Program-made: the position numbers and the translations under genes
DNA from: a virus
Direction: 5' to 3' (one strand)
Virus record (IMG/VR): IMGVR_UViG_3300013104_000006
Span: 1 to 57,784 of that record
DNA length: 57,784 nt
Notes under the pieces: model-generated
The model's input: the letters and a program-made list of their open reading frames with translations, nothing else
Told to the model about the DNA's origin: nothing
Databases searched by the model: none
Part shown: positions 1 through 57,784 of the stretch, piece by piece
How the letters are laid out: the number at the start of each line of letters is the position of its first letter
How positions within the stretch are numbered: the first letter of the stretch is position 1

Positions 1-123
1 CTGCAGCTTAGTTAATGAAGCCCCGGTTAAAAAGTTTAGGATTCGATTGTTTGATACGATTTATAATAAAAATTATAAAGATTTGGCGGGAATGGAATTT
101 GATGTGCAAACCGATTTACCGGA
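1..123. repeat. Terminal direct repeat, left copy
   Basis: These 123 bases are repeated exactly at 57662-57784. A reading frame continues unbroken from the right end through this copy, so the two ends join and the unique genome is 57,661 bp. The repeat may be an assembler overlap on a circular or circularly permuted genome, or a real short terminal redundancy; sequence alone cannot separate these. Confidence 0.95.
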
Positions 124-1753
124 GGTGGACCACGACGCCACTATTACAATTTTCCACCCTATACAAAAAAATCCGGTAGTTATTGAGCCTGGCGATTGGA
201 TGGAAGTAAACCCGACAAAAAATAACAAACAACACAACCCCGAAGTATTCGAGAAAATAGAAAAATTAGTGAAAGATCATTCCAAAGAAATGACTAACGA
301 AGAGCGTAACAAAATGCTTTCCGAAGAGATCCGCGGATTATTCGATAAATACGATAAAGAAGGGGGTTTAATTGGCTTTATCGCTTACGGTAAAGATATT
401 GAAGAACTAGGCCCAAAAACAGCTAATAAAATGCTGGAATTAAAAACAGTTTTGGAAGCTGCAGGGTATAAAAACCATATTAACTACGCTTCAGATCCTA
501 ACCACCTGGAAAGTATTTTTATTAACGATAAGTTAGATACTATCCGCCCTATTAATCCGGGAAAAATTACCGAAGAAACAGGCGAAAAAATATTAGAAGG
601 GCTTAAAGATATAAGTAAAACTTTTTACGATAATTTCGAAAAAATCTCGGATTTCCGCCAGGGTTTACAAGTTAATAACCTTTATCTATCGATTCTAAAG
701 TTTAACGAATGGCGTAAACGGGCTGTTAGTTGTGCTCTTAAAGAACTCGAATTAGTAAAACAGTGTTTTGCGCCTGATAAAATTAGCCGTGGCGTAGTCA
801 TTAATCAAATCGTTAAAGATTTCCAATCGGATTTCCACACTGAATATTTAAAATATTTCCCGGCACCTGGAAGGTGTGGTAAAGTATCTTATTTTCAAAA
901 GTTAAGCGAAGATATGAAATCGCTTTTTCCTGAAGATATAACACCAGCTGGCGCCACTCCAAAAGAAAGGGCGGAAAGCACTTTTTTAAACGCTTTGGAA
1001 TTTGCTTACAGAACGCCATTTAATACTAAAATGGGTATAGATCCCGCCGGGCCTAATATGGATAAAACGGTAGTTTCTTCAGTTAGTGTAATTGATGGAA
1101 TGTTAAAAATATTAGATGTTTTTGATGTTGACAGATCCAAAGATTTAGGCAGTAATGATATTATAAAAGCTTTTGAAGAAAATATTTTTAAAGATCCTAA
1201 ATGGAAACACCGCGGCGAATGGAAGCCAGGATTTTATTACCCAGGGGATAAGGTAGTTTACGAAGGTAATTTATACGAAATGATTTTGGATTTAGGTTTA
1301 AGATCCTGTTTTAATCCGTTAATAACTACCATTCCCATAGCCTGGAAGAAAGTTCCATTTTTCCCGAAAAAACAGGAAAATCCTACCGATTACATTTATA
1401 GGGGTGGGTGGAGATCAGGAACGGAATATAAAAAAGGGGAAATAGTTAAATATAAGGGAGTTTTTTATATAGTTGATCTGTATTATCATTTCCACGAAAA
1501 CAAATCGCCTGAAGAAGCCGGGCACATGTGGAAGCCTCTTCCGGATCAGGATTTTACGCCTGATCCATCTAAAAAATTTATTGTGGAATTTAAGTCTAAC
1601 GAAAAATGGCTAAAAGAACATCTTTTGCGTAGGCAGAAACAATTAAAACGCGCGATAGCTAAATACACCAGCAAAGGGCTTAAAACCCCGCAAAGCTTAA
1701 AGGATCAGTTAAACGAAATTGAAGCGCAATTAATCCCTAAAGATGGAAAGTAA
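1..1753 (+). CDS. C-terminal part of a 699-aa protein crossing the end join; tandem SH3-like repeats plus carbohydrate-binding-like modules
   Basis: This is the continuation of the gene that starts at 57315; a TTG at 47 is internal, not the start. The joined product is 699 aa. Residues 1-190 look like three tandem units of about 55 residues (strand, turn, L-x-G-x-x-F-x-V), suggestive of SH3-like barrels. The middle is mostly helical and unrecognised. Near the C-terminus two units beginning HRGEWKPGFYYPGDKVVYEG and YRGGWRSGTEYKKGEIVKYK follow the W..G..Y..GD.V.Y.G..Y pattern of CBM5/12-type modules, which bind polysaccharide. A basic helix closes the protein. The following HTH gene overlaps its end by 11 nt. 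Surface binding or an early host-directed role are both possible; function is unknown. Confidence 0.8.
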   Translation, partial: CSLVNEAPVKKFRIRLFDTIYNKNYKDLAGMEFDVQTDLPEVDHDATITIFHPIQKNPVVIEPGDWMEVNPTKNNKQHNPEVFEKIEKLVKDHSKEMTNEERNKMLSEEIRGLFDKYDKEGGLIGFIAYGKDIEELGPKTANKMLELKTVLEAAGYKNHINYASDPNHLESIFINDKLDTIRPINPGKITEETGEKILEGLKDISKTFYDNFEKISDFRQGLQVNNLYLSILKFNEWRKRAVSCALKELELVKQCFAPDKISRGVVINQIVKDFQSDFHTEYLKYFPAPGRCGKVSYFQKLSEDMKSLFPEDITPAGATPKERAESTFLNALEFAYRTPFNTKMGIDPAGPNMDKTVVSSVSVIDGMLKILDVFDVDRSKDLGSNDIIKAFEENIFKDPKWKHRGEWKPGFYYPGDKVVYEGNLYEMILDLGLRSCFNPLITTIPIAWKKVPFFPKKQENPTDYIYRGGWRSGTEYKKGEIVKYKGVFYIVDLYYHFHENKSPEEAGHMWKPLPDQDFTPDPSKKFIVEFKSNEKWLKEHLLRRQKQLKRAIAKYTSKGLKTPQSLKDQLNEIEAQLIPKDGK

Positions 1754-1958
1754 TAATATTACCCAGGCCGGCGAAGTAACGCCCGCCTGGATCCGTAACC
1801 AAATGGAAACGGCGGATATCCAGGTTAAAAAAATAGTTATGGATACCGGCGTGGGCCAAACCAATATTTCCCAATGGATACACGGCCGGCGAAACATGAG
1901 CAAACCGGTTAAAGCAATGTTTTATTTTTACTTCTTAAAATTCAATCGAAATGAATAA
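1743..1958 (+). CDS. Small Cro/C1-type helix-turn-helix protein
   Basis: 71 aa. The segment VKKIVMDTGVGQTNISQWIHG has the spacing of a Cro/C1 helix-turn-helix: helix, G turn, recognition helix with T-N-I-S-Q-W. It is probably a DNA-binding regulator acting on phage promoters. It overlaps the preceding gene by 11 nt and the next by 8 nt, so it is translated from the same message. It is a candidate binder for the palindromic promoter sites at 25.2, 29.4 and 48.2 kb, but nothing in the sequence proves that link. Confidence 0.75.
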   Translation: MESNNITQAGEVTPAWIRNQMETADIQVKKIVMDTGVGQTNISQWIHGRRNMSKPVKAMFYFYFLKFNRNE

Positions 1959-2235
1959 TATTTTTTTAAGCCCGCAAAGTGTTTTATTTTCTTTTACAGC
2001 TGATCTGATAACCGATATTAAAGAAAACGGTTTTAAGCCCTGGGATATCGCTAACGAGATTTACGAAGCGCACCAGGAAGTTAAATCCAAACCTTTAGAG
2101 CCGGTAGTAATGGATAGCGTTAAAACCATTACCCTATCGGACGAAGGCGATAAAATTGTGGCGTTAGAATTTCTTTACGACGGTTTAGAAATGGCCAAAA
2201 TTAACCCCGCTATAGGCTTAACCCTGGGCAAATAA
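1951..2235 (+). CDS. Unrecognised 94-aa protein
   Basis: The start overlaps the HTH gene by 8 nt and the stop touches the next start, so it lies within a tight operon. The protein is mixed helix and strand with an acidic surface (residues 15-60 rich in K, E, D) and no membrane segment or cysteine motif. No family is recognised. Confidence 0.7.
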   Translation: MNNIFLSPQSVLFSFTADLITDIKENGFKPWDIANEIYEAHQEVKSKPLEPVVMDSVKTITLSDEGDKIVALEFLYDGLEMAKINPAIGLTLGK

Positions 2236-2727
2236 ATGTTAACCCATAAAATGTTAGTTACGCTGGCTTATGATTGGATCTTAAAGCGGCGGGGCGGCTT
2301 TTGCGGCGTAGCGTTTAAGGAATTTAATACCAGGGCCAGTAATGGCGAATATCCGGACGTTTTAGGCTTTAGAAGCTGCGGGAATAGCGTTTTAATTGAG
2401 GTAAAATCTTCCAGGGCTGATTTTCTTTGCGATAAAAGAAAACCTTTCCGTAAAAATCCGGATTTCGGTATGGGCACATATCGTTTTTATATGTGCCCGT
2501 GGGGATTGATTAAACCGGCTGATCTTCCGCAAGGCTGGGGGCTTATTTGGGTGGATCACACTTTAAAACCTAAAATAGTTATTAATCCATACTGCAAAAC
2601 CTTAACCGGTAACATTTGGACGGATGGCCTTGTTAAAAACTTCAGGGCGGAAAATGAATTAATGTATAGCGCTTTGCGCCGGCTTCATATTCGAGGCCAT
2701 ATAGAAGAAATTTACGAAATAAAATAA
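2236..2727 (+). CDS. PD-(D/E)XK-fold nuclease, MmcB-like
   Basis: 163 aa. The metal site of the restriction-endonuclease fold is visible: E29, D41 in E-Y-P-D, then E55-V-K57 in LIEVKSSRADF, with D62 and D66 following. The R-x-D-F...D-K-R-K pattern after the E-x-K is typical of MmcB-like DNA-repair nucleases and other small phage PD-(D/E)XK proteins. It probably cuts or processes DNA in phage recombination or host DNA breakdown. It starts directly after the preceding stop. The exact subfamily is uncertain. Confidence 0.75.
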   Translation: MLTHKMLVTLAYDWILKRRGGFCGVAFKEFNTRASNGEYPDVLGFRSCGNSVLIEVKSSRADFLCDKRKPFRKNPDFGMGTYRFYMCPWGLIKPADLPQGWGLIWVDHTLKPKIVINPYCKTLTGNIWTDGLVKNFRAENELMYSALRRLHIRGHIEEIYEIK

Positions 2728-2734
2728 TATTCAT

Positions 2735-2760
2735 TTTGTTGAATTAAATTTATATGTTTG
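2735..2760 (+). promoter_or_regulatory. Bacteroidota-type promoter
   Basis: TATGTTTG at 2753-2760 matches the TAnnTTTG element, with TTTG at 2735-2738. The 14-nt gap is shorter than the usual 19-21. It would drive the leader and genes from 2818. Confidence 0.5.
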
Positions 2761-2771
2761 CATTAACAATT

Positions 2772-2817
2772 AACCCGGATAATACCGGGTTTTTTGGGTA
2801 CACAACAATTTTAAATC
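2772..2817 (+). promoter_or_regulatory. Terminator-like hairpin followed by CACAACAATTTTAAA leader
   Basis: AACCCGG (2773-2778 region) pairs with CCGGGTT (2785-2791) and is followed by a T run, GGGTA and CACAACAATTTTAAA (2801-2815), ending 2 nt before the ATG at 2818. The hairpin lies between promoter and gene, so transcripts must pass it: an attenuator-like arrangement. The same hairpin, T-run, GGGTACAC(A/G)ACAATTT order recurs at 47.6 kb on the minus strand and, less exactly, at 51.15 and 29.17 kb. Confidence 0.65.
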
Positions 2818-3153
2818 ATGGCAGATAAAAGGAAACTATTTAAAGATGTGGTTTTTGAAGTAATGAAAGATGCAGAAGAATTTGATAAAGTAGAATACAC
2901 CATGTTAAGGGCTTACGATATCTTTAGCCGGGAAATGGATTCTTTTAAAAAATTATCTGTTTTAAATCAGTATTGGATATGCCACACAGCGGGTTTAATT
3001 TCCCTGGGTTCGGCTATGGCAACAATGAGGCGGTTAAGCGTTTTTAAGAAAAAAGATCCATCTAAGACAGAAATTAATTTTAGCCTGGAATACGGATTTA
3101 AAGAAACTGATTTGCTAAATATCAGCAGTAAACAACAAAAACTTATAAAATAA
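2818..3153 (+). CDS. Unrecognised 111-aa protein
   Basis: Largely helical with a hydrophobic stretch near residues 55-70 (A-G-L-I-S-L-G-S-A-M) too polar at its edges for a clear membrane anchor. It is the first gene after the hairpin leader and begins a four-gene run to 3899. No family recognised. Confidence 0.7.
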   Translation: MADKRKLFKDVVFEVMKDAEEFDKVEYTMLRAYDIFSREMDSFKKLSVLNQYWICHTAGLISLGSAMATMRRLSVFKKKDPSKTEINFSLEYGFKETDLLNISSKQQKLIK

Positions 3154-3156
3154 AAT

Positions 3157-3531
3157 ATGGCGAAATTTCAAGGTATTATAGAAGATAGCAATTACGGGCA
3201 GCATCATTTTAAGGATGTTACTGCAGAAACAAAAGAAGAGGCAGAAAAAAAAGCAATTTTTAACCTTTCTGAAGAGTTAGGGGATAACCTGGAAAGCTTT
3301 AGTATTTTGGTTTGCATGGAAGTTTTAACGGATTCCCAGGTAGAAGATTTTTTAAACAGTAGCAAAACCATTTCAGAACTACATAAAGGCGATCAGTTTA
3401 TTTTTAATAACAAAACCTATACCGTACAAAAAAAGTATAGAAATGACGATAGCCCTTTAATTTCTGAATGTGGCCAGCTATTCCATAACGAAGATTTACC
3501 CGTTAAATATGTCGGAAAAAAAGAAAAATAG
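3157..3531 (+). CDS. Unrecognised 124-aa protein
   Basis: The first half has a strand-helix pattern with T-A-E-T-K-E-E-A-E, like small ferredoxin-fold phage proteins. The second half (residues 85-120) reads as a small barrel: K-G-D-Q-F-I-F-N-N-K-T-Y-T-V then D-L-P-V-K-Y-V. It lies 3 nt after its neighbour and its end overlaps the 42-aa gene by 23 nt. Function unknown. Confidence 0.7.
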   Translation: MAKFQGIIEDSNYGQHHFKDVTAETKEEAEKKAIFNLSEELGDNLESFSILVCMEVLTDSQVEDFLNSSKTISELHKGDQFIFNNKTYTVQKKYRNDDSPLISECGQLFHNEDLPVKYVGKKEK

Positions 3532-3637
3532 CTTCGAATTGTGGATGGAAGGGCTAGAAGATCCCGAACCTGAAGAGATCGAAGAAATTAAAGAAGAAAT
3601 TACTAAACCCCAAAGCGTACAGCTAACAATATTTTAA
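3509..3637 (+). CDS. 42-aa acidic protein ending in a sliding-clamp-binding-like motif
   Basis: The frame runs ATG to TAA, overlapping the previous gene by 23 nt and ending 1 nt before the next ATG, which supports translation. The middle is very acidic (E-D-P-E-P-E-E-I-E-E). The last five residues are Q-L-T-I-F, close to the Q-L-(S/D)-L-F pentapeptide that many proteins use to dock on the bacterial beta clamp. I infer that it may bind the host clamp, to recruit or block it, but short motifs occur by chance and this is unproven. Confidence 0.6.
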   Translation: MSEKKKNSFELWMEGLEDPEPEEIEEIKEEITKPQSVQLTIF

Positions 3638-3638
3638 A

Positions 3639-3899
3639 ATGGCAAAAGAAACATTAACAACCTATAAAAATTTTAAACCTGTTTTTCTTAACGAAGCCCA
3701 GGTTAAAGAAGAGATTTCCACCGTAGTAAGCCAATTAAAAGCCGCTAGATTATTCCGCGGTTTATCGATGGCTAAAGTATGCCAGGATCTTAAAATACCA
3801 CAGTCTACGATATCTAAGGACGAAAAAGGCGATAAAAATATAAGCCTGGCAAAGCTTATTAAATATTCTGCTTACTACCAGGTAAAATTTACCGTATAA
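3639..3899 (+). CDS. XRE-family helix-turn-helix regulator
   Basis: 86 aa. Residues 35-80 carry the XRE fold: R-G-L-S-M-A-K-V-C-Q-D-L-K-I-P-Q-S-T-I-S-K then E-K-G-D-K-N-I-S-L-A-K-L-I-K-Y-S. An N-terminal 30-residue arm may mediate dimers. It closes the operon and is followed 18 nt later by a terminator. Likely a phage transcriptional regulator; targets unknown. Confidence 0.8.
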   Translation: MAKETLTTYKNFKPVFLNEAQVKEEISTVVSQLKAARLFRGLSMAKVCQDLKIPQSTISKDEKGDKNISLAKLIKYSAYYQVKFTV

Positions 3900-3917
3900 A
3901 AAGTATTAAATTATTTT

Positions 3918-3945
3918 AAGCCTGGCTATTAGCCGGGCTTTTTTG
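3918..3945 (+). terminator. Intrinsic terminator
   Basis: AAGCCTGGCT pairs with AGCCGGGCTT around an ATT loop with one internal mismatch, then T6. It ends the 2818-3899 operon. Confidence 0.85.
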
Positions 3946-3988
3946 TGTCTGTTAAAACTTATGTAACATTTTAATTGTTAAAAATTTA

Positions 3989-3996
3989 TACATTTG
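3989..3996 (+). promoter_or_regulatory. Promoter -7 element
   Basis: TACATTTG matches TAnnTTTG and lies 26 nt before the ATG at 4023, directly after a terminator. No clear upstream TTTG is visible. Confidence 0.5.
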
Positions 3997-4022
3997 AACA
4001 TGAAACACGTTATTAAATAACC

Positions 4023-4340
4023 ATGAAACATTTTTTATCCTTTTGCTTTGCACTTTGTAGCATTGTGCTGGCCGCTTTTAATGTTACCCCCACATTTGAT
4101 GGTACACCGTTAAAAATTCCACAGGAAGAACATTTTAAAGCCTACAAGCCGGCGCAAACTACCCACGCGGTAGTTAACCACGTTTTGTTTTCGCCTGGTA
4201 ACTTACCGGAGCGAATAAGTATCCCCACCCCTGAAGTTATCGAATTAGAACAGCCCGTAAACGATGATAATATGGATATGGAAAACTTAAAATTAAACGA
4301 ATTACTTTACAAAGATTTAGAACCGGATAACGCGATTTAA
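4023..4340 (+). CDS. Secreted 105-aa protein with signal peptide
   Basis: Residues 1-18 form a signal peptide (basic start M-K-H, hydrophobic core FLSFCFALCSIVLAAF). The remainder is proline-rich and acidic with no cysteines, so it probably lies in the periplasm. It has its own promoter and terminator and is not part of an operon. An envelope role such as superinfection exclusion is possible, but no family is recognised. Confidence 0.7.
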   Translation: MKHFLSFCFALCSIVLAAFNVTPTFDGTPLKIPQEEHFKAYKPAQTTHAVVNHVLFSPGNLPERISIPTPEVIELEQPVNDDNMDMENLKLNELLYKDLEPDNAI

Positions 4341-4354
4341 AAAGTAAAAACACT

Positions 4355-4389
4355 AAAAAAGCCCTGGCGTTTGCCGGGGCTTTTTTTTT
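4355..4389. terminator. Bidirectional intrinsic terminator
   Basis: AAAAAAGCCC(T)GGC / GCC(G)GGGCTTTTTT with a GTTT loop. It separates the plus-strand gene ending at 4340 from the convergent minus-strand gene ending at 4407. Confidence 0.9.
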
Positions 4390-4406
4390 ATGTGATGGTT
4401 ATGTGA

Positions 4407-5033
4407 TTAATCGTAATACATTACCGGTTCGTATGGATCAGGAGAACACCCGAAACCATCGGATAATTTTTTACCCAGGGAAATAGTAAAATATTTTACC
4501 CCCGGTTCGGCGCCCCATTCCGGTTTACCTTCCTTTACCTGAATGCCTAATACTTCAAAAGTCATTCTACGCGATCTTTTACCGTATCCATGGCGAAAGG
4601 TAACCGTTTTATATATCCTATAACCTGGCGAAGCTACACCCGTTTTATACCTTATTTTCAAGCATTCGTTAATGTCGCCAAAAAAACCATTTTGCCTTAA
4701 CAAAAAGCCTATGTTTTTAATATCTTTTGGCTTTTTTATTAGCCTAGAAAAATATAATTTATTTAGCGACCTATATTCTTCGGTTTTTATTCCGGCTTCG
4801 ATCATATCGTACCATTTACCGGTTAAAACCAAATCTAAATCGGTATTGAATTTATTTTTTAACATTTGTCTATTAAATGGGCCTTTCGGCGGTTTTTGAA
4901 ATTTGCCATCCTGGAAAATACTTAATTTTCTCATGTAGCTACGCTTTAAAATTAAACTTTCGTATAAGTATTCACTTCGCCCCCAAAAGGAAATAAAATA
5001 CTTCTTTGCTTTCCTGGGAAGTCTAACGGCCAT
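4407..5033 (-). CDS. ASCH-like domain protein
   Basis: About 208 aa from the ATG at 5033, which overlaps the upstream stop by 11 nt; an earlier ATG at 5078 would overlap by 56 nt and is less likely. Residues from D-L-D-L-V-L-T-G-K-W-Y-D-M-I-E-A-G-I-K to the C-terminal I-S-L-G-K-K-L follow the ASCH pattern common in Bacteroidota phages (L.G.W...I..G.K..EYR, then T-F-R-H-G-Y and P-E-W-G-A-E-P-G). ASCH domains are beta-barrels related to PUA and thought to bind RNA or modified nucleotides. Last gene of the minus-strand 4.4-6.7 kb operon. Confidence 0.7.
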   Translation of the reverse strand: MAVRLPRKAKKYFISFWGRSEYLYESLILKRSYMRKLSIFQDGKFQKPPKGPFNRQMLKNKFNTDLDLVLTGKWYDMIEAGIKTEEYRSLNKLYFSRLIKKPKDIKNIGFLLRQNGFFGDINECLKIRYKTGVASPGYRIYKTVTFRHGYGKRSRRMTFEVLGIQVKEGKPEWGAEPGVKYFTISLGKKLSDGFGCSPDPYEPVMYYD

Positions 5034-5451
5034 AATCGTATCTGTAAAATGGGTTCCATTTTTTAACCCGCTTAACACTATCTTCCTGGCTATACTTTTT
5101 ATAGGCTTCGTTATAAATAGAATCTATTACCTTCCTGGCCACAAAAAATTCATAGCTAAATTTTCCTTCCGGTGCTGATTTTAAATTAAAGTGTAAATCT
5201 TTATCCTGGTAAGCAAAAGTTAAAACCCGATCAGTTATTTTTCCTAATTCTGCAGATCGATAGTTATAAAAATCCCGGCTTGTTTTTAATTGATTATTCA
5301 GGGAATCGGTAGAACCTTTTAAATAATCCATCGTTTCGGTAGCCCCTTCACGATGGCCACGCCTGTAAGCTAATTTATGTTCTATAAAAATATTACCGGC
5401 AAAAAGCAGTATTAGAATTATCATTAAGGTATTAGAAAAAAAGTTTCTCAT
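5023..5451 (-). CDS. Membrane-anchored 142-aa protein
   Basis: Residues 7-24 (N-T-L-M-I-I-L-I-L-L-F-A-G-N-I-F-I) form one transmembrane helix, followed by a basic patch (Y-R-R-G-H-R) and a helical, possibly coiled-coil region. A similar single-anchor plan with a short basic loop recurs in the gene at 48868. No family recognised. Confidence 0.7.
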   Translation of the reverse strand: MRNFFSNTLMIILILLFAGNIFIEHKLAYRRGHREGATETMDYLKGSTDSLNNQLKTSRDFYNYRSAELGKITDRVLTFAYQDKDLHFNLKSAPEGKFSYEFFVARKVIDSIYNEAYKKYSQEDSVKRVKKWNPFYRYDYGR

Positions 5452-5455
5452 GTTA

Positions 5456-5920
5456 TTATTTTTTTAATGGTGGTAAGTAGGTAATAAATTCTTTGTGTTC
5501 CTGGCCATCTAAAAGCGATCCCGCTTCGTGTTTTCCTACGCGATACATTAACTTACCATCAGGCCATAAAAAACGTTTATCCGCGCCTAAATCCGGCCTT
5601 TCCTGTAAATCGCTTTCGTGCCATTCGCCCCACTGTTTAAAAAAGAAAGGTACACCCGATTTTTTGCACTGATCCCGTAAAGAACGCGCCCAATCCGGGT
5701 GCATTGGCCTGGCCTTTGGTCCTGATTCGCCGCCGCAAATAACCCAATCGATAGCGCTTCCAGCTTTACCGGATCTTTTTTCCATAGTTAAATCCATCAT
5801 AGGCCATAAATTAATAGGGCCTACCATCGGTTCGCAACTTAAAAAACGTTTACCGTTTACGTGGAAAATGGCGGAAGATTTTAAAAATGTTTCTTGATCC
5901 ACTACGGAAGTGCCAAACAT
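5456..5920 (-). CDS. DUF5131 (phage Gp37/Gp68 family), C-terminal half, out of frame with the N-terminal half
   Basis: 154 aa from ATG 5920, but the frame stays open upstream to about 5980, encoding P-E-N-I-N-K-Y-I-P-E-A-W-K-E-N-P-P-V-N-V before M-F-G-T-S-V. That peptide is the expected centre of the family. Hallmarks visible: R-F-L-S-C-E-P-M-V-G-P-I, V-I-C-G-G-E-S-G, and F-F-K-Q-W-G-E-W. Together with the next entry it would make one protein of about 312 aa if one base were restored near 5980. It is therefore a broken gene, a sequencing indel, or a frameshifted gene. Confidence 0.75.
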   Translation of the reverse strand: MFGTSVVDQETFLKSSAIFHVNGKRFLSCEPMVGPINLWPMMDLTMEKRSGKAGSAIDWVICGGESGPKARPMHPDWARSLRDQCKKSGVPFFFKQWGEWHESDLQERPDLGADKRFLWPDGKLMYRVGKHEAGSLLDGQEHKEFITYLPPLKK

Positions 5921-6393
5921 TACATTAACCGGCGGATTTTCCTTCCAGGCTTCAGGAATATATTTATTAATATTTTCCGGCGCTTTGTAAGTAGAAGAAA
6001 AATTAAATTTGGATAATCGCCACGGCTAATATTTCCAAATAAAGTATTTCTTAAATCAGATGTGTATAATTGTGATCCTGGATCGTCTAGCTCTATAGGC
6101 TTATTATTATTATCGGTTACCGGTTTTGGATCTTCGAAAATATCCATCATAGAACCAACAAAAACACGAGCCATTACACCGTTTTTAGCAGCTTCGCGCT
6201 GAAATTTATTTAAATCCTTCCAAACCCCTAAAACTATTTTCCTGGTGCTGCCTGGCCCCCAATGTGGGTTTTCGTGGTTATACCGGTTATCCAAAGTTTC
6301 GGCGTAACAATTTTTACAACCGGTGTGCACTTTCATACAACCCCACCATAAATTCGCGGTGTGTTCGCACCACTCAATTTTACTATTTTCCAT
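5920..6393 (-). CDS. DUF5131 (phage Gp37/Gp68 family), N-terminal half ending at a frameshift
   Basis: 157 aa, with the family start I-E-W-C-E-H-T-A-N-L-W-W-G-C and cysteine cluster W-G-C-M-K-V-H-T-G-C-K-N-C-Y-A, a possible metal or iron-sulphur site, then V-F-V-G-S-M-M-D-I-F-E. After F-L-L-L-T-K-R the frame leaves the family consensus: a minus-one shift at the CGC-CGG codons (about 5979-5983) gives P-E-N-I-N-K-Y, as expected. No X-XXY-YYZ slippery heptamer is present, which favours a one-base deletion over programmed shifting. Confidence 0.75.
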   Translation of the reverse strand: MENSKIEWCEHTANLWWGCMKVHTGCKNCYAETLDNRYNHENPHWGPGSTRKIVLGVWKDLNKFQREAAKNGVMARVFVGSMMDIFEDPKPVTDNNNKPIELDDPGSQLYTSDLRNTLFGNISRGDYPNLIFLLLTKRRKILINIFLKPGRKIRRLM

Positions 6394-6395
6394 AA

Positions 6396-6680
6396 TTATT
6401 TATTTGAATTGTTTTTTAAATATTCCAGTAACTTTTTACTTAACTCTTCGTTATCAGATTCAAGCCGTAACACTTCTTTCCTACCTCTTCTATACATCGC
6501 TAAGTATTGGCCGTTAGATCGGTTAAGCGTTTCTATGTATTGTTTTAAACGCGTATTTTCTTCCTGTAGGGCTTTAAGCTGATCCGCTTTAACATTACCG
6601 CCGGGCTGTTTATTTATAGCTTCCAGTAGGCTAAGGCTATGCCGTATATCGGCTAATACCTGGGTGGTGCTTTTACTCAT
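6396..6680 (-). CDS. Coiled-coil 94-aa protein
   Basis: Residues 33-90 form heptad-rich coiled coil (L-K-A-L-Q-E-E-N-T-R-L-K-Q-Y-I-E-T-L, later L-R-L-E-S-D-N-E-E-L-S-K-K-L-L-E-Y-L). It opens the minus-strand operon and is preceded by the CACAACAATTTAAA leader. Oligomerisation is likely; function unknown. Confidence 0.7.
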   Translation of the reverse strand: MSKSTTQVLADIRHSLSLLEAINKQPGGNVKADQLKALQEENTRLKQYIETLNRSNGQYLAMYRRGRKEVLRLESDNEELSKKLLEYLKNNSNK

Positions 6681-6690
6681 AAATTAAGGC

Positions 6691-6713
6691 TTTAAATTGT
6701 TGTGTTACAATGT
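6691..6713 (-). promoter_or_regulatory. CACAACAATTTAAA leader with weak promoter element
   Basis: On the minus strand TAACATTG (6713-6706), one mismatch from TAnnTTTG, is followed by CACAACAATTTAAA (6704-6691), 10 nt before the ATG at 6680. The leader motif is shared with several other phage genes. Confidence 0.5.
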
Positions 6714-6838
6714 TAAGCATTTAAAAACTAATTCAAGAAAAAATATAAATAATAATATTAATCTGTATTGCTTTAAATATTTGTAATTATCTATATATCA
6801 GTTATTTAAAATAAAAAGCAACTAATATAATATTATCT

Positions 6839-6846
6839 TAAATTTG
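6839..6846 (+). promoter_or_regulatory. Promoter -7 element for the head gene cluster
   Basis: TAAATTTG matches TAnnTTTG 32 nt before the ATG at 6879. No clear TTTG lies 19-21 nt upstream. The very A/T-rich 6714-6838 stretch separates this rightward cluster from the divergent operon; I see no gene in it. Confidence 0.5.
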
Positions 6847-6878
6847 TAGCTAAACATTAAAAAACTAATCTCTTTTTT

Positions 6879-7571
6879 ATGAAAGATAAAATTTTAGCCG
6901 CACTGAAAACTAAATATGCAAATTTAGGGTTCACGGATAAAGCTTTAGACGGGGTAGCTACTTATTTGGTAGCTTCAACGACAGACGAAGCGCAAATAGG
7001 CAACGCAGTAGACGGGGCCGAATTGATGTTAAAAGCCTTTCAGGGCGATGCTGATTCCCGTGTAAACGGAGCTATAGCAAAAACCAAAGAAGAGCTTACC
7101 AAAAAGCCAGGGGAAGAACCTAAACCGGGGGAAGAACCTAAACCAGCAGCCGGCGGAACTGAAACCGAAAAAGCTATTTTAGCTACTTTAGCAACTATGG
7201 CCGAATCCATCAAAGGGTTAGGCGCAAAAGTAGAAGGAATGGAAACGGGGGCGGCAACGCAAACCAGGCAGCAAAAATTAGAAACCGCGTTAGAGAATGC
7301 GCCAGCAGCTTACAAAGATTTAGTTTTGGAACTATTCCAGGGTAAAACTTTTGAGAATGATGCAAAATTTGACGAGTTTTTAAACGCTAAAGTAACCGGC
7401 GTAACGGGTTTTACTAAGTCTTTGAATGAAGATAAGTTAATCAACATTCCAAAACCAAATGTAGCTATACCAGGTAAAGACGGTAAAGCGGCTTCCGGTT
7501 TTGCTGATATGATGAAAGGCGCGGTAGAAAACGTAAAAGCAACGGAAGCAGCAGCGACACAAGCAAAATAA
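6879..7571 (+). CDS. Probable capsid scaffolding protein
   Basis: 230 aa, highly charged and helical, with a Pro/Glu hinge near residues 75-95 (K-P-G-E-E-P-K-P-G-E-E-P-K-P) and a coiled region around 100-130. No enzyme motif is seen. Position directly before the decoration and capsid genes, low complexity and an Ala-rich C-terminus (E-N-V-K-A-T-E-A-A-A) fit scaffolding or another head-assembly factor. The call is from context rather than from a recognised family. Confidence 0.55.
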   Translation: MKDKILAALKTKYANLGFTDKALDGVATYLVASTTDEAQIGNAVDGAELMLKAFQGDADSRVNGAIAKTKEELTKKPGEEPKPGEEPKPAAGGTETEKAILATLATMAESIKGLGAKVEGMETGAATQTRQQKLETALENAPAAYKDLVLELFQGKTFENDAKFDEFLNAKVTGVTGFTKSLNEDKLINIPKPNVAIPGKDGKAASGFADMMKGAVENVKATEAAATQAK

Positions 7572-7606
7572 TTAACCGAATTTATTAACAAAAAAATTGT
7601 ATTCAA

Positions 7607-8206
7607 ATGAGTTTGAAATATAACGTTACACAGCCCGCCGCCCGTGAAAATGAGCCGTGGGATGAAAAAACGGTGCACCGCTTAAAAGGTGGTTTTAACA
7701 TCGTTAATTTTGATCAATTTGCTTTAGCGGGTTGGCTTCCAAAAGCTATTCCTTTGGCTATTGATTATGTGGCCCGTACGGCTACACCAATTAAAGGGGG
7801 TGTATTGCACACAGCCGTAGCAGCTGGCGACACTGAAATGAGATTGTTAAAAAACATTAGCGGTAACCCGCTTTTTGCAGTTGGCGATTTTATCGGAAAT
7901 GCTACAAAAGCAGTATTAATTACCCAGGTAGATAAATCTAACGGGGCTTACGATAGATTCGTACTTTCGGAAGCTTTCGGATCTGCTATTACCGTTGGCG
8001 GTACAGTATTATCGGGAACAGAAGCAGGGGCTAATAAGATCCCTAAAGCTAACGCGATGAACTACGCACCTGTTAAATGGGAAAGTGGTAAACAAGCGTG
8101 TACCGGTGTTATCCAGGCTTATGAGGTAAGAAATAAGTTTTTGCCTTATCCTTTGACTGACACCCAAAAAACGGAATTAACAAGTAGATTTCACGTTATC
8201 CCTTAA
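7607..8206 (+). CDS. Head decoration or head-fibre-like virion protein
   Basis: 199 aa. Residues 60-140 are strand-rich with paired G-D and G-G turns (A-A-G-D-T-E-M-R-L-L, F-A-V-G-D-F-I-G, I-T-V-G-G-T-V-L-S-G), as in phage decoration proteins; the ends are polar. Lying between scaffold and capsid genes, it is probably added to the shell. It is longer than a typical lambda-gpD-like protein. Confidence 0.55.
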   Translation: MSLKYNVTQPAARENEPWDEKTVHRLKGGFNIVNFDQFALAGWLPKAIPLAIDYVARTATPIKGGVLHTAVAAGDTEMRLLKNISGNPLFAVGDFIGNATKAVLITQVDKSNGAYDRFVLSEAFGSAITVGGTVLSGTEAGANKIPKANAMNYAPVKWESGKQACTGVIQAYEVRNKFLPYPLTDTQKTELTSRFHVIP

Positions 8207-8214
8207 TTAAGAAA

Positions 8215-9318
8215 ATGGATTCAGTATTAGAAGTATTATCGAACCAGGAAGATTTTAGCATTTTCATCGAAGAGAATCTAAAATTATCTACATACGTGCC
8301 CCTTTGGAAGCAGGAAATTCCGGAATCTGAAGTGGAATTTTCGGAAAACGGGGATTTTAGCACGTATACCGCGGAATATGGCCGCGCTATTATGGCGTCG
8401 CTTATTGAAAAAAACGCGATGAAACCATTACGTAACATGCCTACTTTGGGCAAAATCCAGGGATCTATCGGCCGTATGGGTAACATGTGGCAAATGGATG
8501 AAGATAGATTACGTAAACTTCGCCAAATGGAAGGACGTTTTCGCGATCAGTCCGCAAGATGGAACGCGCAAAAACGTGAAACCGAATGGTTAAGAATGGT
8601 TACATTTTTATTTAACCCTTACGAAATCGCAGCGATTGGCCCGCACAAACGTTTAGATTTCCAGTATTTCGAATTATTATCTAACGGTACTTTAACCGTG
8701 GATTTAGATAATAACCCGGATGGTATTACTATCGATCCTATCGATATCGGTTTGAAAAAATACGGTGTATCCGTAGTTTGGAACATGGCCAATTTGGCAA
8801 CTATGGATCCAATCGGGGATTTACGCCGCGCCAGGGATGAAGCGGAAGTTAACGGAAAAAAAGTAATTAAATTCCGTATGACGCCAAAAACGTTTCGTAT
8901 TATGGCAGCCTCTAAACAGTTTAACGAATCTGTTAAATTGACTATTGGCAACATGGAAGTAACGCCGGCCGGTTTATTAGGTTTGGATAGAGTTAACCAG
9001 TATTTAGTAGGTTTAGGGCTTCCACCAATCCAGGAAGAAACTAAAATGATCGCTATCGATGAAGAAACAAGCGTTAACGCTTTCAAAGATGATCGTGTAG
9101 TTTTACAAATGGCGCCGGTAGTAGCTAAAATGATCGTATCAGAGCCTTTAGAGGCGGTAGATCCACACCCTAACAAAGTCTATTCGCAGTTTGAAAACAA
9201 CTGGATTTCAACGTATAGAACAGAACAGGGAAGATTTATCGAAAATGATATGTGGGCTACCACGATCATGACCGGAGCGGTTAACGTTCAGATTATCGAA
9301 ACGGATAGAGCTAACTAA
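8215..9318 (+). CDS. Major capsid protein, lambda gpE-like
   Basis: 367 aa, near the usual length for the gpE family (PF03864-like). Features fitting this family: an N-terminal arm, Y-T-A-E-Y-G-R-A-I-M-A-S-L-I-E-K-N-A, a central W-L-R-M-V-T-F-L-F-N segment, S-V-V-W-N-M-A-N-L with A-R-D-E-A, and a C-terminal P-H-P-N-K-V-Y-S-Q-F-E-N-N-W. It forms the icosahedral shell. It follows the decoration gene by 8 nt and is followed by connector genes, the canonical order. Confidence 0.85.
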   Translation: MDSVLEVLSNQEDFSIFIEENLKLSTYVPLWKQEIPESEVEFSENGDFSTYTAEYGRAIMASLIEKNAMKPLRNMPTLGKIQGSIGRMGNMWQMDEDRLRKLRQMEGRFRDQSARWNAQKRETEWLRMVTFLFNPYEIAAIGPHKRLDFQYFELLSNGTLTVDLDNNPDGITIDPIDIGLKKYGVSVVWNMANLATMDPIGDLRRARDEAEVNGKKVIKFRMTPKTFRIMAASKQFNESVKLTIGNMEVTPAGLLGLDRVNQYLVGLGLPPIQEETKMIAIDEETSVNAFKDDRVVLQMAPVVAKMIVSEPLEAVDPHPNKVYSQFENNWISTYRTEQGRFIENDMWATTIMTGAVNVQIIETDRAN

Positions 9319-9335
9319 AAAACCAAAAATAATTA

Positions 9336-9665
9336 ATGGCAACAATCGGGGAATATATCGACGAAATAGTAAAAGATCTTCGCTTACCTTTGGGGATAGC
9401 GGCGTTATCTTCTTTTTATGTTAAAAATGGTGTTTCATCTACGGACGAACTGACAAAGGATAACATAGAAAAAATGGATATTGCTTTAATCGGTGTAATT
9501 CCTACGTTGCTATTAATGCCGGATAAAACAACGGGCGATACTTCTTTAAAGTGGGATCGTTCGGCTGTTTTATCTTATTATCGGTTAAAGTGTGCAGAAT
9601 ACGGGATACCTGACGATCAGGCCACACCACCAAACGAAATTATAGACATTTCTAACAGATGGTAG
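9336..9665 (+). CDS. Head-tail connector (adaptor) protein
   Basis: 109 aa, mostly helical, as expected for gp6/gp15-type adaptors that bind under the portal. It follows the capsid gene and precedes the stopper and tail-completion genes. Assignment rests on position, size and helix content; no signature residue is decisive. Confidence 0.6.
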   Translation: MATIGEYIDEIVKDLRLPLGIAALSSFYVKNGVSSTDELTKDNIEKMDIALIGVIPTLLLMPDKTTGDTSLKWDRSAVLSYYRLKCAEYGIPDDQATPPNEIIDISNRW

Positions 9666-9666
9666 T

Positions 9667-9960
9667 ATGGTAGATAAGTTCTTTTATCCGCATTTTCTGC
9701 AAAAAAAGGTAAACGGTACCTGGGTTAATCAATTTGAATGCGGCGAACAACCTAACAGCGGAGGCAAAGCCGTTAACACCGTGGAGCGTGTAGATTACAT
9801 TTTCAAATCATTAATATTTTATCCTAAAGAAATTTCCGATTATGTTTTTTTAGCTGGGGAAGAAATTAGGGTATTAGATGATTCAGATGTAGTTCGCATT
9901 ACGGGGAAAGTGGCGCGTTTCGACGTCGGGAGATTGGACGATAACCGTATATGGATATGA
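9667..9960 (+). CDS. Head-closure (stopper) protein
   Basis: 97 aa, strand-rich, with the pattern of a small barrel: V-D-Y-I-F-K-S-L-I-F-Y-P near residue 42 and G-E-E-I-R-V-L-D-D-S-D-V-V-R-I-T-G-K-V near residue 65. This resembles SPP1 gp16-type stoppers. It overlaps the next gene by 10 nt in the head-tail joining block. Confidence 0.6.
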   Translation: MVDKFFYPHFLQKKVNGTWVNQFECGEQPNSGGKAVNTVERVDYIFKSLIFYPKEISDYVFLAGEEIRVLDDSDVVRITGKVARFDVGRLDDNRIWI

Positions 9961-10412
9961 TGAAGCCCAAATTTAACCGCCAAAGCATAAACGCGAAATT
10001 TAATCAAACTACCGAAAGGATAGAGCGAATTTTTATCCGTGAGCTTATAGCTATGGCGGAAATGGGGGTTAACATAGCCAGGGAACAACATACCTACACG
10101 GACCAAACCGGTAACCTAACTTCTAGCATTGGTTACGAATTGTATATAAATGGAAAATCGTATAGCGAAAATTTCCAGCCATCCGAACGCGGATCCGATA
10201 GCGGCGAAGAAGGAATGGCCAAAGGTAGATCTTTAGCCGCCGAAATTGGCCCCCTGGGAAATTTCAGTTTAATTTTTGTAGCTGGTATGCCATACGCGGA
10301 AGAAGTGGAAATGAGAGGCAAGGAAGTTTTAAACCCCGCTTATTTGTACGTAGAACAGGAATTACCGAAATTAAAAGCCAGGGTTTTACGATTGGTTAAT
10401 AAAGCAGCATAA
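9951..10412 (+). CDS. Neck or tail-completion protein, HK97 gp10-like
   Basis: 153 aa. Layout fits HK97 gp10-like proteins: an N-terminal helix with A-R-E-Q-H-T-Y-T-D-Q-T-G-N-L-T-S-S-I-G-Y, then a strand region and V-A-G-M-P-Y-A-E-E-V-E before a final helix. The T-x-x-T-G-N-L-x-x-S-I segment is characteristic. The start overlaps the stopper gene and the stop overlaps the next start. Confidence 0.75.
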   Translation: MDMMKPKFNRQSINAKFNQTTERIERIFIRELIAMAEMGVNIAREQHTYTDQTGNLTSSIGYELYINGKSYSENFQPSERGSDSGEEGMAKGRSLAAEIGPLGNFSLIFVAGMPYAEEVEMRGKEVLNPAYLYVEQELPKLKARVLRLVNKAA

Positions 10413-10852
10413 TGTATACACCTGAAGATATTGAAAAAATCGTTATTGATTATTTGAAACCTGATTTACCTAATTTTATTTCCGGGAACTTAACCCGCAA
10501 AGATGAAAGGGTAAGCGGTTCCGATGAAGATTTAACGGTGGGTACTTTAAGCCTAACAGATGGAAACGTGCAGCGTGGAACGGTTTTAATATCTATTTAT
10601 CTTAAGGATATCCAGGTAAGAAACGAGGAAGCGCAAAAGATGGATAACAAGCCAAATACTGCCCGATTTGATGCAATAACCCGTAAGATTTACGAAGTTT
10701 TAGGCGGTAACGCTGGCAGATATTGGAAGTTCGGTAATATATGGATTAGTAACCCTAGCCCATTATATGCAAACGTAGAAGCTGGCGAACATTTTAGATC
10801 CATTAGAGTAGAAGTAAAAGCACATTTACCGGCGGAAGATCCGGTTTTATAA
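10412..10852 (+). CDS. Tail terminator-like protein
   Basis: 146 aa, alternating helices and strands with G-T-V-L-I-S-I-Y-L-K-D-I and F-R-S-I-R-V-E-V-K-A-H-L, fitting gpU/gp17-type tail terminators that cap the tube and join it to the head. It shares its start with the upstream stop (1-nt overlap) and is immediately before the tube gene, as expected. Confidence 0.65.
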   Translation: MYTPEDIEKIVIDYLKPDLPNFISGNLTRKDERVSGSDEDLTVGTLSLTDGNVQRGTVLISIYLKDIQVRNEEAQKMDNKPNTARFDAITRKIYEVLGGNAGRYWKFGNIWISNPSPLYANVEAGEHFRSIRVEVKAHLPAEDPVL

Positions 10853-10886
10853 CTAACAGAATTATTAAAAATTTAATACTTAAATC

Positions 10887-11414
10887 ATGGGCTTAACAAA
10901 TAGTGTTGTAACCATTGGATTAAAAGGAATCGAAATCGCGGATATCGCTAACGATGGCGGACCAGGTACCGTATTTAAAAAGTTCGGTAACGTATCTACG
11001 GATTCTTTTGCTTTCGCCGAAAGCGAACCTACTTTAAAGCAGGTTTTAATCGAAGAAAGTTCTTATTCTTTAAAAGATTTTAGAACAAAAGGCCAGTTAA
11101 TAGCTACTGCAAACATCGCGGATCCTGATACAGAAATGTACGCAGAAGTACGCGGCGGAACAATCAGTACGGCTACTGCAGGGCAAAAAATTTATTCTGA
11201 AGGGGATGAATTTGTAAACGTTGAAAAAACAGTTAAAATTTTCCCAGCTGAAGGCTTAAGCTTTCAACTTAACCGCGCAAGCTTATCCGGTTTAATTACT
11301 GGTGGTTTAGGTAAAAATCAGGAACTTTATTTAGTTGTTAGTATCAGCGCTATGCAACCTTTAAAAGCAGGAACTAAAGTTATGCAAGTTATCGAAACGG
11401 TACCGGAATCATAA
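10887..11414 (+). CDS. Major tail (tube) protein
   Basis: 175 aa, strand-rich. The N-terminal V-T-I-G-L-K-G-I-E-I-A-D-I-A-N-D-G-G-P-G is typical of tube proteins of Bacteroidota siphoviruses. It lies between terminator and chaperone genes and is followed by a strong terminator, in keeping with high separate expression. Its first 30 residues are closely matched by a second small gene at 50456. Confidence 0.8.
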   Translation: MGLTNSVVTIGLKGIEIADIANDGGPGTVFKKFGNVSTDSFAFAESEPTLKQVLIEESSYSLKDFRTKGQLIATANIADPDTEMYAEVRGGTISTATAGQKIYSEGDEFVNVEKTVKIFPAEGLSFQLNRASLSGLITGGLGKNQELYLVVSISAMQPLKAGTKVMQVIETVPES

Positions 11415-11442
11415 TAATAACAGTTCAAAAATCTATATCTTT

Positions 11443-11467
11443 AAGGCGCTTAAACAGCGCCTTTTTT
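11443..11467 (+). terminator. Intrinsic terminator after the tube gene
   Basis: AAGGCGCT (11443-11450) pairs perfectly with AGCGCCTT (11456-11463) around TAAAC, then T tract. It probably limits read-through into the chaperone and tape-measure genes. Confidence 0.85.
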
Positions 11468-11487
11468 ATTAGAAAAAATTTAAAGTT

Positions 11488-12087
11488 ATGCAAGAAACAA
11501 AAGACGAATTATTAGAAAAATTAATCCTGGAACAGCAAGTGGCCAGGCGTAATTTATTAAACAAAGGACTTTCTTTTGATGTGCCGGTATTGAGTATTTT
11601 AAAATATCTTCCTGGCGGAAAACGCAAAAGCGAATTAATTAAAACCGAAAACGGCGAAGAGTACGTACACGGTAAAAAAATTAGAACTTTTACCATTTAT
11701 AAGCCTTATTTACGAACTATGGACGTAATGGCAGAAATGAAATTAAAGTTAAAAATTAACCTGGTGGAGTTAATAGGATCAACTAACCCGATCAGATACC
11801 GAAATACAGTAATTAAGGAAAACAATTATTTGATGTGCCAAATTATAGCGGCTGCAGTTCTTAACCGTACCTGGAAAATCAAATTATTTTTAAACTTGTT
11901 AGCTCGTTATCTTCAGGCCAGGATACACAGCGATAACCTGGAATCAATTTGCGCTATAATTGAAGAAATGGAGGACGCCGGAAATTTTATAAACTCTACC
12001 GTATCGATGGCCGGAACAGATCGGACGTCGGCGCCGAAACCGGAGAAAATAGAGGAAAATCCACCGAAACCGGAGGTAAAACAGTAG
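11488..12087 (+). CDS. Tail assembly chaperone, first gene
   Basis: 199 aa, helical, with a disordered Pro/Lys/Glu tail from about residue 170. The position between tube and tape-measure genes is that of gpG-like chaperones that coat the tape measure. The second chaperone frame begins 2 nt after this stop in the minus-one frame, and that frame is open upstream for more than 80 nt. Translational coupling or a frameshift fusion are both possible, but I see no classical slippery heptamer. Confidence 0.7.
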   Translation: MQETKDELLEKLILEQQVARRNLLNKGLSFDVPVLSILKYLPGGKRKSELIKTENGEEYVHGKKIRTFTIYKPYLRTMDVMAEMKLKLKINLVELIGSTNPIRYRNTVIKENNYLMCQIIAAAVLNRTWKIKLFLNLLARYLQARIHSDNLESICAIIEEMEDAGNFINSTVSMAGTDRTSAPKPEKIEENPPKPEVKQ

Positions 12088-12089
12088 GC

Positions 12090-12344
12090 ATGGATAGCCC
12101 TATGGGCTTAAGGGGTGTTATTTGCGAACGTTTCGGATGGACTTACGATTATTTATTGGATGGTATACCATGGATGGACGTTCACACAATGATGAAAGAT
12201 GCGCCAATGTATGTTCCTGATAAACCAAAACCAACAGGCCATCCGGTGGCCGCCGGTGCACCAGTGCCAGGAATACCGGAAGCCCCTACCGAACCAAAAA
12301 CGAACGGGGAAAAATTAAACAGTTTTTTAAGTAAATTCTTATAG
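12090..12344 (+). CDS. Tail assembly chaperone, second gene
   Basis: 84 aa. The start M-D-S-P-M-G-L-R-G-V-I-C-E-R-F-G-W-T-Y-D resembles the short gpT-like domain in which a tight helical motif ends in W-x-x-D/Y-Y-L; a Pro-rich linker and short helix follow. It sits 2 nt after the first chaperone and 2 nt before the tape-measure gene. It may be made alone or as a minus-one fusion to the upstream protein. Confidence 0.65.
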   Translation: MDSPMGLRGVICERFGWTYDYLLDGIPWMDVHTMMKDAPMYVPDKPKPTGHPVAAGAPVPGIPEAPTEPKTNGEKLNSFLSKFL

Positions 12345-12346
12345 AT

Positions 12347-15300
12347 ATGGAAAGTAACGGCGGCGCCTTACACTTTGACGCGGATATAGATAACCGTAAA
12401 TACCTGGCTAAAATTGTAGCTATGGAAAACCGGATAGAACTATTTGTACAGAACGTTTTAAAGGCTAACGATCAAATGGATCAGTCTTTCGCCAGGGTAA
12501 CCGGAAATTTAAATAACGGTAACTTTAAAAATGGTATTTCGGGAATGCAAAACACAGTAAGCAGTTTTACAAAAGATGTTTTAAGTTCAAACCGAATTAT
12601 AGAAGAAAGCTATTCCAATTTGGGGCAAAAATTCGGATCAGGTAAATTAAAATCCGGATTAAACAATTTAAAAACGGATTTTGCCGGCCTGGGTAAAGCT
12701 GCAGTTAATGGCAATAACGCCGCGGCTAATTCTTTTTCCGAGCTGGCCGATTCTGCAGCCAATAGCGGCGCCAGTATTACTTCCGTATTTAGTGGGTTAA
12801 CCGGCGTTATCGCTGGTTTTTTATCTATCCAGGCTGCCCAGGGCTTTGTTAATCAAATTATTGACATACGCACCGAATTTGAAAGCTTAGACGTAGCCTT
12901 TACAACTATTTTAAAAAGCAAGGAGCGCGCCGATGCGTTAATGGCTGAAGTGGTAGACTTCGCCGCTACCACCCCTTTTGGATTAACCGAAGTAGCAAAA
13001 AGCACGAAACAGCTTTTAGCTTATGGCGTGGCAGCTGAAGATATTAAGGACGAATTAACTACCCTGGGTAATATCGCCGCCGGCGTTTCCCAGCCTATCG
13101 GGGAAGTCGCTTATTTGTATGGAACTTTAAAAACACAGGGAAGGGCCTACGCTATGGATATCCGCCAGTTTACCGGGCGTGGTATTCCTATTATTCAGGA
13201 ATTAGCCGACGTTTTAGGTGTGGCAAAAAACGAAGTAATGGGATTAGTGGAAGAAGGAAAGGTAGGTTTTCCGGAAGTTCAAAAGGCCTTCCAAAATATG
13301 ACAGGTTCGGGCGGCGCTTTCTTCGATTTAATGGCGAAGCAAGCGTTAACAACAGGCGGGCGTATTTCTAATCTTAAGGATCAGATAGATTTAATGTTTA
13401 ACAGTTTTGGCGAAGCTAATTCCGGACTGATTAACGGCGGTATTGCCGGTATTCAGCTTTTAGTCGATAATTACCAAAACGTAATAGATATTCTTACCGT
13501 AATGGTGGCGGCTTACGGTACGTATCGGGCGGCCCTGGTTTTAACTGCAGCCGTAAACAAATTAAATGCAGATGCAACTTTAGCAAAGATAGCGGCTTTA
13601 AACGGCGAAACAGCCGCGGAAGCTGCCAGCATTGCAACAAAACAGGCTTTAATAGTTCAAATGGGTTTAGCCCGTGGGGCTACCTTATCCGAAGCTGAAG
13701 CCAAAGCAGTAAGCGCAAACGCCGGGGTAATTTTAGCCCTTCAGGAACAGGCAGCCATTACGCGTAAATCCGCTTTAGCCGCTTCAAGTGCTTATTATAC
13801 CGCTAAAACCGAATTAGAGGCAGCCGCAAAGGGTGGGGCTGCAGCGGCTACAGTTGCAGAAATGCAAGCGGAATTAGCTTTGCTGGCCACCAGGAAAGCG
13901 GAAGCCACACAGTTAGCCACAGCAACCCGTTTAGAATTAGCAAATATTGAGGCTAAAACGCTTAATTCTGCAGCTACGGCCCAACTATCCGCCGCGGAAG
14001 TTGTAAGGGCTGCAGGGCTGGGAAGTGCAGCAAAAGCCCAGGCGATTTATAATGCAGTAGTGGCGGCCGCCCCGATGGCTGCAGCTATTGGCTTAGTAGT
14101 TGGTTTGGGTGCCGCTATTTACGCGCTTACCCAGGCTAATAATACAGCAAGCGAAGCCCAGGAAAGGTTTAACGATATTTCAGCGGAAGCCAGTATAAGA
14201 CGCGGCCAGGAATCGGCAAAAGTTGATGAATACGTTAAAATAGCTAAAGACGCCACAGCTACGGATGAAGAAAGGGCGAAAGCGATTAAAAAGCTTAACG
14301 ATTTAAACCCTGAATTTTTAGGGGGATTAAATGCTGCAAATATTGCCACGCAGGAAGGATCTAAACTAATACAGGCGTATTTAACAGATCTTAATAATAA
14401 AGCCCTGGGGGAATTGGCATACGCCGAAAAAATGAACAATACCCGCAAAATTTTAGAGCTTGAAAGCAAGGGCACTAAAGCGATTGATAATTGGGAGTTA
14501 TTAGGCACTGGATTAAACAATTTCTTCAGCGGTAAAATTGGTATTCAATCAGCAAAAGAAGGGGAAGAGTTTTTAGTAAATCAAAAACGTACCCAGCTGG
14601 AAAATGCTAATAAAAAAATTGATCAGAAATACGGAAAGCAGATCCGGGAATATCAGTTAAAAGGATTGGAAGGCTCGGAAACTACCGCCCCGCCAAAAAG
14701 CACAAAACGTACAGAAACTTTTGTTAAGGCAGAAATTAAACGCCTGGAAGAACTTAGATCCGGTTACGAATTAAATTCTAAAGAATACGCCAACTATACC
14801 GCCAAAATAAAGGGGTTAAACGAAGAGCTGGCCAGGGCGCAAGGTAAAGTTTCTTCCAGCGATAAAAAAGCAATTAGCGACAGGCAGGCCGCATTAAACG
14901 CCATCGATAAAGCGGAAACAAAATCCAAACAAAAAGCTTTAAGCGATAGCCAGGAAAAAATACAAAAAGCAAAAGACGAAGCCGCAGAGTTAAGGAAATT
15001 AGCCAAAAAAGGTGGATTAGGCGCGGGTTCGCTTTCTAAAATTGATGCTATCGAAAAAACCAATACCGGTAATATTGATTACGAAAATAATTCAGATCTT
15101 TTATTTAAAGAGTTAAACCGCCAAAAAGAGATTTACCAAAAATACGAAGAGTATAAAACCACCGTATCCAAAGAAGAGGCGGAAAAAAGGTACAAAAACG
15201 AGTTTAGCGATTTCGGCGCCTTATTAAAATCAAATATTGATCCGCTAAGTAATAAAAAGGATATTACCGGACCGGAACAAAATAGATTAAATACGCTTTT

Positions 15301-17218
15301 GGAAATGCAAAAGCAGTATAATGCAGATGTTAACAACCTGGAAGCTAAAAGATATTCGGAAGTTTTTAACGCCACAGCTGACAAAAACCAAAAAATCGTA
15401 GCTGCAGAAGCTAAATTTCAAGCTGATTTAAAAGTATTAGGCGATAATGCAACCAATGAGCAAAAGCAAAACCTTTTAGCCACCCGTAACGCCGCCATAG
15501 ATTCGGCCATAGAAGAAAGCAATAAAAAATCTAAGATCTACAAAGATCTAAACGTAGAAATTATAGAGCTGACCAGGGAAAGGGCAAAATCTGAAGTAGA
15601 AGTTATTGAAAACATGCTAAAAACCGCCCAGGGATTAACACCTGAAGTTCGGGAAAATTTAGCACAACAGTTAAAATACGCCAAAGAAGTTTTAGCCGTT
15701 GGCACTAATTCGGCATACGTTAACGAGCTTAAAAAGCAGAAAGCGGCCATAGAAGAAAGGATAGCAAAGGAAAAATTATCGAATGCTGAATTACAGGAGT
15801 ATAAAGATAAGTTAGACGAAATTAACGGGGCTATTAAAAAAACTGGATCTATAGGCGGAAAGGTTGCAAAAGTAGGCCAGGATATGGCCGCGATCGGTGG
15901 CGCTTTTAGTGAATTAGGCGCAGCCCTGGAAGATACTAACCCGGAATTAGCTTATACCTTAACTTCTTTGGGTGATATCGCCAAAGTAGGTGCAGACGCC
16001 GCCGGCGCTTTTGCTTCATTTGCTTCAGGCGATATTATCGGCGGTATTACCGGAACCGTTAGCGCTATCGCTGGTTTATTCAGTATAGGAAGCAAGGTTA
16101 AAAAAATGAATGAGGAAGCCCGTAAAGAGGTGGCCGCATTTTATGAAACCGCCCGATTAGGGGAATTAGAATACCAGGCTTTATTAAGGGAAAGGGAACG
16201 TAAATTACTGGAAATCAATGCGATAGGATTAAAAGGAATTGAAAGCCAAACTAACGCGCTTAAGAAACAACAGGATCAAATTAATAAAGATTACCAGGAT
16301 ACGTTAAGCCGCCTAAACAGCATGGGCGAAGGGGAGATAACCAGCTCTTCATATAAACACGGTACATGGCTAAGAAAGGCCCGAACGGATTATACTTACG
16401 CTTCCCTGGCCGGTAAAAATTACGATCAGTTAGAACAACTTTTTACCCAGGGCAAATTAACCGACGGAGCTAAGGCGCTTTTTGAAGAGCTTAAGCGATT
16501 AAAAGAAGAAGGGGCGGACGTAGAACAGGCGCTATTAGATGCAGCCACAGCGGCCGCGGAATTAGCTACGGGAACAACAGTTGAAAATCTTTCTTCCTCT
16601 ATTATATCTTCGTTAAAAGGCGGAAAAACGGGCTTAAAAGATGTAATGGATGATTATAAAACAATTATCCAGGATGCGTTATTAAGCACGTTTAAATCTG
16701 ATGTGGTAGACGTCGAAATGAAAGCTTTTTACGATAGGCTATCGGCTTTAGCTCAATCGGACGGGGAATTAACGGACGATGAAATAGCGCAAGCACAGGC
16801 GGATTATATCGCTACCAGGGAAAGGATTAAAAAAGAATTTGAAAATAGGCAAAAGGTAACCGGTGTAGATTTAACCGATGGTAACACAACAGAAAGCGGC
16901 GTTACCGCTTCCGTAAAATCAATTACCCAGGATACCGCCGTAGCCATCGAAGGTTTAATGCGTGGTATTTACGATATGGTTAAAAGAAATAGCGGCGCAA
17001 ACAGCCAAAATTCCATAACTTTAGCCAAACAAAACGAACTCATGGCCGATTCTATCGGGGTTCAAATCGAAATCCGGGATAACACGGCGGCCATAGTTCA
17101 AAGTAATAGCCAATTAGTAGAAAAAACCGATAAGGTTATAACTAAACTGGAAAGTATTATTACTAATACCGCGCCTTCAGGTGGCGGACCGCGTAATAAT
17201 GGAACGCCTGGTATTTAA
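12347..17218 (+). CDS. Tail tape measure protein
   Basis: 1,623 aa. Residues about 175-375 form the tape-measure domain: F-E-S-L-D-V-A-F-T-T-I-L, D-F-A-A-T-T-P-F-G-L, G-E-V-A-Y-L-Y-G, F-T-G-R-G-I-P-I-I-Q-E-L-A. Around 573-600 a Gly/Ala-rich hydrophobic segment (A-I-G-L-V-V-G-L-G-A-A-I-Y) could span a membrane during DNA entry. Long coiled coils fill 600-1250 and a second Gly/Ala-rich stretch lies near 1190-1240. It sets tail length; at about 1.5 angstrom per residue the tail would be roughly 240 nm, an inference from family behaviour. Confidence 0.93.
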   Translation: MESNGGALHFDADIDNRKYLAKIVAMENRIELFVQNVLKANDQMDQSFARVTGNLNNGNFKNGISGMQNTVSSFTKDVLSSNRIIEESYSNLGQKFGSGKLKSGLNNLKTDFAGLGKAAVNGNNAAANSFSELADSAANSGASITSVFSGLTGVIAGFLSIQAAQGFVNQIIDIRTEFESLDVAFTTILKSKERADALMAEVVDFAATTPFGLTEVAKSTKQLLAYGVAAEDIKDELTTLGNIAAGVSQPIGEVAYLYGTLKTQGRAYAMDIRQFTGRGIPIIQELADVLGVAKNEVMGLVEEGKVGFPEVQKAFQNMTGSGGAFFDLMAKQALTTGGRISNLKDQIDLMFNSFGEANSGLINGGIAGIQLLVDNYQNVIDILTVMVAAYGTYRAALVLTAAVNKLNADATLAKIAALNGETAAEAASIATKQALIVQMGLARGATLSEAEAKAVSANAGVILALQEQAAITRKSALAASSAYYTAKTELEAAAKGGAAAATVAEMQAELALLATRKAEATQLATATRLELANIEAKTLNSAATAQLSAAEVVRAAGLGSAAKAQAIYNAVVAAAPMAAAIGLVVGLGAAIYALTQANNTASEAQERFNDISAEASIRRGQESAKVDEYVKIAKDATATDEERAKAIKKLNDLNPEFLGGLNAANIATQEGSKLIQAYLTDLNNKALGELAYAEKMNNTRKILELESKGTKAIDNWELLGTGLNNFFSGKIGIQSAKEGEEFLVNQKRTQLENANKKIDQKYGKQIREYQLKGLEGSETTAPPKSTKRTETFVKAEIKRLEELRSGYELNSKEYANYTAKIKGLNEELARAQGKVSSSDKKAISDRQAALNAIDKAETKSKQKALSDSQEKIQKAKDEAAELRKLAKKGGLGAGSLSKIDAIEKTNTGNIDYENNSDLLFKELNRQKEIYQKYEEYKTTVSKEEAEKRYKNEFSDFGALLKSNIDPLSNKKDITGPEQNRLNTLLEMQKQYNADVNNLEAKRYSEVFNATADKNQKIVAAEAKFQADLKVLGDNATNEQKQNLLATRNAAIDSAIEESNKKSKIYKDLNVEIIELTRERAKSEVEVIENMLKTAQGLTPEVRENLAQQLKYAKEVLAVGTNSAYVNELKKQKAAIEERIAKEKLSNAELQEYKDKLDEINGAIKKTGSIGGKVAKVGQDMAAIGGAFSELGAALEDTNPELAYTLTSLGDIAKVGADAAGAFASFASGDIIGGITGTVSAIAGLFSIGSKVKKMNEEARKEVAAFYETARLGELEYQALLRERERKLLEINAIGLKGIESQTNALKKQQDQINKDYQDTLSRLNSMGEGEITSSSYKHGTWLRKARTDYTYASLAGKNYDQLEQLFTQGKLTDGAKALFEELKRLKEEGADVEQALLDAATAAAELATGTTVENLSSSIISSLKGGKTGLKDVMDDYKTIIQDALLSTFKSDVVDVEMKAFYDRLSALAQSDGELTDDEIAQAQADYIATRERIKKEFENRQKVTGVDLTDGNTTESGVTASVKSITQDTAVAIEGLMRGIYDMVKRNSGANSQNSITLAKQNELMADSIGVQIEIRDNTAAIVQSNSQLVEKTDKVITKLESIITNTAPSGGGPRNNGTPGI

Positions 17219-17229
17219 ATTAAATAATT

Positions 17230-17661
17230 ATGATTTTACCATCTTTTTTATCGTGGGGAAGTATTGACGGGATCGATATGTTATCCGGTTTAGGTATGGC
17301 AGTGGAAAAGGCTTCCGATTCATTCCGGGCCATTGCTAACCCTAAACCGGTTTATAGCTATAATTGGCCAGGATCTAACGGAATACAGTTTGATTTAAAC
17401 GCGCCCATTGTTAACGAAGCAAATACTTTGCTTATTGAAACGTGGGTTTTAGCGGATACTTTGGTGGATTTGGATAATAAATTAACCGCCCTGGAAGCGC
17501 TTTTGAAGCAATCGGGATACCGGAATATTTATTGTAAAAAGTGGAACAAAACAAAGAAGTTTCGCCTTAAATCCTTCCCCAAAAACATAGAAAGCCCCGG
17601 TTTTGCTAACGGGGTTTATGGCGTACAAATGAGCATAGAATTTGACGAAGTTTACATTTAG
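17230..17661 (+). CDS. Probable distal tail protein
   Basis: 143 aa. Gene order (tape measure, this gene, large tail-tip protein) is that of Dit. The pattern F-L-S-W-G-S-I-D-G-I-D then Y-S-Y-N-W-P-G-S-N-G-I-Q-F-D and the C-terminal strands support a small tube-end protein related to DUF6046-type phage proteins. It would form the hub ring below the tube. Confidence 0.6.
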   Translation: MILPSFLSWGSIDGIDMLSGLGMAVEKASDSFRAIANPKPVYSYNWPGSNGIQFDLNAPIVNEANTLLIETWVLADTLVDLDNKLTALEALLKQSGYRNIYCKKWNKTKKFRLKSFPKNIESPGFANGVYGVQMSIEFDEVYI

Positions 17662-17670
17662 TTTTTTAAG

Positions 17671-20600
17671 ATGAATTTACCAATTTATAGAGGCGATACG
17701 AATAACGTAGTAGCGCAAATGCCGATTAACGAAAGGGATTTATTTACTCATTCGATAATGTCCGATCATTATATAAAATTTAATAACCTGGTAAAAACTG
17801 ATCCTTTAGATGTTCAGATAGACGATTTTATTTTAATTGGAAATATTCGTTATACTATAAATTTTATTCCTGATTTAACCGTAGATCATTTATTAAACTA
17901 TTCTCTGACTTTTGAAGCCCCGGAATATGGTTTATTCGATAAAATGGTTATCCACGAAGGCGAAGCGGATTTTCCTTATTATGGAACTGCAAGCGATCAG
18001 CTGGAATTAATTTTAGATAATGTAGCCCAAATAAAAACAGGCTATGTTATGGGTGTGGTGGAACCAACTGCAGAAATGTTTGTGGATTACCAAAATTATA
18101 GCGCCAGGGTAGCCATTACTAAAGTGGCTGAAAAATTCGGCCTGGAATATAGTTTTACTGGCGTGGACGGAAAAACTATTAACCTGGTTAAAACCGTAGG
18201 CCGCGATACTAATTTAGTTTTTGAATACGGAATAAATAATGGGTTATACTCATTAAGCAGAAATTACATTGCAGAAAAAAACGTTAAAACCAGGGTTTAC
18301 GGTTTTGGTGGAACGCGTAATTTACCAAAAGGATATCGCAATAATTCAAAGAGATTGACTTTTACAGGGCTTTACAAAGAAAAAAATACACAGTTCTACG
18401 GTGTAAAAGAAACTTATTACACTAACGAAGAAATCTACCCAAAACGGGAAGGGGTTATTTCTGCAGCTGGCGCCGTTACTGATGATTCCCAAAGTTTTAC
18501 CATTACCGATAATTCGATAGATTTCGATTTTAACGATTACCGTTTATCTTCAGATCCTAAAATATCTTTCCTTTCCGGGGAATTGATGGGCGAAGATTTC
18601 GACGTAACAAAATATAACCACGCCACAAAAACATTTACTTTAAAATCAAAAAATAACAGCTCAAATATTAAAATACCTACAGCAAATTTTAAAGCTGAAG
18701 TAGGTAATAAATACGCTGTTTATGATATTGGTTTGCCGGCTTCCTACGTAACCGAAGCGGAAAACGATTTGGAAGCGGAAACGCTGATTTTCACGGAAGA
18801 AAATGCAGTGCCACAGGTAGAATTAGGATTAAACTTTGATATTCTTTATTTAAAAGAAAATAACGTAAAGTTAGAGCCTGGCGATAGGGTAACCGTTTTA
18901 AACGGTCCGCTGGGAATTAATGCCGTTATCCGTATTACTTCCGTAAGTTATCCAATTACATTTCCCGCGATTTTAACGGAAGAAACGAAGTATACCGCCG
19001 TACTTTCGAATACTATTACTTATTCACAGCAGGATAGATTAACAGCGGCCGTTATAAATAACAGATCTCAAATCGCTGCAGTTGATCGCCGAGGCGTAGA
19101 AACTGCCCAGCGTAATGCTTTTAATTTGCGTTTACTGGAAAATAGCGTTTTCGATACCGACGGCATGTTTGATACCGATAAATTTAACGTGGGTGTTTTA
19201 TCTGCAGCCCTGGGTATTTTCGGTGTTAAATCTCAAAATTTCATATTAAACAAAGTTATCCTTACCGATAATTATTTGGGTAACCCTAACGCGGTATTTA
19301 TTTCGAATGGGGAATTAATACACCTGGAAATAAGTAACCCAGGAAATGCAAACGTTTGGCAAATGCAAAGCATTACTAAAAACGATTTGATCGGGGCTAA
19401 TTTTTATTATGTATATGCCAGGTGTTCGAAAAATTCACAGATAGGAACGTTTTTAATTACCCAGGATCAGTTAAAATATGATTCTGAAGATAATTACTAT
19501 ACTTTCCTGGCCGGCGTCATATATCCAATTAATGGAAGTTTCCGCGATTCTGAATTTACTAACGGAATAACTGATATTAACGGCGCCAGGATTAAAACCG
19601 GTATTATACAGGGGCGTACAGGAAATTTAATCATTAACCTGGAAACCGGGGAAATACAGGGTAAATTAACTTTTGTTTCTTCTAACGGATCTACCTTACC
19701 AGTTTCCGGAATAGCTGATACAGCTAACGCGGCCCAGGCTTCAGCAAATACAGCAAATACGAAAATAGACGGTTTGCAAATAGGAGGCAGAAATTTTATA
19801 AGAAATAGCCGCGGAAAGTTCGAAACTTCGGACTATCTAGCTGTTTTTTTTATGCCGTTTAGCCAGCCTTTAATAGTTGGCGAAACATATATTTTAAGCT
19901 ATAAACAAGGTGGCGGAAATATAAATATAACGCTTAGTACGTCGGCTTCAGACGCTTTTGCAAATAGAACTAACATACCAATAAATTACCCTTTTGTTGC
20001 TACTCATGCTTTTGCTAGTATAATGGGCTACAATGAAACACAGGGCTTGTACGTTAGTGCTGAATTTTTAAAATTGGAAAGAGGTAATAAAGCAACAGAC
20101 TGGACGCCGGCGCCCGAAGATGCAGTAGATGCCGCGCAACTAGCAGCCGATAACGCAAAAAACGCAGCTATAGCAGCTTCAAAAGTTTATGCAGATGCCC
20201 AGGCAGCGTACGAAAGTGAATTAGCAAAAGCCTACGCCGACGGAATAGTAACGGCCGAAGAACAGGCGCGGATAGATCAGGCCGCTACTAATTTACAAAT
20301 AGCTAAAGACGATTCAGCAGCGAAGGCAGCAGCAGCCCAGGCGGCGGCTTCAGCGTTAGCAAATGCAGCACAAGGCACAGCGGACGCGGCAACAGCAGCA
20401 GCAGCAGCAGCAGCGGCTAATTTGGTTAATTTAAAAAACTCTTTAGGTGGGTTGGCTTATGATAATGCCGTAAGTTTAGCGAAGCTGGATAATACAATAA
20501 TTGAAGGCGGTTATATTAAAAGTAATTTAATTGAAGTAAGCACTTTAATTGTTTCGGGCGACTTAGAAACAAAAACCGGAGCGCAAAACAAAGCAAATAC

Positions 20601-23600
20601 CGCAAAAGATGCAGCCCAGGCAGCGGCCGCAATTGACGCAACAAGTAAAGCCAATAACGCCCAAACAAATGCAATTTTAGCGGCGGCAAATAATGTAACT
20701 GAAAAATTAAACTCCTTAAAATTTGGCGGTAGAAATTATTTATTAAATACGGCAAGTCAAATGACCTTAGTAGGTTACCAGGGTAGCGGCTACGGACTAA
20801 CTCAAAATTTAATTTTAGGCGAAACTTATACAGTTTCTTTAAAAGGTAAAAACATATCTAACGGGCCTGTATTGCATGCGTACGTTTCGGCTGGGGTTGG
20901 CTCGGATATTAGGCAAATGGTTGGGGTTTTTGATAATTCATTAACAGACAACGTATTTACTTTTATTGTTAATTCCAATGGAGCAGCAAGCACCGTTTTA
21001 ACACTTTATAATGAAGTTGCGGGCATCCCTGGAAACCCGTCTATTACTATTTACGACGCAAAGTTAGAAAAAGGAAACAAAGCAACAGATTGGACGCCGG
21101 CCCCTGAAGATATTTCGATAGACGCAACCAATAAAGCGAACGCAGCCCAGGCCGCCGCTATTTTGGCTTCAAATAATTACGCTTCATCGCAGGATAATTT
21201 AAAAGCAGTTGAAGCGGCTGCCTATGCAGATGGAAAGGTAACAGCTGAAGAACAGGCCCGAATTAACCAGGCGGCGGCTAATTTGCAGATCGCAAAGGAC
21301 GACGCCCAAATAAAGGCAACAAACGCAGAAAACGCCGCCAAATTGGCCGCGGCTTTAGACGCCCAAATAAAGGCAGAAAACGCCCGTACAGCAGCAGAAA
21401 GCGCCGCCAAATCTTATGCAGATGCACAGGATATATTAAATAAAACGCAAGTTCAAGCCTACGCAGACGGAATAGTAACAGCCGAAGAACAAGCCCGAAT
21501 AGATCAGGCGGCAGCTAATTTACAAATAGCTAAAAACGACGCCCAGGCCAAAGCCGACGCGGCAAAAAACGCCGCTATTGCATCCGCCGAAGCCGACGCA
21601 ACAGCAAAATTAAATGGCATCAAAATAGGCGGGCGTAATTTTTTAAGGAATAGCCGGGGTAAATTCGAAAACTCAACATATAATGCAGTATTTGTATTGC
21701 CATTTACCCAGCCTTTAACGGTAGGCGAAACATATATTTTAAATTATAAACAAGATGGGGGGCCGATAAACGTAACTTTTAGTACGGTTTATGGGGATAA
21801 TTTTGCAAATAGAACTCCTATACCTGTAAACGTACCTTTTATAGCTACTTATCCATTTGTGCAAACGATGGGGTATAACGAAGTACAGGGCTTATACGTT
21901 AGTGCTGAATTTTTAAAACTGGAAAAAGGAAACAAAGCAACAGATTGGACGCCGGCCCCTGAAGAAGTTACAGAAGCCGCCCAGGCAGCAGCGGACACCG
22001 CCCAGGCTTCGGCTAAATCTTACGCCGATGCACAGGACGTTTTAAGAAAAACCGAAGCGGCTGCCTATGCAGATGGAAAGGTAACAGCTGAAGAACAGCG
22101 CGCAATTAATGACGCAAACGCAAAATTACAGATCGCTAAAGACGACGCAACGGCAAAAGCAAACGCCGCCGAAATAGCAGCAAAAAACGCCGCGGCAGCA
22201 GATGCCGGAGCAAAAGCGGACGCCGCAAAAGTAGCGGCAGAAAATGCAGCTAAAGCGTACGCCGATGCACAGGACGTTTTAAGAAAAACAGAAGCGGCCG
22301 CTTATGCAGATGGAAAGGTTAGCGCCGAAGAACAGGCGCGAATTAATCAGGCAGCGGCTAACCTTCAGGCGGCTAAAGATGATTCAGCAGCGAAGGCGGC
22401 AGCAGCCCAGGCGGCGGCAATAAGTGCAGCAGCAGCAGACGCAGCCGCCAAGCTTAACGCTCTAACTTTAGGAGGTAGAAATTATTTAAAAAACACTATA
22501 ACAGAATTAAAATTTTTAGGTTATTCCGGCAGCGGCTATGCTTTAAGTCAATATCTTACGGAGGGGGAAACTTACACGTTAACGGTAAACATAAAAAACG
22601 TAACGGGGGGTAATTTACACGCTTATTTGTCGCAAGGCGTAGGCGGGCCAAATAGGCAATTTTTAGGCGTTATTGATAATTCAAAACCTAAAAACATATT
22701 TACTTTTGTGGTAGATGCAGCCGGAGCGACAGACTGGGTATTAACTTTATATAATGAAGTTGCTGGCATCCCTGGAAATCCTGGTATTGATGCTTATAAC
22801 GTGAAGTTAGAAAAAGGCAACAAACCCACAGACTGGACGCAAGCCCCTGAAGATATATTAGAGAGCGCACAAACAGCGGCAAACGGATATACAGAACAAA
22901 GAGTTCTGGACGTTATCGCTCATTCAAATGCTTACGCAAATGCAGCGGCAGAAAGTAGGGCAAACGCGGCCCAGGCTAATGCAATTTCCCAGGCAGCAGA
23001 TACGGCCCAGGCAAAGGCAAACGCGGCCCAGGCGGCCGCTGAAACTTTAGCCCAGCAACTTGTAAATAATATAAAAGTTGGCGGGCGTAATTATTTAAGG
23101 AATAGCCGCGGAAAATTTGAAACTACAAGTTACGCACCCTTAGTAATATTGCCGCTTGCGATTCCTTTAGTAGCCGGAGAGGTTTATATTTTTTCATACA
23201 AAGGAATGGGGGAAACCCCGATAAATTGGACCGTAGGAACCGGCGACGCTTATAATCAGCGCGTAGGTTTACCCGTTGGGGTTCCGTGGGTAGCGCCTTA
23301 TAACTCTAATATATTAATGGGGTATAACGAAACGCAGGGAGTTTATGTTTATGCTGAATTTTTAAAAATTGAAAAAGGCACAAAAGCCACGGATTGGGCG
23401 CCGGCGCCCGAAGATGTTACCGAAGCTATAAACACAGCTCAAACAGCCGCAACAAACGCACAAAACGCATATAATGCGCTTACCGGACAGTTAAAAGGTA
23501 TGGCTTATGTTGATGTAGTAGAGCTGGCAAAATTAGGAAATACAGTTATCCAGGGCGGTAAATTAACAAACACCCTGATCGATACGGAATTTTTAAAAGC

Positions 23601-24198
23601 TAACGTAATTAACGCCGGTTATATTCAATCCCTGGAAATTGTTTCTAAAAGTATTCGTACGGCAAACGCCGGCACTAAGCGTGTAGAAATTACCCAGGAA
23701 ACTAATAATATAAGGGTTTACGACGCTTCAAATAACGTATTAATTGAGATTGACGACGATTCCGCTTTTGAAAGGTTTACAATACAGCCAAATGATCCGC
23801 CAAACCCGCCAACAATTACCCAGGTTTACGGGCCGGGTATTCGGGTGGGTACTGTTTACGATCCTGGTTATTATGGTTTTGCTAGTATGGGGCGAACAGG
23901 TTTTACAACTGATTCAAACATAGTAGTTTACAAAAAAAACACTACCAATGCAGTAGTTAACATTAACAGCGATAATGAAACGGCATTATTTAACATGTTA
24001 TTTGAGGCTAAAAGCTACGCCATACGTAATTCTGACGGATCCACTACTAACGGTTGGTCCGGTTATATCGTTTTTTATAGAAACTCAAATAATCAAACTT
24101 TCTTTTATGTTAACGGCGACGGAAGCGGCGGCCTATTAGGTACTAGATGTAAAATCACATTTAAAAACGGAATTATTATTAATGTAGAATCGTATTAA
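17671..24198 (+). CDS. Giant tail-tip/receptor-binding protein with five alternating carbohydrate-binding-like modules
   Basis: 2,175 aa. Residues 1-480 form a hub-like N-terminal region. From about 705 five modules starting G-G-R-N-(F/Y) and ending near A-T-D-W-(T/A)-P-A-P-E-(D/E) occur at about 705, 1018, 1320, 1600 and 1803. Modules 1, 3 and 5 share one fold type (N-S-R-G-K-F-E, M-G-Y-N-E-(T/V)-Q-G); modules 2 and 4 share another (G-S-G-Y, L-Y-N-E-V-A-G-I-P-G-N-P). Alanine-rich coiled linkers with A-Y-A-D-G-(K/I)-V-(T/S)-A-E-E-Q separate them, giving an A-B-A-B-A order. Jelly-roll, sugar-binding modules are likely. The C-terminal 260 residues are strand-rich, as in fibre tips. Confidence 0.85.
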   Translation: MNLPIYRGDTNNVVAQMPINERDLFTHSIMSDHYIKFNNLVKTDPLDVQIDDFILIGNIRYTINFIPDLTVDHLLNYSLTFEAPEYGLFDKMVIHEGEADFPYYGTASDQLELILDNVAQIKTGYVMGVVEPTAEMFVDYQNYSARVAITKVAEKFGLEYSFTGVDGKTINLVKTVGRDTNLVFEYGINNGLYSLSRNYIAEKNVKTRVYGFGGTRNLPKGYRNNSKRLTFTGLYKEKNTQFYGVKETYYTNEEIYPKREGVISAAGAVTDDSQSFTITDNSIDFDFNDYRLSSDPKISFLSGELMGEDFDVTKYNHATKTFTLKSKNNSSNIKIPTANFKAEVGNKYAVYDIGLPASYVTEAENDLEAETLIFTEENAVPQVELGLNFDILYLKENNVKLEPGDRVTVLNGPLGINAVIRITSVSYPITFPAILTEETKYTAVLSNTITYSQQDRLTAAVINNRSQIAAVDRRGVETAQRNAFNLRLLENSVFDTDGMFDTDKFNVGVLSAALGIFGVKSQNFILNKVILTDNYLGNPNAVFISNGELIHLEISNPGNANVWQMQSITKNDLIGANFYYVYARCSKNSQIGTFLITQDQLKYDSEDNYYTFLAGVIYPINGSFRDSEFTNGITDINGARIKTGIIQGRTGNLIINLETGEIQGKLTFVSSNGSTLPVSGIADTANAAQASANTANTKIDGLQIGGRNFIRNSRGKFETSDYLAVFFMPFSQPLIVGETYILSYKQGGGNINITLSTSASDAFANRTNIPINYPFVATHAFASIMGYNETQGLYVSAEFLKLERGNKATDWTPAPEDAVDAAQLAADNAKNAAIAASKVYADAQAAYESELAKAYADGIVTAEEQARIDQAATNLQIAKDDSAAKAAAAQAAASALANAAQGTADAATAAAAAAAANLVNLKNSLGGLAYDNAVSLAKLDNTIIEGGYIKSNLIEVSTLIVSGDLETKTGAQNKANTAKDAAQAAAAIDATSKANNAQTNAILAAANNVTEKLNSLKFGGRNYLLNTASQMTLVGYQGSGYGLTQNLILGETYTVSLKGKNISNGPVLHAYVSAGVGSDIRQMVGVFDNSLTDNVFTFIVNSNGAASTVLTLYNEVAGIPGNPSITIYDAKLEKGNKATDWTPAPEDISIDATNKANAAQAAAILASNNYASSQDNLKAVEAAAYADGKVTAEEQARINQAAANLQIAKDDAQIKATNAENAAKLAAALDAQIKAENARTAAESAAKSYADAQDILNKTQVQAYADGIVTAEEQARIDQAAANLQIAKNDAQAKADAAKNAAIASAEADATAKLNGIKIGGRNFLRNSRGKFENSTYNAVFVLPFTQPLTVGETYILNYKQDGGPINVTFSTVYGDNFANRTPIPVNVPFIATYPFVQTMGYNEVQGLYVSAEFLKLEKGNKATDWTPAPEEVTEAAQAAADTAQASAKSYADAQDVLRKTEAAAYADGKVTAEEQRAINDANAKLQIAKDDATAKANAAEIAAKNAAAADAGAKADAAKVAAENAAKAYADAQDVLRKTEAAAYADGKVSAEEQARINQAAANLQAAKDDSAAKAAAAQAAAISAAAADAAAKLNALTLGGRNYLKNTITELKFLGYSGSGYALSQYLTEGETYTLTVNIKNVTGGNLHAYLSQGVGGPNRQFLGVIDNSKPKNIFTFVVDAAGATDWVLTLYNEVAGIPGNPGIDAYNVKLEKGNKPTDWTQAPEDILESAQTAANGYTEQRVLDVIAHSNAYANAAAESRANAAQANAISQAADTAQAKANAAQAAAETLAQQLVNNIKVGGRNYLRNSRGKFETTSYAPLVILPLAIPLVAGEVYIFSYKGMGETPINWTVGTGDAYNQRVGLPVGVPWVAPYNSNILMGYNETQGVYVYAEFLKIEKGTKATDWAPAPEDVTEAINTAQTAATNAQNAYNALTGQLKGMAYVDVVELAKLGNTVIQGGKLTNTLIDTEFLKANVINAGYIQSLEIVSKSIRTANAGTKRVEITQETNNIRVYDASNNVLIEIDDDSAFERFTIQPNDPPNPPTITQVYGPGIRVGTVYDPGYYGFASMGRTGFTTDSNIVVYKKNTTNAVVNINSDNETALFNMLFEAKSYAIRNSDGSTTNGWSGYIVFYRNSNNQTFFYVNGDGSGGLLGTRCKITFKNGIIINVESY

Positions 24199-24211
24199 GT
24201 ATATTTACAAA

Positions 24212-24529
24212 ATGAAAGAGCAAAAAAATGAAGAAAAAAAGGTAGCGATTTCTTTAAAAGATATCGCTATAAAAGATTTAAACGATGTAATTTATAACCT
24301 TCCTGATCTTCCAAAAGAAATAGGAAATGTTATTTTTACAAATGCCGATAGTATAGAAGTTAGCGACATAGCCCGGAAACTTCATAAAGGCGAAAGCGTA
24401 GAAGTTAATGAAGCAGAAATAAACCAAATTTATGCTATTGTTGTAACTTCTAAATCGCTTTACAAACCATGGGCGCAAGCTCAAATAAATCAGTATCTAC
24501 AGGATAAATTAAACATTTTTAAAAATTAA
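24212..24529 (+). CDS. Unrecognised 105-aa protein after the tail-tip gene
   Basis: Starts 13 nt after the tail-tip stop. Charged N-terminus (K-E-Q-K-N-E-E-K-K), then helices with alternating hydrophobics and no membrane segment. Position suggests a tail-fibre assembly chaperone or a small virion protein, but the sequence gives no family. Confidence 0.65.
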   Translation: MKEQKNEEKKVAISLKDIAIKDLNDVIYNLPDLPKEIGNVIFTNADSIEVSDIARKLHKGESVEVNEAEINQIYAIVVTSKSLYKPWAQAQINQYLQDKLNIFKN

Positions 24530-24540
24530 TAATTAAAAAC

Positions 24541-24828
24541 ATGTCACGTACCAACACAAAAACAGTATCAAAATTTTACGATTCAGACAAAGTGAATGAC
24601 TTTGATTTGGGTTATGAATATGAAAGCGAAAACAACAGCGTACCGGCGGAAGTTCGCGTAACCGGTAGCAATGGAAAAGGCGGTAGCTTTTATTTCAGCA
24701 GATCAGGAACCAGCGAAAATTTTAACTTTAGCGGCGGCGCTTCGTTAGATATTAAGGTAGTTACTGAAGTAGCGGCCGAGGTTGCTAAAATTTTAGCCGG
24801 ATTTGAAAAGAAAGCAGCAAAAGCGTAA
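24541..24828 (+). CDS. Unrecognised 95-aa protein
   Basis: Strand-rich: S-F-Y-F-S-R-S-G-T-S-E-N-F-N-F-S-G-G-A-S-L-D-I, followed by an Ala/Lys-rich helix. It ends the late structural operon and is followed by a strong terminator. Function unknown; a virion protein by position. Confidence 0.65.
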   Translation: MSRTNTKTVSKFYDSDKVNDFDLGYEYESENNSVPAEVRVTGSNGKGGSFYFSRSGTSENFNFSGGASLDIKVVTEVAAEVAKILAGFEKKAAKA

Positions 24829-24844
24829 ATTATTGTATTTACAT

Positions 24845-24877
24845 AAAAAAGCCCCGGCGTTTTGCCGGGGCTTTTTT
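24845..24877. terminator. Strong bidirectional intrinsic terminator
   Basis: A perfect 14-bp stem (AAAAAAGCCCCGGC / GCCGGGGCTTTTTT) with GTTTT loop ends the rightward structural operon and the leftward pair 25202-24879. Confidence 0.95.
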
Positions 24878-24878
24878 A

Positions 24879-25013
24879 TTACATTATTAATTTATCTTTA
24901 GGTACTGGAAGCAATTTTGATTTTTCGCAATCAGGTTTTTTAATCTCTTCCTTTTTACGGCTTGCAAAACCTAAACAAATTAACAAGGCGGGCACTAATA
25001 ATATTTTTCTCAT
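24879..25013 (-). CDS. 44-aa protein with N-terminal hydrophobic segment
   Basis: ATG at 25013 to TAA at 24879, 6 nt after the preceding gene on the same message. Residues 3-17 (K-I-L-L-V-P-A-L-L-I-C-L-G-F-A) form a signal or anchor and the rest is Lys-rich and polar. The single cysteine at 13 lacks a proper lipobox before it, so lipidation is doubtful. A small membrane-associated peptide of unknown role. Confidence 0.55.
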   Translation of the reverse strand: MRKILLVPALLICLGFASRKKEEIKKPDCEKSKLLPVPKDKLIM

Positions 25014-25019
25014 GGCTTT

Positions 25020-25202
25020 TTATTTTTGAATTTTAATAATATTTTGTTTCTCTAAATTAAGTAAATCGGCGTGGGTTTTACATTCGCTTATTAAATCGGT
25101 AACCCTTTCGAAATCATTAAGGTATAAAGGCATTATTTCAACAGTGAAATATATTTTATTTCCTGGCTTTTTTCCGTCTAAACTAACTGTAAATTTTCCC
25201 AT
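25020..25202 (-). CDS. Unrecognised 60-aa protein under the shared GGAA promoter
   Basis: Strand-strand-helix: M-G-K-F-T-V-S-L-D-G-K-K-P-G-N-K-I-Y-F-T-V-E-I, then acidic helix. It starts right after the AAAGGAAATAAAA leader shared with the genes at 29377, 48198 and 50957, so it belongs to that co-regulated set. Function unknown. Confidence 0.65.
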   Translation of the reverse strand: MGKFTVSLDGKKPGNKIYFTVEIMPLYLNDFERVTDLISECKTHADLLNLEKQNIIKIQK

Positions 25203-25224
25203 TTTTATTTCCTTTTTGTTATCA

Positions 25225-25257
25225 CAAAGATATAATTAATATTCCATACAAAGCAAA
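25225..25257 (-). promoter_or_regulatory. Minus-strand promoter with GGAA half-site (regulon member A)
   Basis: On the minus strand TTTG (25257-25254), a 21-nt gap, then TATCTTTG (25232-25225). GGAA (25245-25242) lies exactly 9 nt upstream of the -7 element, as at three other promoters. Here only one half of the palindrome found at the other sites remains (TTCCATAC on plus). Confidence 0.75.
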
Positions 25258-25277
25258 TTTATTTTAAAATAAATTTG
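25254..25277. promoter_or_regulatory. 24-nt perfect palindrome carrying back-to-back promoter elements
   Basis: The 24 bases equal their own reverse complement. Each end reads TAAATTTG outward, a full TAnnTTTG element on each strand; another TAAATTTG follows at 25284-25291. The site lies between the divergent gene pair and the endolysin gene, so it could couple the two promoters or act as an operator. Confidence 0.6.
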
Positions 25278-25346
25278 TGGGTTTAAATTTGTTGCAATTT
25301 ATTTTACGGGTTAAGGTTATATTTACACACACCAATTTTTAAAAGC

Positions 25347-26075
25347 ATGAAAATTATAAGAATTATTACTAAGCCTAGCGATATATTTTTACCGCCAGGC
25401 ATGAGGCGGGTTATTAAATGGGGTGTAGGCCATTGCACCGCTGGCCCACAAAACCAAACCACCCAGGAAATATTTAATTACTGGATTAAACACAACGGAT
25501 GGAAAACGCCAGGATATCATTTCGATATTAACCCGGATGGAACGATAGAACAGTATGTAGAATTGGATCAAATCGCAAACGGTGTAAAAGGTTTTAATCA
25601 AAATGCTATACACTTTTGTTATAAAGGTGGAATAGATAAAAACGGTAAACCGATTGACAACCGAACCGAAGCGCAAAAAAAATCCCAATTAATGATCGTT
25701 ACCAGGTTAAAAGAATTAATCCCAAACATCGTTTTTTTAGGCCATCGCGATTTCAGCACCGATTTAAACGGAAATGGTATTATAGATTCCTGGGAATGGA
25801 TTAAATCGTGCCCCGCTTTCGATTTGCGTTCGTGGCTTTCTTCCCAGGGATTAGATAAGGCGGTTACACCTTCGAAAATTGTTTACAAATTAAATAACCC
25901 GCTTATTAAAAACGATACTGTTAAAGCGATACAAACGGCGCTTAAAATAAAAGCTGATGGTTTTTATGGAGCTGATACGGATAGGGCTGTTAAAGACTTC
26001 CAGGCTAAAAATAAATTAACAGTAGATGGGGTAGTGGGTACTAAAACCGCCGCGCTATTGGGCGTTAAACTCTAA
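25347..26075 (+). CDS. Endolysin: N-acetylmuramoyl-L-alanine amidase with peptidoglycan-binding domain
   Basis: 242 aa, no signal peptide. The amidase_2 domain covers residues 20-160: H29 (G-H-C-T-A-G), Y57-H58 (P-G-Y-H-F-D), H133 (L-G-H-R-D) and C155 (S-C-P-A-F-D), matching zinc ligands H, H, C of T7-lysozyme-type amidases. It cleaves the bond between muramic acid and L-alanine. Residues 178-242 form a PG_binding_1 repeat (A-I-Q-T-A-L-K-I...D-G-F-Y-G-A-D-T-D-R-A-V-K-D-F-Q). The next genes encode membrane-anchored proteins, giving a lysis cassette. Confidence 0.93.
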   Translation: MKIIRIITKPSDIFLPPGMRRVIKWGVGHCTAGPQNQTTQEIFNYWIKHNGWKTPGYHFDINPDGTIEQYVELDQIANGVKGFNQNAIHFCYKGGIDKNGKPIDNRTEAQKKSQLMIVTRLKELIPNIVFLGHRDFSTDLNGNGIIDSWEWIKSCPAFDLRSWLSSQGLDKAVTPSKIVYKLNNPLIKNDTVKAIQTALKIKADGFYGADTDRAVKDFQAKNKLTVDGVVGTKTAALLGVKL

Positions 26076-26086
26076 TCATTAAATAA

Positions 26087-26425
26087 ATGCAATTACCAAA
26101 AGTACCCATAGAGAAGATAAATAAAATGCCATTGGCTTACGCCTTAATGATTGTGGGCGGGTTGCTGGGTATTGTTGCTACTAAATATTTCGATAAAAAC
26201 ACGGAAGTAATAGCCGCTTATAAGGAAGAAAATGCAAACCTAAAGGCCGAAAATAAGGTTTTGAAGCTGGAAGGCCAGGCAAATACTAAGTTTTGGCAGG
26301 ATAAATATGTGGGATCTTTAGAAAAGGCCCAGGAATTGCAGCGAAAACAGGATAGTACAAATAGCGCTATTTTACATAAACCGAATCAGGATCTATTAAA
26401 AGCACTTAGAAATAAAAAAAGATGA
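26087..26425 (+). CDS. Membrane-anchored coiled-coil protein, candidate inner-membrane spanin (Rz-like)
   Basis: 112 aa. One N-terminal transmembrane helix near residues 15-32 (L-A-Y-A-L-M-I-V-G-G-L-L-G-I-V-A) is followed by charged coiled coil to the end (K-E-E-N-A-N-L-K-A-E-N-K-V-L-K-L). This N-in, helical-periplasmic plan and its place after the endolysin fit an i-spanin; a holin is less likely as there is only one hydrophobic segment. It overlaps the next gene by 4 nt. Confidence 0.6.
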   Translation: MQLPKVPIEKINKMPLAYALMIVGGLLGIVATKYFDKNTEVIAAYKEENANLKAENKVLKLEGQANTKFWQDKYVGSLEKAQELQRKQDSTNSAILHKPNQDLLKALRNKKR

Positions 26426-27198
26426 AAAATTTACTAACTTTTGCGCCCTGGATAGGGCTTATAATCTTCGCACTTCTTTGGTTCAAAGAATCGAATAAAG
26501 TACCGGTTTTTAATAAACCTGGCCAGCCCGTTAAGGTGGATCTTCCGATAGAAAAAACCTATAAGGATAAGGACGGAAACGAACATATCGTGGTTAAAGA
26601 TGGAACTAACGAGATAACGAAGGCTGAATTAAAAAACCCGTCCAGGCCCGCTAATATTATTGATAGTTCGGCAGCGCTTTTAAAAATTGCTACTGCAGAA
26701 ATACAGCGCGTAACCCGTATTAATTCACTAACACGGGATAGCCTTTTAAAAGCGAAGGCGGTAATAAATACGCAAACTAAACAGCTATCCTATGTTTATA
26801 AGGATCAGTTTGTAGATCTATCTTTTATTCCACCAGCCGACACCACCAAAGAAGGTATTTTTAATTTTGCCTACAATGCTGATTTAAATATAGTACAGTA
26901 TCAAAAACGCCGGTGGTTTTTAGGTGCAAAGGAAAGCTTTATAGATATTTCTTCCAATGATCCACGAACTACTATCCGAGGCGTAAAACAGCTTACAGTA
27001 AAGCAGGAAACCCCACAATTTGGGTTAAGGATACAGGCCAGCTCAAATTATAATCCACAAACCAATACTTTTGGATTTGGACCGGCTGCCAGGGTGGACG
27101 TTGGAAGATTTAGTTTCCAGGGTAATTATACTTATTACCCAGCTTCCGGAAGGTGGCGCCCAGGTATAACAGCAAATTTTGACTTATTGAGATTATAG
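26422..27198 (+). CDS. Membrane-anchored protein with C-terminal beta-rich domain; lysis-cassette candidate
   Basis: 258 aa. Transmembrane helix at residues 6-22 (F-A-P-W-I-G-L-I-I-F-A-L-L-W-F), a Lys-rich linker, a helical stretch near 85-120, then strands (F-G-L-R-I-Q-A-S-S-N-Y, F-G-F-G-P-A-A-R-V-D-V-G-R-F-S-F-Q-G-N-Y) ending in L-L-R-L. An inner-membrane anchor with an outer-membrane-like C-terminus would suit a single-protein spanin bridging both membranes. That is inference from layout; no spanin family is recognised. Confidence 0.6.
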   Translation: MKNLLTFAPWIGLIIFALLWFKESNKVPVFNKPGQPVKVDLPIEKTYKDKDGNEHIVVKDGTNEITKAELKNPSRPANIIDSSAALLKIATAEIQRVTRINSLTRDSLLKAKAVINTQTKQLSYVYKDQFVDLSFIPPADTTKEGIFNFAYNADLNIVQYQKRRWFLGAKESFIDISSNDPRTTIRGVKQLTVKQETPQFGLRIQASSNYNPQTNTFGFGPAARVDVGRFSFQGNYTYYPASGRWRPGITANFDLLRL

Positions 27199-27208
27199 TA
27201 TATCTTTG
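27178..27208 (+). promoter_or_regulatory. Consensus promoter reading into a gene-free strand
   Basis: TTTG (27178-27181), exactly 19 nt, TATCTTTG (27201-27208): one of the best promoter matches in the window. No plus-strand gene follows before the terminator at 27292, so its product should be a short RNA. Confidence 0.7.
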
Positions 27209-27212
27209 GCCT

Positions 27213-27321
27213 ATTATTGTTAAACTATAGTTATCTAATAACGCCGCCTGGCGTAACGGTTTTTAAATTGTTGTGAATTTCTTAAAACCAAAAAGCCCCC
27301 GTAAAAAGTTACGGGGGCTTT
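27213..27321 (+). ncRNA. Candidate small RNA complementary to the CACAACAATTTAAA leaders
   Basis: About 108 nt from promoter to terminator. It holds a small hairpin ACGCC-GCCT-GGCGT (about 27241-27254), a single-stranded-looking stretch TTTTTAAATTGTTGTGAA (27260-27277), then a perfect 12-bp terminator stem. The middle stretch is the reverse complement of the leader before genes at 6680, 28123, 48342 and 57315 over 14-16 bases. It could pair in trans with those start regions. The alternative is an orphan leader on the opposite strand, because reading leftward it also shows hairpin, T run, leader, but no gene follows. Confidence 0.5.
27292..27321. terminator. Bidirectional intrinsic terminator
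   Basis: AAGCCCCCGTAA (27293-27304) pairs perfectly with TTACGGGGGCTT (27309-27320) around AAAG. It ends the candidate small RNA and the leftward operon finishing at 27327. Confidence 0.9.
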
Positions 27322-27326
27322 ATTTG

Positions 27327-27467
27327 TTACATGGGATTTAGCTTTGCTATGCTAAATATTTCTTCGCCTATTTCGGCGCTTAATGTGGCCAGGTTTAACG
27401 CCGATTGAATATCGTAAGCGGTTACGTATGTTATCCCTTTCGATGTTTGAATGATGTATTTATACAT
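27327..27467 (-). CDS. 46-aa protein
   Basis: ATG 27467 to TAA 27327, 11 nt after the upstream gene's stop and followed by a terminator. Strand-turn-helix: M-Y-K-Y-I-I-Q-T-S-K-G-I-T-Y-V-T-A-Y-D-I-Q, then an amphipathic helix. No family recognised; context supports it as a real operon member. Confidence 0.55.
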   Translation of the reverse strand: MYKYIIQTSKGITYVTAYDIQSALNLATLSAEIGEEIFSIAKLNPM

Positions 27468-27478
27468 GTTTTTTAATT

Positions 27479-28123
27479 TTAAAATAAATCGCCTGGCCTA
27501 GCTTTCCATATTTTTTCAAAATCTTCTAACCAAACGCCGGTAATTTCTTTAACTGGCTTTTTGCCGTATTCTGCCAGCTGGCCGTTAAGCTCTATTTTAT
27601 ATTTATGCAAAGCCACTTCCCTATCGTCATCGTCTGTTTTATACTTCCCTGTTTTGTTATTATTAAATAATGGCATTACATGAAATTTTATAGGGGGAAG
27701 GTTTTTAATATCCCCTTTGCAATATTTAAAAACCTGGGTAACCATGTAAGTATAATTTTCGAAATGATCGCCCGCCCAAATTTCTAAAAGCGTACATTTT
27801 CCCCAAACAGAATGCGCAATAGTTCCGACTTTTTTTCTGTATTCAGCTAAATCAGCACTGCCATAAACGGTATTTTGAACATCATGTGCCTGGCCCTGGA
27901 AACATGTTTTATGGTTACGCGGATCAAAAGTCTTAACGTTCATTTTTCCGGTTTTTGGAAAGGCTTTATAAATTTCGATTTCTTGTTTAAGAATATCTAC
28001 TAAAGTAGATTTCATTTTTTTTTCAAGCGCCGGCACTAAAAGGGATTCTATTAAATCCGATTTAGGCAATACTTTTTCCCGGAGCGCTTTTTTTTCCGGT
28101 GTATCATTCCATCTAATATTCAT
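27479..28123 (-). CDS. Unrecognised 214-aa protein linked to the PAPS-reductase-like gene
   Basis: Polar, soluble, with scattered His/Cys (N-H-K-T-C-F-Q-G-Q-A-H-D, C-K-G-D, H-V-M-P-L-F) and acidic D-D-D-D near residue 163. Its start is preceded by the CACAACAATTTAAA leader, and the gene upstream encodes an ATP-pyrophosphatase-like enzyme ending 34 nt away, so a shared pathway is plausible. No family recognised. Confidence 0.65.
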   Translation of the reverse strand: MNIRWNDTPEKKALREKVLPKSDLIESLLVPALEKKMKSTLVDILKQEIEIYKAFPKTGKMNVKTFDPRNHKTCFQGQAHDVQNTVYGSADLAEYRKKVGTIAHSVWGKCTLLEIWAGDHFENYTYMVTQVFKYCKGDIKNLPPIKFHVMPLFNNNKTGKYKTDDDDREVALHKYKIELNGQLAEYGKKPVKEITGVWLEDFEKIWKARPGDLF

Positions 28124-28132
28124 AATAATATA

Positions 28133-28147
28133 TTTTAAATTGTTGTG
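28133..28147 (-). promoter_or_regulatory. CACAACAATTTAAAA leader
   Basis: Minus-strand CACAACAATTTAAAA (28147-28133) lies 9 nt before the ATG at 28123 in the 33-nt gap between two co-directional genes. No promoter is visible in the gap, so the motif is a feature of the RNA rather than of a promoter. Confidence 0.6.
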
Positions 28148-28156
28148 ATTTTAAAT

Positions 28157-29155
28157 TTAAAGAGGTCCGCACGATTCGCCAAAAGCGCCGGCCGGTAAAA
28201 CCCATGCTTCAGGATCAGAAATTATAATATTTAACGTGTATTCGGTAGAATTAGCCAGGGCAATTAATTCCGGTGTTATGGATTTATAAGCGGTTCCCAT
28301 GGCACGTAATTCCTGGATTGACATATTACGTTTTATGGTTTTACCAAAACTATCTTCATACATAGCGATTTCATTTCCGCGGGCTTCATTAACCGCAAAA
28401 GCGCTGGCAAATTGATCCGCGTTTCCGAAAATACAAAACATACAGCTGCAGCGTGACCAGCCCATATAATAACAAGGGTGTACCCTTATTTTCCAGCGCT
28501 CAATAATAGCCCAAACTTCAGCTTCAGACCAATTTTTTACCGGGCGCCAGCGATCTACATAACGTTTAAAATTTTTACCTTCGCGGTTATCGGTTCTATC
28601 CAATTCCAAATCCGCATAATTACTACGCGCTTTACTTTCTTCCCCACGTTCGCCCGAAATGCAAACGGTTTTTAAACCTTTAAAACGATCCTGGTTAGTT
28701 AATGCCGCCGCGCCTATATCTACTTTTAGGTAAGCGCTACACCACCTAACCGAAAGATCTACGGAAACCTGGGGAAATTTTAACCTGGTGGATCTTTTAC
28801 CGCGCAAACCCTGGCCGCCTATCGTTTTTAAGCCTTCGGGAGTTTCGAAAGTAGTAGCTTTAGTAAATTCATTATTACGCAACATTTCGCCTTTAAAACC
28901 GCCTTCCTTCCAGGAAAAATATATTTTAACGCCGAAGGCATCCGCGAACGCCTGGCAATAAGCCGGCGTAACATTCCAATCCATAAATTTTTCTTCCTGG
29001 CCATCTATGTTATGGTGCCATAGCTCAATTTTATTTAGAGGTATTCCGATTTCCAGTAAATGCAAAAAACAAGCTATAGAATCTTTACCGCCTGAAAAAT
29101 AAACTATATAAATATCGTAAGCTGAAATGTGGTAACCCTGGTAATTTGCGTTCAT
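28157..29155 (-). CDS. PAPS-reductase/ATP-pyrophosphatase family protein
   Basis: 332 aa from ATG 29155; a TTG at 29176 lies in the hairpin leader and is rejected. S-G-G-K-D-S (residues 21-26) is the PP-loop that binds ATP. C-I-S-G-E-R-G-E-E-S and W-R-P-V-K-N-W-S-E-A-E-V-W match the CysH/PAPS-reductase fold. A cysteine cluster H-P-C-Y-Y-M-G-W-S-R-C-S-C-M-F-C near residues 235-250 could bind metal or an iron-sulphur cluster. Family members activate sulphate or modify nucleotides, and in phages are suspected in DNA or tRNA thiolation. No Dnd partners are seen. Confidence 0.85.
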   Translation of the reverse strand: MNANYQGYHISAYDIYIVYFSGGKDSIACFLHLLEIGIPLNKIELWHHNIDGQEEKFMDWNVTPAYCQAFADAFGVKIYFSWKEGGFKGEMLRNNEFTKATTFETPEGLKTIGGQGLRGKRSTRLKFPQVSVDLSVRWCSAYLKVDIGAAALTNQDRFKGLKTVCISGERGEESKARSNYADLELDRTDNREGKNFKRYVDRWRPVKNWSEAEVWAIIERWKIRVHPCYYMGWSRCSCMFCIFGNADQFASAFAVNEARGNEIAMYEDSFGKTIKRNMSIQELRAMGTAYKSITPELIALANSTEYTLNIIISDPEAWVLPAGAFGESCGPL

Positions 29156-29174
29156 TATTAAAAGTTTTTTACCC

Positions 29175-29209
29175 AAAAACCCCGCCTTTATTTCAGGGCG
29201 GGGCTTTTA
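29175..29209. terminator. Terminator hairpin shared in sequence with the one at 47.95 kb
   Basis: CCCCGCC (29180-29186) pairs with GGCGGGG (29197-29203), with T/A runs on both sides. The 25 nt at 29179-29203 are identical to 47949-47973. On the minus strand it follows the 55-aa gene and is succeeded by TTTTTGGGTA and the gene at 29155 with no promoter between. Confidence 0.85.
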
Positions 29210-29377
29210 TTAGTTTGTAATTTCTTTAATTCTATCTGCTATTATTTTTTGTGCTTTTTCTGTTAACATTTCAGCTTTTGCCTGTTCAGGCGTAGCGCCG
29301 TTTTTTATGCAGTTAGTGAAGTATTCGAAACCTATTTGGTTAATCGCAATAGCCTGGGTAATTTCTTGATTTTTCAT
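29210..29377 (-). CDS. 55-aa helical protein under the shared GGAA promoter
   Basis: ATG 29377 to TAA 29210. Helical throughout; the segment N-G-A-T-P-E-Q-A-K-A-E-M-L-T-E-K-A recalls D-G-I-P-E-D-I-A-T-K-I-T-R-I-A-E-L in the 58-aa gene at 50957, which has the same promoter and leader. The two may be diverged copies of one family. Function unknown. Confidence 0.65.
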   Translation of the reverse strand: MKNQEITQAIAINQIGFEYFTNCIKNGATPEQAKAEMLTEKAQKIIADRIKEITN

Positions 29378-29399
29378 AATTTTTTCCTTTTTGTTATCA

Positions 29400-29430
29400 C
29401 AAAGATATATTATATATTCCGTATACGGAA
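29400..29430 (-). promoter_or_regulatory. Minus-strand promoter with perfect palindromic operator (regulon member B)
   Basis: TATCTTTG (29407-29400) with TTCCGTATACGGAA (29417-29430), a 14-nt perfect palindrome, exactly 9 nt upstream. The palindrome takes the place where a TTTG element would be expected. The leader GTGATAACAAAAAGGAAA leads to the ATG at 29377. Confidence 0.75.
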
Positions 29431-29476
29431 ATATATTTGAAAATAATTTAACAAAAAATATAAATAAAAATATTTC

Positions 29477-29507
29477 TTTGTATTTTGAAAGGATAACGCC
29501 ATATTTG
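29477..29507 (+). promoter_or_regulatory. Promoter for the recombination/replication genes
   Basis: TTTG (29477-29480), 19 nt, CATATTTG (29500-29507), one mismatch from TAnnTTTG. It lies 20 nt before the ATG at 29528. Confidence 0.55.
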
Positions 29508-29527
29508 TAGAAATTAAATAATCAAGT

Positions 29528-29740
29528 ATGGAAACAAAACCCGTTTTAAAATCCCGTTTTAAGCTCGAAAAGGAGGCGAAAGATTTAGAGGTTTACGAAA
29601 AGTTTACCGAACTAATGGCAATCGATGGCGCCCAGGTTCTACAGGTTAACAAAGTAATTTTAGAACTATTCCCGGATATACATTCGGAAGCCACCATTTG
29701 GGCAATTAGAAAAAGAGTTGAAGAGAAAAAAGAAAATTAA
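29528..29740 (+). CDS. Small helical protein ahead of the ATPase gene
   Basis: 70 aa, charged helices (K-L-E-K-E-A-K-D-L-E-V-Y-E-K-F) with a possible winged or HTH-like second half ending W-A-I-R-K-R-V-E-E. It is the first gene of the recombination cluster, 12 nt before the ATPase start. No family recognised. Confidence 0.65.
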   Translation: METKPVLKSRFKLEKEAKDLEVYEKFTELMAIDGAQVLQVNKVILELFPDIHSEATIWAIRKRVEEKKEN

Positions 29741-29752
29741 AAAAAAGCAGAT

Positions 29753-31738
29753 ATGTATTTATTTTTAGATTGGCTAGAATACGATAATTTTATGGGTGGA
29801 TCCTTCCGCGTAGAGTTCGGAAAATCCACCAACATTTTTGGCGCTAACGGTACCGGTAAAAGCAGGTTTAAAGATGCTTATTCCTGGTTAATTACCGGCC
29901 GTAATGCCGCCGATGAAGCGAAGTTTAATATTAAGGATACTATTAACACCGAAAATAATATTCTTCCCCACAGGGTAACCGCTGGCTTTAGCCGCCGCCC
30001 AGGTTCGCCGATTACTTTTGAAAAATCATATATCGAAACCTGGGGAAATGTGCAGGGCGAAGCTGAAAAGAAAATGACCGGTAACAAGATTATTTATAAA
30101 ATCGATGGCAATACCGTAACGGCCACGGAATATAAAAAGATCATGGATACACTGATACCGGCGGAACTTTTAAAAATGCTTTCTGATCCGCTTTATTTTC
30201 CTGATAAATTAGAGTGGGAAGATCAAAGGAACGTTTTAGAATTAATGGCGCACGATATAACTAACGAATTTGTTTTGGATCGTATCGCTACCCCGGAAAA
30301 GGATTACGCCCCTGTATTAGCTGTTTTGAATGCTAAAAGCGATTTGGAAACCCGTAAAGGCCGCATAGATTACGAAATAGGCGAATTAAAAAAACAGCAC
30401 ACCCCTATACAGCCCAAAATAGAAGAAAACACCCTACAGATTAAAAATATTGGTGTTATCCAGGTGGAAGCTTTAAACGCGGAAATTGCTACGCTACAAA
30501 CTGAAATTGAGGTTATAGATAAAGCCATTACCAGTAAATCAGAGGCGGAAGATCTGCAAGCTGATACAAGCCGTAACACCAGGAATAAATTAGCCGGCGT
30601 TAAGAATCGCCAAAGCGAAATCGAAAATAGTACCCGCCAGGCTTACACTACTGAAAAAAACAAATCAGCTTCCGATAAATCGGCCCTGGAAGATCGCATT
30701 ACCAGCCTTAAAACTCAAAAGCAATCAAAGGAAAGTTTGTTAAAATCTCTTCAGCTTAAAAAAACGGAATTGGATGCAAGCCAGGCGGAAGTAGTTAAGC
30801 AGTGGACCGAAGAAAACGAAAAGGAGTTTCCGGAATGGGATAAGGAAAATTTTGTTTGCGATAAGTGTAACCGAAAACACGAAACCGAAGATATCGACGC
30901 CAAAATAGTAGAGTTAGAAAAGCATTTTATAGATAACAAAGCGCTGAAGCTTGAAAACCTTAACACACAGTGGCGAACTATCGAAAAAGATAAGGAATTT
31001 AACGAAACCACTACCCAAACCACTACTAAGGCACTGGAAGTAATTAACGCGGACCTGGCCACGGAAGAAACAAAATTAACCGTACTTAACCAGCAGATAG
31101 CAGCGGAAGGCGAAATTAAATCCTTAGAAAAACGTTTGTTAGAACATGCCGAATACCAAACTAATATAGAAAGTATTAAATCTATCGAAAAGGAATTGGC
31201 GGAAGTTAAGCCTATCGATTACGGGGAGCTAAAAACACAAAAGGCCGATTTAAATTCTAAAATCGATATTAAAAAAGCTGAATTAGCTAAAGAAGGCACA
31301 ATTAAGTATTTACAGGATCGTAATGTACAGCTGGCCGCTGACGAAAAAAGATTAGCGCAGCAAATCGCAGATTACCAACGTGAAAAAATGTTGATCGACG
31401 AATTTATTATTAAGAAATCCGAGATTATACAGGAAACAATTAAATCTAAATTTTCGGCCGTTACATTTAAAATGTTTAAAACAAATATTGGCGATACCAT
31501 CCCGAAACCGGCGTGTGAATTATGGTATGAGGGTAAGCCCTGGAAGGCTTTAAATACCGGATCTAAACTAAACGCTGGTTTAGATGTAGTTAACGCCCTT
31601 TCTACTCATTACGGTATTTTCCCGCCGCTTTTACTGGATAACCGCGAATCAGTGCACGACGTTTTAAATGTGGAATCGCAAACTATTAACTTCTTTGTAA
31701 ATAAGGAAGATAAAGTTTTAAGAGTAGAAAATAATTAA
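29753..31738 (+). CDS. Rad50/SbcC-like AAA ATPase with zinc hook
   Basis: 661 aa. Walker A G-A-N-G-T-G-K-S at residues 30-37; two long coiled coils flank a central C-D-K-C (C369, C372), the zinc-hook dimerisation motif of Rad50; F-P-P-L-L-L-D-N-R-E-S-V near 622 is the Walker B region. The acidic residue after the D is replaced by N, an unusual Walker B. It is shorter than typical SbcC. Such phage proteins act with an exonuclease and an annealing protein in recombination-dependent replication; RecT-like, metallo-beta-lactamase and DnaQ-like genes follow. Confidence 0.85.
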   Translation: MYLFLDWLEYDNFMGGSFRVEFGKSTNIFGANGTGKSRFKDAYSWLITGRNAADEAKFNIKDTINTENNILPHRVTAGFSRRPGSPITFEKSYIETWGNVQGEAEKKMTGNKIIYKIDGNTVTATEYKKIMDTLIPAELLKMLSDPLYFPDKLEWEDQRNVLELMAHDITNEFVLDRIATPEKDYAPVLAVLNAKSDLETRKGRIDYEIGELKKQHTPIQPKIEENTLQIKNIGVIQVEALNAEIATLQTEIEVIDKAITSKSEAEDLQADTSRNTRNKLAGVKNRQSEIENSTRQAYTTEKNKSASDKSALEDRITSLKTQKQSKESLLKSLQLKKTELDASQAEVVKQWTEENEKEFPEWDKENFVCDKCNRKHETEDIDAKIVELEKHFIDNKALKLENLNTQWRTIEKDKEFNETTTQTTTKALEVINADLATEETKLTVLNQQIAAEGEIKSLEKRLLEHAEYQTNIESIKSIEKELAEVKPIDYGELKTQKADLNSKIDIKKAELAKEGTIKYLQDRNVQLAADEKRLAQQIADYQREKMLIDEFIIKKSEIIQETIKSKFSAVTFKMFKTNIGDTIPKPACELWYEGKPWKALNTGSKLNAGLDVVNALSTHYGIFPPLLLDNRESVHDVLNVESQTINFFVNKEDKVLRVENN

Positions 31739-31800
31739 AATAAATATAGTAATTAACAATAAAAAGTGTAGTTTTACAGCTCACAATAATTTAAAATTTT

Positions 31801-32832
31801 ATGGATAATAATTCACAATTAGCGGTACAATCTTCCGCTATCGGGTTTAACCCGTTTAATCGCGAACAGGCTTTAGTATTAAAGGAATGGGCTACAGATT
31901 TAGCCTATTCAGATTTGGTTCCTGAAATGTACCAAATGAAGGAAACCGATCCCGCTAAAGTTCCAATGGCCGAACGAAAAGCAGTTTCTAACAGTCTTAT
32001 CGCTTTAAATATGTCGCTTCGTATGGGGGCAGATGTTTTAATGGTAATGCAAAATTTAGTAATTGTAAGTGGCCGGCCTTCGTTTTCTGCTAAATTCCTT
32101 ACAGCCCTGGTTAACACTTCAGGCGAATACGAAACGCTAGATTACAAAATGACCAATAAAGGGAAAATAGGAAAAATAAAAGTGCCTTTTATTGTTTGGA
32201 AAATACTTCCTGGGCAAAATCAAAAATCAAAAGTAACTGAATACAAAGAAGTAGATTATTCAGATTTGGATAACCTTGCCATGGTAGCCTTTACGAAAAA
32301 GAAAGGAACGGATAAAGAATTAGTTTCGTCCGAAGTTTCTATTTTGATGGCAATTTTAGAGGGTTGGTACGATAAAAACGGTTCTAAATGGCCAAACATG
32401 CCCGAAAAAATGTTAAAATATCGTGCCGCTTCGTTTTGGGTTAGTGAATTTGCACCGGAAAAAGCTATGGGTATGCGCACCACGGAAGAGGAAGAGGATA
32501 TACAGCGAACCGAAGATATCCCTTACGAAGATGTTACTATGAAGGAAGCCGTTAAAAATACTATCGCTTCCGCAGCAAACAAAGTACCTTTTAATATGGG
32601 TAATGATCCGGTAGAAAACACTAACGAGGCCGAAAAAATTTCCGATAAATTAAAAGATCCGGAAAACGATAAGCCGGTGGATACCCTGGCCAAAGTAGCC
32701 CAGGAAAATGCAGCCAGGGAAGAGGAAGCGGAAAAGGCAAAAGCGGCACAGGCGGAAGATAAAACGCCGCCAGTTACTAAAAAAGCAGATGCAGGGGTGC
32801 AGCCAGCGTTTGGATTTCCACCAAAAGCATAA
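31801..32832 (+). CDS. RecT-like single-strand DNA annealing protein
   Basis: 343 aa. The core M-S-L-R-M-G-A-D-V-L-M-V-M-Q-N-L, G-R-P-S-F-S-A-K-F-L-T-A-L-V-N and K-W-P-N-M-P-E-K-M-L-K-Y-R-A-A-S-F-W follows the RecT/Bet pattern (M-x-x-Q-x-x-x-x-x-G-K-P-S-x-S). Residues after 240 are disordered, acidic and Ala-rich. It anneals complementary strands in phage recombination and likely works with the adjacent Rad50-like ATPase and nucleases. A CACAATAATTTAAAA leader precedes the ATG. Confidence 0.85.
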   Translation: MDNNSQLAVQSSAIGFNPFNREQALVLKEWATDLAYSDLVPEMYQMKETDPAKVPMAERKAVSNSLIALNMSLRMGADVLMVMQNLVIVSGRPSFSAKFLTALVNTSGEYETLDYKMTNKGKIGKIKVPFIVWKILPGQNQKSKVTEYKEVDYSDLDNLAMVAFTKKKGTDKELVSSEVSILMAILEGWYDKNGSKWPNMPEKMLKYRAASFWVSEFAPEKAMGMRTTEEEEDIQRTEDIPYEDVTMKEAVKNTIASAANKVPFNMGNDPVENTNEAEKISDKLKDPENDKPVDTLAKVAQENAAREEEAEKAKAAQAEDKTPPVTKKADAGVQPAFGFPPKA

Positions 32833-32846
32833 TAATTTATTTACCT

Positions 32847-32869
32847 GGGGTGGGTAGGTTACCCACCCC
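32847..32869. promoter_or_regulatory. Perfect 10-bp GC-rich hairpin between genes
   Basis: GGGGTGGGTA (32847-32856) pairs with TACCCACCCC (32860-32869) around GGT. Only a weak T run follows (AATTTT), so it may be a weak terminator, an RNA-stabilising end or a regulatory hairpin before the 46-aa membrane gene. Confidence 0.6.
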
Positions 32870-32885
32870 TAATTTTAAAAATGAA

Positions 32886-33026
32886 ATGTTAGAAAACAAA
32901 TTTATACAAGTTGCTTTAGTTTCTCTTTTATATACAATTATTAGGCATTGGTTAGGTTTTGAAGTTATGGTTACCATTGCTTTAGCTACTATAGTTACTA
33001 TTTTGATCGGAAATTCAAAAAAATAA
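32886..33026 (+). CDS. 46-aa membrane protein
   Basis: ATG 32886 to TAA 33026, 1 nt before the next gene's start. Two hydrophobic segments (residues 7-19 F-I-Q-V-A-L-V-S-L-L-Y-T and 26-41 E-V-M-V-T-I-A-L-A-T-I-V-T-I-L-I) joined by R-H-W-L-G, with a K-K tail: a small two-helix membrane hairpin. Size and topology fit a holin-like protein, though it lies far from the endolysin. Confidence 0.6.
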   Translation: MLENKFIQVALVSLLYTIIRHWLGFEVMVTIALATIVTILIGNSKK

Positions 33027-33027
33027 A

Positions 33028-33804
33028 ATGGAATTAAAAGTTTTAGGCACTGGATCAAAAGGTAATTGTTACGTAATGACTGCCAGCAACGGCGAAAATA
33101 TTATTATAGAACAGGGATTACGTTTCCCGCTGATCCTGGAAGCGATGGGCCACGATTTAAGTAAAACTATTTGTGGTTTGTGCACCCACTTACATAAAGA
33201 TCATTCCAAAGGAACTAAAGATTTAATGGCCTATGGTATAGATGTTTTAATAGCTGAAGGCGAATACAGGGCGGTAGGTGTTTATAAAAAACCAGGTGGC
33301 GAACATATCAGGGGTTTTGAACATCGCGCAAAGTTTATCAAACATGGCCAAAAATATACTTTTGGAAATTGGGAAATTTGGGCTTTTAAAGTAAACCACG
33401 ATACACCGGAGCCGTTAGGCTTTTTAATCCGCCATCCTGAATGTGGGTTAACTTTATTTTTAACAGATACTTATTACATAGAAAACACTTTTGATGGCTT
33501 AAATAACATCATTATAGAAGCGAATTTTTGCGAAACAATAATGCAGGAACGTTTCGACGCCGGTTATTTACAGGCTTTTTTAAGGGATCGTATTTATAAA
33601 TCCCATCTATCGTTAACCTCATGCCTGGAAGTGCTAAAATCTAATAATTTGCGGTCCGTTAATAATATTTTACTGATCCACTTAAGCGATAGTAATTCCC
33701 ACGCCGAAAGATTCCAGGAAACAGTTTACAAAGCAACTTTAAAAAATGTTACGGTAGCAAAAGCCGGGTTAAATTTAAAATGGAATAAAACACCATTTGG
33801 ATAG
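33028..33804 (+). CDS. Metallo-beta-lactamase-fold protein
   Basis: 258 aa. The metal motif T-H-L-H-K-D-H (H54, H56, D58, H59) is intact; later ligands appear as V-N-H-D-T, F-L-T-D-T-Y-Y and K-S-H-L-S. The G-T-G-S-K-G-N-C-Y start matches the WalJ/YycJ-like subgroup, seen in Bacteroidota phages next to recombination genes, where a DNA exonuclease role is suspected. It stands among RecT-, Rad50- and DnaQ-like genes, which supports a nuclease role. Confidence 0.85.
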   Translation: MELKVLGTGSKGNCYVMTASNGENIIIEQGLRFPLILEAMGHDLSKTICGLCTHLHKDHSKGTKDLMAYGIDVLIAEGEYRAVGVYKKPGGEHIRGFEHRAKFIKHGQKYTFGNWEIWAFKVNHDTPEPLGFLIRHPECGLTLFLTDTYYIENTFDGLNNIIIEANFCETIMQERFDAGYLQAFLRDRIYKSHLSLTSCLEVLKSNNLRSVNNILLIHLSDSNSHAERFQETVYKATLKNVTVAKAGLNLKWNKTPFG

Positions 33805-33818
33805 TTTTAAAAATTAAG

Positions 33819-34058
33819 ATGATGCAAGAATTTACAGAAAAATTAATGCTTATAGGTTTTTGGTGCTCTATCGCCTTAATCCTGGTAGCCATAATTAAGA
33901 TAGTGGTAAATATCCATGTTTGGTATAAAATAAGCCAAAGCGATGTTTATAAATTCGAATTTTACCAAAAACAGGCCGATGAAGCTATAGCCAAAGGATT
34001 AGTTAAAAGCTTTGGGCTTATAATTATCGGTATTATTTTAACCTGGCTTTTTTGGTAA
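33819..34058 (+). CDS. Two-helix membrane protein
   Basis: 79 aa with transmembrane segments at about 9-30 (L-M-L-I-G-F-W-C-S-I-A-L-I-L-V-A-I-I-K-I-V-V) and 62-79 (S-F-G-L-I-I-I-G-I-I-L-T-W-L-F-W), joined by a charged helix. The stop overlaps the next start. Role unknown. Confidence 0.7.
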   Translation: MMQEFTEKLMLIGFWCSIALILVAIIKIVVNIHVWYKISQSDVYKFEFYQKQADEAIAKGLVKSFGLIIIGIILTWLFW

Positions 34059-35044
34059 TGGAAAAATTTAAAATGACTAAAACTATAGCGCTATTCGTTA
34101 AATCGATGCGTGTAGATATGGGTTGTTCCTGGGGAAGAGTTGCCGAAATGTTTTCGGTTGTATTTCCTGACCTGGGAATAAATGGTGGCCAGGAAAACGG
34201 CCGCCAGCTTTGCGCTGAAGCTGAAGAGTTTTTACAGATCGATTTCGATTTTGAGCCTGAAGAGCGGGAAATAATTTTGGAACGCGAAATATCGGTGGTG
34301 GATTTAGAAACAACCGGTACCGATACGCAAAAGGATAGAATAGTTAGTATTGCCATTACCAGGATTAATTTAGATCTTTCTATGCAATCTACTTACACCC
34401 TGGTAAACCCGGAAATGGAAATACCGGCGGGATCAACTGAAGTTCACAAAATCGATAACGAAATGGTTTTGAACGCGCCAAAGTTTGCGGATATTATGCC
34501 AATAGTTCTAAATACCATTAAGGACACCGATATATTAACTTTTAACGGTTTAAAATTCGATATTCCATTATTTTATAATGAGTGTGCCAGGGCTGGGCAC
34601 CAATGGGATTACAGCGGCCACGCTTTCCCGGATGCTATGAAAATTTACCACTTATTTAACCCCCGCGATTTATCCGCAGCCCACCGCCATTATTTAGGCG
34701 AAGAAATGGTAGACGCCCACCACGCCCAGGCAGATACCGAAGCCACGGCCAGGATATTTTTAACCCAGCTGAAGGCACACCTGGAATTACCTTTTAATTT
34801 CCGCCAGCTGCAGTTAATGTTAAATAAAGATCTGCCTATGGCAGATTTAAGCGGAAAGTTTTACTACAATGCAGAAAAACAGATTTGCTACAAGTTTGGA
34901 AAGTATAAAGACCGGCCAGTTTTGGAAATAGAAAGGGAAGAAAGTTCTTTACCTGAAGATAAAAAATATTCTACCTGGGTTAAAAGTTCAGATTTTCCAG
35001 CTGATAGTAAAAAGTTTTTACAATCTTTGTTAACACAACAATAA
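34058..35044 (+). CDS. DnaQ-like DEDDh 3'-5' exonuclease
   Basis: 328 aa from ATG 34058, which overlaps the upstream TAA by 1 nt; an ATG at 34052 is also possible. Exo I is V-V-D-L-E-T-T-G, exo II N-G-L-K-F-D-I-P-L, exo III H-H-A-Q-A-D-T-E-A-T with the DEDDh histidine. The N-terminal 60 residues (M-G-C-S-W-G-R-V-A-E-M-F...N-G-R-Q-L-C-A-E-A-E) form a small extra domain. The C-terminal K-F-G-K-Y-K-D-R-P-V segment is typical of DnaQ-like proteins in this clade. It removes 3'-terminal nucleotides, probably in replication or recombination. Confidence 0.88.
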   Translation: MEKFKMTKTIALFVKSMRVDMGCSWGRVAEMFSVVFPDLGINGGQENGRQLCAEAEEFLQIDFDFEPEEREIILEREISVVDLETTGTDTQKDRIVSIAITRINLDLSMQSTYTLVNPEMEIPAGSTEVHKIDNEMVLNAPKFADIMPIVLNTIKDTDILTFNGLKFDIPLFYNECARAGHQWDYSGHAFPDAMKIYHLFNPRDLSAAHRHYLGEEMVDAHHAQADTEATARIFLTQLKAHLELPFNFRQLQLMLNKDLPMADLSGKFYYNAEKQICYKFGKYKDRPVLEIEREESSLPEDKKYSTWVKSSDFPADSKKFLQSLLTQQ

Positions 35045-35079
35045 TAATTCAATTTCTTACACAATTTAAAGACAAAAAA

Positions 35080-35547
35080 ATGAGAAAATTTTTTGGCCTG
35101 GGTAATGAAACCCCGGAAGAAGTACAGGCAATGTTAGAGGCGCAAGCCGACGCCATCAAAGAAGATTTTTCGTACACCCGCCTATTTACCCAGGAAGAGT
35201 TAGACGAAAAAAAAGAACTTCAGGTGGAAATGAGCCAAAAGCTTAAGCGTTTACAATCAGAGAAAAAAGACGCTATGGCAGCTTTTAAAGCGCAAATAGA
35301 TCCGGTACAAGCTGAAGTAAATGAGCTATTGGATCAGCTTAAGGATAAAGGCGAACAGATCACAGGCGGAACCGGTTTTATTATCTTCGATCACGAAGAA
35401 CGTAAAGTGGGAACTTATAGCCCTGATGGTTATTTGATTGAAGAACGCCCTATGCGTAAAACTGATGCTAAACAGGATCAGAGTATTTTTAAACTTCAGA
35501 AAACCGGAACCGATGGTAACGGCGATTTTAAAATAGATATGGATTAA
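35080..35547 (+). CDS. Unrecognised 155-aa protein with coiled coil
   Basis: Residues 45-90 are charged coiled coil (M-S-Q-K-L-K-R-L-Q-S-E-K-K-D). The second half has G-G-T-G-F-I-I-F-D-H-E-E-R-K-V-G-T-Y-S-P-D-G, like a small strand pair. A CACAATTTAAA leader variant precedes it. It lies in the recombination cluster; function unknown. Confidence 0.65.
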   Translation: MRKFFGLGNETPEEVQAMLEAQADAIKEDFSYTRLFTQEELDEKKELQVEMSQKLKRLQSEKKDAMAAFKAQIDPVQAEVNELLDQLKDKGEQITGGTGFIIFDHEERKVGTYSPDGYLIEERPMRKTDAKQDQSIFKLQKTGTDGNGDFKIDMD

Positions 35548-35607
35548 TCCATATCTAAAACCCTTTAAAAGTCAATTATTTTTTAAACAAATATTAATTT
35601 CCTAATC

Positions 35608-36378
35608 ATGGAAGATAACAAACAGCCCACAGAGGACCACGCAGCAGTAAAAGAAACCGTTAAAGAGGTTTTGAGATCATTTGACGAACAACCGGAAGGG
35701 GAAAACACCCGCGTACTGGTAATTCGTAAGGATAACGCTAAAATTGTTTACGAAAAGGATAAAATTAAATTATCCGGAATCCTGGATAGTCCGCGTTTAT
35801 ACCTTGAAAAACGAATAGGCTTAATTATTCAAACAGAAAGCCATGTTTTGGTTGATCGCGAAAAAATGGCCATTCTTTTAGTTACAAACGAGGAAGATAA
35901 ATTTAAACATACCATTCAGGGTAATTTGCAGCTACACCCAAAATTCGTGGAATTTGGTATTAATGGTATGGAAAGTTACGGCACTAAAAAGCTGGCTAAA
36001 TTCCTTAAAATGAACCGTTATTATTTTGCTGACAAAGCGGAAGGGGATAAGCTGGTTAATTTGCTTTCGAATTTCGAAATGAAGATTAACAAGGCCGTAG
36101 AAGATTCTTTTAGTAACGGGGGGGATAGAAAGCAATTACGCGAACAGTTTGTAACTACAAACCTACCCGAAGCCTTTAGCCTTCGTTTACCTATGTTTAA
36201 AGGCCAGCCAGCCCAGGAATTTAGCGTGGAAATCGTTATAGATCCGAATGATTTTACGTGTTCTTTTGAAAGCCCGGAAGCCCAGGAATTGCAGGAAGAA
36301 GTAATTAACCAGGCTATCGATTTCGAATTACACGAAATTAAGAATATAGCGCCTGAATTGCTTATTATTGAGCAATAA
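35608..36378 (+). CDS. 256-aa recombination-cluster protein, possibly DUF2303-like
   Basis: Acidic N-terminus, mixed strands (V-L-V-I-R-K-D-N-A-K-I-V-Y-E) and a helical region around R-K-Q-L-R-E-Q-F-V-T-T-N-L-P. Overall layout recalls DUF2303-type proteins beside phage annealing proteins, but I cannot confirm the family by eye. A strong terminator follows it and ends the 29.5-36.4 kb operon. Confidence 0.55.
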   Translation: MEDNKQPTEDHAAVKETVKEVLRSFDEQPEGENTRVLVIRKDNAKIVYEKDKIKLSGILDSPRLYLEKRIGLIIQTESHVLVDREKMAILLVTNEEDKFKHTIQGNLQLHPKFVEFGINGMESYGTKKLAKFLKMNRYYFADKAEGDKLVNLLSNFEMKINKAVEDSFSNGGDRKQLREQFVTTNLPEAFSLRLPMFKGQPAQEFSVEIVIDPNDFTCSFESPEAQELQEEVINQAIDFELHEIKNIAPELLIIEQ

Positions 36379-36399
36379 CCCAGGGTTACCCGATTTTAC

Positions 36400-36429
36400 A
36401 GCCGTAGCATAGCGCTACGGCTTTTTTTT
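36400..36429 (+). terminator. Intrinsic terminator
   Basis: AGCCGTAGC (36400-36408) pairs perfectly with GCTACGGCT (36414-36422), then T7. It ends the recombination operon. Confidence 0.92.
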
Positions 36430-36454
36430 AGATTACTTTAAGATTTGCAACAAA

Positions 36455-36676
36455 ATGAGAATTTATAGCCTTACAGACAAACAATTAAACCAGCTAAGAA
36501 GAGATAAGCGGAACGACGAAACGCCATATAAAGCCATCGCGTCGGGGGAAATACAGCCGTTAAGGTTTGCCACCGAATTAGAAGCCTTTACTTTCTTCCA
36601 TAAGCATAACGGGCGCTGTTTACTAACACACAATACACCCGAAAAAGTAACTTTTTTAGCTTACAAATACGATTAG
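36455..36676 (+). CDS. Unrecognised 73-aa basic protein
   Basis: Helix-turn start (L-T-D-K-Q-L-N-Q-L-R-R-D-K-R) followed by mixed structure with single H and C residues. First gene after the terminator, 3 nt before the replication gene. AAGATTTG (about 36435-36442) is a near promoter match just upstream. Confidence 0.65.
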   Translation: MRIYSLTDKQLNQLRRDKRNDETPYKAIASGEIQPLRFATELEAFTFFHKHNGRCLLTHNTPEKVTFLAYKYD

Positions 36677-36679
36677 TTT

Positions 36680-37654
36680 ATGGCAAAGGAACTACCATAC
36701 TGGAAATTCGTAGTACAGGAATATATTATGGGTAATATATCCCTGGAAAGGTGGGAGCTACAAGGCATTTTTTACAGTGTTTGCGCTTTCTATTGGTCGC
36801 GGGAATGCGATGTATCTATACCTACCCTGTTAAAGAAATACGATAAGCCAGCAGATCAAAATTTGATTAACGAGCTATTCAATTTAGAGATATTAAAAGC
36901 TGATGAAAATTATTTAAGTATTAGCTTTTTGAATGAGCAGTGGAGCAGTAAAGAAACCCAAAAGATGGTAAACGCCATTAACGGAAAAAAAGGGGGAAGG
37001 CCAAAAAAGCAAAACCAAATTGAAGCGAATTTTAACCAAAATAAAACCGATTCGGTTTTAGACGTAGTAAATAACTATGAAAATAAACCGAATGGGTTTA
37101 TTTTCGAAAACCCAAACATAACCAATATAGAGAAGAGTAAAGAAGAGTATAGTAAAGTAAAGGAGAGTAAAGAAAATTCTTCCCTTTCTTCTTTTGAAAT
37201 TTTGCCGAATGATGAAGAAAGATTTTCGCCCGATGAACAGTTAGCGGCGGATTTTGAAATAACAGAAATTGTAAAAGATATTTGTAAATATTTCAATATG
37301 GGCGAAGAGAAATTTTTTTACAAAGAGCAAAGGGAAGTTTTAGTTTTTGTTAATTTGTTGGTTTTCGAAAATTCGTTAGAACATTTTAAAAATCAGTGGG
37401 AAAATTACAAAGCTTACAAACACCTTGCGGGAAATCCCCATACACTTTTTGGATTTATCGGGAAACGTGTTCCTGGAAAAACGGAGTTTGAAAACTCAAA
37501 ATGGAATAGTGCAAATTGGGCCGCAATGCTGGAAGATTTTACCAGGAAAACGCCAGGAAAGCCAAAACAAACAGTGGAAGAGGCTTTAAAACAGGCTACA
37601 GATAGTTTAAACCCTTACGATCCGGACGCGCCGGCACCTTCAGAATATGAATAA
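36680..37654 (+). CDS. Replication protein, DUF4373/DnaD-like
   Basis: 324 aa. Residues 1-100 look like the DUF4373/Lin1244 domain of phage replication initiators: P-Y-W-K-F-V-V-Q-E-Y-I-M-G, G-I-F-Y-S-V-C-A-F-Y-W, then N-A-I-N-G-K-K-G-G-R-P-K-K, a typical linker. The C-terminal half has a helical DnaD-like region. Such proteins recognise the origin or load helicase. It overlaps the next gene by 8 nt. Confidence 0.7.
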   Translation: MAKELPYWKFVVQEYIMGNISLERWELQGIFYSVCAFYWSRECDVSIPTLLKKYDKPADQNLINELFNLEILKADENYLSISFLNEQWSSKETQKMVNAINGKKGGRPKKQNQIEANFNQNKTDSVLDVVNNYENKPNGFIFENPNITNIEKSKEEYSKVKESKENSSLSSFEILPNDEERFSPDEQLAADFEITEIVKDICKYFNMGEEKFFYKEQREVLVFVNLLVFENSLEHFKNQWENYKAYKHLAGNPHTLFGFIGKRVPGKTEFENSKWNSANWAAMLEDFTRKTPGKPKQTVEEALKQATDSLNPYDPDAPAPSEYE

Positions 37655-38585
37655 TACAGGCTTAACAGTACAGCAGAAACCTAATTGGGTAACCGGTGTT
37701 ACCCTTTACAGTGAAAACGTTACCCACGTAGCAAAAGTAATTTTTAGAGCTTTAACCAATGGTGTAACCGTAAATTCCATAAATGATTACCGCTTAAACG
37801 ATGTGCTAAACGCTGCCATCACAAAAGTACATTTAGATTTACAAAGGGCTTTACCTGGCGAAACGGAATTGGTTTACATGCGTTCCGAGATAATCAAAAG
37901 GATCAGGATAAAAAAGTGGAACATTCGAGATACCGAAATTTTAATAGCTTTCGAAAACGGGATTAATAACGAGTATGGCGAATATTACGGATTAAACGCG
38001 ATCAGCTTTAACAAGTTTATCGCCGCTTATTGCAGCACCGAAAACACCGATCGTATGGAAGCGCTTAAAACACTGAACGCGCCCAGGGAAGAAAAACAGC
38101 AGCCACCCAGCCCAGTCAAACAGTTTTCTATTTCGCTTAAAAACGCCCTGAATGGTTATAAAAACTTCCTGGCGGATACCAAAACCGTAAAAGACGAAAA
38201 CGGCGAACGAATTATTTTTGGATCAGCTGGCAGATTTGGAAGCGTTATCTTCGATTTCTTTTATAAAATATTGCTTTTTGAGATTACCCAGGAAGAGATA
38301 GACGATATTATGAAGCGCGGTTTAGAGCTACACCACCACGAATTATTAGTTAAACGATCACAACAAACCAGCGCACTAAAGCGAAAGGATACCGAAAAGG
38401 CAATAGAAAAAATAGTAAATTTAATGCAAGTGGAAACCGAAAATAAACCGGAATCCGGGGAAGTTAATCCCCTGGTAGTTTCTGCAGCTAAACGAATTTA
38501 CATTAACGAGTTATTCCAGGGCTTTTATGCTGAAGAAATTAACATTATGGGCCTGGCCAGGATGATTTACCAATTAAAAAAATAG
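37647..38585 (+). CDS. Unrecognised 312-aa protein, possible replication partner
   Basis: Overlaps the replication gene by 8 nt. Helical, basic in the middle (M-R-S-E-I-I-K-R-I-R-I-K-K-W-N-I-R-D), a Pro/Gln linker near 155 (K-Q-Q-P-P-S-P), and H-H-H-E-L-L near 230. No Walker A is present, so it is not a typical helicase loader of the DnaC type. A replication role is inferred from position only. Confidence 0.6.
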   Translation: MNNTGLTVQQKPNWVTGVTLYSENVTHVAKVIFRALTNGVTVNSINDYRLNDVLNAAITKVHLDLQRALPGETELVYMRSEIIKRIRIKKWNIRDTEILIAFENGINNEYGEYYGLNAISFNKFIAAYCSTENTDRMEALKTLNAPREEKQQPPSPVKQFSISLKNALNGYKNFLADTKTVKDENGERIIFGSAGRFGSVIFDFFYKILLFEITQEEIDDIMKRGLELHHHELLVKRSQQTSALKRKDTEKAIEKIVNLMQVETENKPESGEVNPLVVSAAKRIYINELFQGFYAEEINIMGLARMIYQLKK

Positions 38586-38587
38586 TT

Positions 38588-38812
38588 ATGAAAGCAAGCG
38601 AAGCAAGATCTTTAAGTAAGGCGGCTAAATCGCCTACTAATCAAATTTTAAATATTATAGAAAAGGTAAAAGAAGAGGCTGGAAAAGGTAATTTTTTTGC
38701 ATGGATATACACGCCTATTGATCCGCAAAACAGGGCTATACTTGAAAACGAAGGCTATACTTTCAGCGAAGAAAATTTTAGCCGAAATGAATATTTAATT
38801 AAAATATCGTGA
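38588..38812 (+). CDS. Unrecognised 74-aa protein
   Basis: N-terminal S-E-A-R-S-L-S-K-A-A helix, then I-I-E-K-V-K-E-E-A-G-K-G-N and strand pairs. This short layout resembles small structural or RNA-binding phage proteins, but no family is clear. Its TGA overlaps the GTG start of the next gene. Confidence 0.65.
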   Translation: MKASEARSLSKAAKSPTNQILNIIEKVKEEAGKGNFFAWIYTPIDPQNRAILENEGYTFSEENFSRNEYLIKIS

Positions 38813-39222
38813 TAAAAAAGGCACCCCACCCATTTTTAAGAGATCCAAAAAAGCAGCTTAAACAAGCCCAAAAAGAAGCGAAAAAAGCAGCTGAAGAAAG
38901 ATCGAATAATATTTTTATCGATTTTATTTTACAAAATACCGGGCTGCAGCTACAAGCTGAATACAAACCCTTTCCGGACCGCCAGCATAGAATAGATTTT
39001 TCTTCCCCGGAATTAAAAATAGCCGTGGAAAAAGAAGGCGGAATTTGGCGAAAAGGTGGCGGCGCTCATTCCAGGCCGCAAAACATTGAAAGGGATATCT
39101 ACAAGTATACCAGGCTGGGCGTAGAAGGGTGGATTATCATACGCCGCCAGCCTAAACAGATGAAAACAGCCGAAACCCTGGATTTAATTAAACAAGCGCT
39201 TAAACAGCGGGAAAAACAGTAA
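38809..39222 (+). CDS. Vsr/DUF559-like PD-(D/E)XK endonuclease
   Basis: 137 aa, starting at GTG 38809 with a 4-nt overlap. The signature R-H-R-I-D-F...K-I-A-V-E-K-E-G-G-I-W...A-H-S-R-P-Q-N-I-E-R-D-I-Y-K-Y, then G-V-E-G-W-I-I-I-R-R belongs to the Vsr/DUF559 nuclease superfamily. The basic N-terminal helix could bind DNA. Vsr proteins nick T:G mismatches in CTWGG, which raises CCWGG counts; this genome is rich in CCWGG, but it is not shown that this enzyme is the cause. It could equally be a Holliday-junction or repair nuclease. Confidence 0.75.
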   Translation: MIKKAPHPFLRDPKKQLKQAQKEAKKAAEERSNNIFIDFILQNTGLQLQAEYKPFPDRQHRIDFSSPELKIAVEKEGGIWRKGGGAHSRPQNIERDIYKYTRLGVEGWIIIRRQPKQMKTAETLDLIKQALKQREKQ

Positions 39223-39232
39223 ATTTGTAATT

Positions 39233-39841
39233 ATGAAAAACTTACCAGCCACATTAAATTTTAAAAACGATGATCCTAACGCCGTTTTTATTTTTGGCGG
39301 ACTTATTGACCTGGTAGAGATATGGCCAAATACCGGACAGATACCAGGCGTTCCGAAAAATCCCCGTTATATCCTGGAAAAAGGGGTGGACGATTTAGAT
39401 AATTCCATCAAAGAAGATCCGGAATATTTAATAGCCCATCCGCTGGTATTGTTTCCCTACGCTGGCGCTTACGTGGCCATAGAAGGAAATATGAGGCGCG
39501 AAAGTTGTGTTAATAACGGGCTTAAGAAAGTGCCCGCTTTGGTTTTAAATCCAAACACCACACCGCAAAAGCTGATCGCTTATATGATTAAAGGAAATAT
39601 AGGTTACGGTAAATGGGATTACGATATACTAGCCAATGAATACGAATTACCGGATTTATTACACTACGGTTTAGAGCTTCCGGAACTTCCGCCAATGGAT
39701 ACCGAACCCGAACCGGATAGGCATTCGGATCCTGATGCAAAAATTACTATTACCTTCGAAGGGAATTTAGATAAATTCGATTACGTTTTAGAAAAAGTAA
39801 AAATATTGACCGCCGAATTTGATTCGGTAATTGTAAAATAG
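39233..39841 (+). CDS. ParB-like nuclease-domain protein
   Basis: 202 aa. A-I-E-G-N-M-R-R-E-S-C, near residue 83, is the ParB/sulfiredoxin-fold E-G-N-x-R motif, preceded by strand N-P-R-Y-I-L-E-K-G and H-P-L-V-L-F. Such phage proteins cut or bind DNA, or use CTP; which applies here is unknown. A 58-nt gap with no clear signal follows, before the terminase genes. Confidence 0.75.
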   Translation: MKNLPATLNFKNDDPNAVFIFGGLIDLVEIWPNTGQIPGVPKNPRYILEKGVDDLDNSIKEDPEYLIAHPLVLFPYAGAYVAIEGNMRRESCVNNGLKKVPALVLNPNTTPQKLIAYMIKGNIGYGKWDYDILANEYELPDLLHYGLELPELPPMDTEPEPDRHSDPDAKITITFEGNLDKFDYVLEKVKILTAEFDSVIVK

Positions 39842-39899
39842 TACACAGAACAAATTAGGGGCGAACTAATAATGGGCGAACCTGGAAGGGCTTAAGACT

Positions 39900-40493
39900 A
39901 TGGAAGAGAATAAAGAAAAAAAGAAATCTAACGCCGGAAGAAAAACAAAATATTCCGTAAAGTTAGGAAACGAGATCGCCGAAATTTACGGCATGGGTAG
40001 GGCTACAGTTGAAGAAATTTGTAAACAGTTTTTAATTTCACACGATACATTTTTTTCCTGGAAAAAGAAATTTCCTGAATTTTCTGACACTATAGCCCAC
40101 TACGAATTTATCAGGCGTCAAAATATTGGAGCTATGGCACTTAACGGCCTGGCTATTTTGTTGGAGAAACACGAATACACCGAAGAAAAAACCATTTACG
40201 AAACCTACATGGATGGCGGTGCACAAAAAACCAGGGTGGTAGGTATTCAGCGAACTAAGAAGTTTACACTTCCTAACGCCAGGATGGTAGAATATGCGTT
40301 AAACAACATCAAACCGGATGAATATAAAAACGCTTCCCATATTGACCACACCAGTAAAGGGGAATCTTTGGGATTTGGAACCTTTCTGCAGCAGACTAAG
40401 CCAAAGGATAGCGGAAACCATACACCGCCCCACAAAGTGGATATAGAAGAGGAAGAAACGTACGTACCGGATCACAGATTACCAAAAGTTTAA
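39900..40493 (+). CDS. terS: Terminase small subunit
   Basis: 197 aa. The N-terminus carries G-R-K-T-K-Y-S then an HTH, E-E-I-C-K-Q-F-L-I-S-H-D-T-F-F-S-W-K-K-K-F-P-E-F, the usual DNA-recognition start of small terminases. The middle is helical with A-L-N-N-I-K-P-D-E-Y, common in this group, and the tail is acidic. It selects the packaging site on phage DNA. The large subunit lies 660 nt downstream after two small genes. Confidence 0.75.
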   Translation: MEENKEKKKSNAGRKTKYSVKLGNEIAEIYGMGRATVEEICKQFLISHDTFFSWKKKFPEFSDTIAHYEFIRRQNIGAMALNGLAILLEKHEYTEEKTIYETYMDGGAQKTRVVGIQRTKKFTLPNARMVEYALNNIKPDEYKNASHIDHTSKGESLGFGTFLQQTKPKDSGNHTPPHKVDIEEEETYVPDHRLPKV

Positions 40494-40495
40494 GT

Positions 40496-40783
40496 ATGCA
40501 AGGAATTTATTTAATTATCGGTTTTATCGTATTTTGGGGGATAGCCTTAACCATGGCCACCGGAATTATTTTACTGATCCGCCGGTTAATTTTGGATCAT
40601 TGTAAAAGCTATTATTTTATTAAAAAATGGTTTAGGTATAATGTTCTAAGAATTGTTATCCCTACCGATTGGTTACGCGAACACTACCCCGTTATCCCTG
40701 AAGATTGGAAACGGGATTTTTACCGTTATAGACTTAGAAACATTAAACGCGCTAAACATGCAAATACTATTACAGCCGGCTAA
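40496..40783 (+). CDS. 95-aa membrane protein
   Basis: Residues 3-28 (G-I-Y-L-I-I-G-F-I-V-F-W-G-I-A-L-T-M-A-T-G-I-I-L-L-I) form a long transmembrane helix or hairpin; the remainder is strongly basic (R-Y-R-L-R-N-I-K-R-A-K-H). It lies between the terminase subunits and overlaps the next gene by 26 nt. Function unknown. Confidence 0.6.
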   Translation: MQGIYLIIGFIVFWGIALTMATGIILLIRRLILDHCKSYYFIKKWFRYNVLRIVIPTDWLREHYPVIPEDWKRDFYRYRLRNIKRAKHANTITAG

Positions 40784-41150
40784 ATCTAAAACATGCTGGG
40801 CGCACTGTATCTCGATGGTTACCGAAGTGCCGGAAGCGAAAATATTAGAAATGGCAGGGCACAGCCATAGCGCCAATTTTAAAGAAGTTGCCGAAATAAT
40901 GATAAAGCTGGGCTACCCAAAAGCCAGCCGAAAATATAGGCCGTTTTTCTACCAAAAAGAATTACCTAAACTTTGTTTTCTTTGCCTTTCCTGGAAGGGA
41001 AGGGGCGCCCATTTAGTGGTTTACAATGATGGTAAAATATACTGCCCTGGTAAGGGTATTTACGATTATAATTTAAAAAATATCGATAAACAGGAAGTAA
41101 AAGCCAAATATTATTTATATATCGGGGAAAAATCGGAAGAGGCTAAATAA
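40758..41150 (+). CDS. Cysteine-peptidase-like protein (papain/C39 fold)
   Basis: 130 aa from ATG 40758; the longer frame back to 40653 overlaps the membrane-protein gene for 131 nt and is less likely. K-T-C-W-A-H-C-I-S-M near residue 14 resembles the catalytic Cys helix of papain-like peptidases, and G-R-G-A-H-L-V-V-Y-N-D-G-K-I-Y-C offers the His strand. Placement between terminase subunits could mean head-protein processing or an unrelated role. Catalysis is inferred from two motifs. Confidence 0.6.
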   Translation: MQILLQPAKSKTCWAHCISMVTEVPEAKILEMAGHSHSANFKEVAEIMIKLGYPKASRKYRPFFYQKELPKLCFLCLSWKGRGAHLVVYNDGKIYCPGKGIYDYNLKNIDKQEVKAKYYLYIGEKSEEAK

Positions 41151-42719
41151 ATGTTATTATCCAGGAAGGAAAGGGAAGATATTACTAAAAAAGGGATTGA
41201 GCTAACGCAATCCTGGCGCGACGATTGGAATAAGTTTGCGTTTGAAGCTTTAGGCGCTCGTTTAGATCGGGAACAAAGGATAATTTTAGATGCTATCCAA
41301 ACCGAACCGATGATAAGCGTAACAAGCGGAACGGCCAGGGGTAAAGATTACCTTACCAGCGTGGCCGTTATTTGCTTTATGTACCTTACCCCTGAATGGG
41401 ATGAAAACGGGGTAATGATTAAGAATACGAAAGTAGCACTTACAGCACCCACCGGCCGGCAGATAACTAACATTATGAAGCCGGAATTTGTTAGGCACTT
41501 TAAAGCAGCACACCGCCGGGGTGTAGATCTTCCAGGTAGGATAGTAGCGGCCGATATCCGTACCGATAATGAAGAATGGTTTTTAACAGGCTTTAAAGCT
41601 GATGATACAAGTACCGAGGCGTGGACCGGATTTCACGCGGTTAATACTATGTTTGCCATCACAGAGGCCACCGGTATTTCACAGCTTACATACGACGCTA
41701 TAGAGGGTAACTTACAGGGTAACAGTAAGTTACTGTTAGTATTTAACCCTAATATTAACGTAGGTTATGCCGCAAAATCCCAGGAAGGTAACCGTTTTGC
41801 TAAATTCCGATTAAACAGTATGGACGCCCCTAACGTTGTGTTAGGATACGATAAGATCCCCGGCCAAATCGGTATAGTATGGCTGGAAGATAAAATACGG
41901 GAATGGTGTATACCTATCCGGGCGGATGAAGTTACCGTAGAGTTTGACGATTTCGAATATAAGGGCCAATGGTACCGCCCTGAAGATATTTTTCGTATTA
42001 AGATCCTGGGCAAATTCCCGAAAGTTTCGGAAGATAGTTTAATACCTAAACAGTGGATTACACTAGCCCAGGAACGATGGATAGAGCACCACGCCACCAC
42101 CGGAACAGGGCACTACATGGATTATTTGCGTTTAGGCGTCGATGTTGCCGGTATGGGGCGGGATAGTTCGGTTTTCTGCTTTAGATTTGGTAATATTGTA
42201 AGCCAGTTTTATGCAACTAATAGCGGGGGCCAGGCTGACCACATGGCAATAGCTGGGCGAACAGCTGCAGAGCTAAACGCCAATCCCGGATCGGTTGCAT
42301 TAATTGACACGATAGGGGAAGGCGCCGGCGTTTGGAGTGCTTTATTACAGGAAGGATACGAAAGCCGGGCTTTCAGTACAAAGTATAGCGAAGCGGCCAG
42401 GGATGCGAACGAAAACGATTTAACAGATATAACCGGAGTTTACAAATTTGAAAACAAAAGGGCTTATCTTTTTTGGTGTGTAAGGGATTGGTTAAACCCT
42501 AAACATAACAGTAACGCAATGCTTCCGCCTGGCGAATTATTCACAGAGGAAGCAACCCAAATAAAGTTTTATTTTAAATACAATGGTAAAATTATGATGG
42601 AGCCAAAAGAATTAATTAAAGAACGTTTAAAAAGAAGTACGGATTTATTCGATAGTTTAGCGAATACTTTTGACACCCCACAATTTACCCCTTTTGTAGA
42701 TAAATCTTATTTATATTAA
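41151..42719 (+). CDS. terL: Terminase large subunit
   Basis: 522 aa. ATPase half: T-S-G-T-A-R-G-K-D-Y (residues 58-67) as Walker A, and F-A-I-T-E-A-T as the Walker B region. Nuclease half: L-G-V-D-V-A-G-M-G-R-D-S-S, A-L-I-D-T-I-G-E-G-A-G-V and D-L-F-D-S-L-A-N provide the RNase-H-like acidic residues. It packages DNA through the portal and cuts it. Translation begins right at the preceding stop; the portal gene begins 2 nt after. Confidence 0.92.
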   Translation: MLLSRKEREDITKKGIELTQSWRDDWNKFAFEALGARLDREQRIILDAIQTEPMISVTSGTARGKDYLTSVAVICFMYLTPEWDENGVMIKNTKVALTAPTGRQITNIMKPEFVRHFKAAHRRGVDLPGRIVAADIRTDNEEWFLTGFKADDTSTEAWTGFHAVNTMFAITEATGISQLTYDAIEGNLQGNSKLLLVFNPNINVGYAAKSQEGNRFAKFRLNSMDAPNVVLGYDKIPGQIGIVWLEDKIREWCIPIRADEVTVEFDDFEYKGQWYRPEDIFRIKILGKFPKVSEDSLIPKQWITLAQERWIEHHATTGTGHYMDYLRLGVDVAGMGRDSSVFCFRFGNIVSQFYATNSGGQADHMAIAGRTAAELNANPGSVALIDTIGEGAGVWSALLQEGYESRAFSTKYSEAARDANENDLTDITGVYKFENKRAYLFWCVRDWLNPKHNSNAMLPPGELFTEEATQIKFYFKYNGKIMMEPKELIKERLKRSTDLFDSLANTFDTPQFTPFVDKSYLY

Positions 42720-42720
42720 A

Positions 42721-44223
42721 ATGAAAATATACGAAGCCGCCCAATTAGCGGAAGATAACCCAAACGATCCCTACGAGATCATAAAAGCGCTATCTACGCG
42801 AACATTTCCGGAATCAAATTTAAATGAGATTTTGAAGGAAATTAATATAGATCTTCACGACGTAATGAACCCATCTTTACGCCCTGATAAACGTATTTAT
42901 AGGCCAAAACCTAAAACCATTGTGGCCGCTTCGCCTTATGCCAATTTAACTAAAGCGGTTAACAGTAACGAACAGGAAATGGAATACGTTAGGACCGAAT
43001 TAGTTAACCGTATACCGTTGGCTTTCCAGGAGCTTATTTGCCATAAACGCGTTTCCTTTTGCCTGGCTAACCCAGCGGTAAGGGAATATAGCGGAATACC
43101 TGAAGAAAGGAAAAAGGAAAAAGAAACTTTCCAATATGCGTTAGAACGTATTTTACGCGACAACAAAATAAAAACCCACGATAGGGAAGTGGCCAGGAAT
43201 ATTTTTACCTATACTGAAGTGGCGGAATATTGGTACCCTGTAAATATCAGCAACGGCAAAAGATCCAGCCGTTACGGTTTTGATACTAACATACGCTTAA
43301 AATGTGCTTTGTATTCCAGGGAAAACGGGTACAAATTTTTCCCTTTAACCAATTCAGAAAAAGATATGTATTGTTTTTCTATGCAATTCCAGGTAAGGGA
43401 ATATGGAAAATTAGTTACATACTTCCAGGCTTTTACTGATGAAGTGATTATTAAGTATAAGCGGATAGGCGCGTGGAAATGGGAAGAGGTAGAGCGGATA
43501 GAACACAATTTGGGTAAAATTCCCATCGTATTTGGATGGCAAATGTATCCGGAATACCGTAACGCTTCGCACTGTATTAAACGCCTGGAAAAACTTATTT
43601 CTAACCATGGGGAAGTTAACGACTACCATGCGGCACCAAAATTGTTATTAACTGATGCAGATAATGTTACCGGCGTAGGTAATAAAGGCGAATCCGGAAT
43701 AGTATTACAGGCAAAAGGTAAGGACGCTAACGCTAAATATGTAACCTGGGATAATGCTACCGATTCCGTTAAACTGGAAATCGATACGCTGTTAAGTATG
43801 ATCTACACGTTAACGCAAACGCCTAATATTAATTTCGATAACATTAAAGGTATGGGCGCCGTTTCCGGTGTTTCCATCAAATTATTATTTATGGATGCAC
43901 ATTTAGCCGTTAAGGATAAAGAAGGAACCTTAAGCGATTTCTTCCAGCGCCGCCACAGCATTTTAGGAACTTATATTGGTTTGTTAGAACCAACTTTGGA
44001 AGCTACTGCAGACGAAATAGAAGTTAACACCGAATTAGTGCCGTTTATGATCGCCGACGATAAAGAAAGGGCGGATATAGCGCAAATAGAAAACGGCGGA
44101 CTTCCTACCAAATCATGGCTAAAAACAGTTATTGAAGCCGGCGGGGATCCAGCAGAATACGAATTAATAAAAAAAGAATACAACGAACGAAAGTTAGTTG
44201 ATATTAGCGAACCGACTTTTTAA
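42721..44223 (+). CDS. Portal protein, SPP1 gp6-like
   Basis: 500 aa, the usual length. Y-V-R-T-E-L-V-N-R-I-P, the segment R-I-E-H-N-L-G-K-I-P-I-V-F-G-W and the stem-like G-A-V-S-G-V-S-I-K-L-L-F-M-D-A-H followed by an acidic crown helix match portal proteins of siphoviruses. It forms the DNA-entry dodecamer at one capsid vertex. It directly follows the terminase gene. Confidence 0.88.
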   Translation: MKIYEAAQLAEDNPNDPYEIIKALSTRTFPESNLNEILKEINIDLHDVMNPSLRPDKRIYRPKPKTIVAASPYANLTKAVNSNEQEMEYVRTELVNRIPLAFQELICHKRVSFCLANPAVREYSGIPEERKKEKETFQYALERILRDNKIKTHDREVARNIFTYTEVAEYWYPVNISNGKRSSRYGFDTNIRLKCALYSRENGYKFFPLTNSEKDMYCFSMQFQVREYGKLVTYFQAFTDEVIIKYKRIGAWKWEEVERIEHNLGKIPIVFGWQMYPEYRNASHCIKRLEKLISNHGEVNDYHAAPKLLLTDADNVTGVGNKGESGIVLQAKGKDANAKYVTWDNATDSVKLEIDTLLSMIYTLTQTPNINFDNIKGMGAVSGVSIKLLFMDAHLAVKDKEGTLSDFFQRRHSILGTYIGLLEPTLEATADEIEVNTELVPFMIADDKERADIAQIENGGLPTKSWLKTVIEAGGDPAEYELIKKEYNERKLVDISEPTF

Positions 44224-44247
44224 TTTTTAACAATAAACATTTTAATC

Positions 44248-44469
44248 ATGGCTAAGACAAAAGCAGAAACAAAACCAGAAGTGGTTTTTCATGGTGCACA
44301 CCTAACGGCAGCACAAAAAGCGGAAGGCGTAACTTATACTTATGACTGGAATAAGGTAACAGATCCGGCGCACCTTAAAATCCGTAATAAGGGTTTACTA
44401 GAAGCCCAGGAAGCTACAGCAGCAAGCGAAACGCCTACAGCTGAAGGAGCACCGGAAGCAACCGCTTAA
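44248..44469 (+). CDS. 73-aa protein carrying a motif repeated in the next gene
   Basis: Residues 12-46 (V-F-H-G-A-H-L-T...Y-T-Y-D-W-N-K-V-T-D-P-A-H-L-K-I) closely match the C-terminus of the protein at 44537 (I-Y-H-G-D-F-L-T...I-T-F-D-W-D-E-V-T-A-P-E-H-L-A-I). The rest is low-complexity Glu/Ala/Thr. It lies after the portal gene and before a terminator, so it is probably a small virion or assembly protein. No named family. Confidence 0.65.
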   Translation: MAKTKAETKPEVVFHGAHLTAAQKAEGVTYTYDWNKVTDPAHLKIRNKGLLEAQEATAASETPTAEGAPEATA

Positions 44470-44481
44470 AAAACATTAACC

Positions 44482-44518
44482 AACTGACCGGCGTAAATGT
44501 CGGCCAGTTCTTTTTTTT
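44482..44518 (+). terminator. Intrinsic terminator
   Basis: AACTG(A)CCG pairs with CGG(C)CAGTT with one mismatch, then T8. It divides the packaging operon from the 44537 gene. Confidence 0.85.
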
Positions 44519-44536
44519 ACATTAAAACCTATAAAA

Positions 44537-45400
44537 ATGGGAAGGCCAACAAAAGAAGAGCAAGCCGCTAAAGCAGCAGCAGCAAACACAGCCCCTAACG
44601 TTCCAAACGAAGGCGCGGAAGGTGTGGTAGGTAATGGCAATACGCCAGGAACCAACAGCCACGAAGGCATTTTACAAAAACAGGAAGAAGCCGAAAAGGA
44701 CGCCGGTTTAATTCCGGTAGATCCCGCAAAAGTGGAAGAGCCTTTAGATATTAACGCCCAGCCTGGCGTAAACGAAGGCGATCAAATCCAAAACGGATTA
44801 ACCGGTGGCGATATTGCTAATTCGCAAGAAATGCAGGAAGCCGGCGTTATTCCTGGGGATACTGTAAAAGAAGCCCAGGGGAAAATACAGGAAAATCGCG
44901 ACGCTATGACCGTTACGGAGGAAGATTTGCAAAATATTCCTTTTGCAGCTGAAGCCGGTATTTTCTTAGGCCAGGACCGCGGCGAAGGATTCCGTTTATT
45001 TACCGAACACCTGGAGAAAAACCCACATCTTTATCCGAAGGAAGATCCACGTTATAAGCCTGAAGTAGAAGTTAAAAATTTAGCTGATCTTTTGGAAGAG
45101 GGCGTAGAGCTTAACGAAGAGGAAATTAAATTGCTGGTATTTAACGGCATTTTAGACGAATCAGGCGAAAAGGTTTTAATTGAAGATAAGTTTACCGATT
45201 TCCTGGAAGATAAAGCCCGTATAGAAGCGGAAAACCCTACCCAGGATAAAAAGGATAAACATATTTACCACGGTGATTTTTTAACGGAATCGCAAATGGG
45301 TAATAAAATTACTTTTGATTGGGATGAGGTAACAGCACCGGAACACCTGGCCATCAAACCGGAAACACCGCCGCCGTTTACCGATGGAAAAAAACAATAA
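44537..45400 (+). CDS. Acidic 287-aa protein, possible scaffold or portal-associated protein
   Basis: Low-complexity Gln/Glu/Ala N-terminus (residues 1-120), a helical middle (L-A-D-L-L-E-E-G-V-E-L-N-E-E-E-I-K-L-L) and a C-terminal 35-residue motif shared with the gene at 44248. Very acidic overall. Position after the portal gene and composition fit an assembly or inner-head protein, though the scaffold call could also go to the gene at 6879. Confidence 0.6.
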   Translation: MGRPTKEEQAAKAAAANTAPNVPNEGAEGVVGNGNTPGTNSHEGILQKQEEAEKDAGLIPVDPAKVEEPLDINAQPGVNEGDQIQNGLTGGDIANSQEMQEAGVIPGDTVKEAQGKIQENRDAMTVTEEDLQNIPFAAEAGIFLGQDRGEGFRLFTEHLEKNPHLYPKEDPRYKPEVEVKNLADLLEEGVELNEEEIKLLVFNGILDESGEKVLIEDKFTDFLEDKARIEAENPTQDKKDKHIYHGDFLTESQMGNKITFDWDEVTAPEHLAIKPETPPPFTDGKKQ

Positions 45401-45448
45401 TTCACGATAATTATATACAATTATTAACCGAAATTATATAAAAACGCA

Positions 45449-45477
45449 AAACCCGCTAATCTAGCGGGTTTTTTTGG
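45449..45477 (+). terminator. Intrinsic terminator, first of a pair
   Basis: AACCCGCTA (45451-45459) pairs perfectly with TAGCGGGTT (45463-45471), then T6. Confidence 0.92.
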
Positions 45478-45480
45478 CTT

Positions 45481-45508
45481 AAAAAACAGGGTTTTTCCTG
45501 TTTTTTTT
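45481..45508 (+). terminator. Second terminator in tandem
   Basis: AAAAAACAGG pairs with CCTGTTTTTTTT around GTTTTT, only 5 nt after the first. The tandem pair marks the end of the packaging block and the start of the accessory block. Confidence 0.8.
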
Positions 45509-45535
45509 AATACAAACTTATCCTATAATTGCTAA

Positions 45536-45724
45536 ATGAAAAATGAAGAACAAATAAGAAAAAGGATCCAGGATCTAAAATCTGAACAGAAAAATATTAA
45601 AAAATTACAACCCGGTTGCGATCCGGAAGAGGCGCAAAATAATGTTTATCAACATAAATCTATTTTAAACCAATTAAGCGCTTTAAATTGGGTTTTGGAT
45701 AACCCTTTACCTACATTAAAGTAG
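45536..45724 (+). CDS. 62-aa coiled-coil protein
   Basis: Charged helix-turn-helix: K-N-E-E-Q-I-R-K-R-I-Q-D-L-K-S-E-Q-K-N-I-K-K-L, then H-K-S-I-L-N-Q-L-S-A-L-N-W-V-L. TATAATTG just upstream is a possible degenerate promoter. It stands alone between terminators. Function unknown. Confidence 0.65.
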   Translation: MKNEEQIRKRIQDLKSEQKNIKKLQPGCDPEEAQNNVYQHKSILNQLSALNWVLDNPLPTLK

Positions 45725-45734
45725 TAAAAACGAG

Positions 45735-45763
45735 AAAGCCAGGTTTTAGCCTGGCTTTTTTAT
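45735..45763. terminator. Bidirectional terminator
   Basis: AAAGCCAGG pairs perfectly with CCTGGCTTT around TTTTAG, with A and T runs on the two sides. It ends the 62-aa gene and the leftward operon finishing at 45793. Confidence 0.9.
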
Positions 45764-45792
45764 TTATTAGGTTTTTCTTCGGATACGTTTAG

Positions 45793-45888
45793 TTAAATAT
45801 GTTTGATTAGATATATAAAGGAGAAAATTGCCAATAATATCACAAACGATTGAAACAATGTTTCTAACTCTTCTTTAAAATTTTTCAT
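45793..45888 (-). CDS. 31-aa single-span membrane peptide
   Basis: ATG 45888 to TAA 45793, 4 nt after the upstream gene. M-K-N-F-K-E-E-L-E-T then a hydrophobic run F-V-I-L-L-A-I-F-S-F-I-Y-L-I ending K-H-I. It is the last frame of the 47.6-45.8 kb leftward operon. Real translation is likely from spacing; role unknown. Confidence 0.5.
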   Translation of the reverse strand: MKNFKEELETLFQSFVILLAIFSFIYLIKHI

Positions 45889-45892
45889 AATT

Positions 45893-46135
45893 TTATTTTT
45901 TAAGCTTGTAAACCCTGTTAGCCATAAAACTACGGTGTTTATCCAGCCATGCCGTAGCCTGGCCACACATAATAGTAAATTCGTTAGTTATTGTATCCTG
46001 GGTAAAACTCCCATCGTCTTTTTTAAGGGAAATTACTTCCCCTACTTTAAATTTTTCGTTCAAAGCGTCTACTTCAGCTTTTACTTTATCGTATGATTTA
46101 CGCTCTTTTTTACTCATTAACTCTAAGTGTATCAT
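45893..46135 (-). CDS. Unrecognised 80-aa protein
   Basis: Helical N-terminus (M-S-K-K-E-R-K-S-Y-D-K-V-K-A-E-V-D-A-L) and then a strand region with one Cys. An internal ATG at residue 7 is a possible alternative start. It lies 4 nt from each neighbour in the leftward operon. Confidence 0.65.
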   Translation of the reverse strand: MIHLELMSKKERKSYDKVKAEVDALNEKFKVGEVISLKKDDGSFTQDTITNEFTIMCGQATAWLDKHRSFMANRVYKLKK

Positions 46136-46139
46136 AATT

Positions 46140-46340
46140 TTAATGGTTATGGCTTACGTAGCCGGTTTTTAAAATATCTTCTAATCTCCTGGCGATATCA
46201 TCCAGTTTTCGGCTTAATTCCCTGGCGTGTAGTTCGTCGAATGGGTTTTGGTGTTTTTGGGCGTAAATCTGATCTTCCATAGCCTTAACGGCTTCCTGGC
46301 GGACCAATCTAACCGCCTGTTTTGCTTTGCTTATAGCCAT
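46140..46340 (-). CDS. Unrecognised 66-aa helical protein
   Basis: Two helices with basic ends (A-K-Q-A-V-R-L-V-R-Q-E-A-V-K-A-M, then A-R-E-L-S-R-K-L-D-D-I-A-R-R-L-E-D-I-L) and H-N-H at the C-terminus. Tightly packed in the leftward operon (3 nt upstream gap). Possibly DNA-binding by charge; no family. Confidence 0.65.
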   Translation of the reverse strand: MAISKAKQAVRLVRQEAVKAMEDQIYAQKHQNPFDELHARELSRKLDDIARRLEDILKTGYVSHNH

Positions 46341-46343
46341 ATC

Positions 46344-46610
46344 CTACCGATTTAAAACGCGTAAAGCCCTATCCAGCGCCAAAGTTTCGTAATTACGATC
46401 TTCCGGATAATTAACGGCCGTTTCGTGCCATTCTTTATAACAGTTATCGCAATACGTTCTATTTGCCAGCACAGGAATAAAAGTACCGCCAAATAGTAAA
46501 GCTACCCCGCAACTATCGCAAACTGGCGCTACAGCACCAAATTTTTGTATTTCTACCAGGTTTACCGGGATAACCTTAAACCCTTTTGATGTTGTTACAA
46601 ACCCTTTCAT
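46344..46610 (-). CDS. Zinc-ribbon-like 88-aa protein
   Basis: Two cysteine knuckles, C-D-S-C-G (residues 31-34) and C-D-N-C-Y (54-57), spaced by about 20 residues, fit a small zinc ribbon binding one zinc ion. The rest is short strands and a C-terminal helix. Zinc ribbons here could bind DNA or a protein partner; partner unknown. Confidence 0.7.
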   Translation of the reverse strand: MKGFVTTSKGFKVIPVNLVEIQKFGAVAPVCDSCGVALLFGGTFIPVLANRTYCDNCYKEWHETAVNYPEDRNYETLALDRALRVLNR

Positions 46611-46612
46611 AA

Positions 46613-46894
46613 TTACATTTCAAATAATACCCCAAATTTCGCCCAATTTTCAGGCGTGTTTAAAATCCCGTGGTCATTCTCTAAATGATCTTTAACCCAT
46701 AAGCCGGTTAATAAATCTTTATGCACTTTGACAGCGCTATAATTATTATATTTTTCCACGGCTTCAGCATGGCCCAGGGCGTAAAGCCCGGCGGCTTCCT
46801 GGTAAAGTGTGTAGCCGCATTCGTTAGCGCGCCACAGCGTAATAAAAGCATCCCGTTTGTTAGTGTGCTTTACAGATAATAAATAGTAGTTCAT
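46613..46894 (-). CDS. Unrecognised 93-aa protein
   Basis: Strand-rich start (Y-Y-L-L-S-V-K-H-T-N-K-R-D-A-F-I-T-L-W-R) followed by a helix with A-L-G-H-A-E-A-V-E-K-Y-N-N-Y and aromatic residues. It lies between the methyltransferase gene (3 nt) and the zinc-ribbon gene (2 nt). No family recognised. Confidence 0.65.
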   Translation of the reverse strand: MNYYLLSVKHTNKRDAFITLWRANECGYTLYQEAAGLYALGHAEAVEKYNNYSAVKVHKDLLTGLWVKDHLENDHGILNTPENWAKFGVLFEM

Positions 46895-46897
46895 AGT

Positions 46898-47632
46898 TTA
46901 AAAAATTAATTTTTGTTGTTTATTTGGATTGACGTAACGCCCTTTTTCGGCACGTTCAAAATGTAATTGTAAAGTTTGCCTTACTTTGGCTTCAAAATGG
47001 CGGTTTTTAATCACTTTATCAGGCGCTACAATAGAAACCATTTTATAGATATCAGAAAGGGCGGCCGTTGCGTTTAGTTTCGTAAAAGCTACTTTAACTA
47101 CTGATTTCCAGGTGGAAGAAAATCCAACCAATAAAATAGGCTGGGATTGTAAAAACACATGTTTCCCATCTATTCCGCTTTCATGTATTGCCTGTACGTT
47201 ATCTTCCCCGTAGGCTATCAAAACAGATGCCGCCCCGCCATTACTTATTCCAGGATTTCCCTTAATATCTAAAAAGGTTAAACGGCCTTTTATAAACAAA
47301 ATACTTGAAGCAAAAGGAAAAATATAATCCTGAAAGGCTTTAGTATCAGTACGGGCAAAAATTAAAGAAACACCGTTAAGATGTAAAGACATTTTTTCCA
47401 TCCATTTTATTAATTCCCTTCCGTAAGGTGGATTAAGCCATACACGGCCAAACCACGGCGATTTTAAACCATCGTCTTTAATCGTATAATGATTTTTTGC
47501 AGTTGGCCAGGGCATGTTTAAAGGCGTACAAGGATCTAAATCGAAATCGCCCAATGACTTTATAAGTTCGGGCGGGGTTAACCATGTATCCGTACCTATT
47601 TCTGAAGTATGATTTACATTAAATTTTTTCAT
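46898..47632 (-). CDS. Phage-type DNA N6-adenine methyltransferase
   Basis: 244 aa. Residues 10-70 show S-E-I-G-T-D-T-W-L-T-P-P-E-L, D-L-D-P-C (31-35) and W-L-N-P-P-Y (65-70), the layout of the phage DNA adenine methyltransferase family (PF05869-like) with NPPY as catalytic motif IV. It transfers a methyl group to adenine N6, protecting phage DNA or marking it. The C-terminal 80 residues beyond the usual domain are basic. The leader before it has the hairpin and CACGACAATTTAAA motif. Confidence 0.87.
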   Translation of the reverse strand: MKKFNVNHTSEIGTDTWLTPPELIKSLGDFDLDPCTPLNMPWPTAKNHYTIKDDGLKSPWFGRVWLNPPYGRELIKWMEKMSLHLNGVSLIFARTDTKAFQDYIFPFASSILFIKGRLTFLDIKGNPGISNGGAASVLIAYGEDNVQAIHESGIDGKHVFLQSQPILLVGFSSTWKSVVKVAFTKLNATAALSDIYKMVSIVAPDKVIKNRHFEAKVRQTLQLHFERAEKGRYVNPNKQQKLIF

Positions 47633-47634
47633 TT

Positions 47635-47680
47635 TTTAAATTGTCGTGTACCCAAAAACCCCGCTTTGTTAGGGCGGGGC
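47635..47680 (-). promoter_or_regulatory. Terminator-like hairpin and CACGACAATTTAAA leader before the methyltransferase
   Basis: Minus strand: CCCCGC pairs with GCGGGG (47679-47674 and 47664-47659), then TTTTTGGGTA and CACGACAATTTAAA (47648-47635), ending 2 nt before the ATG region. The upstream gene stops at 47686, so transcripts entering the methyltransferase must read through this hairpin. It mirrors the module at 2772. Confidence 0.65.
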
Positions 47681-47685
47681 GAATA

Positions 47686-47901
47686 TTAATTTTTTAGTTT
47701 TATTAAATCATTGTGCAACCTTTCCAGGCGATCAGCATTTGAAGCCAGCCGGTGCCCCTTACTTGTATCTGATAAATCCATGGTTTTTAAAACTTCGTCG
47801 ATCTTTTGCATAGAAGAATAAACCGAATTTACCAAATCTTCAATTTCTGCAGATGAAACAGCGATTAACTTTTGATCTTCTTTTAAATTAATTAATTCCA
47901 T
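47686..47901 (-). CDS. Unrecognised 71-aa helical protein
   Basis: Two helices, acidic then basic: A-V-S-S-A-E-I-E-D-L-V-N-S-V-Y-S-S-M-Q-K-I, and S-N-A-D-R-L-E-R-L-H-N-D-L-I-K-L-K-N. Coiled-coil pairing likely. Its leader contains the hairpin at 47.95 kb. Function unknown. Confidence 0.65.
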   Translation of the reverse strand: MELINLKEDQKLIAVSSAEIEDLVNSVYSSMQKIDEVLKTMDLSDTSKGHRLASNADRLERLHNDLIKLKN

Positions 47902-47945
47902 ATAAATATTACTTTTTGTTACCTGGCTAAATTGCCATGCACCCG

Positions 47946-47974
47946 GAAACCCCGCCTTTATTTCAGGGCGGGGT
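47946..47974. terminator. Terminator hairpin identical in its stem-loop to that at 29.18 kb
   Basis: CCCCGCC (47950-47956) pairs with GGCGGGG (47967-47973). The 25 nt 47949-47973 equal 29179-29203. On the minus strand it follows the stop of the 72-aa gene at 47980 and precedes the 71-aa gene, with no promoter between them. Confidence 0.85.
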
Positions 47975-47979
47975 AGTTA

Positions 47980-48198
47980 TTAGTTTAGTGTTACTTTGGA
48001 AAGGTTTGCGGTGTGCCAGCCTTTCGCCCAGGCTTTCATTATTTTAACCGTAGCGCCTTTTATGTGTTGATTAACTTCAATCAATCCCATGCACGATTTA
48101 CTAACAGCTGGAATACATTTTACACCGTTGTTAAAATCTGCAATACCTAAAATTTTAGCGGCTTCGATTTGTGATTTGTTTAATGTTGTAGTTTTCAT
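47980..48198 (-). CDS. 72-aa protein under the shared GGAA promoter
   Basis: The start is ATG 48198, set by the promoter and the AAAGGAAATAATT leader; the longer frame to 48324 would run through the promoter and is rejected. Helical start (L-N-K-S-Q-I-E-A-A-K-I-L-G-I-A) then A-T-V-K-I-M-K-A-W-A-K-G-W-H-T, with two Cys. Member C of the four-promoter regulon. No family recognised. Confidence 0.7.
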   Translation of the reverse strand: MKTTTLNKSQIEAAKILGIADFNNGVKCIPAVSKSCMGLIEVNQHIKGATVKIMKAWAKGWHTANLSKVTLN

Positions 48199-48220
48199 AA
48201 TTATTTCCTTTTTGTTATAA

Positions 48221-48251
48221 CAAAGATATAAGTTATATTCCATATATGGAA
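48221..48251 (-). promoter_or_regulatory. Minus-strand promoter with perfect palindromic operator (regulon member C)
   Basis: TATCTTTG (48228-48221) with TTCCATATATGGAA (48238-48251), a 14-nt perfect palindrome, 9 nt upstream. Spacing equals that at 29.4 kb. The leader is GTTATAACAAAAAGGAAA. Confidence 0.75.
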
Positions 48252-48281
48252 ATATATTTGAAAATAAATATAAGAAATAAT

Positions 48282-48330
48282 TTTGATTTGTATTTTTAAT
48301 ATAGGTATGTTTGTGGCACAACAATTTAAA
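48282..48330 (+). promoter_or_regulatory. Consensus promoter plus CACAACAATTTAAA leader
   Basis: TTTG (48282-48285), 20 nt, TATGTTTG (48306-48313), then CACAACAATTTAAA (48317-48330) starting just 3 nt on, so the motif is at the very 5' end of the message. It drives the accessory operon from 48342. It lies divergent from regulon promoter C, about 60 nt away. Confidence 0.75.
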
Positions 48331-48341
48331 ACTATTGAATA

Positions 48342-48596
48342 ATGAAAAAAGCCTATCTATTTGGCCTGTTAATTGGCCTATCTTCGTGCACTTCTTACCG
48401 GTGGCAGCATTCGCCAGCCGAAACGAAACGAGTAACCCAGGGCGTTATTTCCGATATCTATTTGACCAAAGCAAAAGATACGGTTTATACCTGGGCTAAA
48501 GTTGGTTACTTCCTGATCCTGGTAAATCCTACGGATACCACTATAGCAAAAGGAAAGTTTAAAGTTTTTGGGCTTAAAAAATTGGGGGCGAAGTAA
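48342..48596 (+). CDS. Small lipoprotein
   Basis: 84 aa. The signal ends with L-S-S-C (C16), a good lipobox, so the mature protein is lipid-anchored; residues 17-19 are T-S-Y. The mature part is strand-rich (Y-T-W-A-K-V-G-Y-F-L-I-L-V-N-P). First gene of a rightward accessory operon. Candidate roles are superinfection exclusion or an outer-membrane spanin partner; neither is shown. Confidence 0.75.
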   Translation: MKKAYLFGLLIGLSSCTSYRWQHSPAETKRVTQGVISDIYLTKAKDTVYTWAKVGYFLILVNPTDTTIAKGKFKVFGLKKLGAK

Positions 48597-48856
48597 TGGC
48601 ACTAAAAAACACTAAAGAAGTGGCGGAAACCGTTTTGCAGTTAGGTAAAACAGAAAATACCCGCGCATTTACAGAAGAAGTGCAATTAATTTTCGCCCAG
48701 GACCATATAAAATGGCATGTATTGGATATCCTTTCGCTGATCCAAAATATTATAGCTACTTCCTTAAATGAAGAGGATAAAAAGCAGCGATTTACAGAAC
48801 TGGAAACCCGGACCGGTATAGATGGGATTTACACAAAATTTAAAAGGTTTAACTAA
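48596..48856 (+). CDS. Unrecognised 86-aa helical protein
   Basis: Its ATG overlaps the upstream stop by 1 nt. Helical with mixed charge (V-L-D-I-L-S-L-I-Q-N-I-I-A-T-S-L-N-E-E-D-K-K-Q-R-F). No family; operon context supports translation. Confidence 0.65.
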   Translation: MALKNTKEVAETVLQLGKTENTRAFTEEVQLIFAQDHIKWHVLDILSLIQNIIATSLNEEDKKQRFTELETRTGIDGIYTKFKRFN

Positions 48857-48867
48857 ACACAGCAAAA

Positions 48868-49098
48868 ATGAAAACGATGAAAAAAATTAAATGGGGGATA
48901 ATTTTACTTAACTTAATATATATATCTACAATTTTATTTTTAATTGTATTTGCCGTTGGATGGGGTAAAGAATGCTACCAGCGCGGCGTTAATGATGGCT
49001 ATAAGCTTCGTAAATTCGAAACCGATTTGAAAGGCCAGCAGCGATTAGATAGCGTTATCAATTTAGCAATTAAACCGAAACCTTATAAATCCCTTTAA
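48868..49098 (+). CDS. 76-aa single-span membrane protein
   Basis: Transmembrane helix near residues 10-30 (G-I-I-L-L-N-L-I-Y-I-S-T-I-L-F-L-I-V-F-A-V), then a polar tail with Y-Q-R-G-V-N-D-G-Y-K. The tail resembles the A-Y-R-R-G-H-R-E-G loop of the protein at 5023, hinting at a shared design. Possible alternative start at the second Met (residue 4). Confidence 0.65.
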   Translation: MKTMKKIKWGIILLNLIYISTILFLIVFAVGWGKECYQRGVNDGYKLRKFETDLKGQQRLDSVINLAIKPKPYKSL

Positions 49099-49099
49099 A

Positions 49100-49429
49100 A
49101 TGGAAGATAGCACTTTAGCCGCCTTAATATTGATTCTACCCATATTAATAGTTTTGTTTATTCTTTATCGTATCGGTTATTTTAAAAATAAGTCCGAGGT
49201 AATAGATCTCGATAATTTAAAATGGCACGAAGCGTATAAAAGTATTCAGGATCCTACGCCTGAAAAAATACCGGATTATTACCCCGGATCAGATTACCAG
49301 GAATTATTTAACCACATGAGCGAAGAACACGGACTAACTTTACTAGAATCTGAAATGGATGAAATTATACATATTTCAGGGCGTTACCTGGATAAAAACC
49401 CGATCCAAAATATAACCAGGAAATTTTAA
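49100..49429 (+). CDS. 109-aa N-terminally anchored membrane protein
   Basis: Residues 6-24 (L-A-A-L-I-L-I-L-P-I-L-I-V-L-F-I-L-Y) form a transmembrane helix; the soluble part is acidic with aromatic residues. Shares its last base with the next start. Function unknown. Confidence 0.65.
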   Translation: MEDSTLAALILILPILIVLFILYRIGYFKNKSEVIDLDNLKWHEAYKSIQDPTPEKIPDYYPGSDYQELFNHMSEEHGLTLLESEMDEIIHISGRYLDKNPIQNITRKF

Positions 49430-49632
49430 TGGTAGAAACGTTTAAATTAAAAGAGCTTCGCCACGCCCTGGGTAACAAAAATAAAATTTACGGTTATCCA
49501 GGGGATAAATTGGAGCTTGTAAACCGTTACACCGGCCACGGGGGTATAACTTACCTTTGTGTTAAAAACATTACCAGGGGGAAGGAAAATTCCCCTTTTG
49601 ACGTACAAGAAAGTTTAACAATTAAAATATAA
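49429..49632 (+). CDS. Unrecognised 67-aa protein
   Basis: Strand-rich small barrel pattern: Y-G-Y-P-G-D-K-L-E-L-V-N-R...G-G-I-T-Y-L-C-V-K-N, then S-L-T-I-K-I. The G-D-K-x-E-L-V-x-R and V-K-N segments resemble small SH3-like phage proteins. Overlaps its neighbour by 1 nt. Confidence 0.65.
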   Translation: MVETFKLKELRHALGNKNKIYGYPGDKLELVNRYTGHGGITYLCVKNITRGKENSPFDVQESLTIKI

Positions 49633-49635
49633 TTT

Positions 49636-50064
49636 ATGGCAAATTCAAATGATATTCAGTTATCAATTTTAGAGCTGCAAAGCAGAAAATCAAAGCTGGG
49701 TTTAAAAAAACAAAAGCTTCAGGCTAACATTTCCAATTATAAAGAAATGCTTAAGGTGGTAACGCAAGGCCACGAAACATTCGAAGAAATCGTAGAAAAA
49801 AAGAAAGCCTTAGTTTCCGAGCTTAACGAAATAGATTTAGAGATAGCCCAAATTAAACAGGATCTTCGTAAACGCCAGCTTTTAAAAGAAGAGGTTAAGG
49901 AAACCGAACAACCTAAAACCCTGGCCGTAGAAGCTGAATTAATCGTGTTACGCGATAATTACCTGAAGTTTGCCGGCGATAAAACCAGGGTGGCCAGTAT
50001 GCGCGCTATGGCTGCAGATTTCGCCGGGGAATTAACTAAAGTGCTTAAGCGTTTAAAAAAGTAG
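49636..50064 (+). CDS. 142-aa coiled-coil protein
   Basis: Long coiled coil over residues 1-95 (L-S-I-L-E-L-Q-S-R-K-S-K-L-G-L-K-K-Q-K-L), then a short second helix region ending L-K-R-L-K-K. Basic and helical overall; 3 nt from its upstream neighbour. No family. Confidence 0.65.
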   Translation: MANSNDIQLSILELQSRKSKLGLKKQKLQANISNYKEMLKVVTQGHETFEEIVEKKKALVSELNEIDLEIAQIKQDLRKRQLLKEEVKETEQPKTLAVEAELIVLRDNYLKFAGDKTRVASMRAMAADFAGELTKVLKRLKK

Positions 50065-50066
50065 TT

Positions 50067-50453
50067 ATGTTAGAATTAAACGAAGTTTTCCCGGAAAACG
50101 AACCTAAAGCCAGGTATAAATTTTTATCCTGGTTTAATACCAGGCAAAGCGGAAACCTGGAAATCGATAAAATGCCCGCTTACATGGCTTTAGCCGCCGT
50201 TATTACATGGCTGGATAGTAAAGGTATTTATATCGATAGAGATACATCGCACCACTGTTTTAGGGTTTGGGATTATAGAGATTCCGAGCCTGAAAATGAA
50301 ATTACCGTAGAATGGCACCCGGACGATACAATAGAAGAAAATTTAAAACTTGCTACTACTTTAGCAATAAAATTATATTGTAAAGATGGTAGTTTTTATA
50401 AAAAAATAGATAAACCCATCGATAACGAAAATATAGACGATTTACCTTTTTAG
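50067..50453 (+). CDS. Unrecognised 128-aa protein
   Basis: Mixed helix-strand with aromatic clusters (F-L-S-W-F-N-T-R, H-H-C-F-R-V-W-D-Y-R-D) and an acidic C-terminus ending D-D-L-P-F. Starts 2 nt after the coiled-coil gene. A single-strand-binding-protein-like acidic tail (D-x-L-P-F) is a possible parallel but the rest does not clearly show an OB fold. Confidence 0.6.
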   Translation: MLELNEVFPENEPKARYKFLSWFNTRQSGNLEIDKMPAYMALAAVITWLDSKGIYIDRDTSHHCFRVWDYRDSEPENEITVEWHPDDTIEENLKLATTLAIKLYCKDGSFYKKIDKPIDNENIDDLPF

Positions 50454-50455
50454 TA

Positions 50456-50644
50456 ATGGGGATAGTAACGATAGGTTTAAAATCCATAGAAATAGCAGAG
50501 CTGGCGCCCGATGGCGGACCGGGAACAGAATTTAAAAAAGTTTGGGATGCTAAAAACGGCTTCAATCAGCGCAAAAAGTTAAATCGTAAACAGTCTTTAA
50601 AATTTATTTATGATAACGCTAAAGCAGTACAAAGAAGCTATTAA
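50456..50644 (+). CDS. 62-aa protein with N-terminus matching the tail-tube protein
   Basis: Residues 3-28 (V-T-I-G-L-K-S-I-E-I-A-E-L-A-P-D-G-G-P-G, then T-E-F-K-K) match residues 7-32 of the tube protein (10887) at 20 or so of 25 positions, but many codons differ only at third positions. That pattern means the protein sequence was kept while the DNA drifted, so it is not a fresh duplicate or assembly artefact. The last 34 residues are basic and unrelated, and overlap the next gene by 35 nt. Confidence 0.6.
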   Translation: MGIVTIGLKSIEIAELAPDGGPGTEFKKVWDAKNGFNQRKKLNRKQSLKFIYDNAKAVQRSY

Positions 50645-50897
50645 GCTGATCCAGGATTACAACCAACAGGAAGCCGATAAACAAATGTTTGGTGTAGCTG
50701 ATCGTAAAGTAAGGCTTTCCCCTTTCGGCCTTACAATGGAAAGGGAAGGCGGCGAAAAAAAGCAAATCAAAGCAACTGACACCGGAATTATTACGGATAG
50801 AATGTTAGCCGGTATGCACGATTACAATGTTTTTATAGTTTGGGATAATGGTAAATCCGAGTGGCGGCACGAATCCCAGGTAGAAAAAATAAAATAA
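50610..50897 (+). CDS. Unrecognised 95-aa protein
   Basis: Charged helix at the start (L-K-Q-Y-K-E-A-I-K-L-I-Q-D-Y), then strands with V-F-I-V-W-D-N-G-K-S-E-W-R-H-E-S-Q-V-E-K-I, an SH3-like ending often seen in Bacteroidota phage proteins. Overlaps the preceding frame by 35 nt. Confidence 0.65.
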   Translation: MITLKQYKEAIKLIQDYNQQEADKQMFGVADRKVRLSPFGLTMEREGGEKKQIKATDTGIITDRMLAGMHDYNVFIVWDNGKSEWRHESQVEKIK

Positions 50898-50913
50898 TAT
50901 ATTTTCTTTTAAT

Positions 50914-50934
50914 GGAATAATAATTATATATTTG
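50914..50934 (+). promoter_or_regulatory. Plus-strand promoter of the GGAA regulon (member D)
   Basis: GGAA (50914-50917), exactly 9 nt, TATATTTG (50927-50934), then GTGGAACAAAAGGAAATATAATT before the ATG at 50957. Only one half-site of the palindrome is present. It is the only member of the set on the plus strand. Confidence 0.7.
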
Positions 50935-50956
50935 TGGAACAAAAGGAAATATAATT

Positions 50957-51133
50957 ATGGAAATTACAGATAAAATTATCGCTGACTGCAAAAAACAAAT
51001 ACTTGCGGGCGTTCTACTTAAAAACGTTAAAAGGGGCTTAATAAACGATGGCATACCGGAAGATATAGCTACCAAAATTACCAGGATTGCAGAGCTTGAA
51101 GCAAACGAATTTAGCGAAAACAAAGCAAAATAA
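50957..51133 (+). CDS. 58-aa helical protein under the shared GGAA promoter
   Basis: ATG 50957 to TAA 51133. Helices with C at residue 10, then D-G-I-P-E-D-I-A-T-K-I-T-R-I-A-E-L-E-A. The G-x-x-P-E-x-I/Q-A-x-K pattern recalls the 55-aa protein at 29210. Promoter and leader match the other regulon members. Function unknown. Confidence 0.65.
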   Translation: MEITDKIIADCKKQILAGVLLKNVKRGLINDGIPEDIATKITRIAELEANEFSENKAK

Positions 51134-51137
51134 TTAT

Positions 51138-51181
51138 AGCCCGCCTAGTAGCGGGCTTTTTAGGTAAACAACAATTTTAAA
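51138..51181 (+). promoter_or_regulatory. Terminator hairpin followed by AACAACAATTTTAAA leader
   Basis: AGCCCGC (51138-51144) pairs with GCGGGCT (51151-51157), then T4, AGGTA and AACAACAATTTTAAA (51167-51181), 4 nt before the ATG at 51186. No promoter lies between hairpin and gene, so genes from 51186 depend on read-through. Plus-strand copy of the module seen at 2772 and 47640. Confidence 0.7.
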
Positions 51182-51185
51182 AGCT

Positions 51186-51413
51186 ATGTTTAAACCTCAA
51201 TTTTTACAAAAGATTCTATCTAATGCAATGGCAGGGGATAGAGTAGATAAAGTAGCCGAAAACGCTAAACAAATGGGATTCCCTATGTTTGAACATAACC
51301 AGGCTATATTTTCCACCGCTCATTTTCTTGAAATAAAGAAAAACGATCCTAATTTTACAGATTATCGTAAAGCAATTTTATTTAACATTACTGATCTTAT
51401 TAAAAATGGATAA
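51186..51413 (+). CDS. Unrecognised 75-aa protein
   Basis: Helical, basic start (M-F-K-P-Q-F-L-Q-K-I-L-S-N-A-M-A-G-D-R) and aromatic residues in the middle. First gene after the hairpin leader; overlaps the next gene by 8 nt. Confidence 0.65.
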   Translation: MFKPQFLQKILSNAMAGDRVDKVAENAKQMGFPMFEHNQAIFSTAHFLEIKKNDPNFTDYRKAILFNITDLIKNG

Positions 51414-51663
51414 AAACCAAATTATAGCGCAAAAAGGGGATAGGCTGCGATCAGTGGCCATTTATTTTAGCCCTTCCGATAATATCGGTAAATTCGTAGC
51501 CAGGGGATTTAATTTATATCCTGGTAACCCTATTCCGGAACCCGAAAAACACTGCAAAGTTTCGGAAAGCCTGGAAGGTGCCCGCCAACACGTACCCCGT
51601 GGAATGGTAAATATTGGCCGTATGCCGGAAGATAATGTTAGCCTTGTAGAAGTATGGATTTAA
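51406..51663 (+). CDS. Unrecognised 85-aa protein
   Basis: Strand-rich with G-Y/F and P-G turns (A-I-Y-F-S-P-S-D-N-I-G-K-F-V-A-R-G-F-N-L-Y-P-G-N-P-I-P), one Cys, and V-S-L-V-E-V-W-I at the end. Overlaps both neighbours (8 and 10 nt), a compact operon. Confidence 0.65.
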   Translation: MDKNQIIAQKGDRLRSVAIYFSPSDNIGKFVARGFNLYPGNPIPEPEKHCKVSESLEGARQHVPRGMVNIGRMPEDNVSLVEVWI

Positions 51664-52022
51664 AAGTTTTAGGCTTACAGCTGCAAATTATCGAGGATAA
51701 AGATGCGAAAAACTACAACCCGGAAAAATGTTACGATAAATGTGTTAGAACCATTGTTGTTTCGTGCTTGCCTATTGTTATTTCCGCTGAATATGTTATG
51801 AATTGGGATTTAGGCCCTTTTGGCCAATATGATAAAATATTTATCACAATTACACACGGGAACAGTAGGTGGGCGCTTCAGGTTAATTTTTTGGAACTTA
51901 AAAGGCCATTAAATGAATATGATTTTGATTTAAATTTACTTATTCCAGTTTTCGGGCATCAATCAGCGGAAACGCTTAAATTGTTAATTGATAATAAAGC
52001 TTATGAAGAGATTAACCGATAA
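51654..52022 (+). CDS. Unrecognised 122-aa protein
   Basis: Strand-helix mix with Y-D-K-C-V-R-T-I-V-V-S-C-L-P-I-V-I and F-I-T-I-T-H-G-N-S-R-W-A-L-Q-V. The two cysteines lie in a hydrophobic strand region. Overlaps the previous gene by 10 nt and the next by 20 nt. No family. Confidence 0.6.
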   Translation: MDLKVLGLQLQIIEDKDAKNYNPEKCYDKCVRTIVVSCLPIVISAEYVMNWDLGPFGQYDKIFITITHGNSRWALQVNFLELKRPLNEYDFDLNLLIPVFGHQSAETLKLLIDNKAYEEINR

Positions 52023-52203
52023 ACAGGTAGAGCATCGGCAAACCGGAAAGCTTCGCGTTAAAGAGGCTGTAAAATGGGCGTTAACAATTTATAAAACTGA
52101 AAACGTACAATTATTAATGTTAAACGGGGGCCATATATTTAAAACCTTAAAATTGCCCTTAACAGATCAGGAAAGATTAATTTATTATAATTCGATGTAC
52201 TAA
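52003..52203 (+). CDS. Unrecognised 66-aa protein
   Basis: Start chosen at ATG 52003 (M-K-R-L-T-D-K-Q-V-E-H-R); an ATG at 51988 adds five residues. Basic, with one amphipathic helix A-V-K-W-A-L-T-I-Y-K. Its stop overlaps the next ATG by 1 nt. Confidence 0.6.
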   Translation: MKRLTDKQVEHRQTGKLRVKEAVKWALTIYKTENVQLLMLNGGHIFKTLKLPLTDQERLIYYNSMY

Positions 52204-52898
52204 TGGATAGAAAAAAGTTTTTAGCAGTTGGCGTTATTGGCCACGGGCCAGGTATGCACATAGGCAGCAGTTTAGCCGTAGATTTAACAAATAGGGAAGT
52301 ATCGCAAGTAAATAAAGCTTTCGAAAAAGAAGAAAGCCCTTCGTTTGTTTTAAAGATCGATCCGGATAAGGTTAAGGAAATCGAAAGGCTAAAGGAAAAT
52401 ATTTTAGATTTTGCAAAAACTTTCCACGAAAAATTTAGCGGCAACATATCCCCTTTCCACGAAAAATATTTATCAATACTTGAAGGTAAAGTAAAAGCTT
52501 TCGAAACAGCACCCACCGGAAGGAACCAGGTTATTTTATTGGATTACGTATTAAGTAGCGAAGTAGAAAACGAAATGGCTGCGTTTTCCAGGATTAACGG
52601 CCGCGATTTAACCGAAGAGGCAATAGAAGCGCTTACACAAGTTGGATACGCTACCGGTATAGGTTTAGCCGAAGCCATCGCGTCGGTTAATCGCGCTTCG
52701 CTTTCCATGCAACCGCAAAACGATAGTTTTTCTTTTAAAAAGCACGATATTAGTTTAGCTATGGCAGAATTAGCTAACGTAAAAATAGATCGTGGCTTTC
52801 ATTCTGAAGCAAAGGTAGAACAGTATCAAAACAAACGCCTGGGCGCAAAGGTTGGCGGCAAAAAACACAAGAAAAACCCATTTAATTTTAGAAGATAA
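52203..52898 (+). CDS. Unrecognised 231-aa protein
   Basis: N-terminal G-V-I-G-H-G-P-G-M-H-I-G-S-S-L-A-V resembles a nucleotide-binding loop only loosely (no G-K-S/T). The middle is helical, with K-E-I-E-R-L-K-E-N-I-L-D-F-A-K, and a lysine/arginine-rich tail (G-K-K-H-K-K-N-P-F-N-F-R-R). The longest gene of this operon; family not recognised. Confidence 0.65.
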   Translation: MDRKKFLAVGVIGHGPGMHIGSSLAVDLTNREVSQVNKAFEKEESPSFVLKIDPDKVKEIERLKENILDFAKTFHEKFSGNISPFHEKYLSILEGKVKAFETAPTGRNQVILLDYVLSSEVENEMAAFSRINGRDLTEEAIEALTQVGYATGIGLAEAIASVNRASLSMQPQNDSFSFKKHDISLAMAELANVKIDRGFHSEAKVEQYQNKRLGAKVGGKKHKKNPFNFRR

Positions 52899-53143
52899 TG
52901 GAAATTATAGAGTTAACCACGCCCGAACAATTTAAAAGCCTGGTTAGTGGGGATCTTTTAATAGTTGAATTTAAAAAAAAGATCTACCCATTACCACACA
53001 AAATAAATTCCTTCAGGATTTACGATAATAAGGAATCCGATAGCGAAATAATTTTGCAAAAGAAAAATAACATTTGGTTTAACTGGCGCCATTATTTAGA
53101 AGGCCGAAGTTACCACGTAATTAGAGCCTTCCAGGCTAAATAA
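52898..53143 (+). CDS. Unrecognised 81-aa protein
   Basis: Strand pattern S-G-D-L-L-I-V-E-F-K-K-K-I-Y-P-L, then F-R-I-Y-D-N, a small barrel-like fold. It overlaps the preceding stop by 1 nt. Confidence 0.6.
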   Translation: MEIIELTTPEQFKSLVSGDLLIVEFKKKIYPLPHKINSFRIYDNKESDSEIILQKKNNIWFNWRHYLEGRSYHVIRAFQAK

Positions 53144-53157
53144 TAAAAATCAATACA

Positions 53158-53424
53158 ATGACAGACGAACAAAGGGAAAAGGCCGTAGCGGCTTTTAAAA
53201 GCAAGTCAAAGCGCGAACAAATAATGGCGCTGGAAAAACTTTCCGAACCATGGATAAAACAGGGCGCTATCTCTTCCAATGCAAAAAGCATAGAAGAGAT
53301 TTTAGAGCTTATGGATAAATCTAAAGTGGAAGAAATTAAAGTGGAAGCAAATGTTAAAACTTTATTCCGCCGATCACACCGCGGACCGAATACCACCCAG
53401 GCGAAAAAACGCCGTAAAAAATAA
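53158..53424 (+). CDS. 88-aa basic protein
   Basis: Helical, ending in a strongly basic tail (R-R-S-H-R-G-P-N-T-T-Q-A-K-K-R-R-K-K), likely nucleic-acid binding by charge. Followed by a large compound hairpin. Confidence 0.65.
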   Translation: MTDEQREKAVAAFKSKSKREQIMALEKLSEPWIKQGAISSNAKSIEEILELMDKSKVEEIKVEANVKTLFRRSHRGPNTTQAKKRRKK

Positions 53425-53431
53425 TTTACCT

Positions 53432-53500
53432 GGCAAAGTTGTAAAAACACCGGCTTTAAAGATGTTTCGCCGGAAAAAATTACAACTTTTTGCCTTTTTT
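53432..53500 (+). terminator. Long compound hairpin, probable terminator
   Basis: GGC-AAA-GTTGTAA (53432-53444) pairs with TTACAAC-TTTTT-GCC (53480-53494), and inside it CCGGC (53450-53454) pairs with GCCGG (53469-53473). T6 follows. A 63-nt nested structure is larger than the other terminators here and could also be a regulatory or processing element. Confidence 0.65.
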
Positions 53501-53533
53501 AAATCCAACTTTTGACCAAAAATTATTCAGAAA

Positions 53534-54091
53534 ATGAAATTTACAGAGTTTGCACAGCAAAATTTAATCCTGGCGGAAAATCAGGAAGAGTATTTAAACC
53601 TACCGGTAAACGTTAACCCTGATTTACCGGAACAGCCTATGGCCTTTTGTTTGGAATTGGATATGGAAGATATCGAAAGGCTTATAGAAAATAAAGGCCG
53701 AATTTTCATTAACCAATTAACATTCGGTAAAAACTTCCAGCCTATAAGTATTTCACTTCAGCCGCCGGCTACGCTTTCCGAGCTTACAAAAGAAGAGCTT
53801 ACCCAGGTATTAAATAAACGTGCTGCAGATAAAGCCAGGGAAGAAAGTTTAACGAAGCGTTTACCGGTTAAACTGGCTTCGTTTATAAAAGATGATACTA
53901 CGGAAATTCTTTTGCCTCAAATGCCTGACGGCACATTTATCCCAAATATCCAAAAAGATAGCATGGTTTTAGAGGCAAGCCACGAAGAGTTAAAAGCCGG
54001 ATTACTTCGCCTTAATTTATCGATATACATAAAGCAGCCCGATAAACTGGAATTAAACAAGTTTAAAGGAACTTTAAATTTAGGCGGATGA
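53534..54091 (+). CDS. Unrecognised 185-aa protein
   Basis: Acidic start, helix-strand middle, conserved-looking L-T-K-E-E-L-T-Q-V-L-N-K-R-A-A-D-K-A, then strands ending F-K-G-T-L-N-L-G-G. First gene after the compound hairpin and close to the minor head gene; overlaps the next by 4 nt. Confidence 0.6.
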   Translation: MKFTEFAQQNLILAENQEEYLNLPVNVNPDLPEQPMAFCLELDMEDIERLIENKGRIFINQLTFGKNFQPISISLQPPATLSELTKEELTQVLNKRAADKAREESLTKRLPVKLASFIKDDTTEILLPQMPDGTFIPNIQKDSMVLEASHEELKAGLLRLNLSIYIKQPDKLELNKFKGTLNLGG

Positions 54092-54348
54092 AATACATAA
54101 TAACTACCTTTACCGTCGTAAACGGCCGGTGTTTGGTAACAGCCCAGGAATTTAGCGAAGATCAGCATTATTTAGCTGCCCTTTCTTTAGATTGGGCTTT
54201 AAATATTAATATTTGGGATCGCGACGAATTGCATTTAATAGCAAAAAATAAAGACGAATCCGGGAAGCCATTTCTTCAAGTTACCAAAATGCCAGGATAC
54301 GAAAACCACCCGCCCATTTATTTAACTTTTGAGATCATAAACGAGTAA
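54088..54348 (+). CDS. Unrecognised 86-aa protein
   Basis: Strand-rich start (I-I-T-T-F-T-V-V-N-G-R-C-L-V-T-A-Q) then helix and strands. Overlaps both neighbours (4 nt and 1 nt), including the minor head gene, so the three are probably co-translated. Confidence 0.6.
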   Translation: MKYIITTFTVVNGRCLVTAQEFSEDQHYLAALSLDWALNINIWDRDELHLIAKNKDESGKPFLQVTKMPGYENHPPIYLTFEIINE

Positions 54349-55496
54349 TGGCAAAGAAAAAAGAAAAGCTTATACCTGAAGCGAAAATACAGGAATCCAG
54401 TATGGTAATTGAGGCGCGAAATCTTCAGCGTATCGAATATTATGTATCCCTGGGTAATGTTATTTACGACGATTTTATAGAAGAGCTGGCGAAAATAGCA
54501 AGCCGGTTACCTTTCGGTATTAAATCGGTTAAAGCTTTCAGTTTCGATGATTTCCCAGGTATAACCGCCAGGGTTAACGAATTGATTAAGGATACTACTT
54601 TTAAAGTGGTTAATTCGATAGCTGGCGGGGTAGATGATGCTTTTTTACGTGCTCATGCTAAAAATGATTTGTTGGTGGATGCTGTTTTTAAAGGTACCGG
54701 AATCCCTAAACGAAAGCTGGCCAGGTATTATAATAGAAACCTGGAAGCGGCGTTTACGCGTACAACTAAATCCCAGCTTTCTAAAAATGTTTACAACGTA
54801 ACCAAAAAGTTTAAACAGATCGCGGAAGCGTCGATAGATAGCGGTATAGCTTCCGGAAAATCCGCCACTAAATTAGCTGCAGATATTCGCAAAGCGGTAA
54901 AGGATCCCACGCCGTTATTTCGCCGGGTTAGGGTTACCGATAAAAACGGAAATACAAAACTGCAGCTATCAAAAGGCGCTATAGAATACCGGAAGAAAAA
55001 CCCGGCTAACCCTGGCCAGTATTATAGCCCGGTAAAAAATTATCAAAGGTTAACCAGGACCGAAATAAATATGGCATACCGGACCGCTGACCATACGCGA
55101 AACGAAAGCATGGATTTTATAGTGGGGATCAGGATAAATTTATCTACTAACCCTAATCACTGCCCGTTTTGTATTCAAATGCAAGGCGTTTACCCTAAAA
55201 ACTTTTTATTCCGGGGTTGGCACCCACAATGTAGATGTTACAGAACTACCATCTTAAAAACCCGTGAGGAAATGGATAGAGATAACGAACTGATTATGGA
55301 AGGTAAAGAACCATCTAACAAATCAGTAAACCGCGTTACCAAAGTGCCTGAAGAGTTCGAAAAATGGATAGAAGATAATTCCGAACGCATCAAAAGAATG
55401 CAAAAAAATGAAACGCTGCCTTATTGGTACCAGGATAATTTTAAAAACGGTAAACGTGTTCCTGGATCTATTGTTGGCGGCGTAGCAGCTCAATAA
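54348..55496 (+). CDS. Minor head protein (Mu gpF / SPP1 gp7-like)
   Basis: 382 aa. The C-terminal signature C-P-F-C (about residues 271-274) ... R-G-W-H-P-Q-C-R-C-Y (about 290-298) is the Mu F / SPP1 gp7 minor-head motif; R-T-E-I-N-M-A-Y-R upstream is also typical. The protein associates with the portal and helps head assembly or DNA ejection. It normally sits beside the portal gene, yet here more than 10 kb of accessory genes separate them. Confidence 0.88.
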   Translation: MAKKKEKLIPEAKIQESSMVIEARNLQRIEYYVSLGNVIYDDFIEELAKIASRLPFGIKSVKAFSFDDFPGITARVNELIKDTTFKVVNSIAGGVDDAFLRAHAKNDLLVDAVFKGTGIPKRKLARYYNRNLEAAFTRTTKSQLSKNVYNVTKKFKQIAEASIDSGIASGKSATKLAADIRKAVKDPTPLFRRVRVTDKNGNTKLQLSKGAIEYRKKNPANPGQYYSPVKNYQRLTRTEINMAYRTADHTRNESMDFIVGIRINLSTNPNHCPFCIQMQGVYPKNFLFRGWHPQCRCYRTTILKTREEMDRDNELIMEGKEPSNKSVNRVTKVPEEFEKWIEDNSERIKRMQKNETLPYWYQDNFKNGKRVPGSIVGGVAAQ

Positions 55497-55521
55497 AAAT
55501 TCACAATTAAATTAAATAATC

Positions 55522-55833
55522 ATGCAAGAAATTGTTTTAAACGGAAAGCCTACAAGGGTAGGCAAATTATTAGATGGGTTTAACCTGAAGGCTACCCCGC
55601 AAAGCTCAAACGTTAGTGTATTTGGCGTTAATGCTGAAAAAGGCGAACTATTCGTAAGATTTCGAAACGGAAGCCAGTATTTGTATAATCCAGTGGATCC
55701 CGAAACATTACACCAGGCATTACATGCAGAAAGTATAGGCAAGTTTATTTCCAGGGAAATAGTTAAAAAATTCAGCTCTACTAAAATAGCTGAAAATCTA
55801 TTTACAGAAATTGACGATAAGAAAGTGTTTTAA
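55522..55833 (+). CDS. KTSC-domain protein
   Basis: 103 aa. S-S-N-V-S-V-F-G-V...L-F-V-R-F-R-N-G-S-Q-Y-L-Y-N-P-V, then A-E-S-I-G-K-F-I-S-R-E-I matches the KTSC pattern (S-S-x-I...L-x-V-x-F-x-x-G-x-x-Y-x-Y...S-x-G-x-x). KTSC domains are common, function unknown, in phages and with RNA or DNA-processing proteins. Last gene before the gene-free RNA region. Confidence 0.8.
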   Translation: MQEIVLNGKPTRVGKLLDGFNLKATPQSSNVSVFGVNAEKGELFVRFRNGSQYLYNPVDPETLHQALHAESIGKFISREIVKKFSSTKIAENLFTEIDDKKVF

Positions 55834-55846
55834 ACAAAAATAATAC

Positions 55847-55854
55847 TACTTTTG
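55847..55854 (+). promoter_or_regulatory. Promoter -7 element of the 90-nt RNA
   Basis: TACTTTTG matches TAnnTTTG, 13 nt after the KTSC stop. No TTTG lies 19-21 nt upstream. Confidence 0.5.
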
Positions 55855-55858
55855 CGGG

Positions 55859-55946
55859 GCACATCTTTAAATAAATACCCGCTGCGAAGTGGCATCGTCT
55901 TGTAAACTCTTCATTTTTACCCCCGGCCAAAAGCTGGGGGTTTTTT
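55859..55946 (+). ncRNA. Candidate small RNA, about 88 nt
   Basis: No open frame. From the promoter element to a strong terminator (ACCCCCGGC / GCTGGGGGT, 55919-55941, then T6). Inside, GCGGG (about 55854-55858) can pair with CCCGC (about 55878-55882), and GAAG (about 55886-55889) with CTTC. It has the size of a tRNA but no plausible cloverleaf, so it is called a small RNA. It directly precedes the giant RNA. Confidence 0.45.
55919..55946 (+). terminator. Strong intrinsic terminator of the small RNA
   Basis: ACCCCCGGC pairs with GCTGGGGGT (one G:U pair), loop CAAAA, then T6. Confidence 0.9.
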
Positions 55947-56020
55947 GTTTGTTTAGAAAAATTACATAAAAATTATTTAACTGATAATCAAATAGTTATT
56001 AAATTAATATAATAAATAAT

Positions 56021-56050
56021 TTTGAACTGTATTTTTTATTTATACCTTTG
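56021..56050 (+). promoter_or_regulatory. Promoter of the giant RNA
   Basis: TTTG (56021-56024), 18 nt, TACCTTTG (56043-56050). It is preceded by an A/T-rich stretch and followed by dense RNA structure with no open frame. Confidence 0.65.
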
Positions 56051-56054
56051 AAAC

Positions 56055-56728
56055 ATGCCGCCGGGAAATAAGGATAGACGGGTAGCATTGTTCAAAAGTT
56101 TAAGACGCTTTTTATGCCCCGCCTGGTTAGTTCCTTGCGGGGTTAGGGCGTTGAGAGCGTTAATTTAGATAAGAAACGGGGGTTAATGAACGAATGATTT
56201 AGCCCCCTTTCTTTTTAAAGCTCAAAGAAATTTTAGGTAAATCGGCCCCGAAAAGCTAACTTATTAAACGATTATAAGGAGTAAGGGCTTAAACGGTATT
56301 CCCGTTGAATAGCGGAATATGTTTACCGGCCCCTGGGTAGCTTCCAGGGGTAAGATATTAAAGGCGTACTATATGTAATAGCGGTGGGTAAATGAACAAA
56401 CGATTTTATCCCCGCTTAATTAAGCCTAAAGCAAGTAATTAAATTAGCCGGTAATTGCACCGGATTTGGCACCGAAAGCCGGCCAAAAGCTGTTAAATGG
56501 ATAGGATCGGCACCCATAGGGGAATTTAATTACACCGTTTAGAGTAGCGAAAAAAGATTACGAAAGGGGTTTAAAATCCCTGGTGTATGGAAATAAGGTT
56601 GTAAGGCCGGCAAGCTCAAAACGTTAATAGCGATAACCATAGAAAAGCGCACCCCGTAAGGTGCCATAGACAGAAAGCGCGGAAAGCGCACAAAACAACA
56701 AGCGCCGGCAAATGGCCGGCGCTATTTA
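56055..56728 (+). ncRNA. Candidate giant structured noncoding RNA (about 670 nt)
   Basis: No coding frame. Perfect or near-perfect helices visible by eye: CCCCGC/GCGGGG (56117-56122, 56137-56142); AAGAAA-c-GGGGG/CCCCC-TTTCTT (56171-56182, 56203-56213); CCCCTGG/CCAGGGG (56330-56336, 56344-56350); CCGGT/ACCGG (56448, 56459); an 11-bp long-range GTAATTAAATT/AATTTAATTAC (56435-56445, 56523-56533); GCCGGCC/GGCCGGC (56478, 56605); TATGG/CCATA (56586, 56637); GCACC/GGTGC (56649, 56660); GCGC-GGAAA-GCGC (56677-56689); and a 9-bp end hairpin (56701-56723). Two stem-loops share a 17-nt loop (56184-56200, 56390-56406). Size and complexity recall GOLLD and ROOL phage RNAs; family unassigned. Confidence 0.65.
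56701..56728 (+). terminator. 3' hairpin of the giant RNA
   Basis: AGCGCCGGC pairs perfectly with GCCGGCGCT around AAATG, followed by ATTTAAATTGTT. A weak U tract suits a 3' boundary or processing site as much as a terminator. Confidence 0.6.
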
Positions 56729-56767
56729 AATTGTTCACTCATAATAAATTATATTCACTTTTTGTTG

Positions 56768-56801
56768 AAAAACCCGGTTACTGGATAGTACCGGGTTTTT
56801 T
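56768..56801 (+). terminator. Intrinsic terminator
   Basis: AAAACCCGGT (56769-56778) pairs perfectly with ACCGGGTTTT (56790-56799), then more T. Together with the previous hairpin it closes the RNA locus. Confidence 0.88.
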
Positions 56802-56803
56802 AT

Positions 56804-56811
56804 TACATTTG
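56804..56811 (+). promoter_or_regulatory. Promoter -7 element just before a start codon
   Basis: TACATTTG ends 4 nt before the ATG at 56816, so a transcript would start at or after that ATG: a leaderless message, or initiation at the second ATG (56822). Confidence 0.45.
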
Positions 56812-56815
56812 GGTA

Positions 56816-57190
56816 ATGAAAATGTTTAAAATTGCTTTAATGTTGGCCGTTATGTTTATCGGCGCTTCACTTTACACGATTCCAGTAAAGGCACAGGAAA
56901 AGGATTCCACGGTTTTAGCTGCAGCAAAACCCATTTTTTCAGGCAATGAAAAAAACCTGACTGATACGTTAATGGCTTACGGTAACGCGGCCACTTCCCC
57001 CGAATTTAAAGCCGTGGTAGATGAAGCCGTAACGGTAATTAAGAACCCGCCAACGGATGGAAAGGTAGATAGTTGGTACGCCTGGATAATCGCCGCCCTG
57101 GGGGCTCTATTTGGTGTTTATCAATTCTTTAAGAGTAAGAAAACGCCCGAACCTGATCCCGCAAGCAAACCAGCTGATCGATATAGGTAA
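56816..57190 (+). CDS. 124-aa exported or membrane protein with C-terminal transmembrane helix, holin-like
   Basis: Residues 1-26 form a signal-like segment (M-F-K-I-A-L-M-L-A-V-M-F-I-G-A-S-L-Y-T-I) ending P-V-K-A-Q-E. Near residues 87-106 W-Y-A-W-I-I-A-A-L-G-A-L-F-G-V-Y-Q-F-F is a second transmembrane helix, followed by a charged tail K-S-K-K-T-P-E-P-D-P. A two-span small protein with such a tail fits a holin, but it is far from the endolysin and stands alone between terminators. Host-envelope modification is an alternative. Confidence 0.65.
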   Translation: MKMFKIALMLAVMFIGASLYTIPVKAQEKDSTVLAAAKPIFSGNEKNLTDTLMAYGNAATSPEFKAVVDEAVTVIKNPPTDGKVDSWYAWIIAALGALFGVYQFFKSKKTPEPDPASKPADRYR

Positions 57191-57206
57191 AATTTAAGAA
57201 ATTATT

Positions 57207-57239
57207 AAAGCCTGGCCGGTAAACGTGCCAGGCTTTTTT
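57207..57239 (+). terminator. Intrinsic terminator
   Basis: AAAGCCTGGC pairs perfectly with GCCAGGCTTT around CGGTAAACGT, then T6. Confidence 0.93.
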
Positions 57240-57252
57240 ATTTTAAAATTTA

Positions 57253-57307
57253 TTTGTTTTTATAGTAATTAACAATACCTTTATAGCTTATTACAACAAT
57301 TTAAAAA
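57253..57307 (+). promoter_or_regulatory. Promoter and ACAACAATTTAAAAA leader of the 699-aa gene
   Basis: TTTG (57253-57256), 19 nt, TACCTTTA (57276-57283, one mismatch), then TTACAACAATTTAAAAA (57291-57307) 7 nt before the ATG at 57315. Confidence 0.65.
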
Positions 57308-57314
57308 TAATTTT

Positions 57315-57784
57315 ATGAAAAAAGTATTAATTACGGGGTGTTCACACCCTATTTTGTGGTATTCTAATTTGGTTAATACCGTGGTGGAAATTGAAAAAAT
57401 AGACGCTACAGGCCAGGGGATTTTAACGGCTGAACAAAGAATAAAAGTAGCGCCAATACCGGCTTATCGTCCTTTAGCAGCTTCTATAGATCCGCGGGAT
57501 TTCAAGGAAACCACGGAAATAAAAGTTAATCGTTTACCGCATCACATTACCGAAGAAATTTCCGATATGATTTTGGGTAAACAATTTGACGCGGTAAGCG
57601 ATGGCGATTCCTGGGATTTTTGGCCGGTTCAAAATATTAGAATCACGATTGGTAAAAACTACTGCAGCTTAGTTAATGAAGCCCCGGTTAAAAAGTTTAG
57701 GATTCGATTGTTTGATACGATTTATAATAAAAATTATAAAGATTTGGCGGGAATGGAATTTGATGTGCAAACCGATTTACCGGA
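57315..57784 (+). CDS. N-terminal part of the 699-aa protein crossing the end join
   Basis: The start ATG follows the leader above. The frame runs to 57661 and then continues from position 1 to the stop at 1753 (2,100 nt in all); bases 57662-57784 repeat 1-123. Residues 1-60, 61-125 and 126-190 look like three tandem small barrels (V-L-I-T-G..., I-K-V-N-R..., I-R-L-F-D...). Description of the whole protein is under the 1-1753 entry. Confidence 0.85.
   Translation, partial: MKKVLITGCSHPILWYSNLVNTVVEIEKIDATGQGILTAEQRIKVAPIPAYRPLAASIDPRDFKETTEIKVNRLPHHITEEISDMILGKQFDAVSDGDSWDFWPVQNIRITIGKNYCSLVNEAPVKKFRIRLFDTIYNKNYKDLAGMEFDVQTDLP
57662..57784. repeat. Terminal direct repeat, right copy
   Basis: Identical over 123 bases to 1-123; see that entry. 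Confidence 0.95.

Follow-up and report, generated by a model that had tools for sequence, protein, structure and literature searches.

To our knowledge, little has been established about regulation in the phages of Bacteroidota, a phylum with promoters unlike the E. coli ones. The locus at 29400 to 29430 therein raises a question: what joins a promoter and a perfect palindrome into one element, and would a protein bound at that palindrome act as a repressor or as an activator? The window, by which is meant the whole stretch of DNA that was analysed, is a 57.8-kb virus record whose portal resembles the portals of phages of Porphyromonas, Riemerella and Bacteroides, and whose terminase has its relatives largely in genomes of Bacteroidota. 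The phage promoter family described here is probably a small genetic switch for small-protein and DNA-modification genes.

A family of four promoters

An earlier note on this DNA had reported four promoters built as GGAA-N9-TAnnTTTG. All are present, and the pattern has exactly these four matches in the window, against a mean of 0.35 and a maximum of 2 in shuffled sequences, so that a chance origin is rejected. TAnnTTTG taken alone shows no enrichment, with 87 occurrences for 81 expected, and the signal is thus the combination and its position. All four -7 boxes lie exactly 22 nt upstream of an ATG, a regularity that the earlier note does not mention. The members are as follows.

29400..29407, minus strand: -7 element TATCTTTG of promoter 29400; whole match 29400-29420; predicted +1 at 29395
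48221..48228, minus strand: -7 element TATCTTTG of promoter 48221; whole match 48221-48241; predicted +1 at 48216
25225..25245, minus strand: third member, GGAA half-site, N9 and TATCTTTG; predicted +1 at 25220
50914..50934, plus strand: fourth member, GGAA half-site, N9 and TATATTTG; predicted +1 at 50939

The Bacteroidota sigma-ABfr promoter has a -33 TTTG and a -7 TAHHTTTG, the latter numbered T-12 to G-5 (PMC6847099). The four -7 boxes, TATCTTTG and TATATTTG, all fit TAHHTTTG, and the predicted +1 positions, which were derived from this published numbering, each give an 18-nt leader. Judged from its sequence, each member is predicted to act as a Bacteroidota housekeeping promoter. An alignment of seven promoters identifies 25225 as the same promoter in a diverged copy, and the stretch upstream of it is 94% identical to that of a related phage, L007. 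The four promoters are one family, real and conserved within one phage clade.

Palindromes over the -33 element

What distinguishes two of the four is an inverted repeat that overlaps the promoter, an arrangement also seen in L007, L156 and L005.

29417..29430, no strand: perfect 14-nt palindrome TTCCGTATACGGAA, proposed operator, at about -35 to -22; shuffle p 0.002
48238..48251, no strand: perfect 14-nt palindrome TTCCATATATGGAA, proposed operator, recurring in L007 and L156 at the same offset
25254..25277, no strand: perfect 24-nt palindrome CAAATTTATTTTAAAATAAATTTG, unlike the 14-nt ones, overlapping the -33 box of 25225
29428..29431, minus strand: TTTC as a degenerate -33 element, spaced N20 to the -7 element and inside the left arm of the palindrome
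48249..48252, minus strand: TTTC as a degenerate -33 element, spaced N20 to the -7 element
50903-50906, plus strand: TTTC, degenerate -33 element of 50914, N20
25254-25257, minus strand: true TTTG of promoter 25225, N21, with no TTCC arm

Both 14-nt palindromes sit where the earlier note had placed them, at the position of the TTTG box, spanning -35 to -22 with a centre at about -28.5. By local dinucleotide shuffling, a 14-nt palindrome at this exact offset has a p of about 0.001-0.002 per site. Their centres differ, as had also been noticed, CGTATACG in one and CATATATG in the other, and the difference is a symmetric G/C to A/T pair; since such a change keeps the dyad, it supports one operator rather than two. 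Promoters 25225 and 50914 have only the GGAA half and lack the TTCC-N6-GGAA palindrome. Of the shared control proposed for the four, the single promoter family stands, while control common to all of them is not borne out, the palindrome being present in two. A literature search for TTCCATATATGGAA found no paper.

A count over 188 promoter-like boxes from this phage set shows an excess of TTTG at spacings N19-21 (8.5%, 6.9% and 4.3%, compared with about 1% in coding controls), and it follows that the dyad covers the -33 element. At this spacing 25225 has TTTG-N21 and the other three have TTTC-N20, with one mismatch. The position of the palindrome favours a repressor over an activator. The alternative is that these are activator-dependent promoters of the middle type, at which a phage protein on the palindrome replaces the -33 contact and recruits RNA polymerase. 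With TTTC instead of TTTG, the promoters may have little basal strength. This would suit an activator, as would the well-conserved -7 box and the fact that the palindromic copies are without a perfect TTTG when 25225, which lacks the 14-nt palindrome, carries one at N21. Against this, TTTC is kept at the right spacing (N20) in every palindromic copy. Activation is considered unlikely though not remote, a weaker reading than repression.

Two further features lie close by. The 24-nt palindrome CAAATTTATTTTAAAATAAATTTG falls between the 60-aa gene behind 25225 and the endolysin gene, and a stretch related to it, AAATTTATTTTAAAATAATT, is found in L005 upstream of its dyad promoter. Upstream of the palindromes, CAAATATA was considered as a divergent -7 box on the plus strand; this is possible, but the plus-strand operon at 48306 has its own TTTG-N20-TATGTTTG and CAAATATA is missing at the second site of the L007 phage, so that such a role is not needed.

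Genes behind the promoters

29210..29377, minus strand: 55-aa first gene of operon 29400, no family match
28157..29176, minus strand: PAPS-reductase-like protein, second gene of operon 29400 (phrog_424, 8e-27; PF01507, 4.2e-9)
27479..28123, minus strand: 214-aa gene of operon 29400
47980..48198, minus strand: 72-aa first gene of operon 48221
46898..47632, minus strand: Dam-type DNA adenine methyltransferase, third gene of operon 48221 (PF05869, 4.1e-11; phrog_111, 7.7e-42)
45893..46894, minus strand: four further small genes of the counter-oriented operon 48221
25020..25202, minus strand: 60-aa gene behind promoter 25225
50957..51133, plus strand: 58-aa gene behind promoter 50914, co-directional with the surrounding operon

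The description of these genes as encoding proteins of 55-72 aa is right for the first genes, but operons 29400 and 48221 run on into larger ones. In the same way, the term small-protein regulon suits the small first genes and misses the PAPS-reductase-like gene and the Dam-type methyltransferase that the operons also hold. Homology among the four first genes was rejected, as they are unrelated to each other and share no family, and no toxin or antitoxin families were found among the first genes and operon genes of the window. The PAPS-reductase-like protein at 28157-29176 falls in the host-takeover class of PHROGs. Together with the Dam-type methyltransferase in counter-oriented operons it possibly points to DNA modification against restriction. 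A link between the operator and PAPS reductase as such was dismissed, since closer homologues (53-64% identical, L223-L232) have no operator upstream.

Elsewhere in the window, the head morphogenesis protein at 54348-55496 matches phrog_16625 over 22-367, a family whose Bxa ADP-ribosyl transferase annotation was probably taken from fused proteins. The 568-aa protein at 47-1753 has a match to the CBM_5_12 carbohydrate-binding module at residues 455-475 and no PHROG match.

The leaders

The leaders were said to be near-identical, and this is so in three; that of 50914 is two bases shorter before AAAGGAAA and two longer after it. All four (25202-25220, 29377-29395, 48198-48216 and 50939-50957) carry AAAGGA at Shine-Dalgarno distance. 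Upstream of the window genes, SD-like tetramers occur in 5 of 59 cases, compared with 18.6% before any ATG. A paucity of such motifs is expected for Bacteroidota. The Fisher p for AAAGGA in the leaders is about 1e-4, a descriptive value, as the four were picked for their shared leader and are related by descent. In addition, the start region has a second dyad, TTTGT-N3/4-ACAAA, which follows 5 of 332 TAHHTTTGT boxes, namely the four in the window and the one in L005. A two-level switch, in which the operator is joined by SD-dependent translation for just these genes or by a second regulator at the start site, is regarded as very unlikely; on the first of these readings, the phage would use SD-dependent translation in a host phylum normally without it.

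Recurrence in related phages

Searching with the terminase brought up 75 loci in viruses and 36 in genomes. The L007 phage, represented by a 32-kb fragment, has a terminase 66% identical to that of the window and two copies of the GGAA-N9-TAnnTTTG element, its only two matches. One lies in a divergent region downstream of the portal and heads some ten small genes in a counter-oriented operon, and the other stands ahead of 48-aa, 125-aa and PAPS-reductase-like genes. The palindromic promoters of the window likewise head a PAPS-reductase-like operon and a counter-oriented operon downstream of the portal. The genes behind the matching promoters are mostly not homologous, and because there is only a distant relationship between the PAPS-reductase-like proteins of the two phages (28% over 140 aa) the parallel between the operons is suggestive only.

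In L005 a diverged symmetric dyad, TTTCATTATATTGAAA (TTCA-N6-TGAA), occupies the same offset and locus, and the arm changes are from C/G to A/T, paired so that symmetry is kept. When 469 boxes upstream of ORFs at 113 loci were screened for dyads of at least 6/7 with their centre exactly at -16 from the -7 box, the only ones were two in the window and those of L007 and L005. The dyad was not found in more distant relatives of the phage, and the exact promoter plus leader had no match in IMG/VR; the element is known from three phages only. The search of relatives and host-type genomes that the earlier note had proposed thus yields L007 and, in diverged form, L005, with no excess in Sphingobacteriaceae. 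The elements recur in relatives, and in corresponding positions, which is what a regulon would lead one to expect and supports such a reading of these sequences.

Could the family be simply a duplicated promoter cassette, spread by recombination and shared descent, with no dedicated regulator and a palindrome that affects only promoter strength? The core and, in three copies, the upstream and leader sequences are alike over tens of bases, and no homology links the first genes, as such an origin would have it. The paired changes, however, preserve the dyad in three phages. Furthermore, the two L007-phage copies are 100% identical over a 36-column core with upstream sequence at 44% and leader at 33%; as the core is identical and the flanks differ, the conserved unit ends sharply at the palindrome and -7 box. 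A cassette of this kind is judged quite improbable.

The slot downstream of the portal holds counter-oriented small-gene operons in the window (45893-48198), L007 (10736-13833) and L005 (4135-4838), and their content differs almost wholly among the three. The slot is a hotspot of variable genes, possibly with anti-defence functions. Adjacent to each other after the portal, 44248-44469 and 44537-45400 share a short similar stretch of 34 aa (44%), conserved in L007; no known domain was found in either.

The same palindrome in toxin-antitoxin operons

A scan of IMG/VR for the palindrome, with its spacing to TAnnTTTG left free, found at the 9-nt spacing three further intergenic matches in other, unrelated phages (L123, L142 and L167). 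In L123 (5700-5900) and L142 the palindrome fronts a toxin-antitoxin operon with an XRE antitoxin, and in L167 there is no recognised gene behind it. Many of its matches at other spacings proved to be repeated coding sequence and were set aside. In the bacterial genome loci L214 and L215 an intergenic palindrome fronts genes for HigB-like toxins, and an XRE antitoxin can also be seen behind the palindrome of L215. XRE antitoxins of HigB/HigA-like operons usually autorepress. The same palindrome at the same offset in front of such operons therefore favours a dimeric repressor, and it counts against activation. In Pseudomonas, for instance, HigA binds palindromes in the promoter of its own operon and so represses it (PMC6987408), a parallel which, by analogy, argues for repression at the window promoters.

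The likeness to HigB/HigA-type promoters lies in a palindrome of the family TTCCATATNTGGAA placed 9 nt from TAnnTTTG in L123, L142, L214 and L215; it ends there, as the window operons are without a toxin-antitoxin pair and the window HTH protein is encoded elsewhere and only distantly similar. That TTCCATATNTGGAA keeps this fixed distance in front of toxin-antitoxin operons with XRE antitoxins, in phages and in chromosomes alike, suggests that the layout is a general one for operators at Bacteroidota promoters.

That HigB/HigA-like operons of Bacteroidota genomes (L214, L215) have this palindrome at an identical offset would also fit a host-encoded regulator, such as a chromosomal XRE antitoxin, that binds the phage sites and lets the phage read the state of its host. 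Yet 301 Sphingobacteriaceae genomes gave 14 pattern matches, fewer than the backwards control, though the true host may be another group, and a stricter pattern gave none in 296 Bacteroidota genomes, a sample outside which the true host may lie. On these two samples a widespread host regulon was rejected, and more distant phage relatives are without the element. A host regulator has only a very slight chance of being the explanation.

Candidate regulators

3639..3899, plus strand: 86-aa HTH_3 (XRE) protein, candidate regulator (PF01381, 1.9e-8, over cut-off)
1743..1958, plus strand: 71-aa possible HTH protein, weaker candidate (HTH_19, 1.7e-4, below cut-off)

Both had been put forward as binders of the site, and neither could be tied to it: no relative of the 3639 protein was detected in IMG/VR, and no HTH_3 was found on the 32-kb L007 fragment. 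Those operon genes of the window and L007 that were scanned gave no HTH, the one clear HTH_3 of the window being far off at 3639, and no cognate XRE repressor was found inside or beside the controlled operons among the genes scanned. The window HTH protein aligns weakly with the L123 antitoxin (24% over 51 aa), and the recognition helix differs. Among proteins common to the window and L007, the search for a shared regulator gave only a probable small terminase with a weak HTH match.

A proposed switch and its relation to known systems

From the sequences, spacing, recurrence, paired changes and operon content set out above, we infer promoter activity, direction of control, binding protein and timing as follows. 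Host RNA polymerase would read the promoters through a -33 TTTG or TTTC, N20-21 and a -7 TAHHTTTG. In the dyad-bearing copies (two in the window, both of the L007 phage and that of L005), TTCC-N6-GGAA, or TTCA-N6-TGAA in L005, overlies the -33 element with its centre at about -28.5. This dyad would be bound by a dimeric protein, most likely one of XRE type that the phage itself encodes, and polymerase would be blocked. The counter-oriented operons, with their small proteins, PAPS-reductase-like protein and Dam methylase, would then be expressed only in the absence or on titration of the repressor, as for example soon after entry. Taken as a whole, this proposal is considered moderately likely.

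The promoters resemble sigma-ABfr promoters in their TAHHTTTG boxes; 20-21 nt upstream they have TTTG in one case and TTTC, one mismatch away, in three, and they differ in that the palindromic copies have the TTTC inside an inverted repeat. As with the CI/Cro operators of lambda, a dyad lies over the polymerase site, the operons are divergently arranged and there are several copies per genome; unlike them, the window dyads are single, with no adjoining repressor gene and no lysogeny genes in the ORFs scanned. T4 MotA acts at a box centred near -30 that is not palindromic. The middle promoters of T4 similarly combine a phage-specific element at the upstream polymerase contact with a retained downstream box, but the window element is palindromic rather than asymmetric, and for the proteins that were compared with Pfam and PHROGs there was no match of MotA or AsiA type, which would speak against activation as well.

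The operator-promoter unit moves from one locus to another, where the operons behind it, of small genes and of DNA modification, are variable. It offers a testable handle on the early programme of Bacteroidota phages, and a landmark by which accessory, possibly anti-defence, operons may be located.

Follow-up and report, generated by a model that had tools for sequence, protein, structure and literature searches.

The head/structural gene cluster of this phage is interrupted by almost 1 kb of DNA that encodes no protein, which raises the question of what this locus makes instead. The window, i.e., the whole stretch of 57,784 nt analyzed here, is a complete genome, because its first 123 bases (1-123) are identical to its last 123 bases (57662-57784); the record is cut inside gene 57315, whose frame stays open across the join into 1..1753 and gives a protein of 699 aa. 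The phage encodes an SPP1-type portal, a large terminase, a MuF-type head protein, an amidase/endolysin, RecT and an exonuclease, and its nearest named relatives are Porphyromonas and Riemerella phages, at low identity. It is a virus of soil or freshwater Bacteroidota that probably infects Sphingobacteriaceae, the host family being predicted by an 18-nt motif described below. Positions 55834-56815, flanked by the KTSC gene (55522-55833) and the gene of a small membrane-type protein, contain no ATG-initiated open reading frame (ORF) of at least 60 aa on either strand. These 982 bp, compared with 420 bp for the next-largest such gap in the genome, bear out the gene-free locus of nearly 1 kb noticed in an earlier sequence-only reading, which proposed a giant structured RNA of about 670 nt with its own promoter, either a member of the GOLLD or ROOL RNAs or a new class. 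The interpretation that we favor, with somewhat less than even confidence, is a long noncoding RNA gene of a probable Sphingobacteriaceae phage, belonging to a small new modular family and acting through imitation of, or competition with, a host small RNA (sRNA).

We delimited the RNA gene by its predicted signals (Table 1). The KTSC gene upstream ends in its own terminator, which sets it apart from the RNA gene. The promoter pattern, when taken alone, is weak evidence, with 7 matches in the window against 3.2 expected; its counterpart in three related phages lends weight to the earlier claim that the locus has its own promoter. Together, this promoter and the intrinsic terminator give an RNA length of approximately 750 nt rather than 670 nt, as the transcript most likely extends to the terminator.

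Table 1. Predicted features of the RNA locus in window coordinates
Feature	Position	Strand	Evidence
Terminator of upstream KTSC gene	55919..55948	+	9-bp stem, loop of 5, T-run
Bacteroidota-type promoter, TTTG-N18-TACCTTTG	56021..56050	+	Pattern scan; ACCTTTG-nAATGC at the same place in L167, L260 and L277
Inferred long noncoding RNA, ~750 nt	56053..56805	+	Span from promoter to terminator, lack of any ORF of 60 aa, fold z -4.49
Stem A, hairpin immediately 5' of the motif	56105..56152	+	z -3.5; core CCCCGC (56117-56122) with GCGGGG (56137-56142)
18-nt motif, GAGAGCGTTAATTTAGAT	56153..56170	+	Exact match to the 5'-terminal sequence of a multicopy sRNA family in Sphingobacteriaceae
Stem B, terminator-type hairpin with tail TTTCTTTTT	56178..56216 (hairpin 56178-56207)	+	z -3.9; host copies with tails such as TTTCTTTTT
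Block C, common to window, L167 and L277	56536..56608	+	0/300 shuffles reach the alignment score, any pair
Motif 2, TTAATAGCGATAACCATA	56624..56641	+	Identical in L260; modest significance, 6/300 shuffles
3' GC hairpin, AGCGCCGGC-AAATG-GCCGGCGCT	56701..56723	+	9-bp
Intrinsic terminator, RNA 3' end	56768..56800	+	11-bp perfect inverted repeat, then T-run
Downstream small membrane-type protein gene, synteny marker	56816..57190	+	56-59% identity in L167, 35% in L260

The predicted fold of the + strand is more stable than that of shuffled sequences, with 0 of 20 shuffles as stable, as against a z of -2.06 for the - strand, and the + strand z weakens to -3.0 without the last two hairpins. The middle 480 nt (56217-56695) alone show no significant fold excess (z -1.58, 6 of 100 shuffles as stable). 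The 5' module and the 3' hairpins account for most of the excess, so that the ornate folding claimed for the whole region is real as a + strand excess but concentrated at these two places, and the "at least ten clean helices" are unsupported as a whole. Two individual elements of the sequence-only reading, a long-range pairing across 77 nt and the 9-bp hairpin at the 3' end, are real, whereas two of its four GCCGGC palindromes (56704 and 56715) are simply the arms of that hairpin. Several helices are supported at the level of prediction, but not a secondary structure for the entire RNA.

Long noncoding RNAs with the same motif-bearing 5' layout occur in four further IMG/VR phages, namely L167, L260, L277 and L178, with inferred start-to-terminator lengths of 1089, 575, 1484 and 933 nt, respectively. 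The family thus has five members at most including the window, and two relatives keep the gene order of the window. In L167 the RNA is followed by the membrane protein and gene 57315, and in L260, where additional DNA separates MuF from KTSC and the RNA is followed by a small ORF, the order is MuF, KTSC, RNA, membrane protein and gene 57315; in L277, MuF lies directly downstream of the RNA. For pairwise alignments we used stricter gap costs, as long alignments with loose gaps were uninformative. L167, L260 and L277 have a common 5' domain starting with AATGCGC (z 13-19 among the three), and the part of the window RNA that precedes the motif is related to L260 (z 7.1), L167 (z 5.7) and more weakly L277 (z 3.0). 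No relation to L178 was detectable upstream of the motif, and L178, linked mainly by the motif region, appears to be the most distant and least secure member. Two contigs of one metagenome (3300022751), L007 and L167, both closely resemble the window phage and break off on opposite sides of the KTSC position; a single phage genome split near the RNA may have given rise to both.

Other searches with the locus returned little. A blastn search of the region against phages gave chance matches only, and nhmmer with the whole RNA against ~160 MuF loci gave a single weak match inside a gene (L026), which was rejected. A covariance model of the 5' domain built from L167, L260 and L277 missed the 5' end of the window RNA and matched ordinary terminators. 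The downstream membrane-type protein was found in none of 401 Sphingobacteriaceae genomes, and when the 5'-domain DNA was compared with the same genomes, almost all of the matches listed covered the motif alone and none spanned the domain. As searches at this sensitivity did not reveal the long RNA in these genomes of the presumed host family, it may belong to non-integrating phages. Phage L241 encodes the downstream membrane-type protein but has no RNA before it.

We then compared the conserved blocks at the level of base pairs. In block C, a 3-bp stem reads GGG/CCC in the window, CGG/CCG in L167 and CCG/CGG in L277 (alignment A5, by eye), and a pattern search for this block matched L167 only. 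The 3' hairpin of L260, AGCGGGGGT/GCCCCCGCT, is paired at 9 of 9 positions with two pairs changed on both sides relative to the window; L167 has a similar hairpin of six pairs, whose register against the window and L260 is ambiguous. Among L167, L260 and L277, the 5' domain has two pairs changed on both sides and 94.5% of its cells paired, compared with 37-58% when slid, but in these three sequences the covariation did not exceed the shuffle control (60/500). Over the whole structure, a few pairs changed on both sides were found, in a small number of sequences. The homolog and covariation check proposed in the sequence-only reading turned up homologues and a few helices with compensatory changes, while the 5' domain did not rise above its control. 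Owing to the synteny, the homologous blocks, the conserved promoter position and some compensatory changes, a conserved free-standing phage RNA gene, as predicted from sequence, is well supported.

The 5' domain of the window RNA consists of stem A, the 18-nt motif and stem B. The motif and the terminator-type hairpin following it had been overlooked in the sequence-only reading, whose proposal of a structured RNA gene stands insofar as the RNA is conserved and at least partly structured. A 20-mer, TGAGAGCGTTAATTTAGATA, was found in 13 stretches of IMG/VR, where the chance expectation is, by our own estimate, far below one. In many phages the motif lies between stem A and stem B, with the hairpin positions kept and the sequences varying; most of the other phage copies have a hairpin of different sequence at the place of stem A, and the tail of stem B is often TTTCTTT, as in hosts. 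In L169 and L173 the module forms a short host-like unit. The - strand of the window contains terminator-like GCCCCGCC hairpins at 29175-29257 and 47654-47712, and as stem A is similar to these, it may derive from a phage terminator.

In bacteria, the motif first emerged from a low-stringency search, in which 21 nt matched a Pedobacter contig exactly. The exact 18-mer is present in 70 of 201 Sphingobacteriaceae genomes, in 1-12 copies, with 0 for a reversed-pattern control; in a phylum sample of 297 genomes it occurred in four, all within the Sphingobacteriaceae set, and in none outside. With ≤2 mismatches allowed, twelve copies were found in one Pedobacter genome and nine in another. Nearly all inspected host copies show a TA-rich promoter-like box a few bases before GAGAG, then the motif and a hairpin with a T-rich tail, and from these sequences we read them as a multicopy Sphingobacteriaceae sRNA family with a near-invariant 5' end. 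The host copies gave no match to Rfam 15, and our literature search returned no prior description of the host GAGAGCG sRNA family or of the long phage RNA; the host sRNA system itself appears to be undescribed. Among the Sphingobacteriaceae genomes L180-L239, the copies are often in tandem (L195, L224). In single-copy genomes (L210-L230), GTAACC or GAAAC followed by GTATAAG stands directly before the motif, by eye an ECF-sigma-like promoter shape.

RybB and MicA are enterobacterial sigma-E sRNAs. The host copies resemble them in their small size, their conserved 5' end, their terminator hairpin and, in single-copy genomes, a promoter that looks ECF-sigma-like by eye, but differ in that the family is unrelated in sequence and reaches 12 copies per genome, and in that its phage version forms part of a much longer RNA. 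The window shares with the GAGAGCG family the exact motif and the terminator-type hairpin right after it. It lacks a promoter directly before the motif, the window promoter lying ~100 nt upstream with stem A in between; the motif is the inferred RNA 5' end in hosts, whereas it is ~100 nt internal in the window RNA. Thus, the hosts have promoter, motif and terminator, and the phage has the motif and a terminator of the same type behind an added hairpin.

The phage may well use the motif for host mimicry. Polymerase would start near 56053, and stem B with its tail UUUCUUUUU would either terminate part of the transcripts or mark a cut, resulting in a short RNA of ~165 nt that displays the GAGAGCG motif between two hairpins. 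This short RNA could imitate the host sRNA, or compete with it, for an mRNA or protein partner, a protein being as possible as an mRNA. Read-through would lead to the 750-nt RNA, whose 3' part may be a stable scaffold, also carrying phage tRNAs in the relatives. In a more far-reaching and less probable version, the RNA would represent a new class unrelated to GOLLD and ROOL, with the host sRNA module and the tRNAs as exchangeable cargo and with the module imitating the apparently undescribed multicopy host sRNA system. Large phage RNAs are few, and the exact 18-nt signature ties the window RNA to a host RNA family.

The tRNAs of the relatives offer a different explanation. They lie inside the RNAs of L260, L277 and L178, and tRNA genes or tRNA-like stretches directly follow the motif module in L168, L170, L174, L175, L179 and L252, as would fit a tRNA-island transcript in which the module and the 3' hairpins are a tRNA leader and trailer and the window copy would be the spacer RNA left after the loss of its tRNAs. 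We regard this as unlikely, though less so than the further alternatives below: the window and L167 contain no tRNA yet keep blocks that are not tRNA sites (block C and the 3' hairpin), and the motif also stands alone, sRNA-like, in hosts and several phages. On the RNA strand of L277, ~300 nt downstream of its tRNA-Ala, we observed a degenerate tRNA-like stretch (GGTTCGATTCC arm) within the long RNA, which may be a second tRNA in decay.

Membership in GOLLD or ROOL was rejected on the basis of covariance searches. Against Rfam 15, the window gave no match at the gathering score, and the region gave no match to GOLLD, ROOL or any other large RNA at an E value of 10; at E 0.1, the GOLLD and ROOL models matched neither L167, L260 and L178 nor the 5' part of L277, and Rfam searches of the relatives yielded tRNAs and sub-threshold chance matches only. 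Like GOLLD, the window RNA is a long phage RNA of ~0.8 kb from a group with tRNAs in some members and variable 5' or linker parts (PMC12286853); a tRNA in or beside the RNA, a GOLLD trait, is absent from the window and present in three relatives. It differs in having no covariance match, in coming from Bacteroidota phages and in carrying a host-type sRNA motif. ROOL is likewise phage-encoded, 0.6-0.7 kb long and often near tRNA islands (PMC12286853), but again there is no covariance match and the ornate fold is not supported throughout. What links the RNA to GOLLD and ROOL is a resemblance only, in phage setting, variable linkers and the presence of tRNAs in relatives, and the new-class alternative, with relatives that show GOLLD-like traits (a location in the phage structural region, tRNAs inside), was the better half of the earlier guess. 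Both GOLLD and ROOL are described as having no known function (PMC12286853). An RNA-only multimer of this kind, in which the 5' module and the tRNAs would serve as cargo or linker, would agree with the size, the structural region, the tRNAs in relatives and the variable linkers (PMC12286853); given the lack of a sequence or covariance match, the weakly folding middle and the small number of conserved helices found, we consider it improbable.

Slightly less probable again is a cis-acting leader, in which stem A, the motif and stem B would form an attenuator or anti-termination element for the downstream structural genes. In L171, L257, L258 and L262 the module indeed lies between same-strand genes without an obvious promoter, and stem A is similar to other terminators of these phages. 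However, a full terminator stands between the window RNA and the next gene, the downstream gene varies from a membrane protein (window, L167) to a small ORF (L260) and MuF (L277), and the host copies end in their own terminator and have no downstream gene in common. That the locus is nonfunctional spacer DNA with helices formed by chance is highly improbable, as the weak fold excess of the middle and the few homologues are set against synteny, homologous blocks, an exact motif, a promoter and a terminator.

For the host-imitation reading that we prefer, the 18-nt signature is a concrete handle for finding the partner of the motif. A search of viral contigs with the stem B loop pattern gave no match, and shorter 16-mer matches in L248, L259, L261, L268 and L270-L272 lie inside genes and were set aside as chance. 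In L245 (- strand, near 9790) and L264 (- strand, near 9442), a GC-rich hairpin has the 16-nt motif core in its loop, a layout unlike all others. L258 carries two tandem motif modules between genes (2436-2513), each preceded by its own hairpin.
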